A stretch of 40,285 bases of DNA from Anaerolineales bacterium (GTDB lineage: Bacteria; Chloroflexota; Anaerolineae; Anaerolineales; RBG-16-64-43), in NCBI GenBank assembly GCA_016932475.1, contig JAFGCU010000127.1, positions 1-40,285 of the forward strand, in the 5' to 3' direction. Made by a program: the position numbers and the translations under genes. The notes beneath the pieces were generated by a model. It did not search any database. It saw nothing but the letters and a program-made list of their open reading frames with translations, and was not told the origin of the DNA. This document shows, in pieces, positions 1-40,285 of the stretch; the stretch's first letter is position 1, and each line of letters starts with the position of its first letter.

Positions 1-155
1 ATGGGCGGCCTTTTTCTCCCCTCCCCATTCTGGGGAGAGGATTTTTCCTGATGGGCGGCCTTTTTCTCCCCTCCCCATTCTGGGGAGGGAATTTTTCCTG
101 ATGGGCAGCCTTTTTCTCCCCTCCCCATTCTGGGGAGGGGTCGGGGGAGGGGTGA
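1..155. repeat. Tandem array of a 50-bp GC palindromic element
   Basis: Three consecutive copies start at 1, 51 and 101 with a 50-bp period. Each contains the small palindrome CTCCCCATTCTGGGGAG. Copies 1 and 2 differ at two positions near 38-41. The third continues into a GGGGTCGGGGGAGGGGT tail that ends at the 3' end of the DUF559 gene. The window begins inside or at the edge of the array, so its full extent is unknown. A further, nearly identical copy lies at 798-849 on the other side of the gene, making a direct repeat of roughly 68 bp around it. There are no unique spacers, so this is not a CRISPR array. Confidence 0.9.
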
Positions 156-160
156 GTTCG

Positions 161-544
161 CTATCGCTTCTGTAATTCCGCGCACACAACAGCCAATTCC
201 GTAATTACACCCTCGATATTGCTCATCACTCGAGAATTTGAAAATCGAAGCACGCGCAATCCCATTGCCTTCAAGAACTCATCGCGTTCTGAATCCATTC
301 CTTTTTGGGATTCATGTACTCCCCCGTCAATTTCCACAACCAATCGCAACGAATGGCAATAAAAATCCACAATGAAAGGCCCGATCACAGCCTGTCTTCG
401 GAAATGCAATCCGCGAAATCGATGCGCCCGTAGGCCGTTCCATACGACTCGTTCCGATTTCGTCATGGCACGACGAAACACCTTCGAGCGTTCGATCTTT
501 TCCCGGCTTGTTTTCCTTGAAAAAAGAATTTGATGATCATCCAT
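161..544 (-). CDS. DUF559 domain protein, Vsr/PD-(D/E)XK nuclease-like
   Basis: This is a 127-residue protein of the DUF559 family, a single-domain fold related to the very-short-patch repair endonuclease. Visible hallmarks are the basic segment RAHRFRGLHFRRQ, then IVDFYC, then VEIDGGVH, giving the spaced acidic residues (D, then ExD) plus a His expected for this fold, and LRVLRFSN near the C-terminus. The family is often annotated as an endonuclease-like protein, but its biological role is poorly defined. I chose the ATG at 544, preceded by a GGGGGG tract, over an upstream TTG at 556. The gene stands alone, and its 3' end runs directly into the left repeat array while another array lies upstream. 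Its A+T content is higher than that of the neighbouring genes, which suggests a laterally moving unit. Nuclease activity is inferred, not shown. Confidence 0.85.
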   Translation of the reverse strand: MDDHQILFSRKTSREKIERSKVFRRAMTKSERVVWNGLRAHRFRGLHFRRQAVIGPFIVDFYCHSLRLVVEIDGGVHESQKGMDSERDEFLKAMGLRVLRFSNSRVMSNIEGVITELAVVCAELQKR

Positions 545-583
545 ATATCCCCCCAAGTGGTGAAACCCTTTCAGCTTGCCTAT

Positions 584-849
584 CCTTACCCTTCCCTGAC
601 CCTCCCCAGGGTGGGGAGGGAAAAAAATTGTGTTTGCTCCTCACCCCTCCCTGACCCTCCCCAGGGTGGGGAGGGAAAAAAATTGTGTTTGCTCCTCACC
701 CCTCCCTAACCCTCCCCAGGGTGGGGAGAGAATATTTATTGCATTCGATCCTTACTCTTCCCTAACCCTCTCCAGGATGGGGAGGGAATTTTTCCTGATG
801 GGCGGCCTTTTTCTCCCCTCCCCATTCTGGGGAGGGGTCGGGGGAGGGG
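584..849. repeat. Tandem array of 55-bp palindromic elements
   Basis: Four units start at about 584, 639, 694 and 750 (period 55, 55, 56). Each contains a palindrome of the type CCCTCCCCAGGGTGGGGAGGG followed by an A/T-rich spacer. The array then passes into a fifth unit at 798-849 that is nearly identical to the 50-bp units at 1-155. The array ends exactly where the stop codon of the histidine kinase gene begins (850-852). It fills almost the whole interval between the DUF559 gene and the kinase. Transcripts in either direction would fold into a series of strong hairpins, so it probably also terminates transcription of the kinase gene. Confidence 0.9.
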
Positions 850-3800
850 TCAGGACTGGATTTCCCGCGGCAGCGCCAGGAAGAAAGTGCTGCCCTGCCC
901 CAGTTTGCTTTCGAACCACACCTTGCCCGCGTGCCACTCGGCGACGCTTTTTACGATCGCCAGGCCCAGCCCCCATGCCGGATGCTCCGGATCGTCGCGC
1001 GCGCTTCCGCGGAAAAATTTTTCAAATATGCGCGGCTGATCCGCCGGGGCAATCCCGGTCCCGCTGTCTTTGACCGCGACGACGACCGTATCGGCCGCGA
1101 GCTCGACGCCGACCTCGACCGTGCCGCCGGGGCGGTTGAACCGGATCGCATTCTCGATCAGGTTGCCGAGGGCGCGCTCGAGAAGCGAGGAGTCGGCCGG
1201 GATGGCGGGCAGCGTTTCCGGTATTTGGATGCGGATCTTGACCCCGGCCGCCGCCGCCTCCGGTTTAAGTTCCTCCACTACCTGGGAAACAACGATTGCC
1301 AGCTTCACCGGAGCAAGGCGGACCTCCGCACCGCTTTCGACCCGGCCTAAATCGAGAAGATCCTTGACCAGGCGGTTCATCTGCTGGGCGGAGAGGCGGA
1401 TCCGGCGCGCATATTCCTGCTGGGCCGGGTTGAGCGGGCCGAGCATTCCGATCATGTGCACCAGGCCCTCCATCATCGTCAACGGCCGGCGCAGATCGTG
1501 GCTGACGGTGTGAACGAACTCGGATTTCAACTCATCCAGCTGGCGGAAGGAAGTCACGTCCTGCAGCACGCACACCTGCCAGACCCCCGCCCCGTCGGCG
1601 CTGCGCACGCTGCGCACCACACCCTGCAACCGCCGGCCTTCGGCTCCTGCAAATTCAAGGTTGCGCGGCTGAATCGCGCTCTCCATCAGGAAGGCCGTCA
1701 GCTCCGCCTGGGTGATGCTCTCCGCGACCGGCCGGCCGGGGCCGAGGAAATGGGAACCCAGCATGGCCTCCGCGGTGGGATTGACATACTGCACCCGGTC
1801 TTCCGAATCCACAACCAGCACGCCCTCCGGGATCGCCTCCAGAATGGCGGCCAACCGCCCGCGCTCATTCTCGGTGCCTTCCAGCAGGCGCGCATTGGTG
1901 ACCGCCAGGGAGGCTTGGTTTGCGAACCCGGCCAGAAGGTCGAGCATCCCGACCTCGAATGCCTGCGGTCCTTGGAAGGCCGCGCACAGAGCGCCGTATA
2001 ACCCGCTGGCGCCCGCGATCCGGACGACCACCAGCGCGCCGATCGCGCCGGAAAGCTCGTCGAAGATTCCCTCGTCGGCGCCCGAATTGCGATTCGCCGT
2101 CCAGGGAGCCGGCCGGCCCTCATTCTGATGGGATTGTACGAGCGCGAGAATCCGTTCGTCGATCACCTCCAGCGCCCCGCCCACGCCGCCGATATGCGGA
2201 TTGCCGGCTGGGAACGGACCGCGCAGCGAGGGCGCAAGGACAACCCGCACCCCGTCCGCCCCGGTCGCCGTCTGGACGCTGCGCAGCAGGATCTCCATCG
2301 ACCGGCTCATATCCAGGTCGGATGTCATCCCCTGAACCGTTTCCAAAAGCAGTTCCTGATCGCGGATCTGCCGCCGCAGATTGCGACGCATGGATTCCAG
2401 GGATTTCCCGAGCCGTCCGATTTCGTCCTGGCCCTCGACCGTCACCATCCGCTCCAGGTCGCCGGCGGCTATCAAGCCGGCCGATTCGGCCAGCCGCCGC
2501 AACGGGAGGGTGATCTGCTGGGCGATGAACAGCGCCAGCGCCTCGATCAGGAGCGCCATGATCAGCGCGAACAGCCCGACGTGCAGCCCGGTTTCCAGAG
2601 CGGCGCGGAACGCGAAGGCTTCCGGCACGCGGATGCCGATTTTCCAATCCGGATATTGCAGCGGCAGCAGGTAGGAGAGCCGGGTCCCGCCGCCCGGCAT
2701 CGTGCCGATGAACCATTCGCCGCCGTCGGCGTCCATTTCCGGGAGCCCTTTCTCGCTCCACGGTTCGGCATTGGATGGGTACAGCACCCGGTTCGTGTCG
2801 TCGAGGAAGACCCCCTGCCCGCCCTTCAGCGAGCGGAAGGCGGCCGGGATCGCCTTGAGCAACGGATTCGTTTCCAGCGACGTCCGTCCGACGAGCGCCC
2901 CGCGCACCTTCTGTTCCGAATCCCAAACCGGCTGGGTGAACGATATCCAGGTCCTGCCGTTTTCATCGGGCGGCAGCCAGCCCTCCCAGGCGATTCCTCG
3001 CAGGGCAAGCGAGCAGCCCTGGGCCTCTTCGACCGTCTGGCAGAAAGGATCGGCGCCCGGGGGAAACGCGGCGGTGATCGATCCGGCGGGGGATAAGAAA
3101 GCGATCTGTTCGAAAAACGGCGGCCGGCTTAAATGGGCGCCGAGGAACTCGGCGATCCCGTCGCCGTCGATCGTATTTTCCGGCAGGCTGCTGCCCATCG
3201 CTTCCAGCAGGGTATGACCCGTGGTCAGCGCAACCGGCAGTTCGGTCCGGGCGGTCTTCGCGACCCCGAGCATTTCCTGGCGCAGCGTGAGCCGGGCCTG
3301 GCTGCGGGCTTCCACAACCACGATCGCGGTCAGGGCCGCGGCCATGAAGGAGATCGGCAGGATCAGCCACAGGCTGACCTTCCAGGCCAGCGACCGGTCG
3401 TACCGCGTGCGGCGGAGCTGCTTGGGCGAAGAGCCGACGGATGGAACCGCCAGCCGGATCAGTTCGACGACCACCGCGCCCGCCAGCCCTTCGATCAGAA
3501 GAGCAGGCAGAAATCCGGGGATACGCCCGAGCGCGTAATCGAACAGTGTGATCGGGTCTCCGCGCGCGGAGCCGAGCTCGCTGCCGAAGCGAAGCAGGAT
3601 AAGGGACAGGCTCCCCGCCAGCGCCGCGCCCCACGGCCGGCGCAGGAGGGAAAAGAACCTCCCGGCATAATCCTGGCGGACCAGCTCGGCGATCACCCAA
3701 CCCGCCAACGCATATTCCAGGATCGTGGCGGCCTGGTGGGTATCGAACACGGAGCGCACCGCGCCGACGACCAGCCCGGCCGCGAGCGCGGGCATCCGGC

Positions 3801-4116
3801 CGAGAAGGATGCCGGCCAGGAGCAGGAGCGCGATGCCGAGCAGCCCCGCCGTGGGCTTAATCGCCGCCAGGGGGACCCCGGCCACCGTCGAGGCGCCGGT
3901 CGCGGGGAATCGCAGTATGGCCAGCCCGCCGGCCGGAACGGCCAGCAGGAGGATCCCGATGAGGAACGCCGTCTGCAAAACGCGGAGATCCTCACGGCGG
4001 GGAAACGACCGCGCGAAGGCGAACGCCAGGAGCAGCGTAAGGACGACCGCCCAGACGAGCTGCGCGGGAAGCACGGGCAGACCCGGCGTGGAGGAAAGCC
4101 AGGCTTCAAACGTCAT
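850..4116 (-). CDS. Membrane sensor histidine kinase (HAMP-GAF-PAS-HisKA-HATPase)
   Basis: This is a 1088-residue sensor kinase. Residues 1-255 hold several hydrophobic segments, like a polytopic membrane sensor. About 275-510 is an extracytoplasmic cache-like domain, followed by a membrane helix near 515-532 and a HAMP linker at about 530-585. GAF lies at about 600-745 and PAS at about 750-860. HisKA carries the H-box TVSHDLRRPL with the phospho-acceptor near H873. The ATPase has its N-box NLIENAIRFN near 984, DSGTGIAPADQPRIFEKFF and GLGLAIVKS. The ATG at 4116 has GAGG seven bases upstream and is preferred over a TTG 18 bases earlier. There is no receiver domain. The nearest candidate partner is the divergent receiver-CpaE protein. 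The ligand cannot be told from sequence. The TGA stop coincides with the first bases of a palindromic repeat. Confidence 0.93.
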   Translation of the reverse strand: MTFEAWLSSTPGLPVLPAQLVWAVVLTLLLAFAFARSFPRREDLRVLQTAFLIGILLLAVPAGGLAILRFPATGASTVAGVPLAAIKPTAGLLGIALLLLAGILLGRMPALAAGLVVGAVRSVFDTHQAATILEYALAGWVIAELVRQDYAGRFFSLLRRPWGAALAGSLSLILLRFGSELGSARGDPITLFDYALGRIPGFLPALLIEGLAGAVVVELIRLAVPSVGSSPKQLRRTRYDRSLAWKVSLWLILPISFMAAALTAIVVVEARSQARLTLRQEMLGVAKTARTELPVALTTGHTLLEAMGSSLPENTIDGDGIAEFLGAHLSRPPFFEQIAFLSPAGSITAAFPPGADPFCQTVEEAQGCSLALRGIAWEGWLPPDENGRTWISFTQPVWDSEQKVRGALVGRTSLETNPLLKAIPAAFRSLKGGQGVFLDDTNRVLYPSNAEPWSEKGLPEMDADGGEWFIGTMPGGGTRLSYLLPLQYPDWKIGIRVPEAFAFRAALETGLHVGLFALIMALLIEALALFIAQQITLPLRRLAESAGLIAAGDLERMVTVEGQDEIGRLGKSLESMRRNLRRQIRDQELLLETVQGMTSDLDMSRSMEILLRSVQTATGADGVRVVLAPSLRGPFPAGNPHIGGVGGALEVIDERILALVQSHQNEGRPAPWTANRNSGADEGIFDELSGAIGALVVVRIAGASGLYGALCAAFQGPQAFEVGMLDLLAGFANQASLAVTNARLLEGTENERGRLAAILEAIPEGVLVVDSEDRVQYVNPTAEAMLGSHFLGPGRPVAESITQAELTAFLMESAIQPRNLEFAGAEGRRLQGVVRSVRSADGAGVWQVCVLQDVTSFRQLDELKSEFVHTVSHDLRRPLTMMEGLVHMIGMLGPLNPAQQEYARRIRLSAQQMNRLVKDLLDLGRVESGAEVRLAPVKLAIVVSQVVEELKPEAAAAGVKIRIQIPETLPAIPADSSLLERALGNLIENAIRFNRPGGTVEVGVELAADTVVVAVKDSGTGIAPADQPRIFEKFFRGSARDDPEHPAWGLGLAIVKSVAEWHAGKVWFESKLGQGSTFFLALPREIQS

Positions 4117-4152
4117 CAGGCGGCCTCGCGGCAAGCGGCGTCATCAATCCCG

Positions 4153-4158
4153 ATTATA
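4153..4158 (-). promoter_or_regulatory. Putative -10 box for the sensor kinase
   Basis: TATAAT is read on the minus strand, 37-42 bases before the kinase ATG at 4116, which would give a short leader of about 30 nt. No convincing -35 box is seen at 16-18 bp. The same A/T stretch reads TATATT on the plus strand and could serve the divergent operon. Confidence 0.4.
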
Positions 4159-4250
4159 TTGCAGAAGCGCCGTCCGACCCCCGCCACTTGTCTCACCCGG
4201 ATAAAGATAGTACACTTCTTTGGATGGCTTAACAAAGGAGAGAACGCGTT

Positions 4251-5399
4251 ATGGCGGAGAAGATTCTCGTCGTCGACGATGATCTGGATACCCTGAAACT
4301 GGTCGGGATGATGTTGCAGCGCCAAGGTTACAACATCGTCGCCGCGATCAACGGTGCCCAGGCGCTCTCCAAAGTCCCCGCGGAAAAACCGGACCTCATC
4401 CTGCTGGATGTGATGATGCCCGACATCGACGGGTTCGAAGTCTGCCGCCGGATCCGGACGGACTCCAATTACGCATCGATCCCGATCCTGATGTTCACCG
4501 CCAAAACCCAGGTCGACGACAAAGTGCAGGGGTTCGAATCCGGCGCCGATGATTACCTGCCCAAGCCGACCCACCCCGCCGAACTGCTCGCCCACGTCAA
4601 GGCGCTGCTCGGGCGGAGCCGGAGCACCTCCACCGCCACGACCGTCCCGGTCAAACGCGCGCGGATCATCTGCATGATCGGCGCCAAGGGCGGCCTCGGC
4701 ACGAGCACGCTGGCGGTCAACATCGCCGCGACAATGGCCGCGCGCAAGCAGGATGTCATTCTCCTGGAGCTGCGCCCGGGGTTGGGGATTGCGGGCGCTT
4801 TGCTGGGGATCAACAAACCTTCCGGCCTGACCGCGCTGCTGCAGCGCAAACCGGAAGAAATGAATACCGCCATGGTGGAAAAGGAAATCGTCGGCCATCC
4901 CTCCGGGCTGCGGGCCGTTCTGGCCTCCACCGAACCGCACGATTACGCCATGATCGTGCAAACCGCCCGGATCGAAGCGATCGTCACCAGCCTGGCCTCC
5001 CTCACGCAGAACCTGATCATCGACCTCGGCTGCGGCCTGACCGAAGCCACGGCGAAACTGCTGATGGGCGCCGATCATGTGGTCATCCTGGTCGAACCGA
5101 TGCGCCATACGATCCTGATGGCCAAAGCGCTGATGACCGACCTGGAGACGCTCGGCCTGGCAAAATCCAGGATCGAGTTCGTCCTGGTCAACCGCGAGCG
5201 CTCGAGCCTGCAGATGGGGCGCGCCAAGGTCGAGGAAATCCTGACTCAGCCCGCCATGGGAATGATCACGCCCGCGCCGGAACTCGCCTACCAGTCGGCC
5301 GAGAGCGGCGTGCCGATCGTCGCCCGCGATCCCAGCGCGATGGTTTCCGACCAGATCCGGCAAGTGACCGACCGGGTAATGGCGAAATCCCGCGGCTGA
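4251..5399 (+). CDS. Receiver domain fused to CpaE/MinD-like ATPase
   Basis: This is a 382-residue two-domain protein. Residues 1-122 are a CheY-like receiver with the acidic pair D9/D10, phospho-acceptor D53 in LLDVMMPD, T83 and K105. Residues 138-382 are a MinD/ParA-type ATPase with a deviant Walker A GAKGGLGTST at 144-153, and LIIDLGCG and VEPMRHT as later nucleotide-site segments. The architecture matches CpaE (TadZ), which places Tad pilus machinery at the pole in other bacteria. No other tad/cpa gene is in the window. The start has a strong AAAGGAGAG Shine-Dalgarno. A GAF kinase follows 22 bp downstream, so the two are probably co-transcribed and the kinase may phosphorylate D53 (inference). 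The deviant Walker A and following MinD fold argue against an ordinary transcriptional response regulator. Confidence 0.9.
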   Translation: MAEKILVVDDDLDTLKLVGMMLQRQGYNIVAAINGAQALSKVPAEKPDLILLDVMMPDIDGFEVCRRIRTDSNYASIPILMFTAKTQVDDKVQGFESGADDYLPKPTHPAELLAHVKALLGRSRSTSTATTVPVKRARIICMIGAKGGLGTSTLAVNIAATMAARKQDVILLELRPGLGIAGALLGINKPSGLTALLQRKPEEMNTAMVEKEIVGHPSGLRAVLASTEPHDYAMIVQTARIEAIVTSLASLTQNLIIDLGCGLTEATAKLLMGADHVVILVEPMRHTILMAKALMTDLETLGLAKSRIEFVLVNRERSSLQMGRAKVEEILTQPAMGMITPAPELAYQSAESGVPIVARDPSAMVSDQIRQVTDRVMAKSRG

Positions 5400-5421
5400 G
5401 CCTTTCCTGGAACAAACCTCC

Positions 5422-6711
5422 ATGACCGACGACAAGTCGCTTTCCGGTCCCGATACCGCCATACGCAATTACCCCACCCTCCTCCGGCGGTATGCAAACC
5501 TCCTCGAACTGATCCACCGCCTTTCCTCCACCGTGCACCTCGAAGACATCAACAACCAGGTCATCGACGGAACCGTTTCGCTGCTGGAATGCAAGGCGGC
5601 GGTCCTCTTGATGGTGGATCCGGCCAGCAAGGATATCCAGATCGTAGCCGCCACCAACCTCGACCCGTCGGCGTATCTGAACCGGGCCATCCCCCCCGAC
5701 ACCTCGGTGGCCGGGAAGGTGGTCAAAGCCGGTTCTCCGATGCTCATCCGGACGGAAGACGCTTCCTCCAAAAATCCCCTGTATGAATTCACGGCCTTTT
5801 CCTCCGTTCACCCGACGTCGATCCTGGCGGTTCCGCTTAAAAGCAAAAGCGGTTCGGTCGGCGTGCTGGAAGCGGTGGACAAGCTGCACGGGGATTTTCA
5901 GCCTGAGGATTTTTCCTCGCTGGAAGCGTTGGCCATCCAGGCGACGGCGGTGATGGACAACCTGCGCCTCTTCCGCCAGAGCGATCTGATCGCGGAACTG
6001 GTGCACGAAATCCGCACGCCGCTGGCGGCGCTCGCAACCGCCTCGGCGCTCCTGGACCGGCAGGACCTCAGCGAAACCCAGCGCCATTCGGTGCTCTCGA
6101 CCTTCCGCCAGGAAATTCAGCGGCTGAACGAGCTGACGGATGATTACCTGGATCTGGCGCGTCTGGAATCCGGGCGCACCCGGTTGATGGTGGAAAAGTT
6201 TTCGGTCGCCACGCTCATCTCGGAATGCTCGGAGATCATCTCCCCGCTGGTGCACGCCCAGGGGCTGCGCTTCCGCCAGGAAGTCGTGCGGGATACGCTG
6301 GATCTGACCGCCGACCGGGCCAAGATCAAGCAGGTGGTCCTCAATTTGCTGAACAACGCGGTGAAATACAACGTCACCAACGGAGAAATCATCCTGCGCG
6401 CGTATCACGGACCGATCACTTCCGGAAAGACGCAGGAGACGATCTGCATCGAGGTTTCCGACACCGGGAAAGGAATTCCCGTGGAAGGCCTGCCGCACCT
6501 GTTCGAGCGTTTTTACCGGCCGCAGGAAGGTTCGGGGTTTGCGCGCGGCACCGGCCTGGGGTTGTACATTTCAAAATATATCGTCGAGAGCCACCACGGC
6601 AAATTGGATGTGAAAAGCCAGGTCGGGGAAGGGTCTACCTTCATCATCCGCCTTCCGCTCATCCCGCCCGGCCGCTCCACCGGCCCGCTCGCCGCCGGCG
6701 GAAAGCAGTAA
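5422..6711 (+). CDS. GAF domain sensor histidine kinase
   Basis: This is a 429-residue soluble histidine kinase. A GAF domain occupies about residues 25-180 (segments SVAGKVVKAGSPMLI and ILAVPLKSKSGSVGVLEAV). HisKA has the H-box VHEIRTPLAAL with H195. The ATPase domain has the N-box NLLNNAVKYN, DTGKGIPVEGLPHLFERFY and GTGLGLYISKYIVESHHG. No membrane helix is visible, so it should sense a cytosolic signal or small ligand. It lies 22 bp after the receiver-CpaE gene, which suggests one transcript and a cognate pair. The signal is unknown. A palindromic repeat lies just after the stop, between this gene and the convergent DUF512 gene, and could end both transcripts. Confidence 0.93.
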   Translation: MTDDKSLSGPDTAIRNYPTLLRRYANLLELIHRLSSTVHLEDINNQVIDGTVSLLECKAAVLLMVDPASKDIQIVAATNLDPSAYLNRAIPPDTSVAGKVVKAGSPMLIRTEDASSKNPLYEFTAFSSVHPTSILAVPLKSKSGSVGVLEAVDKLHGDFQPEDFSSLEALAIQATAVMDNLRLFRQSDLIAELVHEIRTPLAALATASALLDRQDLSETQRHSVLSTFRQEIQRLNELTDDYLDLARLESGRTRLMVEKFSVATLISECSEIISPLVHAQGLRFRQEVVRDTLDLTADRAKIKQVVLNLLNNAVKYNVTNGEIILRAYHGPITSGKTQETICIEVSDTGKGIPVEGLPHLFERFYRPQEGSGFARGTGLGLYISKYIVESHHGKLDVKSQVGEGSTFIIRLPLIPPGRSTGPLAAGGKQ

Positions 6712-6723
6712 GAAAAACATTTC

Positions 6724-6784
6724 ACCGCAGAGAGCGCAGAGATTTATTTTCAATATTTCTCTGCGTACTCTGCGCCTCTGCGGT
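6724..6784. repeat. Dispersed palindrome (CGCAGAG type) between convergent genes
   Basis: The left arm starts with ACCGCAGAG at 6724 and the right arm ends with CTCTGCGGT at 6784. The arms are imperfectly complementary, with an A/T-rich centre. The element lies between the stop codons of two convergent genes, where a folded transcript could terminate both. This type of CAGAG-rich palindrome is seen dispersed in many bacterial genomes (general knowledge). Confidence 0.75.
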
Positions 6785-6795
6785 AATTATTATTT

Positions 6796-8130
6796 TCACT
6801 CCCGCAATGCCTTCACCACATCGCTCATCGTCTCCGCCAGAAATACCGGCCGTCCGATTTCCTGTTTAATCGCGCGCAGGGCGAGGTCGTCGAGCGACAT
6901 TTCCGGCGGTGAGCTGAACATCACCCGCGGCAGGAACACGGGACCGGCCGCCCCGTCCGCCCGGACGGCGTCGATCACATCGCGCGCGGTCAGGAGCCCC
7001 GCGACGGTGACCGTCTCCCCGAAACAGCGGTTCGGCACGCCGATCACTTTCATCGCCGGTCCGTCCAGTTCATTCGCTTCGGCGGCGGCGGATTCCAGCA
7101 CCGGCCGGAACAGCGCGGCCGTGACGAGTGTCGCCTGTTTCTGGCGCGGGCGGATTCGTTTAGCGGTGATCCTCCGCCGGACGGCGTCCCAATCCTCCAG
7201 AAAACTCCGCACCAACCCGAGGCCGTTCTCGCGCAAATCGATCTCTTCGTAGGCCTCGAGCGGCGGCACGGGATTCCCCGTTCCCAGATACCACTCGTCG
7301 GTCAGGAAGGCGAAGCGCGACCCCAAGCGCCGGAGAAATTCTGCCTGTCGGCGTTCCACCTGTGCCGTCACTTTTTCCATCGCCGCGCGTCCGAAGGGTT
7401 GGATGCCGTTCTTCTGATAACGCGTCACGCCGACCGGCACGACCGAGCAGGAGCGGACTTGCGGATACAGCGCGGATAGATCCGAAAGCGTGCGCTCGAG
7501 GTGCGCGCCGTCGTTCAGGCCCGGCGCGAGCACCACCTGGGTGTGGATCTCGATTCCATTTTCGGAAAGGAACCGCAGGCGTTCGAGGATGTCGCCCGCT
7601 TTCGGATTGCCGAGGCAGCGGATGCGCACGTCCGGTTCGGTGGCGTGGACCGACACATACAACGGCGAAAGATGCTGCTCGGCGATCCGCTCCCAATCCC
7701 GCGGTTTGAGATTGGTCAGCGTGACGAAGTGGCCGTAGAGGAACGAATAGCGGTAATCGTCGTCCTTGATGTGCAACGTGCGGCGCATGCCGGGCGCCAT
7801 CTGGACGACAAAGCAGAAGGGGCAGCGGTTGTTGCAGCGGCGGATGTCGGTGTCGAAGGTCGGGTGGGCGAATTCCAGGCCGAGCGTGGAGCGGACGGAG
7901 CGTTTTGCTTCGCCGGTGAGGGTCCGGGCGCCGCGTTTCCACTTCAAGCGGATTGTTTCCTCGGCCGCGTGGTACTGGACGTCGATCGCATCCGCGACGG
8001 TATGGCCGTTCACTTGGAGCAGCCGGTCGCCGGAGCGGATGCCCGTTTTGGCGGCCGGGGAGCCGCGCCGCACGGCGGATACCAAGCCGCCGATTTCTTT
8101 TTCCGGAAGGGAAGGTTTTTTTACGGGCAA
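6796..8130 (-). CDS. DUF512 protein: PDZ plus radical SAM-like
   Basis: This is a 444-residue protein of the DUF512 family. An N-terminal PDZ-like domain (about 12-65, SAVRRGSPAAKTGIRSGDRL) precedes an FeS-type cluster motif C99-x3-C103-x2-C106 in CNNRCPFCFV, as in radical-SAM-like enzymes. The long C-terminal part contains GVTRYQKNGIQPF and ends with the typical DUF512 segment GRPVFLAETMSDVV. The family is widely conserved and often next to the ribosome-assembly GTPase gene der, but its reaction is unknown; der is not in this window. The TTG start at 8130 overlaps the end of plsC by 10 bp and leaves the PDZ domain intact, which suggests translational coupling. There is no strong Shine-Dalgarno. 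Confidence 0.9.
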   Translation of the reverse strand: MPVKKPSLPEKEIGGLVSAVRRGSPAAKTGIRSGDRLLQVNGHTVADAIDVQYHAAEETIRLKWKRGARTLTGEAKRSVRSTLGLEFAHPTFDTDIRRCNNRCPFCFVVQMAPGMRRTLHIKDDDYRYSFLYGHFVTLTNLKPRDWERIAEQHLSPLYVSVHATEPDVRIRCLGNPKAGDILERLRFLSENGIEIHTQVVLAPGLNDGAHLERTLSDLSALYPQVRSCSVVPVGVTRYQKNGIQPFGRAAMEKVTAQVERRQAEFLRRLGSRFAFLTDEWYLGTGNPVPPLEAYEEIDLRENGLGLVRSFLEDWDAVRRRITAKRIRPRQKQATLVTAALFRPVLESAAAEANELDGPAMKVIGVPNRCFGETVTVAGLLTARDVIDAVRADGAAGPVFLPRVMFSSPPEMSLDDLALRAIKQEIGRPVFLAETMSDVVKALRE

Positions 8131-8831
8131 TTTTGTTTGATCGTTTCGCTGGTGGCGCTTTCAAGGTCGGCGTAGACGCCGCGGCGCTCCGGCGGAAGCA
8201 GAGCAGCCAGGCGGTACATCGCCTCGTCGGTCATCTTGCGCAGCCACTCGCGCGTCACCTTGCCATCGGGAAGCTGGAAGCAGAACGGCTGGCCGAACCG
8301 GATCTGCGCGCCGGGTTTAGCCCAGCGTTTCGGGCTGAGCGAGGGAAAACCTTCCACGCCGTGCACGGCGGCCGGGATCACGGGCACGCCGGTTTGGGCC
8401 GCCAGGTAGGCCATCCCATCCTTGGCGCGGCCCATCGCCGGCCTGCGCGTGCCCTCCGGCAGGTAGAGCAGCAACTCGCCGGATTTAAGGACCTGCACAG
8501 CCTGTTCGAGCGCACCCCGGTCGACCGCGCCGCGCTTGATCGGGATCGCGCCCCACAGCTTTGGGAAGATGCCCCAGATGGGCACATTGCCGAAGTCGAA
8601 ACGGGCGACCGGCACCACGTTACGCTGGACGGATTTCACGACCGTCACTGAATCGATCAGCGAGGTGTGGTTCATGTAGATGATCCCGCCCCCCTCGGTC
8701 GGGATGTTTTCGAGCCCCTCCACGGAATCGATCTTGGCCAGGAACCGGAAGGCGACGTTGTCCATCAGGAACCGCAGAATGCGGCGGACGGGTGCCATTC
8801 GATCGTGAACAGAGGCGGTCTGCGTGGTCAT
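8121..8831 (-). CDS. plsC: 1-acyl-sn-glycerol-3-phosphate acyltransferase
   Basis: This is a 236-residue acyltransferase of the PlsC family, which adds the second acyl chain to lysophosphatidic acid at the membrane to make phosphatidic acid. The catalytic HX4D motif is NHTSLID (H55, D60), and the substrate-binding motif is LPEGTRR at about 124-130. The segment GVPVIPAAVHG follows, as in the family. The ATG at 8831 was chosen because it gives the usual N-terminal extension; an ATG at 8798 is an alternative. The gene overlaps the DUF512 gene downstream. Acceptor specificity, or a role in another lipid acylation, cannot be decided from sequence. Confidence 0.92.
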   Translation of the reverse strand: MTTQTASVHDRMAPVRRILRFLMDNVAFRFLAKIDSVEGLENIPTEGGGIIYMNHTSLIDSVTVVKSVQRNVVPVARFDFGNVPIWGIFPKLWGAIPIKRGAVDRGALEQAVQVLKSGELLLYLPEGTRRPAMGRAKDGMAYLAAQTGVPVIPAAVHGVEGFPSLSPKRWAKPGAQIRFGQPFCFQLPDGKVTREWLRKMTDEAMYRLAALLPPERRGVYADLESATSETIKQNCP

Positions 8832-9199
8832 GCGATTCTCAATCCTCTTCGGAAGACAGAAGTAAGCTCAATTCCAATCTGTCTGTTGTCCTTGACTATT
8901 ATCAGCGATTTTCAAGGACATGGGAAGGGAGTAATGGGCTTTTAACCTTCCTCAGCTGAATATCTCCTGACCAATCCGGAAACCGGCTTTTTGTTATTTG
9001 TATTTCTCACCTCAGGTTGCCGATATCCCATAACACCACAGTAATATTTTCCGAGGTGGAGGCGAAGGTTTTTCTATCAGGAGAAAAGGAGATCCCGCCG
9101 CAAAGGGCACAAAGGGTAAGGGCGACCCAATGGATCGCCCCTGCCCTCTGTGCCCTTTATGGCGAAAAACCATCACCTACACGGGAGAGCTACCCGGAT
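8832..9199. other. Intergenic region with two inverted repeats, no gene seen
   Basis: This is 368 bp between the start of plsC and the end of the transglutaminase-like gene. A perfect 9-bp inverted repeat (TGTCCTTGA, 8887-8895 and 8912-8920) lies upstream of plsC and might be an operator or part of a hairpin. The second structure is the long palindrome at 9096-9164. The open frames here are short and lack conserved features. No clear promoter was found for plsC. Confidence 0.6.
9096..9164. repeat. Dispersed palindrome (AAAGGGCACAAAGGG type)
   Basis: Two 30-nt arms (9096-9125 and 9135-9164) are complementary apart from a few mismatches and are separated by a 9-nt loop. The element lies about 36 bp after the stop codon of the minus-strand transglutaminase-like gene, so its RNA would form a strong hairpin there. 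There is no T-run, so it is a repeat that may act as a terminator rather than a canonical one. Confidence 0.8.
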
Positions 9200-10297
9200 T
9201 CAGCCCGGCATCACACTCCATTCAGTCATTCTAAGCGATACGGCGGAGGCATCGCCGCCCGTCCCCCAGAACCACCACCAGGGCATCTGCAGCAGCGAAG
9301 CAACGGTTGCATCCGGCGCCGGCGGATCCAGCTTGATGTTGAAGCCTTTGCTCAGGATGACACGCTGGTTGTCCATGTTGCCGAAATAATAATCTTGGAT
9401 CCCCTCCCGGTACCGTTCGGATTGCCCGACGGTCGGATCGGCCGGGACCCAGCCGATCCCCTCCAGATAAAATTCGGCCCAGACGTGCGTCTGGTTGGTC
9501 CCGCTGATCGCCCAGAATCCGACGACCGACCGGGCGGGTATCTTTTTGACCCTCGCGAGGGCTATGAACAACGCGGAATAATCGCCGCATTCGCCCACCC
9601 CGGTTTCCAGGAGCGCCTTGGCGCCCTGCAACCCATCCACCCCCTGATACCGGGCGGCATCCACCACGTGATCGTAGAATTTGCGCGCCAGCAGATAGGG
9701 ATTCGTCTCGTTGCCGCCGATCCGGTCGGCCAGGGCGATGATTTTCGGATCATTCGCCTCAAGGTAGGGTTCCGCCCGCGTAAACAATCGGTATTCGGCT
9801 GTGAGCGTGTTGTAGGGCTTTACCGACTCCGGATCGATTGCCGTTCGGGTTTCGTAGGCCGTGAACGTGAACCGGTACCGCAGATCCTGGGTCTTCCCCC
9901 ACCCGGGCGTGTTCTTAAGATGCCAATAATACATCTCGCTTCCGGTGACTTCATCCCGGCCGACCTGCGCGCTCGCCGGAAAAACTTCCTCGATCTTAAC
10001 CTTCTCCTGCCCGTCCCAGTTGACCGGTTTCGGCTGGTAGACCTGCAATTCGGTCAGCGTGAAGCCGCCGTTGGTCACCCTGGCCACGGAATCCACCCGG
10101 TACCGTTCGGGATTGATGTACTCGATCGGATCGCCCGCCTCAGTCGGGATCAACACCTCGGGCGTCGAGGTGGTCAGCACGAACGGTTTCCGGGATACCG
10201 TCGGCGTGGGAGCGGGCGACGCCGGCACCAGCAGGCTGCAGGCGAAAATAAAAAACAAGCCGGCGACGAGAAAGAATGTCTTCAAGGTTTTTTTCAT
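9200..10297 (-). CDS. Transglutaminase-like lipoprotein
   Basis: This is a 365-residue exported lipoprotein. Residues 1-20 are a lipoprotein signal peptide (MKKTLKTFF, lipobox IFAC, C20), followed by a Pro/Thr-rich tether at about 25-50. The C-terminal half is a transglutaminase-like cysteine protease domain with a visible triad: C237 in GVGECGDYSALF, H271 in THVWAEFYLEG and D287 in WVPADPT. Such domains act as peptidases or transpeptidases; the substrate is unknown. The ATG at 10297 is preceded by GGAGAG and a signal peptide; an upstream extension in frame runs through repeat DNA and was rejected. The gene sits alone between two repeat blocks. A surface location fits the glycosylation genes upstream, but no functional link is shown. 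Confidence 0.88.
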   Translation of the reverse strand: MKKTLKTFFLVAGLFFIFACSLLVPASPAPTPTVSRKPFVLTTSTPEVLIPTEAGDPIEYINPERYRVDSVARVTNGGFTLTELQVYQPKPVNWDGQEKVKIEEVFPASAQVGRDEVTGSEMYYWHLKNTPGWGKTQDLRYRFTFTAYETRTAIDPESVKPYNTLTAEYRLFTRAEPYLEANDPKIIALADRIGGNETNPYLLARKFYDHVVDAARYQGVDGLQGAKALLETGVGECGDYSALFIALARVKKIPARSVVGFWAISGTNQTHVWAEFYLEGIGWVPADPTVGQSERYREGIQDYYFGNMDNQRVILSKGFNIKLDPPAPDATVASLLQMPWWWFWGTGGDASAVSLRMTEWSVMPG

Positions 10298-10335
10298 GAT
10301 GCTCTCCGGGATCGAGGGGCCAACCCAAGATCGGT

Positions 10336-10582
10336 CGTCATTCCCGCGCGGGGGTAAGCGGGAATCCATATTGTCCTCGAAAAGTCACTGGATCGCCGCG
10401 TAGAGCACCCCTGCTCCGCGGGGGCAGGCGCGGGGATGACGTTTTTTTTTCGTCATTCCCGCGCGTACTTAGCGGGAATCCATACCGCACTCGAAAAAGT
10501 CCCTGGATCCCCGCGTAGAGCACCCCTGCTCCGCGGGGGCAGGCGCGGGGATGACGCAATGTCGGATGCGGGCGGGGATGAC
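10336..10582. repeat. Two 106-bp near-identical repeats plus a partial third
   Basis: Copy 1 spans 10336-10441 and copy 2 spans 10451-10556, separated by a T-run. Both begin CGTCATTCCCGCGCG and end GGGGATGACG, so each is itself a large palindrome with terminal inverted repeats; inside lies the block CGCGTAGAGCACCCCTGCTC. A partial third end (GCGGGGATGACG) lies at about 10571-10582, nine bases before the end of cmk. The array occupies nearly the whole gap between cmk and the lipoprotein gene. ATTCCCGCG/CGCGGGGATGAC repeats are known as dispersed elements in many bacteria. Confidence 0.9.
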
Positions 10583-10591
10583 GATCTACTA

Positions 10592-11275
10592 CTAGCCCGC
10601 CAGCAGCGGTTCGATCTTCCGGATCGTCTCTTCCGGTGTCAGTTCCGAAGTATCGATGACGAACGCGTCCTTGGCCGGGCGCAGGGGGGAAAGGTCGCGC
10701 CCGGTATCCGCCTCGTCGCGGGCGGCCAGCCCAGCCTGGACTTCCTCGAGAGACTGGTCTCCGCCGCGCGAATCCAGGTCCTGGAACCGGCGCCGGGCGC
10801 GGACTTCAAGCGTCGCCTCGAGGTAGATTTTTTTATCCGCTTCGGGCAATACGACCGTACCTATGTCGCGCCCGATCATCACCACTTTCCCGCGCAGGCC
10901 GACTTTGCGCTGCTGGGCGACCATCGCCGCCCGCACCCGCGCGTACCCCGAGACCTTCGAAACGGTCGCATCCACCACCGGCTCGCGGATTGCCCAGGAA
11001 ACGTCGTCGCCGTCCAGAAGCACGATGCTCGTGCGGTCGTCTCCCGCCCCCACCGGTTTTACGTCGATCGTGATTTTTTCCGCCAGCGCCGAAACCGCCT
11101 CCTCGTCGGTGGGGTTCACCCCGGCCTGATACGCCGCCAGCGCGACGGCCCGGTACATCACCCCGGTGTCGAAAAACATAAACCCGAGCTTGTCGGCGAG
11201 CATCCGGCCGATCGTCGTCTTGCCCGACGCCGCCGGGCCGTCTACCGTGATAATTTTTACAGGTAAGTCGCTCAT
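10592..11275 (-). CDS. cmk: Cytidylate kinase
   Basis: This is a 227-residue (d)CMP kinase that phosphorylates CMP and dCMP to the diphosphates in pyrimidine nucleotide supply. Motifs are the P-loop GPAASGKTT at 13-21, the segment FFDTGVMYRA, the RDIGTVVLPEADKKIYLEA region and a C-terminal DTSELTPEE stretch; all are usual for Cmk, as is the length. The ATG at 11275 overlaps the TGA of the upstream membrane protein gene (ATGA), so translation is probably coupled. A longer in-frame extension to 11398 was rejected because it is antisense-like and without family support. Its place at the end of a glycosylation run may reflect transcriptional convenience. Confidence 0.96.
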   Translation of the reverse strand: MSDLPVKIITVDGPAASGKTTIGRMLADKLGFMFFDTGVMYRAVALAAYQAGVNPTDEEAVSALAEKITIDVKPVGAGDDRTSIVLLDGDDVSWAIREPVVDATVSKVSGYARVRAAMVAQQRKVGLRGKVVMIGRDIGTVVLPEADKKIYLEATLEVRARRRFQDLDSRGGDQSLEEVQAGLAARDEADTGRDLSPLRPAKDAFVIDTSELTPEETIRKIEPLLAG

Positions 11276-13062
11276 TCCACGGCTCCTTCCTCCGGCACGA
11301 GGATATCCGACCGCACCCACAGGATCACCCGCTCCCGCTCCGCCGGCCCTTCCCGGAAGAGCAGCCAGCGGATGAGATCCGGCGGCCAGCCGTACCACGC
11401 CCGCCGTTCAGTGTACCCGAATGCCTGCCCACGGTACACCACCGTCAACCGGGGGGCGACAACCGCGCCGTCCACCTCGACGTATGGCGCGATCAGCATC
11501 GGCGGCACGGCCAGCATATCGACCGCGGCCGCATATTCGGCCGCCTTATACGTCAGCAGTTCCCAGCCAAGCGCCGATTCCTCCGGCAGTTGGATCGCCA
11601 CGGCCAATTCGTCCTTCACCCCGGTCTGCCACTCGGAGATTTGCACTAAAGCGCCGTGCAGGCGAAGCACGTCCGCGGCGGTCGTTTCCGTCTGCCAAAG
11701 TTCGTTCGCGGAGGCGCGCCGCGCATGGGTCGCATTCCAACCCGCGCCGGCCTGGGTGACGGCGAGTATGGAAAACCACGCCAGCGCCAGTCCGGTCAGC
11801 GAGGTCCGGGCTGCGATCTGCAAATCCTCGGAAAACAGGAGCCCCGGGAATATCCCGCCCAGGAATCCCGCCAGCGCCAGGCCCAGGTTCAGCCACGAAC
11901 CGGTGTGGACGTAGGCTGCGAGGTTAAAGACGGCGAAAGCGGCAAGCGCGCAGATGGCGCCGCCCTGCGCCGCGACGAAAACCGGCCGCTCCCCAAGCAC
12001 GGATGATTCCAGAACCAAACGCAGCGCCCGCGCGCCGAGGACGAGCAGCGGCAGGATCACCCAGACCGATTCGCCGGGGAAGGCCGCGGGCCGGAGGAGC
12101 ACCCAGGCCGCCGCGACGGCGGCGAAGACAGCCCAGAACCGATCTTCCGCGGCGAACAATCCCTTCGAAAGCAGGATCAATCCGATTATGCCGAAAACAA
12201 GCGCAATCGGTTCGTATCCGAGGAAGAGCAGGATGAATTCGCCGATCCGCGGCCAGCCGGAAAAGAACGAGGCCAGCCAGCCGCTTAGGCCGGCCGCCAG
12301 CGCGCCGATCCCGCGCGGGAAGAAAAACAGCCCCGTGCTTCCGGCGGCGGCACCGAGGATAAACCCCGCGATCGCGGCGGGCATTTGTAGGGGCGAACGG
12401 CTGTCCGTCCGTTCGATTGGCGGACGGGTGTCGGCCCGTTCAATTGGCGGACGGCCGTCCGCAATCTCCGTATTGGTTTGGGTACTCCCGGATTGAAAAA
12501 TCCGTTCCGCCAGCGGGACGATCGCCGCGATGGCCAATCCGCTCCACCCAACCGGACCGGACGCAACCGCCAGGCCGAGCGCAAGGCCGCCGGAGAGCGG
12601 TTGTGGATTATTCGAGCGCATGTGGAAAATGACGAAGCCCGCCGCCAGGAAACCCAGCGCCGTCCCGCCCGCCATCGTGGAGGCGATCCACAGCGCGGGG
12701 GAAAGCGCGAGGAGCAGCGCCAGCAGGAACGATTCGATCCGCCCGCACGAGGGGCGCAGGAGGAGCGGCAGCAGGACCGCGAGCGCGCCGGCCGCGGCCG
12801 GGAGCACACGCGGCGCCCAATGCGACGCCCCGGAGATGAAAAGCACGCCGGCGGTCAGCGAGGCGTACAAGGCGCTGGACGATCCGGCCGCGCCGCCGCG
12901 GAGCAGATCCATCGCGCCCCAGGCTTCGGCGGCTTCGGTTCCGGAGAGCGGCGCGCTTTCCAGGGCAGTCAGGCGCAGGAGCAGTGCGGCGAGGAATAAT
13001 CCCGCGTACAGGGACGGTTCGTGCTTTTCGAGGAACCTCTCGAGCGCATCGCGTACTTTCAT
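11272..13062 (-). CDS. Polytopic membrane protein, GT-C (GT39)-like
   Basis: This 596-residue protein has about a dozen hydrophobic segments and a soluble C-terminal part. The N-terminal layout (cytosolic MKVRDALERFLEKHEPS, a first helix, then a short outer loop ESAPLSGTEAAEAWGAMDLL) resembles GT-C enzymes such as PMT/ArnT, which transfer sugars from polyprenyl-phosphate carriers outside the membrane. The usual acidic pair in the first outer loop is reduced to a single TEAAE-type acid, so activity is uncertain. It is joined to the DUF2298 gene upstream and cmk downstream by ATGA overlaps. Around residues 200-225 it carries an in-frame 27-bp repeat block (see 12387-12461). Function as a glycosyltransferase is inferred mainly from fold-like topology and context. 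Confidence 0.7.
   Translation of the reverse strand: MKVRDALERFLEKHEPSLYAGLFLAALLLRLTALESAPLSGTEAAEAWGAMDLLRGGAAGSSSALYASLTAGVLFISGASHWAPRVLPAAAGALAVLLPLLLRPSCGRIESFLLALLLALSPALWIASTMAGGTALGFLAAGFVIFHMRSNNPQPLSGGLALGLAVASGPVGWSGLAIAAIVPLAERIFQSGSTQTNTEIADGRPPIERADTRPPIERTDSRSPLQMPAAIAGFILGAAAGSTGLFFFPRGIGALAAGLSGWLASFFSGWPRIGEFILLFLGYEPIALVFGIIGLILLSKGLFAAEDRFWAVFAAVAAAWVLLRPAAFPGESVWVILPLLVLGARALRLVLESSVLGERPVFVAAQGGAICALAAFAVFNLAAYVHTGSWLNLGLALAGFLGGIFPGLLFSEDLQIAARTSLTGLALAWFSILAVTQAGAGWNATHARRASANELWQTETTAADVLRLHGALVQISEWQTGVKDELAVAIQLPEESALGWELLTYKAAEYAAAVDMLAVPPMLIAPYVEVDGAVVAPRLTVVYRGQAFGYTERRAWYGWPPDLIRWLLFREGPAERERVILWVRSDILVPEEGAVE
12387..12461 (-). repeat. In-frame 27-bp tandem repeat inside a CDS
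   Basis: On the coding (minus) strand this block holds about 2.7 copies of a 27-bp unit encoding DGRPPIERA, DTRPPIERT and DSRSPL. One end reads GTAGGGGCGAACGGC, the start of a palindromic intergenic repeat type that is common in Anaerolineae genomes (recalled, not searched). The block lies in a hydrophilic loop between membrane segments, which would explain why it is tolerated. It may be copy-number variable. Confidence 0.8.
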
Positions 13063-15656
13063 GGAACCACCCTTTCGAAGATAACGACCCCGTCCGCCTC
13101 GTAGATCACTTTCAGGTGCGCGCGGAATTTATCCAGCCCGCGCGTGCCGTACATCCGCTCCTCGAGCTGGCCGAAATACACATACCGGACCCCATACCGG
13201 GCAAGGATTTCCTCCGCCGTGTACCAATCCATGGTCTTGTACAGTTCTTCGATGTCGTCGATCCGCGGGCCATGGATGGCGCGCGTGCCGCGCCATTGGT
13301 CCTCATGACCGATCCATCCGAGGACGCCGGGAATGCCGGTGTGGGTGGAGACCCGCCCCGCATATTCATCGTAATCATTCCCAACCGCCTCCACCAGCGG
13401 GCCGTTATCCGTGATGTTTTCGTGCATCCATGCAATCGCCGCCTCATCCTCCGGATGAAACCACTGCAGGTAGGCCGAAGCGTCCAGCGTGGGCTCGTCG
13501 GCAAATTGGTCATTATGCGTTTTCGTCCAGACCGCCATCGGGTAGTACACCGATCCGATCAGCAGGAACGCCAGCACGGCGGCGGATGCAAGCAGCGGAT
13601 AGATCCGCCGCGGCTTCCCCTCGGCGGGCGCGGTCCGGACCGCTTCCAAAAGCCGGACTACTCCGTACGCGGCGGCGAGGCTGAGGAAGGCCCAGGCCTG
13701 AAAATAGAATTTGAAGACCGTGTTCATCCGGCCGCCGAAGAAATCGCGCAGGTAAAAGTATTCCGGGAAGAGGGCGAGGCATGCCCCCCACAGGACGAGG
13801 ATCAGGACGAATGCGTCCGCCCATTGTTTCCCGGACGGAATGGATTCCGCATCGGTGGCCGGCTCGAAATGTGAAACCGTTTTCCGGCGTGCCCAGCCGA
13901 GCAGCGCCGCGAGCGCGATGGCGATCAACCCCAAAGGCAGGAGCGACGCCCATGGATCGAAGAAGCGCTTCGTCAGCACGATCGACAGAGCCTCCATCGC
14001 TCCATATCCGCCGAGCACACCCCCCAGGCTTGCCATCGCGATCGGATCCAGCGAGATTACAAACGCCATAACCAGCGACCCGACCAACAGAGCCGCCAGC
14101 CCCGTCCCGGCGAGGGCAAGGCTGCTCTTCCAATCCGGTTTCCACTCGCGCGCGCGCAACTCCAGGAACAGCCAGGCGAACACCGGCACGAACAGCGTGC
14201 CGAACATCACGAAGAACTGGCCGCCCTTGGTCGGGAACAGCGCGTTGGGCAAAATGCCGCCGGCCTGCGAGGAGAAGCCGATCAGGAACGGGATGAACAG
14301 CGCCACCGCCGCGACGCCGGTTGCCCCCCATCGGGCGAGAAAAGCCTTCCACCCGGAAAAAGGTCCGAAGGTCAGTTCCCGCCGGCTCAACTGCCATCCG
14401 ACCCAGCCGGCGATCACGACCATTCCGAAAATGAGGATGTCCCAGGTGTTCAGGAACAGCAGGCTGCCGATCGAGAGGACGGTGAATCCGAAGAAGAGCC
14501 GGCGGTCGGAGGGCGATTCCGCCATCGCGCCCCCGCCGCGCAGCAGGATTTCCAGAACGACAGCGACGGCCATCAGCAGGAAGGGCAGCGCCATCACGTG
14601 CGGGTGCATGTCGCCGATGACAAAGGAGAAAGCCGGAAATTCGTCGATCACTTCGATCTTGGATTGGTTGGAGGTATCCCCGAGGGGATGATCGTGGATA
14701 ACCCGCGACGCCGCCCACCACCACCAGCCGCCGCGGTTCGGAATCAGTTTTGGGGCCTGGGTCGGGGGAGTGTTCAGGTCGCTGATATCCAGCTCGGTCC
14801 AGAAATTATTCTGACCTTCCTCCCAGCTGGTACTCCACCCGATATGGTTTGAATACAGGAATTCAAGCCCGATCTCCAGGTTCCCCAGGAAGAGCAGCGT
14901 GAAAGGAGCCAGCAGTGGAAGCCAGAGCGAAGGGGATTTCCAGAAATTAAGCGGTTTCCGCCAGGAGGACGATGCATCGGGTGCGTCGGGGCTCGCCGCC
15001 TCGGCGGTTACCGGTTCCGCCTTTAAGAGCAGCAGATTCCGCAGCAATCCGTAGGCGCCCAAACCGGCCAGGCTTAAGCTGCCCGTGACGCCGAAGCTGA
15101 AGGCGATGCTCCCGACCAGGCCGGAGATTTTCGCCAGCATCCCGGTCAGGATGTAGCCGAAGTGATAGTAGGATAACGCGTACCCCGAGAGCCATGGGTC
15201 GTTGGGCGGGAAATACTCTGAGCGCATGATGGCGTTGAGGAACGCCAGATCCATCGGCCGCTCGGTGTGGGTCGCGCCGGCGTCGTACGCCCGCAGCCAG
15301 GTAAGGGCCGCGAACAGGACGAGGAACACGCCCTCGGTGAACAGCGCTTCCTTTTTATGCTCCCGCAGCCAGCCCCAGGGATTCTCCCCGCGGGAACGAG
15401 CCAGGAGGATCCCGGCCGCCAGCAGAGCGCCCGCGCACAGCCAGACGGCGCCCGGGACGTTCTGCCAGAGGCGCAGCCAGCACCCGAGCCAGAAGAAATA
15501 TCCCGTGGCGAGGATCCCGGCCATGCGCGCGAACGCCCAGCCGCGGTCGGGCAGCCGCTTAAGGCACTGGTAGGTGATCGGCCACAACGCGAGCGCGAGG
15601 ACCGTCGTGCCCGCCCACCAGCGAAGAAACGCGCTTGCGATTTCCCAGAAGGACAT
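13059..15656 (-). CDS. DUF2298 (Chlor_Arch_YYY) membrane protein
   Basis: This is an 865-residue polytopic membrane protein of the DUF2298/Chlor_Arch_YYY family. The family signature is clear: RPMDLAFLNAIMRSEYFPP followed by NDPWLSGYALSYYHFGY at about residues 140-180. Further conserved pieces are the HDHPLGDTSNQ-like region, GDMHPHVMALPF and MNTVFKFYFQAW. The C-terminal soluble part ends with YGVRYVYFGQLEERMYG. The family is thought to be a GT-C-like membrane glycosyltransferase, but its reaction is not established. The ATG at 15656 has GGAGGAG upstream; a GTG 30 bases earlier is an alternative. The gene overlaps the next one by ATGA. Its paralog is the C-terminal half of the giant protein encoded directly upstream. 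Confidence 0.9.
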   Translation of the reverse strand: MSFWEIASAFLRWWAGTTVLALALWPITYQCLKRLPDRGWAFARMAGILATGYFFWLGCWLRLWQNVPGAVWLCAGALLAAGILLARSRGENPWGWLREHKKEALFTEGVFLVLFAALTWLRAYDAGATHTERPMDLAFLNAIMRSEYFPPNDPWLSGYALSYYHFGYILTGMLAKISGLVGSIAFSFGVTGSLSLAGLGAYGLLRNLLLLKAEPVTAEAASPDAPDASSSWRKPLNFWKSPSLWLPLLAPFTLLFLGNLEIGLEFLYSNHIGWSTSWEEGQNNFWTELDISDLNTPPTQAPKLIPNRGGWWWWAASRVIHDHPLGDTSNQSKIEVIDEFPAFSFVIGDMHPHVMALPFLLMAVAVVLEILLRGGGAMAESPSDRRLFFGFTVLSIGSLLFLNTWDILIFGMVVIAGWVGWQLSRRELTFGPFSGWKAFLARWGATGVAAVALFIPFLIGFSSQAGGILPNALFPTKGGQFFVMFGTLFVPVFAWLFLELRAREWKPDWKSSLALAGTGLAALLVGSLVMAFVISLDPIAMASLGGVLGGYGAMEALSIVLTKRFFDPWASLLPLGLIAIALAALLGWARRKTVSHFEPATDAESIPSGKQWADAFVLILVLWGACLALFPEYFYLRDFFGGRMNTVFKFYFQAWAFLSLAAAYGVVRLLEAVRTAPAEGKPRRIYPLLASAAVLAFLLIGSVYYPMAVWTKTHNDQFADEPTLDASAYLQWFHPEDEAAIAWMHENITDNGPLVEAVGNDYDEYAGRVSTHTGIPGVLGWIGHEDQWRGTRAIHGPRIDDIEELYKTMDWYTAEEILARYGVRYVYFGQLEERMYGTRGLDKFRAHLKVIYEADGVVIFERVVP

Positions 15657-15672
15657 GGTTGCGGTTGCTCCT

Positions 15673-15784
15673 CCATCCTCTCCCACCTCCCCCTCGGTCC
15701 CCCTCCTCCCTCCCCGTATTACGGGGAGGGAGGAGGGGGATGTCCCGAGCAGCGCGAGGGACAGGGGGAGGCGGGAGAGGATGG
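15673..15784. repeat. Composite palindrome filling an operon gap
   Basis: Outer arms start CCATCCTCTCCC at 15673 and end GGGAGAGGATGG at 15784. Inside are two further hairpins: one with CCCTCCTCCCTCCCCG against CGGGGAGGGAGGAGGG, and one TGTCCC...GGGACA around 15741-15764. The whole would fold as a three-way junction. It begins at the base next to the TGA of the 1764-residue gene (15785-15787) and ends at the Shine-Dalgarno of the DUF2298 gene. Confidence 0.85.
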
Positions 15785-18700
15785 TCAGGTTACTTCGTAA
15801 ACCGTCGTCAGCCCGACGGTGAAGACCGGCTTCAGGAGGCCGGCCTGCGCCATGCGTTCGAACTTGGCGATTCCCCCGGGGGGATACCAGGCTCGCTCCT
15901 GCTGGCCGACGATGACGTACTTCACATTATATTTCTTCAGGAATGCCATCGCCTCGGGAGTGTCGGTCGTGGTGTAAAAATCGCCGATCGCGTAGACCCG
16001 CTCCCAAACCCCCTGATCGTCGGCCACGCCGCGCTGCTGGCGCTGATGCCAGTTCCAGCCGACCACGCCGGGCAGGCCGGTGAAGATCGTGAACCGCGAT
16101 CCCCAACGGTATTCCACCAGGTGCGCTTCGACGATGACGGGCGAGCCCTTGACGTTCTCCTGCATCCAGCGGATGGCGAGGTAATCCTCCGACAGGTCCA
16201 TGTTCAGCGCCAGGTCGGTGCTCGCCCCGTCGTAGTGCGTCGAGTATTGCATGAAGGTGATCCCGTCGAGCGTGCGCGGCGTGCTTTGGCTCATCCGGTC
16301 GATGATCTTGAAATACGATGCGAACAGGGTGTAGCTGAATGCGGCGGCGACGAGCACGCCCAGGGCGCCGAACCAGACGTTGCGGAGAATCCGCCCTGCG
16401 TTCCAGATCCGGCCGGCCAGCCATCCAAAGCCCACCCCGGCCGCCAGGGCGAAGAACAACCAGGCCTGGACGTAAAACTTGAAGACCGTATTCATGCGGT
16501 CGAGATCCCCCTCCAAGACGATCAACTCCACGCCGCACGTGATCGCCAAAGCGGCGGCGAACAAGCCGAGCGTCATGCGGTGCTCGTCGGGCAGCGTTTC
16601 CCCCAGCCCGGAGACAATCGCCCAGAGCATCATCGGGACGGCGAACACCAGCACCGGATACCCCAGCACGCCGAGGATCACCAATCCCGCTATCAGCAGC
16701 GACCCGGCCAGCAGCAGGATCGAACCCAGACCGGAATACTTCGCCAGATCGGCGAGGCGGGTCGTTTTCAGCCGTTCGCGCGTCAAACCAACAATGTAGG
16801 AAATCAGGATGAACAGGAACAGCCCGTGGATCAAAAAATACGCTTCCAGCGGGGTCTTGGAGCCTTCCCAGCGCTTGACGGCGTTGTATCCGGCGCCGTA
16901 CCACTGGTGATACGGTGCGAAAAACAGCAGGGAGAGCGCCACAAGCGCCGCCGCGAGGATTCCCACCAAGGCCCAGGCACGCCAATTTCTCCGTTGGCCG
17001 GTTTGGTCGATCATCCGCCAGCCCGCCAGGGCCAGCCCAAGCATGGCGACTCCGAGTGAGGCCGGGAAGAACCAGGCGTTGGTCGCCCAGAGCGACCCCA
17101 CCGCCAGCGCGATTGCGGCCACCAGCGGCAGGGCGGTTTTCCAGGAACGCAGCCGTTCCGGGTTGATGATCATCGCGGCGGAACCCGCGATCGCCAGAAG
17201 CATAGCCGGAAGCGCCATGCTGTGCGCGTGCAGGTCCGCATACAGGAAGGAGAAGAACGGGAACTCCGTGATCGGCCCGGCTTCGAGCGAGCCGCCGTCG
17301 GGCCCAACCGGAACGGGGATGGAGCGCGAGGCGTTCCAGTACCAGTTATCCAGGCCGAACGGCCAGGTCGCCTGGCCGATCAGCAGCCGCAGCCCGCCGG
17401 CGAACACGTGCGGCAGATCCCCGAGGCCGAACAGCATCCCGCGCGGATAGGGGAGCGAACTGACCGCCGCCAATCCGTCCCAGATCAGGATGACCTCGCC
17501 CAGGTTGCCCAACACGACCATCATCAGCGCTGCTCCCAGCCCCGCCATCAGCGGTGAAACTTTTGCCGCGCCCTTCCGCCGCAGGCTTTCAGCCAGGTTC
17601 CAGGCAATGCCGTAGGCGGTCACCCCGATCGCGGCAAACAATGCCGCCAGGGACAGGTTGTAGGCGATTGTCGGCACCGTTCCAAGCAATTTGGTCGGGA
17701 TGGCCATCAGGACGAACCCGAAGTAGTAATAATTCATGTACCCGCCGCTGAACCATGGATCGTACGGCGGGAAGGAGGTGCTTTTCAGGACGGCGGTGAA
17801 GTAGGAGAGATCCATCGGATGCTCGCCGCCCTTGGAGGGATGCCACAGATCGCTGTTCCCCAGGCGGATCAGCAGGAAGAGAACCAGGAGCGCCGCGAAG
17901 AGGATCTCAACGGTCAGCCAGGTCTTCCAGAGTTCCCGGATTTTTTCCTTCCAGCGCGCGCGACCGCGCCAGAAAAGATACCCGGCCGACGCGGCGAGCG
18001 CCAGCCAGACCAGCGCGATCGTCGTCCAGACAAACGGAATCCGCGCGCATCCGAGCATCCACGCCGCCCACCCCACCAGCAGCCAGCCGGCGGTTTTGGC
18101 GATCGAGTAACCCTCGTCCGGCAGGCCGCGGAAGATGAGCGAGACCAGCGGCAGCGCCGCCCATCCGGTCAGGACCGCCCAGACCCACCACATGCAGGCG
18201 GCCAGGCCGGGATACTTGTTCCAGATCCATTCGTAAGAAAACATCTCCGACCACGTGCCACCCGCTTCCTGCTCCGCGAGCCGGTCGTCCGGCAGTTTCA
18301 AACCGTTCAAAACGGCAAACGACTGGCCGGCGTCCTGGTTGGCGACGCGGCTGATATCGACCGCCAGCAGGATGTTCTGCGCATTGGTTTGCGAATAATC
18401 CGCCCGCTTCTGGAAGATCCATACCGGGGCATGGTCGTAGACGCTGAAGGATTCCTCCGCCGCCAGCGGATTGAGGTTGAAAATCGGCAGTTCGGGTTCT
18501 TCACCCCATGCGAGACTCCCGGAAAGATCCGAGACCGTAAGCGGGCCGAAGCGGAACGGATGCTGGAACACGGCGACGAGTTCGAACCCGAGCCGTCCGT
18601 CGAACAGCGCCCGGTAATATTCCATCGTCATCGGGTAGACCGCCGGCATCCGGCACACGCTCCAGATCCGGCGCTGGCTCTGGATGATGATGTAATCCGA

Positions 18701-21079
18701 GGCGGCCAGGTTGTCGATCAGCATCTGCCGCTTTTCCTCGACCTCCGGCCATTCGATGTTCATCTGGGTCGCGTGGACCCGGTCGAACTGCAGATTGGCG
18801 TCGAAGCCGTCGAGGTTGAAGGGCAGCCCCTCGTCCCAGGCCTCATCGACGAACCAGGCGCCCTTGACCGTGAACGGACCGCCGCGCGCGGCCGAGACGT
18901 ACAGGTGATACCGCTGCCCCTCCACAAGCGCCACGGGGCCGAAGGCCGAATCCACCCGCTCTCCCCGCTCCCCCGGCCCGGTATGGGGGATAAGCACATC
19001 GGCCTGCGCGATCGGCGCGGGGCCGGCCGGCTCGCCGTACAGCTCGACGTGCATGAGCGAATCCGAAGCGCCGGAGAGATCCCGGACATACCCGAGGGAG
19101 AACCGCTCGACCGTTCCGGAATGCACGGCTTCAAAACTCATCCGGATGGCATCAGCGCCGATTTCCTGCTGGTAGAAATTCACGCCCTGCTGGAATTCCT
19201 CGCCCCCTTCGAGCGTCATCGTCAGGCGGAAGGCGGCCGGGAAGTTCTGATACATCCAGCGCGAGGCCGCCAGGCGCGTATTTTCCGTGCGGTAGATCTC
19301 GCTGAAGTTCCAGGCCCAGGCCAGCGTGCCGATCAGCACCACGCCGACCAAAGCGCCCGCCAGCGGTTTTTTCCAGCTGCCGCGGGTCCGGGAAGCCGCG
19401 TTCCACACTTCCATCAGCGCCCAGGCGGCCAGCAGGCACAGGTAGGGATAGATGACCAGGAAGTAGCGCATCTCCTTGACCCAGCGGGTGCCGAGGAACA
19501 GGAACATCCCGCCCGCAAAAAGCACCGGGAGCGCATGCTGCTTCCAATCCACCCCGCGCAGAGTGCGGTACCCCGCCCATAACAGGCCGCCGAAGGCCGC
19601 GAGTCCGAGCGGCAGCCCCATCCCCCACAGGAGGATGCTGATCAGCGGGGTGATGATCGCCGGGCGGTTGGCCCAGTGCTCGGCCGGCGGATACCCCGCG
19701 ATGCCGCCGGACCCGCTCGAGACCGCTTCGGCATAGCGCATGCGGTCCAGCCAATCCGGATTCAGATGCAGGGTGAGGAAGCCGGTGTCGCCGGTCGTTT
19801 CCCGGAAAGACATCGGCTGGGCGATGCGGAAGGAGAGCACGGTCACCGCGACGGCGAGGGCGAACATGCCGACGGGGATCAGCAACTGTAAAGCGGCCGC
19901 AAGTCTCGGAGGCAAGCCCGCCGTTCCCGCAGTTTCCCCATCCTGGACTTGTGGAAGGTTTTCAGGATTATCCCCGGGAGTGCAACTCGCCGCGGTCGCA
20001 TCCGGCACCGGCCGGTTCCCGATACTCTCCGGGGACGGTGCGGCCTGCTCCGCGGACGGCATCTCCGCCGGGGCCGGCGGCTGTACGGCCGCCTTCAGCC
20101 GCTCCCACTGGCCGATGATCACGGCCACCAGGATCATGGCTCCGAGCGGCGCAAAATTCGGGCGCGAGGCGAGCGTCATCCCGTAGAAACAGCCGAACAG
20201 GGCGTACCATCCCCATCCGCCTTTTTGCGCGGCCCGCACGGCGCAGTACATCCCGAGCGCGGCGAACATCACGCCGAAATTGTCGATCGTCATGAAGTGC
20301 GACTGCTGGATCTGGGTCGCGGCCAGCGCGCTGAGCGCGGTCGCCAGGAGCGCGATCCGGCGGTTGTAGAGCCGCAAGCCGATCGCGAAGAGGGTGATCA
20401 GCGTAACCGTATCGGTCAATGCGGACAGGAACCGCCCGAGCAGGCGGATCCACCCGTATTCGGTGTAATCCACGACCGCAATCGGCTGGCAGGCGGCGGG
20501 ATCGGATTCCGCGCATCCGCTCAGGATCGCGTCATTCACGACCGGCAGGAGAGTCTCCTGCAAGCCGGTAATCCCTTCCGCGGCGGCGCGGATGAGGATG
20601 CTCGGCCACTGCCCCCAGACCATCCCCGGATCGGGCCCCTGCCCGATCGTGTTGCCCTGCTCGTCGTACAGCAGATACGGGGAGAGCGGCGAAATGCGCG
20701 TATTGAAATATTCCGCGATGGAAGACGGAAGCTCGATCCGCGAGACGACGTTGGTCTGCCCCAGTTCATCCGGATTCAGGTAGGTGCCTTCGCTCCAGTT
20801 GTTGCCGGAAAACCGGAAAAACACCCCGGCCAGGATCAGCGCGCCCAGCAGTACTTCAAAGACGATGTTGCGGATGCGCAGGACCGTCTCCGAAACGGAC
20901 GGCGCCGGCCGGGAGACCGGCGGCCGGGACGTGGCCGGTTCCGGAACGGATGATTCCGGCGCAGGGGTTGGCTCCGGCGGGGCGGGCGGCGGAACCGCCT
21001 CCGGCTGCGGGCGGGCGGATTCCGGTCCGTTCACGGGGTTCAAAGATTCCGGATTTGGATTATCCATGCGACTTTCCAT
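15785..21079 (-). CDS. Giant GT-C glycosyltransferase / DUF2298 fusion
   Basis: This is a 1764-residue membrane protein. Residues 1-65 are a Pro/Glu-rich cytosolic tail. About 70-945 is a GT-C (PMT/GT39-like) domain: a first helix, the outer loop WSEGTYLNPDELGQ with acidic residues at the expected catalytic place, several further helices and a large soluble portion (about 590-940). About 950-1764 is a complete DUF2298 domain with HPMDLSYFTAVLKS, FPPYDPWFSGGYMNYYYFGF, YADLHAHSMALP, MNTVFKFYVQAW and the C-terminal YNVKYVIVGQQERAW. Two such enzymes in one chain suggest coupled sugar-transfer steps at the outer face of the membrane (inference). The start is uncertain: the ATG at 21079 has GGAGA too close, whereas the ATG at 21067 has GGAAAG at good spacing. 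The gene is 9 bp from its upstream neighbour. Confidence 0.88.
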   Translation of the reverse strand: MESRMDNPNPESLNPVNGPESARPQPEAVPPPAPPEPTPAPESSVPEPATSRPPVSRPAPSVSETVLRIRNIVFEVLLGALILAGVFFRFSGNNWSEGTYLNPDELGQTNVVSRIELPSSIAEYFNTRISPLSPYLLYDEQGNTIGQGPDPGMVWGQWPSILIRAAAEGITGLQETLLPVVNDAILSGCAESDPAACQPIAVVDYTEYGWIRLLGRFLSALTDTVTLITLFAIGLRLYNRRIALLATALSALAATQIQQSHFMTIDNFGVMFAALGMYCAVRAAQKGGWGWYALFGCFYGMTLASRPNFAPLGAMILVAVIIGQWERLKAAVQPPAPAEMPSAEQAAPSPESIGNRPVPDATAASCTPGDNPENLPQVQDGETAGTAGLPPRLAAALQLLIPVGMFALAVAVTVLSFRIAQPMSFRETTGDTGFLTLHLNPDWLDRMRYAEAVSSGSGGIAGYPPAEHWANRPAIITPLISILLWGMGLPLGLAAFGGLLWAGYRTLRGVDWKQHALPVLFAGGMFLFLGTRWVKEMRYFLVIYPYLCLLAAWALMEVWNAASRTRGSWKKPLAGALVGVVLIGTLAWAWNFSEIYRTENTRLAASRWMYQNFPAAFRLTMTLEGGEEFQQGVNFYQQEIGADAIRMSFEAVHSGTVERFSLGYVRDLSGASDSLMHVELYGEPAGPAPIAQADVLIPHTGPGERGERVDSAFGPVALVEGQRYHLYVSAARGGPFTVKGAWFVDEAWDEGLPFNLDGFDANLQFDRVHATQMNIEWPEVEEKRQMLIDNLAASDYIIIQSQRRIWSVCRMPAVYPMTMEYYRALFDGRLGFELVAVFQHPFRFGPLTVSDLSGSLAWGEEPELPIFNLNPLAAEESFSVYDHAPVWIFQKRADYSQTNAQNILLAVDISRVANQDAGQSFAVLNGLKLPDDRLAEQEAGGTWSEMFSYEWIWNKYPGLAACMWWVWAVLTGWAALPLVSLIFRGLPDEGYSIAKTAGWLLVGWAAWMLGCARIPFVWTTIALVWLALAASAGYLFWRGRARWKEKIRELWKTWLTVEILFAALLVLFLLIRLGNSDLWHPSKGGEHPMDLSYFTAVLKSTSFPPYDPWFSGGYMNYYYFGFVLMAIPTKLLGTVPTIAYNLSLAALFAAIGVTAYGIAWNLAESLRRKGAAKVSPLMAGLGAALMMVVLGNLGEVILIWDGLAAVSSLPYPRGMLFGLGDLPHVFAGGLRLLIGQATWPFGLDNWYWNASRSIPVPVGPDGGSLEAGPITEFPFFSFLYADLHAHSMALPAMLLAIAGSAAMIINPERLRSWKTALPLVAAIALAVGSLWATNAWFFPASLGVAMLGLALAGWRMIDQTGQRRNWRAWALVGILAAALVALSLLFFAPYHQWYGAGYNAVKRWEGSKTPLEAYFLIHGLFLFILISYIVGLTRERLKTTRLADLAKYSGLGSILLLAGSLLIAGLVILGVLGYPVLVFAVPMMLWAIVSGLGETLPDEHRMTLGLFAAALAITCGVELIVLEGDLDRMNTVFKFYVQAWLFFALAAGVGFGWLAGRIWNAGRILRNVWFGALGVLVAAAFSYTLFASYFKIIDRMSQSTPRTLDGITFMQYSTHYDGASTDLALNMDLSEDYLAIRWMQENVKGSPVIVEAHLVEYRWGSRFTIFTGLPGVVGWNWHQRQQRGVADDQGVWERVYAIGDFYTTTDTPEAMAFLKKYNVKYVIVGQQERAWYPPGGIAKFERMAQAGLLKPVFTVGLTTVYEVT

Positions 21080-21088
21080 TCTCCGCGC

Positions 21089-23431
21089 TCAGGGATTTAC
21101 CGCACCCGGGATTCCAGGCACGATGAAATACATGAAATCGTGATTGGGGTAGGAGGATACGACGGTTGCATAGTAGCCGTTCGGGAATTTTTGTTTCAGA
21201 GCTTCCAGGCTGTCCGCGTCCTCCGCCAGCAGCAGGAACAGCGTCGGGCGGCCGCTGAATTCGAAGCCGGCGATCTGGTCCGGAAAGAGGTAATGCTGGG
21301 AGTCGATCGGGAACCCGGCGGCGATGTTCATGATCCGGTCGTCGACCCAGTAGGGATACGGAATCAGGTAGACGTCTTCGGGAGTGCCGATCGACGCCAC
21401 AAACTGGCGCATGAATACGCCCAGCTCCGACGCGTTCTCGGAATTGATCCGGTAGGTATCCGGGTACTGGCGGCGGGTCAGGTCGAAATCCTGCACCGCT
21501 CCCGCCACGACCAGGATCGACGCAAATATCGCGCCGGCCCGGACTCCGCTGCGGCCGGGGATCATCCCGCGCAGAAAATCGACCGCCAGGACGAGGGTCA
21601 GGGCGGGCAGAAGGTACACGACCGGCACGGCGGCGATGGCGCGCGCGAGCGACGGATTTTCATTCGGGATCGCCAGCGCGAGGATCGTCGGCAGGAGCAG
21701 GATCGGCAGGAGCAGGAAGAGCGACAGCGCTTCCCAGGATTTTTTCTTTATTCCCCATACCAGCATCCCGATCAATCCGAGATGGAATAATCCGCCGGTG
21801 ATCACATCCAGCGCCGGGCGGAGCGGGACGCAATTGAACCACCCCACCCCGTCGTTCCAGCTGAACATCTGCAGGGCGATCCAGACGTTGTTCAGGAAGG
21901 TCTTGCCAAGTTCCACAACCGAAAACGTTTCGCCGGGGAAGATCCGAGTGGTCGTCCGCAGCCAGAAATCGGCCGGGAATTCGACGGCGTAACGAAGAAA
22001 CGGGACAAACAGAAGGGTCATCGTCCCCATCGTGACGAGGAATCCCGCCGCCGCCCACTTGCGGGAACCCTTCGACACCGGGTTGATCAAGAATAAAACG
22101 AGGATGACCGCCAGCGCAACCGGCACGACGCGGATGGGGGTGTACCCGTACAAGCCGATCCCGAGCGCCAGCCCCGCCCGGAGAAAATCGTTCCAGCTCC
22201 GGCGGCGCAGAGCCCTGTAGAAAAAGTACAGCGTGGCGGCGCAAAAAAGCATCGCCATCGGAAGCCGCAGGCCGATCCGGCTGATCATATCCGGCCAATA
22301 TCCCACTCCGCCGAGGATCATCGCCAGCAGGCCGATCCTGCGGTCGGCGATCTCCCGTCCGAGAAGGTAGAGGAACGGGAGGGTGAGGATTCCCACCGCC
22401 ACCGAAACGATCTTCAGGGAAAGGAAGGAGATGCCCGTGCCGAACACCTGGGATACGAAGGCCACCAGATAGAACTGCAGAGACTCCCGGCCGCCGTTAT
22501 TGGCAAAGAAAATATAATTTTCCCCCTCGAGAATCTGAGCGACATTGATCAGCTTTTCGACATGATCGCTCGTCATTTCCGGAGGAGTGTTCGCCAGATC
22601 GACTGTCCGGGTGAACACCAGGACGCAGAAACTCGTCACGACCAGCAGCGACCACCAGGAGAATGTGACCCCCCTCCGCAGCGCCAAGCCGAGCGCCCGG
22701 ATGCGCGCGCCCGCCGCCCGGCCCGCCTCGGCAATGGCTTCGATGAAATTACCCTGGTAATCCGCCAGGGCGGCCCACCAGTAGGCGATCGCGAAGGCGA
22801 GCGTCAGAAGCGCCAGCGGCTGGAACATGCCGCCCGCGCTGCCGGCATAGGCCAGGACCCCGAAAAATATACCGCCGACCAGCAGCCACAACCGCTGCCG
22901 GCTGAATCGAATCCCCCTGCCGATGCCGGGCGGCGATTCCATGGAATAGACGGCGTCGCCGGCCAGCAGCGCCGAGGCGAACAGAAGAAATGCCGCAACA
23001 TACAGGATCCATCCGACGGTCTGGGTGCTTTCCATCGCCATCGGCCGGACATCCATCACCCATTGGGCCGAGAGCGCCAGGATAAGCGCGAATGGAATGC
23101 GGAGAAGGGCAAGCAGGCCGAGGCCTCCCGGCGCGGCCGCCGGGGGCTGTTCCGGTTCGGGCGCGGCAGCCTGCGCGACGGCCGGCTCAAAACCATCCGG
23201 TTCGACCGGGAGCGGCTCATCCGGAACCTCGATCCGCAATCCGAGAATGATCAACACCAGAGCCAGGGCGAACAGCGGGAGCCAGTTGGCGCTGGAGGGC
23301 ATCGTCGCGAGGTAGGCCGCGCCCGCGGCCGCCAGGAGGGCGGCCAGCAGGAGGCGCACCGCCCGTTTCCAGCGCGGTGTTTTCCATTTTCGGATCAGCC
23401 AGTCCCAGACACTGAGTTCGGATTGGACCAT
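21089..23431 (-). CDS. GT-C family membrane glycosyltransferase (GT39-like)
   Basis: This is a 780-residue polytopic membrane protein. An N-terminal pair of helices is followed by a Pro/Ala/Glu-rich loop (about 80-115) and then a PMT-like membrane domain. Recognisable pieces are the outer loop NTPPEMTSDHVEKL, FANNGGRESLQFYLVA, LLGREIADRRIGLLA and SRIGLRLPMAM, typical of dolichyl/polyprenyl-phosphate-sugar-dependent transferases of Chloroflexi. The C-terminal soluble region includes PYPYWVDDRIMNIAAG. The ATG at 23431 is supported by GGAGGAG nine bases upstream; a 70-residue upstream frame extension was rejected. The gene runs into the giant fusion gene 9 bp downstream, so they probably share a transcript. 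Sugar donor and acceptor are unknown. Confidence 0.85.
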   Translation of the reverse strand: MVQSELSVWDWLIRKWKTPRWKRAVRLLLAALLAAAGAAYLATMPSSANWLPLFALALVLIILGLRIEVPDEPLPVEPDGFEPAVAQAAAPEPEQPPAAAPGGLGLLALLRIPFALILALSAQWVMDVRPMAMESTQTVGWILYVAAFLLFASALLAGDAVYSMESPPGIGRGIRFSRQRLWLLVGGIFFGVLAYAGSAGGMFQPLALLTLAFAIAYWWAALADYQGNFIEAIAEAGRAAGARIRALGLALRRGVTFSWWSLLVVTSFCVLVFTRTVDLANTPPEMTSDHVEKLINVAQILEGENYIFFANNGGRESLQFYLVAFVSQVFGTGISFLSLKIVSVAVGILTLPFLYLLGREIADRRIGLLAMILGGVGYWPDMISRIGLRLPMAMLFCAATLYFFYRALRRRSWNDFLRAGLALGIGLYGYTPIRVVPVALAVILVLFLINPVSKGSRKWAAAGFLVTMGTMTLLFVPFLRYAVEFPADFWLRTTTRIFPGETFSVVELGKTFLNNVWIALQMFSWNDGVGWFNCVPLRPALDVITGGLFHLGLIGMLVWGIKKKSWEALSLFLLLPILLLPTILALAIPNENPSLARAIAAVPVVYLLPALTLVLAVDFLRGMIPGRSGVRAGAIFASILVVAGAVQDFDLTRRQYPDTYRINSENASELGVFMRQFVASIGTPEDVYLIPYPYWVDDRIMNIAAGFPIDSQHYLFPDQIAGFEFSGRPTLFLLLAEDADSLEALKQKFPNGYYATVVSSYPNHDFMYFIVPGIPGAVNP

Positions 23432-23671
23432 TACGAAACACTCCTCCGGCCCCTGCGGGCTCACTCCGGCATCATCGGTTCCGGCCGTTGCGATCGCGGA
23501 TCGCGCCGGCAACGGCATCCCAAAAATGTGTCCCGCCCCCCCGCCGACCCTCGCGGAGCAAAACTGCCCGGCTTTGGTTCTTGATCCGTTTTGGCCGCGA
23601 AGCGGGGAAGCGATGCGCGTTGCTGATCGTCCGATGCGCATCGTTCGCGGGCGCAGGCGTTCAGGTTGATT

Positions 23672-24844
23672 TCATCCGCGGCCTTTGGGTTCCCTTTTTT
23701 GCCCGGCAATCTCCTCGAACAGCGCCTCGTATCGGGCGGCGGTCGCATCGGATGAGAACATGGCGATGATTTTATCCGCGGGCTGCACAAACCGCGGCCG
23801 GTCGTCGAGGACCTCAAGGACCGCCTGCGCCAGCCGGACCGGATCCCGCGGCGGGATCACCCGGCCCATGCCGGTGATCCGCACCGGCTCGCGGACTCCC
23901 GGGAGGCCCGAGGCGACCGTCGGCGTGCCGCAGATCATGGATTCGATCTGCACCAAGCCGAACGTCTCGGTTGAATTAATGCTCGGCAGGACGGTGACGT
24001 CGCAGGATTTGAAGAAGGCCGCCATTGCATCCGGCGGCAGCACGCCCAGAAAAACCCAGCGGTCCCCGAGCGCCGTCAGCAGCGGCGCGATTTTGCGTTC
24101 GTAGGCTTCCTCTCCCAGGACTTTTTCACACTGGCCGGCGAAGAGGAACCGCGTGCCGGGATATTTTTCCAGTATAGTCGGCGCGGCTTCCAGCAGATAT
24201 TCCACGCCCTTCTCGGCCGCGAGCCGGGCGGCCATGCCGATCACCTTGCGCCCCTCCAGGTTGTGTTTGGCGCGGAAAGCCCGCACCTCCTCTTCCGAGG
24301 CGCAGCCGACCTCGACCGGCGGGGGAATGACCTGCACCTTCGAAAGGTAACGCGAGAGGAACGGCGAGTTCTCCGCGAAATCGCGGGTATAGGCGACGAT
24401 GCGGTCGGCGAGGCCTGCGGCCGCGTGGTTGGCCGCATGCACCACCTGGTTGGCGATCCGGTTGAAAAGAGTCGGCGGCAGGCTGAGGTCGGAATGGTAG
24501 GTCAGCACGGTCGGTTTCCGCAGCAGCCGCCCGCGCAACGCGATCCCCGGGGCGTCGAACTGGGGGAGATGGATGGAGAGGACGTCGTGCGAAAGCGCCA
24601 GCCGGTTGGCCCAGTACCCGAAGGTGGGCATGATCACGCCCTTGCTGATGCGGAACCAAACCCACGGCCGGACGATCCGCAATCCATGGACGATTTCCTC
24701 GGCCGGAAGGGCGCGGTCGAATCGGGACGTGAGGATGGTCACCTGATGCCCGCGCCGGATGAGGGCGCGGCCGAGCCGCTCGGCATAGATAGTCAAGCCG
24801 GAAACGTGCGGCCGGTAGTAGGTCAACGCGATCAGGATGCGCAT
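23672..24844 (-). CDS. GT4-family glycosyltransferase
   Basis: This is a 390-residue cytosolic glycosyltransferase of the GT-B fold. The N-terminal acceptor domain begins MRILIALTYYRPHVSGLTIY, where the Gly-containing loop typical of GT4 is seen. The C-terminal nucleotide-sugar domain has AARLAAEKGVEYLLEAAP and the EX7E motif in SINSTETFGLVQIESMICG, followed by GTPTVASGLPGVREPV. It probably transfers a hexose from a nucleotide sugar to a lipid or glycan intermediate in the same locus; the donor cannot be read off. The ATG at 24844 has AAAGGA upstream and matches the family start. A large palindrome lies immediately upstream of its ribosome-binding site. Confidence 0.93.
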   Translation of the reverse strand: MRILIALTYYRPHVSGLTIYAERLGRALIRRGHQVTILTSRFDRALPAEEIVHGLRIVRPWVWFRISKGVIMPTFGYWANRLALSHDVLSIHLPQFDAPGIALRGRLLRKPTVLTYHSDLSLPPTLFNRIANQVVHAANHAAAGLADRIVAYTRDFAENSPFLSRYLSKVQVIPPPVEVGCASEEEVRAFRAKHNLEGRKVIGMAARLAAEKGVEYLLEAAPTILEKYPGTRFLFAGQCEKVLGEEAYERKIAPLLTALGDRWVFLGVLPPDAMAAFFKSCDVTVLPSINSTETFGLVQIESMICGTPTVASGLPGVREPVRITGMGRVIPPRDPVRLAQAVLEVLDDRPRFVQPADKIIAMFSSDATAARYEALFEEIAGQKREPKGRG

Positions 24845-24855
24845 GCGTTTCCTTT

Positions 24856-24916
24856 CCTCACCTCCATCCCCTGAAGGGCGCACGGCCGTGCGCCCCTTCA
24901 GGGGATGGAGGCGAGG
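24856..24916. repeat. Near-perfect 61-nt palindrome before the GT4 gene
   Basis: The arms of about 30 nt (24856-24885 and 24886-24916) are almost perfectly complementary with no real loop; only one extra C and one mismatch are seen. It fills the gap between the stop of the flippase-like gene and the GT4 start. On the transcript, GGAGGTGAGG lies at the foot of the hairpin right before the AAAGGA site, so folding might influence translation of the GT4 gene. Confidence 0.85.
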
Positions 24917-24921
24917 AGCGG

Positions 24922-25938
24922 TTAAGTGATTTCCTTCCGATCCGACCTGGCCGCCGCCAGGATCGAACCCAGCGACTGCCCTTCGACCAGCAAGCCCAGA
25001 ATGCCCAAAGCGCTCAGCACCGCAATGTTCAGCATATGGATGGCCAGCGCGTACGCCAGCGCGGACGACGGATCCAGGCTGCCCAGGGCCAGAACGGATG
25101 TGACCGAAACCTCAAATACACCGATCGAACTCGGGGTGGAAGGCAGCGCTACGCCGATCAGCCCGCCCACCAGCGAGAGCAACCCCCAGTATACCGATGC
25201 GCCGGGGAAAAAGCCCCGCAGCACAATCCAATATTCCGCCGCCCAGAGCAGCATGGTGAGGATGATCCAGAAAAACGCCGGCACCGATCGCCGGAGATTC
25301 CGCACCTGCGCCAGGCCGTTCAAAAAATGATCCAGTGGATTCAGCAGCGGCCGGATCCGCGGCCATTTTTCCGCCGCAACAGAGGCGGTTCGCAGGATCC
25401 ATCCGCGGGAGGCGCCGAGTAAAAAAAGCGCAAAGAAAACAAGCGCCGCCGTGGCCAGGGCCGTCCACAGCGCCCGGCTGCCCCATTCGATGCCGGCGAT
25501 CATCGGGAAAATGGCCAGCGCCAGAACGCAGGTGAAGGCAAGATCGAACATACGCTCGAGCGCGACGGCGGAAAGCGCCGCGCCGGCCGTCACCGGTGCC
25601 GGGCTGCCGTCCTTGTTCCGGCTGATCAGGTACCCGCGGGCCACATCCCCGATCCGAAAGCCGATATTGTTGATCAGATAGCTGATGTTAAGAATCCAAA
25701 AGCAACGCCGGATTGGAACCACGTTGCCCATCAGCCATCGCCAGGCAACGGCGCGCGTAAGCATCGCGCACAGCATGAGCACGATCGCCGGAGCGATCAC
25801 CCACAACTGCGCCCCGCTCCAGGCCTCGACTGTCTTGCGCCAGTCCACCACGAAGACCAGCAGTGCTATGGCAGCCGCGCTGATCAAGAAACCGGGAAGC
25901 AGCCGGAGCAGCGAAGGTCTCGGCTTGGCAACCGTCAT
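24922..25938 (-). CDS. Flippase-like membrane protein (LPG synthase TM/UPF0104)
   Basis: This is a 338-residue polytopic membrane protein of the lysylphosphatidylglycerol-synthase transmembrane/UPF0104 family, without the cytosolic aminoacyl-transfer domain. Typical segments are [16 protein letters not shown] near 100-115, [11 protein letters not shown], and [18 protein letters not shown] in the C-terminal half. Members without the catalytic domain are often encoded beside glycosyltransferases and proposed as lipid flippases. The ATG at 25938 overlaps the lepA stop as ATGA, so it is translationally coupled to lepA. Next to a GT4 gene, a role in moving a glycolipid is plausible but inferred. 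The 46-residue upstream in-frame extension lies within lepA and was rejected. Confidence 0.9.
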
Positions 25939-27740
25939 TCGTCGTCCCCCATCCCGAGCACGGCCATGAAGGCCTCCTGCGGCACTTCCACGCTGCCGAT
26001 CCTCTTCATGCGCTTCTTGCCGCGCTTTTGTTTTTCGAGCAGCTTGCGCTTGCGGGTGATATCCCCGCCGTAACATTTGGCCAGCACATCCTTGCGCATG
26101 CCTTTGACATTGGCGCGCGAAATCACCCGTCCGCCCGCCACCGCCTGAACCGGGACGACAAACTGCTGGCGCGGGATGACGTCCTTCAACTTGGTGACCA
26201 GAGACTGCCCGCGGTGATACGCTTCGTCGCGGTGGACGATTGTCGCCAGGGCATCCACCGGCTCGTCATTGAGGTGAATATCCAGGCGGACCAGGTCCTC
26301 CGGCCGGTATTCGAGGAAGCTGTAATCGAGCGAGGCATACCCGCGCGTCCGCGATTTCAATTTGTCGTAAAAATCCACGATCAGTTCGGCCAGCGGCAAT
26401 TCGAAGGTCAGCTGCACGCGGCCGGGGGAGGTCAGCGCCTGTTCTCGGAAAATGCCGCGCCGATGGGTGACCAGATCCATCACCGTCCCGTAATAGGTGT
26501 CCGGCGTGAAGACCTGGACTTCCATCCACGGCTCGCGGATTTCGGAAATCTGGTCCTCCGGCGGAAGCGCGGCCGGCGAATCCACTTTGCGCACGGCGCC
26601 ATTCAGCAACACGACTTCATATTCCACCGAAGGCGCGGTGGCGATCACATCCAAGTCGTATTCGCGCTCCAGGCGCTCCTGAATGATATCCATGTGGAAC
26701 AGGCCCAGGAACCCGCAGCGGAACCCGAAGTTGAGCGCCTGCGAGGTTTCGGGCTGATACACGAGCGAGGCATCGTTGAGCTGGAGTTTCTCCAGCGCAT
26801 CCTTGAGGTCGGTGTAATCCTCGCCCTCCACCGGGTAGAAGCCGGCGAAGACCATCGGTTTGATCTGGCGGTAGCCCGGAAGCGGCTCGGCCGCCGGGCG
26901 GGAGGCGCTGGTGATCGTATCGCCGACTCGGCACTCGCGGATGACTTTCAGCCCGGTGGCGATGTAGCCCACCTCGCCGGCGGCGAGCTCCCCGGTCGGG
27001 CGCATTTCGGGCGCGAAGATGCCGATCTCGACCGGCTCGAAGCGGGCATCCGACGACATCACCTTGAGCGCGTCGCCCATGCGGAACACGCCCTCGCGCA
27101 CCCGCAGATCGGCCACCACGCCGCGGTAGGAATCGTAGTGCGAGTCGAAGATCAGGCCGCGGGCGGGCTCGTCGACGGAACCGGCGGGGGAGGGGATTTT
27201 TGCGACGATGGCCTCGAGCACGGCTTCCACGTTAAGGCCGGTCTTGGCCGAGATCGCGATGATATCCTCCGCGTTCCCTCCGAGCAGGGAAGCCACCTCG
27301 CGGCCCACTTCCTCGGTCCGCGCCGATACCAAGTCCACCTTGTTCAGGACCGGGATCACTTCCAGGTCGGATTCCAGCGCAAGGTAGAGGTTGGCGAGCG
27401 TCTGGGCTTCGATCCCCTGCGTGGCATCGACCACCAGGAGCGCGCCCTCGCAGGCGGCAAGCGCCCGGCTCACCTCGTAGGCGAAATCCACGTGGCCGGG
27501 GGTGTCGATCAGGTTAAGCTCGTAGGCGGCGCCGTCTTTGGCGGTGTAACTCATGCGCACGGCCGAGGCTTTGATCGTCACGCCTCGTTCGCGCTCGAGG
27601 TCCATGGTATCCAGGACCTGCTCGGTCATCTGGCGGTCGGAAATGGTACCCGTCCGCTGCAACAACCGGTCGGCGAGGGTGGATTTGCCGTGGTCGACGT
27701 GGGCAATTATGCAGAAATTGCGGATGTGGGAGGTATCCAT
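25935..27740 (-). CDS. lepA: Elongation factor 4 (back-translocase)
   Basis: This is a 601-residue translational GTPase LepA/EF4, which acts on the ribosome. The G1 motif AHVDHGKST lies at 13-21, G3 is DTPGHVDF and G4 is NKVD. LepA-specific pieces follow: [13 protein letters not shown], the [22 protein letters not shown] region and the C-terminal [19 protein letters not shown] and [20 protein letters not shown]. Length and order match the family. The ATG at 27740 is preceded by a hairpin whose 3' arm contains GGGAG, the likely ribosome-binding site. It is the first gene of the long minus-strand run and is coupled by ATGA to the flippase-like gene. Confidence 0.97.
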
Positions 27741-27747
27741 CGGTATG

Positions 27748-27775
27748 CGCGCTCCCGCGGCTGCCCGGGAGCGCG
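27748..27775 (-). promoter_or_regulatory. Hairpin in the lepA leader covering the RBS
   Basis: Perfect 10-bp arms CGCGCTCCCG (27748-27757) and CGGGAGCGCG (27766-27775) enclose an 8-nt loop. On the minus-strand transcript the 3' arm contains GGGAG, the only Shine-Dalgarno-like sequence before the lepA ATG, so it would be sequestered. The predicted transcription start (from the -10 at 27781-27786) is at the 5' foot of this hairpin. Confidence 0.6.
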
Positions 27776-27780
27776 GGGTA

Positions 27781-27786
27781 AGTATA
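27781..27786 (-). promoter_or_regulatory. Putative -10 box of the lepA operon
   Basis: TATACT is read on the minus strand about 41 bases before the lepA ATG. No good -35 box is seen at 16-18 bp. Transcription would begin near 27774, giving a leader of about 35 nt. Confidence 0.45.
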
Positions 27787-27873
27787 CCCGAAAATATGGG
27801 ATTTCCTCTATTTCATGGGGAAAATTCTCACTCGGTTTTCACTTAATGGAGACGGAAGACGAACAATAAATAT

Positions 27874-28040
27874 TACCCCTCCCCATCCCTCCCCATCCTG
27901 GGGAGGGTGGCCGAAGGCCGGGAGGGGTTGGGTAATAGACAATATTTAATCCCGAACAGATAAAATTATTACGAACACATAACTTACCCCTCCCCATCCC
28001 TCCCCATCCTGGGGAGGGTGGCCGAAGGCCGGGAGGGGTC
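27874..28040. repeat. Two copies of a GC palindromic element
   Basis: Copies at about 27874-27937 and 27985-28040 share TACCCCTCCCCATCCCTCCC, a central CATCCTGGGGAGGG part and GGCCGAAGGCCGGGAGGGGT, which includes the small hairpin GGCCGAAGGCC. They belong to the same C/G-rich class as the elements at 1-155 and 584-849. The second copy ends at the TGA of tlyA (28039-28041). The rest of the region between lepA and tlyA (27741-28038) holds the lepA promoter and hairpin and no gene. Confidence 0.9.
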
Positions 28041-28824
28041 AATCGAATAAAGCGTCAATCATCTTCCTGATTTTTTCTCCCCCGGATTTCTCCCCCAACC
28101 GCAAATGCGCCAGGAACTCGATATTGCCGGCCGGTCCTTTTAAAGGAGAGAGGATTAATCCCGCTGCCAAAAAACCGTCCTTCCCGGCCGAGGCAAGCAC
28201 ATCCTCCAATACGGTCCGGTGGACGGCCGGATCCCGCACCACCCCGCCCTTCCCCACTAGGCGGCGGCCGGCCTCGAACTGCGGCTTGATCAGCACCACG
28301 GCTTCCGCGTCCGCTTTCATCCAGCCGCGCAGGACGGGAAAAAGCATTTTTAGGGAAATGAACGAAACATCCGCCGTGAGCAGGTCGACCGGTTCCGGAA
28401 GCGCCGCCAGGTAGCGGGCATTTTGCTCCTCGATCACCACCACCCGCGGATCGTTGCGCAGTTTCCAATCCAGAATGCCCTTGCCCACGTCGACCGCATA
28501 CACTTTCGCGGCGCCGCGCTGCAGCAGGCAGTCGGTAAACCCGCCGGTGGACGCGCCCGCGTCGGCGCAGATCCTCCCCTGCGGGGAAACATCAAATGCA
28601 TCCAGGGCGGCGGCCAGTTTCTCCCCTCCGCGCGAGACAAACGGCGGCGCGGCGGCGAGTTCTACCTTGGAATCCGGCGGCAGCATTTTCCCCGGCTGGA
28701 TCAGCGTTTCCCCGTCGACGCGCACGCGCCCGGCGAGAATCAGCCGTTGGGCGAGCGAGCGGGTTTCGGTCAACCCGCGTTCGACCATCAGAAGGTCCAG
28801 CCGCGTTTTCCTGCGTTCCGGCAA
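28039..28824 (-). CDS. tlyA: TlyA-family rRNA 2'-O-methyltransferase
   Basis: This is a 261-residue TlyA/hemolysin-A-type RNA methyltransferase. An S4 RNA-binding domain fills about 8-60 (LDLLMVERGLTETRSLAQRL). An FtsJ-like Rossmann methyltransferase follows, with SAM motif CADAGASTGGFTDCLL and the expected catalytic set K69 (SRGGEKL), D152 (TADVSF) and K180 (LIKPQF). In other bacteria TlyA methylates riboses in 16S and 23S rRNA. The TTG start at 28824 with AGGTGA close upstream agrees with the family start. The TGA stop is shared with the first bases of a palindromic repeat. It follows a Rho-independent terminator that ends the upstream membrane protein gene. Confidence 0.93.
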   Translation of the reverse strand: MPERRKTRLDLLMVERGLTETRSLAQRLILAGRVRVDGETLIQPGKMLPPDSKVELAAAPPFVSRGGEKLAAALDAFDVSPQGRICADAGASTGGFTDCLLQRGAAKVYAVDVGKGILDWKLRNDPRVVVIEEQNARYLAALPEPVDLLTADVSFISLKMLFPVLRGWMKADAEAVVLIKPQFEAGRRLVGKGGVVRDPAVHRTVLEDVLASAGKDGFLAAGLILSPLKGPAGNIEFLAHLRLGEKSGGEKIRKMIDALFD

Positions 28825-28841
28825 GCGTCACCTGTCCGTTT

Positions 28842-28877
28842 GAAAAAAACCAGGGGCGGCGCCTGTGCCGCCCCTGG
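28842..28877 (-). terminator. Rho-independent terminator
   Basis: An 11-bp stem, CCAGGGGCGGC (28850-28860) with GCCGCCCCTGG (28867-28877), is followed on the minus strand by a run of seven T. It ends the transcript of the small membrane protein gene at 28939-29406 and separates it from tlyA. Confidence 0.88.
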
Positions 28878-28938
28878 ATGATGAGTGTACCGAAGTTGTA
28901 ACCGGCGCAGGTCCTCTGGGCATGGCCGGAGTGCTCGA

Positions 28939-29406
28939 TCAGGGAAGAGCCTGCGGCGGCGCGGCGGAGGTTTTTCCCCGGGATTGGTATTTCATCCACA
29001 AGAATCCGCCGAGCGCGCCCGCCGCCGCCATCAGGATCAGATCGGTGATGGCGCAGCAGCAGACCGGGATCAGCGAGTACAGCGCGGCTTCCGTTTCGGT
29101 GTAGGACACACCGGTAAGGTCGGTGATCATATCGGTGATGGTCTGCGGGGTGAACACGACGAAGGTCCTGATCAGAAGCCCCGCCGTATTTCCGATCACG
29201 GCGCCGATCCCGGCCAGGCCTCCGGCAATCGCGCCGGAAGCGGCGGCTTTGTTCACAAGCTGCGGCTTATCGATAACGGCCGCCAGCGCTCCGGCAAGCA
29301 TTCCCAGGATGATCGCGAGAAACGGCGCGCAAAGAACCATGGCAACGTTCGCCACCAGCATGTAAATGAAGGAAATGGCCCCCAGGATGACGGCGGAACG
29401 GATCAT
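28939..29406 (-). CDS. Small membrane protein, paralog family member 1
   Basis: This is a 155-residue protein with about four hydrophobic segments. The pattern CAPFLAIILGMLAGALAAVI then DKPQLVNKAAASGAIAGGL, and a C-terminal AAAGALGGFLWMKY, recurs in the proteins at 29519-30016 and 32741-33220. The C-terminal third has a CCC cluster (LIPVCCCAITDL). I do not recognise a named family or function. The ATG at 29406 has a strong GGAGGAGG. A terminator lies 61 bp after the stop. The Gly/Ala-rich middle resembles helix-packing segments of small integral membrane proteins. Confidence 0.75.
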   Translation of the reverse strand: MIRSAVILGAISFIYMLVANVAMVLCAPFLAIILGMLAGALAAVIDKPQLVNKAAASGAIAGGLAGIGAVIGNTAGLLIRTFVVFTPQTITDMITDLTGVSYTETEAALYSLIPVCCCAITDLILMAAAGALGGFLWMKYQSRGKTSAAPPQALP

Positions 29407-29518
29407 TGTGCCTCCTCCAAAATGGTCTTCATGTCACGGCCGGCGCGCCCAGAGCGGCGAAGCCCACTCCTGCTCCGGCCGGCCGGCGGTTCGATTGGAA
29501 AACCGGTTTGCCAACGGG

Positions 29519-30016
29519 TTAACCCGCCGTCGGCGCGCCGGGCGATCCGGCCGCGGGACCGGTTTTCTTCTTCGCGGACGTTTTCATCCACACCACCGCG
29601 CCGGCCGCTCCCAGCCCGGCCATGACGGCCAGCAGGATCAGTCCGCAGAAACAGGAATTGAACACGGCGCCAAGCATCGCATTCGTCATGGCGACCGGCG
29701 CCGCCCCCTCCTCGCAAAGCCCCGGCAGGCAGGCCTGCACGTTCCCGCCCTGATAACCGATGTACTGGGCGATGGTCGCGCCGATGGTCTCGGCGATCAG
29801 CGCGACGGCACCGGTGATGGCGCCCGCAATCCCCCCCCGCACGGCCGCTTTTTCGGCGTCGACCGGTTTTTCAAACACCGAGCACAGAAAACCGGCGGCC
29901 AACCCAAGCACGACGGCGAGCAGCGGGCTGACCAGGCAGCAAATGTTGTAGAGCAGCCCGGAGATCAGCACCAGGAAGAAAGTGACCACCCCTACGATTG
30001 CGCTGGATTTGACCAT
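29519..30016 (-). CDS. Small membrane protein, paralog family member 2
   Basis: This is a 165-residue protein of the same family as its neighbours: an N-terminal helix, CCLVSPLLAVVLGLAAGFL, EKPVDAEKAAVRGGIAGAI, then a Cys-containing helix (NSCFCGLILLAVM) and GAAGAVVWMK near the end. The tail is short and basic, then Gly/Pro-rich. The function is unknown. A very long frame that extends to 31393 was cut back to the ATG at 30016, which has GGGAGG four bases upstream and matches the paralogs; the extension is antisense to the folate genes. A TATAAT box at 30044-30049 would give a 20-nt leader. Confidence 0.75.
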   Translation of the reverse strand: MVKSSAIVGVVTFFLVLISGLLYNICCLVSPLLAVVLGLAAGFLCSVFEKPVDAEKAAVRGGIAGAITGAVALIAETIGATIAQYIGYQGGNVQACLPGLCEEGAAPVAMTNAMLGAVFNSCFCGLILLAVMAGLGAAGAVVWMKTSAKKKTGPAAGSPGAPTAG

Positions 30017-30043
30017 AATCCCTCCCAAGCGTGATTTCCCGCC

Positions 30044-30049
30044 ATTATA
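30044..30049 (-). promoter_or_regulatory. Putative -10 box for membrane paralog 2
   Basis: TATAAT is read on the minus strand 28-33 bases before the ATG at 30016, preceded by GA. No -35 box is recognised. The same kind of box precedes paralog 3 (33259-33264). Confidence 0.5.
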
Positions 30050-30136
30050 TCGCCGATGCGATTGTCCGATTCCGGTTCCTTCCGCCCCGGCGGACAATTC
30101 CTCATGCCCGGCCGCATTCCTCGCACCCATCTGATA

Positions 30137-30142
30137 TATAAT
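30137..30142 (+). promoter_or_regulatory. -10 box six bases before a start: leaderless candidate
   Basis: TATAAT ends six bases before the ATG at 30149, so a start site about seven bases downstream would fall on the A of the ATG. No Shine-Dalgarno sequence is present. This suggests a leaderless messenger for the folate cluster. There is no clear -35 box. Confidence 0.55.
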
Positions 30143-30148
30143 TTTTCC

Positions 30149-30877
30149 ATGACTGACCTTCCGCTTGCCGGCCGGATTGCGCTCGTTACCGGCGGGGCCG
30201 TGCGCCTCGGGCGCGCGCTCGCCCTGGGGCTGGCCGCGCGCGGGGCCAACCTCGCCCTGCACTACAACTCCTCCGAAACCGCGGCCGAGCGGACTTCGGA
30301 GGAGATCCGCGCGCTCGGCCGCAAATGCCTGCTGATCGGAGCCGACTTGCGGCAGGCCGATTCTCCCGGGAAAATATTTGCAGCCGTTGCCGCCTATTAC
30401 GGCCGGGCGGACATCCTCATCCACTCCGCCGCCGTGTTCGAGCGCGGAACCCTGGAAAAAACCTCGCCGGAGCTTTGGGAAAAAACTCTCGCGATCAACC
30501 TGCGGGCGCCCTTCTTTCTCAGCCAAGCATTCGCCTCCCAGACGGAAAAAGGGGATATCCTTTTCCTCGCGGATTCCCGCGTCCGGCAACCGGCGACCGA
30601 ATTTCTGGCGTACACCCTCACGAAGTCGGCGCTCGTCACGCTTACCCGGTCGCTGGCAAAATCGCTTGCCCCGCGGATCCGGGTGAATGCGGTCGCGCCC
30701 GGCGCGATCCTTCCCCCGCCCGGCGAAGACGAAGCTTATCTGCAGCGGCTGATCCCCCGGATTCCGCTCGGGCGCCCCGGTTCGCCGGACGATATCGTCC
30801 GCGGAGTCGTTTACCTGCTGGAAGCCCCCTTCGTCACCGGCGAGGTTCTGCATATCGACGGCGGGGAATACTTGTAA
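30149..30877 (+). CDS. folM: FolM-like pteridine reductase (SDR)
   Basis: This is a 242-residue short-chain dehydrogenase. The glycine motif is TGGAVRLG at 14-21, that is TGx3RxG, the variant that marks pteridine reductases (PTR1/FolM) rather than ordinary SDRs. The active-site region LADSRVRQPATEFLAYTLTK has Asp, Tyr and Lys in the PTR1/FolM arrangement, where Asp replaces the usual Ser. It should reduce dihydropterin or dihydrofolate with NADPH in the cytosol. It is first in a row with folB, folK and folE, which supports a pterin role. The ATG at 30149 gives the normal SDR N-terminus; a frame extension of 31 residues was rejected. The exact substrate (dihydromonapterin, dihydrobiopterin or dihydrofolate) cannot be decided. 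Confidence 0.82.
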   Translation: MTDLPLAGRIALVTGGAVRLGRALALGLAARGANLALHYNSSETAAERTSEEIRALGRKCLLIGADLRQADSPGKIFAAVAAYYGRADILIHSAAVFERGTLEKTSPELWEKTLAINLRAPFFLSQAFASQTEKGDILFLADSRVRQPATEFLAYTLTKSALVTLTRSLAKSLAPRIRVNAVAPGAILPPPGEDEAYLQRLIPRIPLGRPGSPDDIVRGVVYLLEAPFVTGEVLHIDGGEYL

Positions 30878-30884
30878 TGCTCTC

Positions 30885-30980
30885 CACGAAGAACACGAAG
30901 GGAAATCCGAAGGGCACGAAGTTTTCCATTCCTTTAAAAATTCTTCGCGTTTCTTCAGGTTTTTCTTCGTGTCCTTCGTG
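30885..30980. repeat. Long imperfect palindrome (CACGAAG type) in the fol cluster
   Basis: Arms at 30885-30921 and 30943-30980 begin and end with CACGAAG/CTTCGTG and are complementary over about 37 nt with scattered mismatches. The element fills the gap between the FolM-like gene and folB. It could terminate or stabilise part of the transcript, so folB may be expressed at a different level from the first gene. CACGAAG palindromes are known as dispersed elements in many genomes. Confidence 0.82.
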
Positions 30981-30997
30981 TAAGAAAGGGTGATGGC

Positions 30998-31360
30998 ATG
31001 ACCGATACACTCATCATCAAGGATTTGCTGGTCCGGACCGTGCTGGGGGTCGGCGATGAGGAGCGCCGGGACAAACAGGACGCGCTCATCTCGATCGCGC
31101 TCATCACCGATACCGCCATCCCGGGGAAGAGCGATAAAATTGAGGATGCCGTCAATTACCGGACGATCACCAAACAGGTTCTTGCGCTGGCGGAGCAATC
31201 CGATTACCGGCTGATCGAGCGGTTCGCGGAGGAGATCGCCGCGCTTTGCCTGGAGGACTCCCGCGTGCAGGGAGTGCGCGTGACGGTCGAGAAGCCCGGC
31301 GCGCTGCGCTTCGCCCGTTCGGTGTGCGTGACGATCGAGCGGGGAAACATCCTTGGCTGA
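30998..31360 (+). CDS. folB: Dihydroneopterin aldolase
   Basis: This is a 120-residue cytosolic enzyme that cleaves dihydroneopterin to 6-hydroxymethyl-dihydropterin and glycolaldehyde. Family pieces are IIKDLLVRTVLGVGDEERR near the start (conserved Glu pair region), AVNYRTITKQV, YRLIERFAEEIAALCL (conserved Glu) and VTVEKPGALRFARSV with the catalytic Lys. The length is normal. The ATG at 30998 is preceded by GAAAGGGTGA. It overlaps folK by 8 bp, so the two are coupled. Together with folK it supplies pterin for folate synthesis. Confidence 0.93.
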   Translation: MTDTLIIKDLLVRTVLGVGDEERRDKQDALISIALITDTAIPGKSDKIEDAVNYRTITKQVLALAEQSDYRLIERFAEEIAALCLEDSRVQGVRVTVEKPGALRFARSVCVTIERGNILG

Positions 31361-31862
31361 ACACACCGCCTGGCTGCTACTTGGATCCAACATCCATCCG
31401 GAGAAAAACCTTTCCCGAGCGGTGAACCTGCTCGCGAGGAAGACCGCGCTCCTGGGCGTCTCCCCGGTCTGGCAATCCCCGCCCGCGGACGGGTCGGACC
31501 AGCCGGATTATCTGAATGCGGCGGTCCGGATCCGGACGGCGCTGAATCCGGAGGAACTGCTGGCGCAAGTCATCGCTCCGATCGAGCGGGAACTGGGGCG
31601 GGAACGATCGGCGGATAAGTTCGCCCCGCGGACGATCGATATCGACCTGGCCCTGTACGACGACCGGATCGGCGGATATTCCGGGAAACAGCTTCCCCAT
31701 CCGGATATCCTGACCCGGGCCCATGCCGCCCTTCCGCTCGCGGGGCTGTCACCCGATGCGCTTCATCCCGTTACCGGCGAGCGGCTCGAGGCGATCGCCG
31801 CCCGGCTGCGGCATCCCGGCATCCGGCTCCGGGAGGATCTGACGCTGGGACCAAAAAAATAA
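31353..31862 (+). CDS. folK: 6-Hydroxymethyl-dihydropterin pyrophosphokinase
   Basis: This is a 169-residue HPPK that transfers pyrophosphate from ATP to 6-hydroxymethyl-dihydropterin. Signatures are LGSNIHPEKNLSRAV at the N-terminus, RTIDIDLALYDD with the Mg-binding Asp pair and LPHPDILTRAHAALPLA. The TTG start at 31353 overlaps folB and has GGGGA upstream. The product would normally go to dihydropteroate synthase (FolP), which is absent from this window, as are FolA/ThyX and FolC. No odd residue was seen in the catalytic motifs. Confidence 0.94.
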   Translation: MAEHTAWLLLGSNIHPEKNLSRAVNLLARKTALLGVSPVWQSPPADGSDQPDYLNAAVRIRTALNPEELLAQVIAPIERELGRERSADKFAPRTIDIDLALYDDRIGGYSGKQLPHPDILTRAHAALPLAGLSPDALHPVTGERLEAIAARLRHPGIRLREDLTLGPKK

Positions 31863-32015
31863 GCCGGTCGAGCCCTGCCCCGGCTTCCCCGTGGAGGGGC
31901 CGGGGTTGCCCGCGTTCTTGGCGGGCGTTGATTTGCATTCGGCGGTCGAGTAGTCCCGAATTGAGAAGCAGTTCGGGGCGCATCCCTGCTCGATCATCAT
32001 TCCAAGGAGCCCGCC

Positions 32016-32660
32016 ATGCCGACAATGAACACCGATCCATCCGAATTCGACATTTTCCGCGACGATCTCTCCGACCGGCCGGCGCAAGGCTGCGAGAACG
32101 ACGTCGAGTGCGCGGTCCGGTCGATCCTCGGCGCAATCGGCGAGGATCCCGGCCGCGAAGGCCTGGTGCGCACACCGCTCCGGGTGGCGCGCATGTTTGA
32201 AGAGATGACCGCCGGGTACCATGTCGATCCGGTCAGGCTGGTCAATGATGCAATTTTCACGGTGGATTACGACGAGATGGTGGTCGTGCGGGATATCGAC
32301 TTCGCCAGCATGTGCGAGCATCATATGCTGCCTTTCCTCGGAAAGGCGCACGTGGCGTACATCCCGGACGGCAAGGTGATCGGGCTGTCGAAGATTCCGC
32401 GGGTGGTGGAAATGTTCGCCCGGCGGCTGCAGCTTCAGGAGCGGATGACGCAGGAGATCGCGGCCTTCCTGATGGAAACGCTGCACCCCTGCGGGGTGGG
32501 GGTGGTGGTGGAGGGCCTGCATATGTGCATGGCGATCCGCGGCGTGAAAAAAGCCAACGCGCGGATGGTGACCAGCGCGGTGCGGGGTTCCTTCAAGGAA
32601 AACCTCAACACCCGCAACGAATTCTTCTCCCACATCGGGCACGCGCATTTCGGAAATTAA
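32016..32660 (+). CDS. folE: GTP cyclohydrolase I
   Basis: This is a 214-residue type-I GTP cyclohydrolase, the first enzyme of the pterin branch, producing dihydroneopterin triphosphate from GTP. Zinc ligands C100, H103 (MCEHHMLPF) and C171 (LHMCMAIRG) have the same spacing as in E. coli FolE. Other conserved segments are [25 protein letters not shown] and [13 protein letters not shown], with SAVRGSF near the end. The ATG at 32016 has AAGGAG six bases upstream. It is separated from folK by 153 bp with two short inverted repeats and no gene. A strong terminator follows. It belongs functionally to the preceding genes and possibly to the same transcript. Confidence 0.96.
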
Positions 32661-32691
32661 TCCCCTCGCCCGCAACCGGCCGGGAATAGAA

Positions 32692-32724
32692 AAGGCGCGG
32701 GCATCCCGCGCCTTCCTTTTTTTT
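32692..32724. terminator. Bidirectional Rho-independent terminator
   Basis: A perfect 10-bp stem AAGGCGCGGG/CCCGCGCCTT with a 3-nt loop is followed by eight T on the plus strand, ending the folE transcript. On the minus strand the stem is followed by TTTTC and would serve the convergent membrane protein gene. Confidence 0.92.
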
Positions 32725-32740
32725 AAAGCGATCCGGCGGA

Positions 32741-33220
32741 TTAAGCAATCAGCGGCGCGCTATCGGCCGCCTTCTTTGGGGAGAACCGGAACCAGAGAAA
32801 GCCGCCCAGCGCGCCGAACGCGGCGATCAGGAGCAGATCCAGCATCCCCCAACACCCCCCGCCGAGCAGCGTCCCGATCATCCCGGTCGCCGAACCGAGC
32901 ATATCCGGGCTGACGTTTTCGATGCCGAGCATTCTATATAGTTCCCTCGCGGTTTCCGGATCCTGCTGGAGGAGCGTGTTATTGACGAGGGACGCAAGGA
33001 TCTGCCCGATCAGCGCCCCCACGCCCGCGATGGCGCCCGCGCCGGCGCCCCGCCCGGCCGCCGAGCCGGCATCGGCGGGCTTGACGAAGACGCCGGCCAG
33101 ATAACCGGCGGCCACACCCACCACGACCGCCCAGATCGGACCGCAGCAACAGATGATGATTCCACCGGCGAGTGTGCCCGCCAGCGCGGGGAGAAACAGA
33201 ATCAGACCAGATTTCGCCAT
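32741..33220 (-). CDS. Small membrane protein, paralog family member 3
   Basis: This is a 159-residue protein with the same plan as the two paralogs at 28939-30016: an N-terminal helix, ICCCGPIWAVVVGVAAGYL, VKPADAGSAAGRGAGAGAI, then a Cys/Gly-rich helix (GGGCWGMLDLLL) and the tail FGALGGFLWFRF. The stretch of about 30 residues between the second and third hydrophobic parts (TLLQQDPETARELYRML and after) is soluble and is the least similar. The ATG at 33220 has GGAGG. A TATAAT at 33259-33264 would give a leader of about 30 nt. The function is unknown. It converges on folE, sharing the terminator. Confidence 0.75.
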   Translation of the reverse strand: MAKSGLILFLPALAGTLAGGIIICCCGPIWAVVVGVAAGYLAGVFVKPADAGSAAGRGAGAGAIAGVGALIGQILASLVNNTLLQQDPETARELYRMLGIENVSPDMLGSATGMIGTLLGGGCWGMLDLLLIAAFGALGGFLWFRFSPKKAADSAPLIA

Positions 33221-33258
33221 ACTGCCTCCGGAAATTGAAGGATGGGAAAGGTTCCCGA

Positions 33259-33264
33259 ATTATA
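33259..33264 (-). promoter_or_regulatory. Putative -10 box for membrane paralog 3
   Basis: TATAAT is read on the minus strand 39-44 bases before the ATG at 33220. No -35 element is recognisable. The position and sequence parallel the box before paralog 2. Confidence 0.45.
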
Positions 33265-33324
33265 TTCCCGATCCCACCCGCCGGATCCCGGCGCCCCGGC
33301 GGTCTTCCCACCGCATACCCCCCG

Positions 33325-33333
33325 TGATAGAAT
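33325..33333 (+). promoter_or_regulatory. Extended -10 box before tRNA-Lys
   Basis: TGATAGAAT has the form of an extended -10 (TGn then TAGAAT). It ends 13 bases before the 5' end of the tRNA, which gives a leader of about 7 nt. Confidence 0.5.
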
Positions 33334-33346
33334 TCCCGGCAATGTT

Positions 33347-33419
33347 GGGCCGTTAGCTCAAGTGGCAGAGCAGGTGCCTTTTAAGCACTTGGTTGAGCGT
33401 TCGAGTCGCTCACGGCTCA
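33347..33419 (+). tRNA. tRNA-Lys (anticodon TTT)
   Basis: This is a 73-nt cloverleaf. The acceptor GGGCCGT pairs with ACGGCTC (one G-T pair), with discriminator A at 33419. The D arm is GCTC...GAGC. The anticodon stem GGTGC/GCACT has loop CTTTTAA, anticodon TTT. The T arm is GAGCG/CGCTC with loop TTCGAGT. CCA is not encoded. Confidence 0.95.
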
Positions 33420-33473
33420 CTCGGCGGTTGCCCCTCCCGATATTCCGGCCGGCTCCCCGACGAAAAAGAAATC

Positions 33474-33502
33474 TTGACCGCTTTCCTCCATCCCGGTACA
33501 AT
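33474..33502 (+). promoter_or_regulatory. Sigma-70-type promoter of tRNA-Met
   Basis: The -35 TTGACC (33474-33479) and -10 TACAAT (33497-33502) are separated by 17 bp. Transcription would start near 33509, nine bases before the tRNA. Confidence 0.8.
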
Positions 33503-33517
33503 CCGCAGGCTGTCTCC

Positions 33518-33589
33518 GGCGAGGTAGCTCAATGGTAGAGCAGGGGACTCATAAGCCCTTGGTTGATGGTCCGATTCCATTCCTCGCCA
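33518..33589 (+). tRNA. tRNA with anticodon CAT (Met type)
   Basis: This is a 72-nt cloverleaf. The perfect 7-bp acceptor is GGCGAGG/CCTCGCC, with discriminator A at 33589. The D arm is GCTC/GAGC. The anticodon loop is CTCATAA. The T stem GATGG/CCATT has loop TCCGATT. The first acceptor pair is a normal G-C, which points to elongator Met rather than initiator; tRNA-Ile2 with modified CAT is not excluded. CCA is not encoded. Confidence 0.9.
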
Positions 33590-33598
33590 CTGATGAAC

Positions 33599-33642
33599 AC
33601 GACCATGGCCGCTGGATTATCGACCATGGTCGTTGGTTTTTT
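33599..33642 (+). terminator. Rho-independent terminator after tRNA-Met
   Basis: The 10-bp stem ACGACCATGG (33599-33608) with CCATGGTCGT (33624-33633) is followed by TGG and six T. Confidence 0.88.
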
Positions 33643-33752
33643 ATGTTGGGTTTTTACGCGTCCTGCGGATTAAATTTCCGGGAAAGTCTCTCCCCAAAAA
33701 AAGCGTTAGTGCAAAACACTCTTCTCATAATATCCCATTTGATTTCGAATCC

Positions 33753-34706
33753 TTACGCCCCCCTCCGCCTGACGATTTCGCCGGTTTGCGCAAACGCGCG
33801 GAGCCATTCCTCGGCGATGAGGTCCGCGGCGGCCGGGCCGGGATGCATGATATCCACATACATATCAACCTCTCCGCGGTGCTGTTCAAACAAGTTCCAT
33901 GCATCCACAAGATGCACGCTTTCCCCCGCCGACCGGTACGCTTCCGCGAGCAGCCGCTCCGCCTCGACCTGCCGCTCCAGGCCGAGGTTATAGTCGCAGC
34001 GGTAATCCAATTCCCATACCAGCGCGTTGTTTTCGTCAAAATGCGTCCAAGGCAGCCAGCCGTCCACCGGGCTGGCGGTGATGAGTAAAACCGGGATATG
34101 CTTTTCCAGAAGCACGTCGATCTGATTCCGGAGATACCCGACATGACGTTCGATAAGCCAATCCAATTTTTCAGGGATCAGGACGTTCGTGGACCGGTCA
34201 AAAAAGCCGGGGCAGCCCAATAAGTCGTTAAATCCCCACCAGAGGGTGACGGTATCGGGTGAATGCGGAAGGACGGTCCGCTCCAGGTTTTCAAAAGCCC
34301 ATTTGGCGCCGCGCCCCCCGTAATTTTCCAGGATCAGATGATAGGCGGGATCAAGCTTAATCCGCAGATCATCCACCAAAGAAAATCCCGATTTGCCCTG
34401 CCGGCCGACTTCGCCGATCTTCAGCAGGCTGTCGCCGTAAAACACGATCGTCAGCGGCCATTTCCGGGTGGCGGTGGGTGTCGCGCTCCTGGTGATTGTG
34501 GGCGTCCGGGTGGACATCGGCGGACGCGGGGTTGGGGTCGAATTCGTCAGTGTAGCGGAGGGCAGAAACGTGGGCGTGTTCCGGTTTGGGGAAGCGCAGC
34601 CCGCCATCAGGGAGAGAATGACGGCGGCCGCCGGTATCCCCAATAATATATTCCTGCAGGAGAGTGCTTTCACGCTATGCATCGCCGGATGGAAGATCCT
34701 GACCAT
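33753..34706 (-). CDS. SGNH/GDSL-hydrolase lipoprotein
   Basis: This is a 317-residue lipoprotein. The signal peptide has lipobox LMAGC (C37), followed by a Thr/Pro/Ser-rich tether at about 40-82. The SGNH hydrolase domain has block I VFYGDSLL (S93), block II NYGGRG, block III WWGFNDL (N160) and block V DIMHPG (D285, H288). It should be an esterase or deacylase anchored outside the membrane; the substrate is unknown, although cell-envelope glycan deacetylases are common in this fold. The start is uncertain: the ATG at 34706 lies only five bases after a TATAAT, so it may be leaderless, whereas the ATG at 34682 gives a more usual signal peptide but lacks a good ribosome site. Confidence 0.87.
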   Translation of the reverse strand: MVRIFHPAMHSVKALSCRNILLGIPAAAVILSLMAGCASPNRNTPTFLPSATLTNSTPTPRPPMSTRTPTITRSATPTATRKWPLTIVFYGDSLLKIGEVGRQGKSGFSLVDDLRIKLDPAYHLILENYGGRGAKWAFENLERTVLPHSPDTVTLWWGFNDLLGCPGFFDRSTNVLIPEKLDWLIERHVGYLRNQIDVLLEKHIPVLLITASPVDGWLPWTHFDENNALVWELDYRCDYNLGLERQVEAERLLAEAYRSAGESVHLVDAWNLFEQHRGEVDMYVDIMHPGPAAADLIAEEWLRAFAQTGEIVRRRGA

Positions 34707-34711
34707 TCGGT

Positions 34712-34717
34712 ATTATA
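34712..34717 (-). promoter_or_regulatory. -10 box directly before the SGNH gene
   Basis: TATAAT is read on the minus strand with five bases between it and the ATG at 34706. Transcription would begin at or just inside that ATG, so either the message is leaderless or translation begins at the ATG at 34682. Confidence 0.5.
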
Positions 34718-34767
34718 CCCATCCCGGCTCCCCATCCCATCTGAAAAAGCTCCGTTGTTCTCAACCG

Positions 34768-34805
34768 AAAAGGGCACGACGCCGGATATTGGCTTCGTGC
34801 CCCTT
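34768..34805 (-). terminator. Probable terminator of the P-type ATPase gene
   Basis: AAGGGCACGA (34770-34779) pairs with a TCGTGCCCCTT segment starting at 34795; the minus-strand stem is followed by TTTTC. The T-run is short and the loop is 15 nt, so strength is uncertain. Confidence 0.6.
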
Positions 34806-34844
34806 CCGCTTATTGGATGCTCCATATCCGGGATATTTGTGCGA

Positions 34845-37334
34845 TCAGCCCGCGCTGCGTCTGCGCTGCATCCAATTGGCGATCGCCTTGCCGGCCTCGA
34901 CCGTCCCAAGCAGAAAGACGGCGATACCCGCGACCAACCCCCACTCCCCGAGGGTCAAGGGAACAATCCCGAGCAGCGCGCGCAGTCCCGGATTGAGGAA
35001 GGGAATGGCGATCATGGCCAGGCCGCCCAGTACGGCCCAGATAAGCGGCTTGTTGCGGCTGAGCGGTCCGCTGCGATGGACGGGCCGGCGCATGCTGCGG
35101 TAGGCAAAAATGTAAATCATCGAATTCAGCGCAAAACTGGCAAAGACAATGCTCCGGCCTTCGACCGGATTGCCATGGACGTTGTAGAAGTGGCCGAAAA
35201 GGGTCAGCGCGAAAATCGAACTGGCGACGCTGATGACGGCGATCAACGCCATGCCCAATCCGGTCAGCACGGGTTCCTTCAGCGATTTGGGCTTTTCCCT
35301 CATGATCCCCTCTTCGAGCGGCTCAAAACCCAGGACGATATCGGAGGGGCCGTCACAGATCAGATGGATCCAGAGAATCTGCGCCACGGCAAGCGGAGGG
35401 GGCCAGCGGAACATCATCGCCAAAAAAATCGTAAGGACCTCGGCGAAGGAGTTGGAAAGCGTATAGGCGACCACCTTGCGGATGTTTTCGAAGATGGTCC
35501 GCCCCTCTTCGATCGCCGCCACCACGGTGCGGAAGTTGTTATCCATCAGGATGAGGTCGGCGGTTTCCTTGGCCACGTCGGTCGCGCTGCCGACCACCAC
35601 GCCGATATTGGCGCGCTGGAGGGCGGGCGCGTCGTTGACCCCATCCCCGATCATGGCGGTCACTTCCCCATTGGCCTGCAGCGCCTTGACGATGCGGAGT
35701 TTATCCTGCGGGCGGATGCGGGAGAAAACCGCCGTGCCGGCCACTGTGTCCCTGAGCTGCTCGTCGGTCAGATTCGCGAGCGAGTCCCCCTCGACGATAT
35801 CCTCGCTCCCTTGCATCAGCCCGATATTCCGGGCGATCTTTTCAGCGGTCTTGCGATAATCTCCGGTGATCATCTTGACGTGGATTCCCGCTTCGCGGGC
35901 AATGCGGATCGACTCGACAACCCCTTCCCGGACCGGGTCTTCCATCCCGAGCAATCCGAGCCAGGCATACCCGGAATGATCCTCGAGCATCCCCAGGCGG
36001 CGGTAGGCCAATCCGAGCAACCGCAGCCCTTCGCCGGCCCAGGAATCCACCTTCTCCAGGACCCCCGCCCTTTCCGCGTCGGACAGCGCGCACATATTCA
36101 GCACAATCTCCGGAGCGCCTTTCAGAAAATTCAACTCCTCCGCTTCTATCCGGTTGGCGGTGATCATGTACTTGGACTCGCTGGTGAACATTTCTTCCGC
36201 CAGACGGTCGGCGTGATCGGCCAAGGCGCGGGTTTGGGCCGGATTTTGCGCCAGGGCATATTCCCAAAGCGCCACATCCACCGGCCCTTCGAGGTCGTTG
36301 CAGAGGGTCATGGCCTGCTCCGCCCGGAGGGAATCCGTCACCTCGGCGCGGGTGATGCGCATCCGGCCTTCCGTGAGCGTTCCGGTTTTATCGGTGCAGA
36401 TCACCGTAACCGATCCGAGCGTCTCCACGGCCAGCAGCCGCTTGACCAAGCCGTTCCGCTTAAGGATCCTGCGCATCCCCACGACGAGGATGACGGTGAC
36501 GGCGATCAGCAGGCCTTCGGGCACGGCCGCGATCGCGAGGATAATCGACGTGCGGAGCATATCCAGGAACCGGCCGCCCATCAGGACCCCGACGGTCAGG
36601 ATGATCAGCGTAAACCCGGTGACGACGATAGTCAGCCATTTGCTGAAATTCTTCAAACGGATTTGCAGCGGGGTTTCTTCCTCGGAATGTTCCTGCAGAC
36701 TCAGCGCGATCGCCCCGAGTTCCGTCCGCGAGCCGGTCCGGGTTGCTTTCATCAGCCCCCGGCCGGCGACCACGGTGGTGCCCATGAACAGCCGGTTGTG
36801 ATCCGCTTCGATGCTTTTGGTGACGGATTCGCTTTCCCCGGTCAGGATGGCTTCGTTGACGGAAAGCTTATGGCTCTCGATCATCACCCCGTCCCCGGGA
36901 ATATGCTCGCCCATGTTCAGCAACACGATGTCGCCGGGAACCAGTTCCCGGACTTCCACCTCCTGCCGCTTCCCCTCGCGAATGACGGTGGTGGTGGGTT
37001 TAAGCAATCCCTTAAGCGCGGCATAGGTCCGCTTGGCCTGGTATTCCTGGACGAAGCCCAGGATCACGTCGATCACGACGACGGCCATGATGATCCCGAA
37101 ATCTCCCAGCTCGCCGACGATCAGCGAAACCAGCGCGGCGGCCAGGATGATATATACCAGCGGACTCTTCACCTGGGCCAGCAGGATGGACCAGATCGAA
37201 ATCCCCTTTTCCGTTGGGAGCCGGTTTTCCCCGTACTGCTTTCGGCGTTCCAGGACCTCCGCCGGGGTTAAGCCCGAAAACCGTTCCGGCGCGGGCGGCA
37301 CACCTGCTGTTGGGTAGTCGGGATCGGAAACCAT
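34845..37334 (-). CDS. Type-II P-type cation-transporting ATPase
   Basis: This is an 829-residue P-type ATPase. It has an N-terminal cation-ATPase domain (about 18-75), an actuator motif TGES at 165-168, the membrane motif AVPEGL in M4, the phosphorylation site DKTGTLT (D315), the nucleotide-binding LKGAPEIVL and the hinge GDGVNDAPAL. M5 and M6 are followed by LICDGPSDIVLGFEP and four more helices to the end, so it is complete. PEGL in M4 and the acidic M6 residue suggest a Ca2+-like or related divalent pump (inference); Mg2+, Mn2+ or Na+ are not excluded. The ATG at 37334 has AAGGAG twelve bases upstream; an upstream in-frame ATG-like extension was rejected. A strong promoter at 37477-37504 gives a leader of about 135 nt. 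Confidence 0.92.
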   Translation of the reverse strand: MVSDPDYPTAGVPPAPERFSGLTPAEVLERRKQYGENRLPTEKGISIWSILLAQVKSPLVYIILAAALVSLIVGELGDFGIIMAVVVIDVILGFVQEYQAKRTYAALKGLLKPTTTVIREGKRQEVEVRELVPGDIVLLNMGEHIPGDGVMIESHKLSVNEAILTGESESVTKSIEADHNRLFMGTTVVAGRGLMKATRTGSRTELGAIALSLQEHSEEETPLQIRLKNFSKWLTIVVTGFTLIILTVGVLMGGRFLDMLRTSIILAIAAVPEGLLIAVTVILVVGMRRILKRNGLVKRLLAVETLGSVTVICTDKTGTLTEGRMRITRAEVTDSLRAEQAMTLCNDLEGPVDVALWEYALAQNPAQTRALADHADRLAEEMFTSESKYMITANRIEAEELNFLKGAPEIVLNMCALSDAERAGVLEKVDSWAGEGLRLLGLAYRRLGMLEDHSGYAWLGLLGMEDPVREGVVESIRIAREAGIHVKMITGDYRKTAEKIARNIGLMQGSEDIVEGDSLANLTDEQLRDTVAGTAVFSRIRPQDKLRIVKALQANGEVTAMIGDGVNDAPALQRANIGVVVGSATDVAKETADLILMDNNFRTVVAAIEEGRTIFENIRKVVAYTLSNSFAEVLTIFLAMMFRWPPPLAVAQILWIHLICDGPSDIVLGFEPLEEGIMREKPKSLKEPVLTGLGMALIAVISVASSIFALTLFGHFYNVHGNPVEGRSIVFASFALNSMIYIFAYRSMRRPVHRSGPLSRNKPLIWAVLGGLAMIAIPFLNPGLRALLGIVPLTLGEWGLVAGIAVFLLGTVEAGKAIANWMQRRRSAG

Positions 37335-37476
37335 TGGCGGATTTTTCTCCTTGGGAGGATAAGGGTGCCGCGGCACGACGGGGGCGAAACCGGGAATCCG
37401 CACGCGACGCCTATTCCGGTGACGCCGTTTCCCTCCGGATGATGGCTCTCATATGTGAATATCTGTTCATCTATCA

Positions 37477-37504
37477 AGTATAACAGCCGCGCCCGGCGTG
37501 TCAA
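37477..37504 (-). promoter_or_regulatory. Strong sigma-70-type promoter of the P-type ATPase
   Basis: On the minus strand there is a perfect -35 TTGACA (37504-37499), a 16-bp spacer and -10 TATACT (37482-37477). Transcription would start near 37470. The resulting leader of about 135 nt has a CTCC-CAA-GGAG hairpin overlapping the Shine-Dalgarno (about 37344-37354), so translational control is possible. No known riboswitch class was recognised by eye. Confidence 0.8.
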
Positions 37505-37621
37505 TCCAACCGCGGATCCGCCGCCGGCGGGTGTTTTTTTTATCCGGGGCCGGGCGCGCCGCCGGCAACACGCCCGGCGGGGAAATAGGATAGTGCTATA
37601 CTCGATTTCGGAGGGGATGCC

Positions 37622-38953
37622 ATGAGCAGAGATAAACGAATTTGCATGCTGTTGCTCCTGCCGGCGATCGGCCTTGCGTGCGCCTTCTCCACCCCGGCCG
37701 CACCCCTGGAAGACCTCGTCGGATCCGCCGTCGCCGCGACCCAGGCGGCGCAAATCGGCACGGCCGGAGCGGACACCCCGTCCGAACCGACTCCCGGCCC
37801 CGGCGAAACACCGGCGACGCCCGAACCCGCGTGTCTGCCCGCCCATCCCGGACGGCAGATTCTCCCCCTGCCCGCGGGTGTGGCCTCCGGATATGAAGAG
37901 ACCGTCACCTTTACGGATGTTCTGGACCATGCCTTGGGAACCCGTGCGGTGACCGGCATGACTTTCCTGCAGAAGGACTTCGTCCATCTGGCCGGAAATC
38001 TGGCGATGGGAGCCAATGCGCTGCCCGTTGTGTACTACGGGCTGGAATCCGGCGGGAAGTTAAAAACAAACGTCAACAACGTCTTGAGCGATCTGGCGCC
38101 GGCGCCCAATCTGACGTCGATGACGGGAGCGGAAGGCAATCCGTTCGTCGTATTCGTCACGGTCGACATGATGAACCAATCCATCAACCATGTGTATGCC
38201 GGTGCGCTCGCGGAAATTGCTTCCCTGCTGCCGGTGCTTACCTGGACGCCTGATCTGTCTGCGCACATCGGGAATGCGATCCATCCCCTGGCCGTCCGCT
38301 ATACCGGCGGCGCGGCGCAGGGATTCTGGTACACCTACACCATGGAAGGAATCGGCAACATTATTTTTCCCCCTTACAACGGATTGTATTTCTTCGATCT
38401 GGCCGCATCCGCATCGACCGGGTTTCTTCCGACCACGGACGCGCTGGGGGGAATTTCGCCGGACCAGACCATGATCGCATACGGCGCCGGTCTGGGCGGA
38501 GCGCCGGGCAGGCTCGAGGGCGGGCTGACCGTCAGGAATCTTGTCACGTGCCAGGAAACCTATATTCCATTCCACCCATCCAGCAATCTCGGCGGCGGGT
38601 GGATGGTCTTTTCGCCCGACAACCAATTCGTAGCCTGGACCGAAGCCGGCGGACCGAGCAACATGGAAGCGACCTTCCGGATGCGGGTTGCGCGCACCGA
38701 CGGGACCAGCCTGTTCGACGCGCCGATCGCGAATATGACCAGCCTCTTCGGCGGAGAAGCGCCGGACGGCCTCCGGCCGGTCGGATGGGTCGCCAGCCAC
38801 ATTTTAGTGCTGGAATCCCAACTGAATTTGATCGGACACCCCATCCAGATTATCTGGGCGCCGGACCCGGCGCAGCCGATAGACCCGGTGATGGGAGCGC
38901 ACCAGTCCAATAAAATCGGGGATGGGGTGTTTCTGGGGTTTGTGTATCCCTAG
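37622..38953 (+). CDS. Predicted lipoprotein of unknown function
   Basis: This is a 443-residue exported protein. Residues 1-20 look like a lipoprotein signal (MSRDKRICMLLLLPAIGLAC), although the residue at -3 is Gly, so the lipobox is weak. A Thr/Pro/Gly-rich tether follows (about 45-72). The rest is soluble; SPDNQFVAWTEAGG is reminiscent of beta-propeller blades and FRMRVARTDGTSLF of TolB-like repeats, but only one such piece is visible, so the fold is a guess. The ATG at 37622 has GGAGGGG upstream. It is divergent from the P-type ATPase. A large hairpin follows the stop. I do not recognise a named family. Confidence 0.78.
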   Translation: MSRDKRICMLLLLPAIGLACAFSTPAAPLEDLVGSAVAATQAAQIGTAGADTPSEPTPGPGETPATPEPACLPAHPGRQILPLPAGVASGYEETVTFTDVLDHALGTRAVTGMTFLQKDFVHLAGNLAMGANALPVVYYGLESGGKLKTNVNNVLSDLAPAPNLTSMTGAEGNPFVVFVTVDMMNQSINHVYAGALAEIASLLPVLTWTPDLSAHIGNAIHPLAVRYTGGAAQGFWYTYTMEGIGNIIFPPYNGLYFFDLAASASTGFLPTTDALGGISPDQTMIAYGAGLGGAPGRLEGGLTVRNLVTCQETYIPFHPSSNLGGGWMVFSPDNQFVAWTEAGGPSNMEATFRMRVARTDGTSLFDAPIANMTSLFGGEAPDGLRPVGWVASHILVLESQLNLIGHPIQIIWAPDPAQPIDPVMGAHQSNKIGDGVFLGFVYP

Positions 38954-39006
38954 GGACCGGAATGCAAGAAGGTTGTTCCGGATCGGTGAAAAGCGCGTGA
39001 AAACGT

Positions 39007-39037
39007 GCGGGTGTGTGGAATTCTTCCACACACCCGC
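39007..39037 (+). terminator. 14-bp hairpin after the lipoprotein gene
   Basis: Perfect arms GCGGGTGTGTGGAA and TTCCACACACCCGC enclose a 3-nt loop, 53 bp after the stop codon. There is no T-run, so termination would be of the non-canonical kind. Confidence 0.65.
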
Positions 39038-39092
39038 TCAAAATATCAGGTTATTGCAAGGAAAGGATTACGGATGGGTGTGAGTTTTTTCC

Positions 39093-39121
39093 TTGATAAT
39101 GGGGGGTATCTACTTTATAAT
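39093..39121 (+). promoter_or_regulatory. Textbook sigma-70-type promoter
   Basis: The -35 TTGATA (39093-39098) and -10 TATAAT (39116-39121) are separated by 17 bp. The transcription start is expected near 39128, within the hairpin at 39125-39167. It drives the small membrane protein at 39185. Confidence 0.85.
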
Positions 39122-39124
39122 GGT

Positions 39125-39167
39125 CATATTCCCTGCCCACTTACCCTTTAAAGCGGGCGGGAATATG
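39125..39167 (+). promoter_or_regulatory. 5'-terminal hairpin in the leader of the 80-residue gene
   Basis: CATATTCCC-T-GCCC (39125-39138) pairs with GGGC-GGGAATATG (39155-39167), 13 bp with one bulged T. It coincides with the predicted start of transcription and is followed by TGTCTTTTTG. It could stabilise the messenger or act as an attenuator. Confidence 0.7.
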
Positions 39168-39184
39168 TGTCTTTTTGAGGCCTC

Positions 39185-39427
39185 ATGATTTCAACAGTTA
39201 CGACATCCACGGTTTCTTCCATCACCAGCGCCGCGCTGTTCGGGACGTTGGGGCTGATTGGCATCATTGTCCTGGTAATTCTTCTGATCCAAAAAGAGTT
39301 GGTTAGCGTCTCGGAAGATACAAGGCTTATTCGGCTTCAACATGCTTTAAACATTGCCATTTGGCCTTTGATCGTTGTTTTTATTTTGATGATTATTGTT
39401 AAAGCTACCGTAATCCTTTCCACATAA
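39185..39427 (+). CDS. 80-residue membrane protein
   Basis: This small protein has two hydrophobic helices (about residues 16-36 and 55-77) joined by a charged loop (QKELVSVSEDTRLIRLQH). The N-terminus is Ser/Thr-rich. The ATG at 39185 has GAGG six bases upstream and a clear promoter lies before it, so it is very probably expressed. I do not know a named family or function; similar short proteins occur in Anaerolineae as far as I recall. It stands at the border of the AT-richer region with transposase remains. Confidence 0.75.
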   Translation: MISTVTTSTVSSITSAALFGTLGLIGIIVLVILLIQKELVSVSEDTRLIRLQHALNIAIWPLIVVFILMIIVKATVILST

Positions 39428-39553
39428 TTTCAAAGTGAGCATGATCTTGGGAAAATTTATTCTTTCCAGTCGAATTTTATCGACATTTCTTTTCTTATCG
39501 TAGTATAGACTAAATAAGCTTGGGCGGATGGAGGTATTCCCAACATCCTCCCA

Positions 39554-40018
39554 ATGGCGGATAATTGTGGTATGCGAATACAACAATACACCGCCAACGA
39601 GAACCTTAACAGACTCGTCTTTTTTCATCAATTCGTTTACGACCAGTTGGGACTTGCCCGGGATGCCCTGTTCGAACTGGGAGATGCCGTACTCCTTTCA
39701 CCGCCAGTTCGCTCATTTCCTGAGTACACCCTATCCCCCATCTTTCGCCGTAAATGGTCAAGTTGTTATGAAGCCATCGAAGACGGCAGACCCCCTCGGA
39801 TCCCTTTGCTTTATATCTATCTGGAAAATCTCAAGGACATCAAACGACCAATCCTGGCGAGCGATCACATCGTTTGGCCAAGATTGACTGCCCCAATCCT
39901 GAGGGATCGGACCTTCGAGCACCAACTCAATCCGGTGCCGGTTCAGATCCATCTTCATTTTCCAAGCAGCTATCTATTTATCAAATCCATCCTCTGTATA
40001 CATTCTTTATCACTCTAG
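39554..40018 (+). pseudogene. Transposase N-terminal fragment (DDE type)
   Basis: The frame of 154 residues carries a run typical of the N-terminal part of an IS701/NF041680-like DDE transposase: YDQLGLARDALFELGDAVLL, PPVRSFPEYTLSPIFRRKW, SSCYEAIEDGR, RPILASDHIVWPR (first catalytic Asp in ASDHIVWP) and LRDRTFEHQLNPVPV. After about residue 130 the match stops, and the expected GHQYS continuation and the other catalytic residues are absent; the last 25 residues look unrelated. It is therefore a truncated copy. Base composition is A+T-richer than the neighbouring genes. Confidence is in transposase origin, not in the exact IS family. Confidence 0.6.
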
Positions 40019-40121
40019 TCCAAGATCGGCTTAGAAAAAAAGGTCTCCAAACGGAATAGAATTGTTGTGATGCAACCATCCTGCCCGATTGGAGATCAGC
40101 CCCTTGATAAAGGCAGCAAGC

Positions 40122-40285
40122 TGATTTACGCAAATCCTCACTTTGGTCGACCGATCCACATTTTCCCAAGCCATCATACACCACAAAGCAGAACGATACG
40201 CCAAGGAATTTAGTTGTTGGGAGCAGTTCGTTGCCATGCTGTTTGCGCAAATAGCTGGCGCCAACTCCCTGCGAGAGATCTCCGG
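40122..40285 (+). pseudogene. Start of an IS4-family transposase, cut by the window end
   Basis: From 40125 the frame reads FTQILTLVDRSTFSQAI, then HHKAERYAKEFSCWEQFVA and MLFAQIAGANSLREIS to the edge, the N-terminal (DUF4372) region of IS4-family transposases. In this frame a TGA lies at 40122-40124, directly before the Phe codon. The expected preceding residues DKGSKLI are found in another frame at 40106-40126, which suggests a 2-nt deletion in a T-run. So it is either broken or initiates at the TTG at 40143. The rest lies outside the window. Confidence 0.65.

What the first reader, a model, noticed from the sequence alone, without database searches (positions are those of the whole stretch)
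1..850. DUF559 nuclease-like gene enclosed by tandem arrays of one palindromic repeat
The gene at 161-544 is flanked on both sides by tandem units (period 50 and 55) that share a CTCCCC...GGGGAG palindrome, and the outer copies form a direct repeat of about 68 bp. This resembles REP elements around RAYT genes. A Vsr-like nuclease embedded in the repeats could be what spreads or maintains them, an association I have not seen formally described.
Basis: partly seen in the sequence, partly recalled or inferred. Interest (0 to 1): 0.65.

Follow-up and report, generated by a model that had tools for sequence, protein, structure and literature searches.

The report
Nuclease genes bracketed by dispersed palindromes
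A small DNA-cutting enzyme of unknown role (DUF559) sits, across at least a dozen bacterial phyla, between matched inverted copies of a short DNA palindrome that is scattered through the same genomes, which suggests a widespread and so far unnamed kind of mobile repeat that uses a different enzyme from the one known example.

Summary
All five DUF559 genes of the window's genome are bracketed by G/C-run palindrome arrays, each with its own sequence. In 80 DUF559 loci from about 12 phyla, palindromes with a pyrimidine arm first are 70-90 times denser within 100 bp of the gene than beyond 1 kb; the mirror-image control is not. In Pseudomonadota 30 of 30 DUF559 loci have one, against 1 of 28 Vsr loci; in Chloroflexota 22 of 29, against 0 of 21 Y1-transposase loci. 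Repeat-rich genomes carry DUF559 (Chloroflexota genera OR 21, p=6e-11; Pseudomonadota genomes OR 49, p=6e-28, not corrected for phylogeny). The unit is polarised: a pyrimidine-rich tag on one side of a hairpin with a variable loop, about 40 bp, often in ~100-bp inverted dimers. Left and right copies of one gene match each other. The ~0.5-0.65 kb cassette is present or absent at syntenic sites; one 42-bp unit has an exact empty site. Best reading: a REP/RAYT-like system built on a Vsr/EDxHD-type PD-(D/E)XK nuclease instead of an HUH transposase. Association and mobility are shown; that the nuclease drives the mobility is inferred. No description was found in the papers held (most subscription journals missing).

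The parts
161..544 (-). DUF559 (PF04480) Vsr/EDxHD-like PD-(D/E)XK nuclease gene, 127 aa from ATG at 544 (ORF to 556 with TTG)
1..153 (-). left array: three 50-bp units with hairpins at 17-41, 69-89 and 118-140; tag TCGGGGGAGGGGT at 141-153 points at the gene; cut by the contig end at 1
583..788 (+). right array: four 55-bp units with hairpins at 600-620, 655-675, ~710-730 and 766-786, each with a 5' tag (ACCCYTCCCTRA) pointing at the gene
749..851 (.). ~103-bp inverted dimer (tag-hairpin ... hairpin-tag) closing the right side; hairpins 766-786 and 815-837
   Evidence: same layout as the 99-111-bp dimers of G101
27875..28039 (.). two dispersed copies of the same palindrome type (hairpins 27887-27907 and 27998-28018), 111 bp apart, without a nuclease gene

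Best explanation
DUF559 nuclease genes are the cognate partners of a broad superfamily of short, polarised palindromic repeats. The unit is a pyrimidine-rich tag (for example CCCTCACCCC) beside a hairpin with a pyrimidine 5' arm, a purine 3' arm and a short variable loop. The gene plus matched inverted copies forms a minimal mobile cassette of about 0.5-0.65 kb whose only protein is the nuclease. The dispersed single units and ~100-bp inverted dimers are its non-autonomous derivatives. Most likely the nuclease recognises tag and hairpin, probably extruded or single-stranded, and nicks there; repair or replication of the cut then copies or inserts the unit. Shown: association, matched inverted flanks, presence/absence of cassettes and of one single unit. 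Inferred: that the nuclease binds and cuts the repeat and so drives its spread.
For: 5/5 DUF559 genes of the own genome bracketed. Distance profile 6.66/kb against ~0.1/kb, mirror-image control 0.13/kb. 30/30 DUF559 loci against 1/28 Vsr loci and 22/29 against 0/21 Y1-transposase loci. Genome and genus co-occurrence. Left and right copies matched within a locus (median J 0.227 against 0.069) and changing together in Variovorax/Ramlibacter orthologs. Nearest copies inverted in 33 of 40 scorable loci. Cassette presence/absence in genus g49, in the Deinococcus hpa operon and in Sphingobium. Exact empty site of a 42-bp unit. Truncated DUF559 relic in G552, the most repeat-rich Pseudomonadota genome without an intact gene. 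Active-site residues E31, D60, E71 and H77 invariant in 51 sequences.
Against: No biochemistry. Repeat-rich genomes without DUF559 exist (G027, G029, G037, G479 and others). 7 of 67 loci, and the E. coli, P. aeruginosa and Pseudanabaena plasmid-collection cases, lack the hairpins under these criteria. Protein-repeat co-variation is weak (Mantel r 0.11-0.17). In Comamonadaceae the gene is vertically inherited at one site. No target-site duplication was seen.
Confidence: 0.6

Rival explanations
1. The nuclease is a free-standing homing endonuclease: the palindromes are its target, the gene has invaded repeat arrays by double-strand-break repair, and something else disperses the repeats.
For: Profile and fold match the catalytic domain of the EDxHD homing endonuclease I-Bth0305I (3r3p, E=3.9e-5; Foldseek 5e-4). 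Cassette sites have empty counterparts.
Against: Repeat abundance tracks the gene across genera. Flanking copies are matched inverted pairs rather than the two halves of one interrupted target. Empty sites carry no repeat in Deinococcus and Sphingobium. The protein lacks the extra DNA-binding region typical of phage homing enzymes.
Confidence: 0.2
2. The nuclease is a passenger or retention factor (as TnpB is for IS200/605), and an unlinked transposase moves the palindromic ends.
For: No cassette boundary shows how the strand is joined; a 127-aa PD-(D/E)XK protein without partners is not a known transposase (established knowledge).
Against: No other gene is shared by the cassettes. G029 and G037 are rich in the repeats and lack Y1 transposases. 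No repeats at Y1 loci.
Confidence: 0.12
3. DUF559 is a host repair enzyme (VSP-like, as proposed for Caulobacter VsrA) and the palindromes are its terminators or regulatory sites.
For: DUF559 VsrA is linked to 5mC and the DNA damage response in Caulobacter (PMC12907096). The hairpins could stop transcription.
Against: Hundreds of copies lie away from the gene. Tandem arrays, inverted pairs and presence/absence. Classical Vsr genes lack them.
Confidence: 0.06
4. Compositional artefact: G/C-rich intergenic hairpins are common everywhere.
For: The repeats are G/C-rich and intergenic.
Against: Purine-arm-first mirror hairpins are not enriched in the 80-locus set. Vsr and Y1 control genes are negative. 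Reversed-pattern controls.
Confidence: 0.01

Closest known systems
REP/REPIN elements and RAYT (TnpA-REP) transposases
   Same: Short polarised palindromes (tag plus hairpin), many dispersed extragenic copies, inverted dimers, gene flanked by two matched inverted copies, orphan repeats in relatives without the gene
   Different: Enzyme is a PD-(D/E)XK nuclease of the DUF559 family, not a Y1 HUH protein; tag is pyrimidine-rich (CCYCACCCC-like), not GTAG; arms are pure pyrimidine/purine; found in about 12 phyla; Y1 loci do not carry these repeats
EDxHD homing endonuclease I-Bth0305I (3r3p) and E. coli Vsr (1vsr, 1cw0)
   Same: Catalytic fold and active-site residues
   Different: Only the catalytic domain is present; no intron; bracketed by inverted palindromes; classical Vsr genes lack the repeats
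IS200/IS605 elements and MITEs
   Same: Minimal one-protein cassette, subterminal hairpins, non-autonomous ~100-bp derivatives
   Different: No HUH or DDE transposase; no target-site duplication recognised
Caulobacter VsrA (DUF559; PMC12907096)
   Same: Same protein family
   Different: Studied as a mismatch-repair-like enzyme; the find-in-text search showed no mention of flanking palindromes

Membership tests
REP/RAYT | associated gene is a Y1 (HUH) tyrosine transposase | tested here: not met
   the gene is PF04480; Y1_Tnp loci have no such repeats
REP/RAYT | GTAG/GTRG head next to the palindrome (PMC2817692) | tested here: not met
   tag is CCCTCACCCC-like
REP/RAYT | gene flanked by two inverted repeats (PMC2817692) | tested here: met
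   33 of 40 scorable loci inverted; matched flanks
REP/RAYT | many dispersed extragenic copies, also as dimers | tested here: met
EDxHD homing endonuclease | EDxHD-type catalytic domain | tested here: met
   3r3p profile and fold match
EDxHD homing endonuclease | extended DNA-binding region coupled to the nuclease domain (PMC3943268) | tested here: not met
   127 aa, DUF559 domain covers residues 21-124
EDxHD homing endonuclease | cleaves the empty allele and copies itself in | not testable with these tools
   needs an experiment
Vsr (VSP repair) | PF03852 family | tested here: not met
   no PF03852 hit among Pfam matches; weak fold similarity only
Vsr (VSP repair) | linked cytosine methyltransferase gene | not tested
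   neighbourhood not screened for methyltransferases
Insertion sequence | terminal inverted repeats | tested here: met
   ~52-bp inverted ends in D. proteolyticus
Insertion sequence | DDE or HUH transposase | tested here: not met
   only protein of the cassette is DUF559
Insertion sequence | target-site duplication | tested here: inconclusive
   none recognised by eye at the junctions

The most novel reading that the evidence does not exclude
A class of minimal mobile element, spread over most bacterial phyla, whose only protein is a PD-(D/E)XK (Vsr/EDxHD-type) nuclease and which moves itself and its tag-hairpin repeats without any known transposase; many of the orphan palindromic repeats of bacteria would be its derivatives.
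Probability: 0.45. Interest if true: 0.92.

Novelty: new variant of a known kind. Interest (0 to 1): 0.84.

Why it matters
REP-like repeats without the GTAG/CGTC tag have had no known partner protein; [quoted passage not shown] This work names a candidate partner family, present in tractable organisms (Sinorhizobium meliloti, Variovorax, Deinococcus, Azospirillum), and gives the unit's anatomy, so cutting and mobility can be tested directly. It also gives a reason why a family annotated as 'DUF559/endonuclease domain-containing protein' is so common, and a likely cause of assembly breaks at these genes.

Tried and rejected
The 5-sequence alignment had no stretch conserved enough for a collection scan; a 3-sequence alignment was used instead. 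Rfam: no match in 1-1000. PADLOC: only weak partial hits (DpdF, mREase_II), so a defence-system role was not pursued. Clean empty sites for dimers between G101 and G246 were obscured because G246 carries a different short repeat at the same junctions. An RNA element or terminator reading was rejected because copies occur far from the gene and in both orientations. Composition artefact rejected by mirror-image and gene-family controls. Relic nucleases were sought in 19 repeat-rich genomes without a strong DUF559: one convincing case, G552; the other weak hits have no repeats nearby.

Full report
What is in the window. Bases 1-139 are 2.8 copies of a 50-bp unit and 583-788 are 3.7 copies of a 55-bp unit. 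Both carry the palindrome CCCTCCCCA-NNN-TGGGGAGGG, and 69-156 is repeated at 766-853. Between them lies a minus-strand gene, 161-544, for a DUF559 protein (PF04480, E=1.7e-35). In the whole genome (3.65 Mb, 129 contigs) CTCCCCN{3,9}GGGGAG occurs 60 times against 5 for the reversed pattern.

The own genome. It has five DUF559 genes, about 40% identical to the window's. All five have G/C-run palindrome arrays on both sides within roughly 100-200 bp, each of a different sequence: CCCTCCCC (window), TCCCCCCATCCC, CCTCCTCCCCTTCCC, CTCCCCCTTCCCC and CCTCCCCCGTTAGCC. One contig ends inside such an array beside its DUF559 gene, and the window itself begins inside one.

Other phyla. A scan of one genome per species gave 80 DUF559 loci from about a dozen phyla with 10-kb flanks. 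Hairpins with a pyrimidine arm first and a purine arm second occur at 6.66/kb within 100 bp of the gene, 2.68/kb at 100-200 bp and 0.07-0.10/kb beyond 1 kb; mirror-image hairpins stand at 0.13/kb in the first bin. 60 of 67 loci with full flanks have at least one within 330 bp. In loci chosen only by PF04480 score, 22 of 29 in Chloroflexota (there the mirror-image count is raised too, 1.38/kb, probably from the stretches between tandem units) and 30 of 30 in Pseudomonadota have one. Controls: 0 of 21 Y1-transposase loci and 1 of 28 Vsr (PF03852) loci (Fisher p=1e-15 against DUF559). All 7 DUF559 genes first inspected in named plasmid records have them. Of six further cases chosen for diversity, Neisseria gonorrhoeae (the homologue of solved structure 3hrl), Klebsiella and S. 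meliloti pSymB do, and E. coli H240, P. aeruginosa pPALO11 and Pseudanabaena do not.

Genome co-occurrence. In 300 Chloroflexota genomes 27 of 31 repeat-rich genera have a strong DUF559, against 34 of 142 others (OR 21, p=6e-11); at family level 19 of 21 against 20 of 56 (OR 17, p=1e-5). Several of the exceptions (genera g49, g12, g57) have congeners with the gene. In 249 Pseudomonadota genomes 53 of 62 repeat-rich genomes have it, against 20 of 187 others (OR 49, p=6e-28; median repeat count 30 against 0). The Pseudomonadota test is not corrected for phylogeny. The strongest Pseudomonadota exception, G552 with 155 copies, holds a C-terminal DUF559 fragment followed by a tag and half a hairpin that is then interrupted.

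Anatomy of the unit. Dispersed copies in two genomes of genus g5 align as CCCTCACCCC-TNN-CCCCTCTCCC-NNN-GGGAGAGGGG, about 41 nt, with unrelated sequence directly outside. The tag is on one side only, the stem is constant and the loop varies. The same layout recurs with lineage-specific sequences. In G101 the dispersed form is an inverted dimer of 99-111 bp with tags outermost (12 of 15 clusters contain it); 749-851 of the window is such a dimer. Around DUF559 the nearest copies are inverted in 33 of 40 scorable loci, 26 with tags inward and 7 outward. Left and right copies of one locus resemble each other far more than copies of other loci (median 6-mer Jaccard 0.227 against 0.069; permutation maximum 0.096 against observed mean 0.253). 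In Variovorax and Ramlibacter orthologs both sides change together: loop TCT to TCC, and arm CCTT to CCCT on both sides. Repeat and protein similarity correlate weakly (Mantel r 0.14; Chloroflexota-by-Pseudomonadota pairs r 0.17, p=0.01).

Mobility. In genus g49 the G101 cassette (655 bp: three units, the gene, two units) is absent at the syntenic site of G246. The flanks are 94-97% identical, and homology stops at the first base of the outer tag on the left and inside the last dimer on the right. G246 has no DUF559 and only 34 intact repeats against 501 in G101; its site holds unrelated DNA. The G069 cassette lies in another context. In the Deinococcus hpa operon the cassette stands at three different junctions (D. 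proteolyticus and, decayed, D. wulumuqiensis; sp. NW-56; D. aetherius) and is missing in D. deserti, D. ficus, D. radiophilus and D. radiodurans; in D. proteolyticus it is bounded by ~52-bp inverted ends. Sphingobium RAC03 has it in an operon that is uninterrupted in two relatives. A single 42-bp unit in V. paradoxus (L086 18977-19018) is missing from three orthologs, which have 33 bp where it has 75.

The protein. 51 relatives share invariant R24, E31, W35, D60, F61, E71, G74, H77, D84 and R87. The AlphaFold model (pLDDT 84.9) matches 3hrl and the catalytic domain of I-Bth0305I, then PvuRts1I, AbaSI and Vsr; the sequence profile agrees (3hrl 1e-35, 3r3p 3.9e-5). It is thus a catalytic-domain-only nuclease of the Vsr/EDxHD group.

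Reading. The anatomy and behaviour are those of REP/RAYT: polarised tag-hairpin units, inverted dimers, a gene bracketed by matched inverted units, orphan repeats after gene loss. It is not a member, because the enzyme and the tag are different. The step from association to mechanism (nuclease nicks the unit, repair copies it) is inference. Homing into repeats is the main rival; matched inverted ends, and empty sites without any repeat, speak against it.

Literature. Fourteen papers in the library mention DUF559; judged by titles, abstracts and one full-text look-up, none concerns flanking repeats. Searches for COG2852 and for PF04480 with 'repeat' found nothing relevant. Subscription journals are mostly not held, so an earlier description cannot be excluded. 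Some of these repeats may already bear local names in single genera (for example RIME in rhizobia); could not settle this.

Noticed in passing
window 10335-10556: Two 115-bp tandem copies of another dispersed-looking palindromic repeat (CGTCATTCCCGCG...GCGGGAATCC), unrelated in sequence to the DUF559 repeats.
   Followed up: no
window 12392-12462: 27-bp tandem repeat GGCGGACGGCTGTCCGCC..., itself palindromic.
   Followed up: no
window 15698-15740: Long pyrimidine/purine hairpin TCCCCCTCCTCCCTCCCC-GTATTAC-GGGGAGGGAGGAGGGGGA without an adjacent DUF559 gene.
   Followed up: no
L176 (G246 C7), junctions corresponding to L150 5332 and 9619: Short tandem repeat CATAGAACATAGAG occupies in G246 the same intergenic junctions that hold DUF559-type repeats in G101, as if both prefer or tolerate the same sites.
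   Followed up: no
L030, L033, L066, L100: Anaerolineales contigs with several DUF559 copies within a few kb of each other; G211 has 13 DUF559 genes.
   Followed up: partly
L021, L036, L039, L064, L071, L078, L097: Many metagenome contigs end within about 100 bp of the DUF559 gene, as expected if assemblies break in the flanking repeats.
   Followed up: no
L298 (Neisseria gonorrhoeae): The DUF559 gene of solved structure 3hrl has a series of alternating hairpin units over 800 bp downstream, with a ~281-bp period.
   Followed up: no
L086 18977-19018 against L083: The empty allele of one relative contains GGCCGGGGTG, which resembles the tag of the unit inserted there in V. paradoxus; possible microhomology or target preference, one case only.
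   Followed up: no
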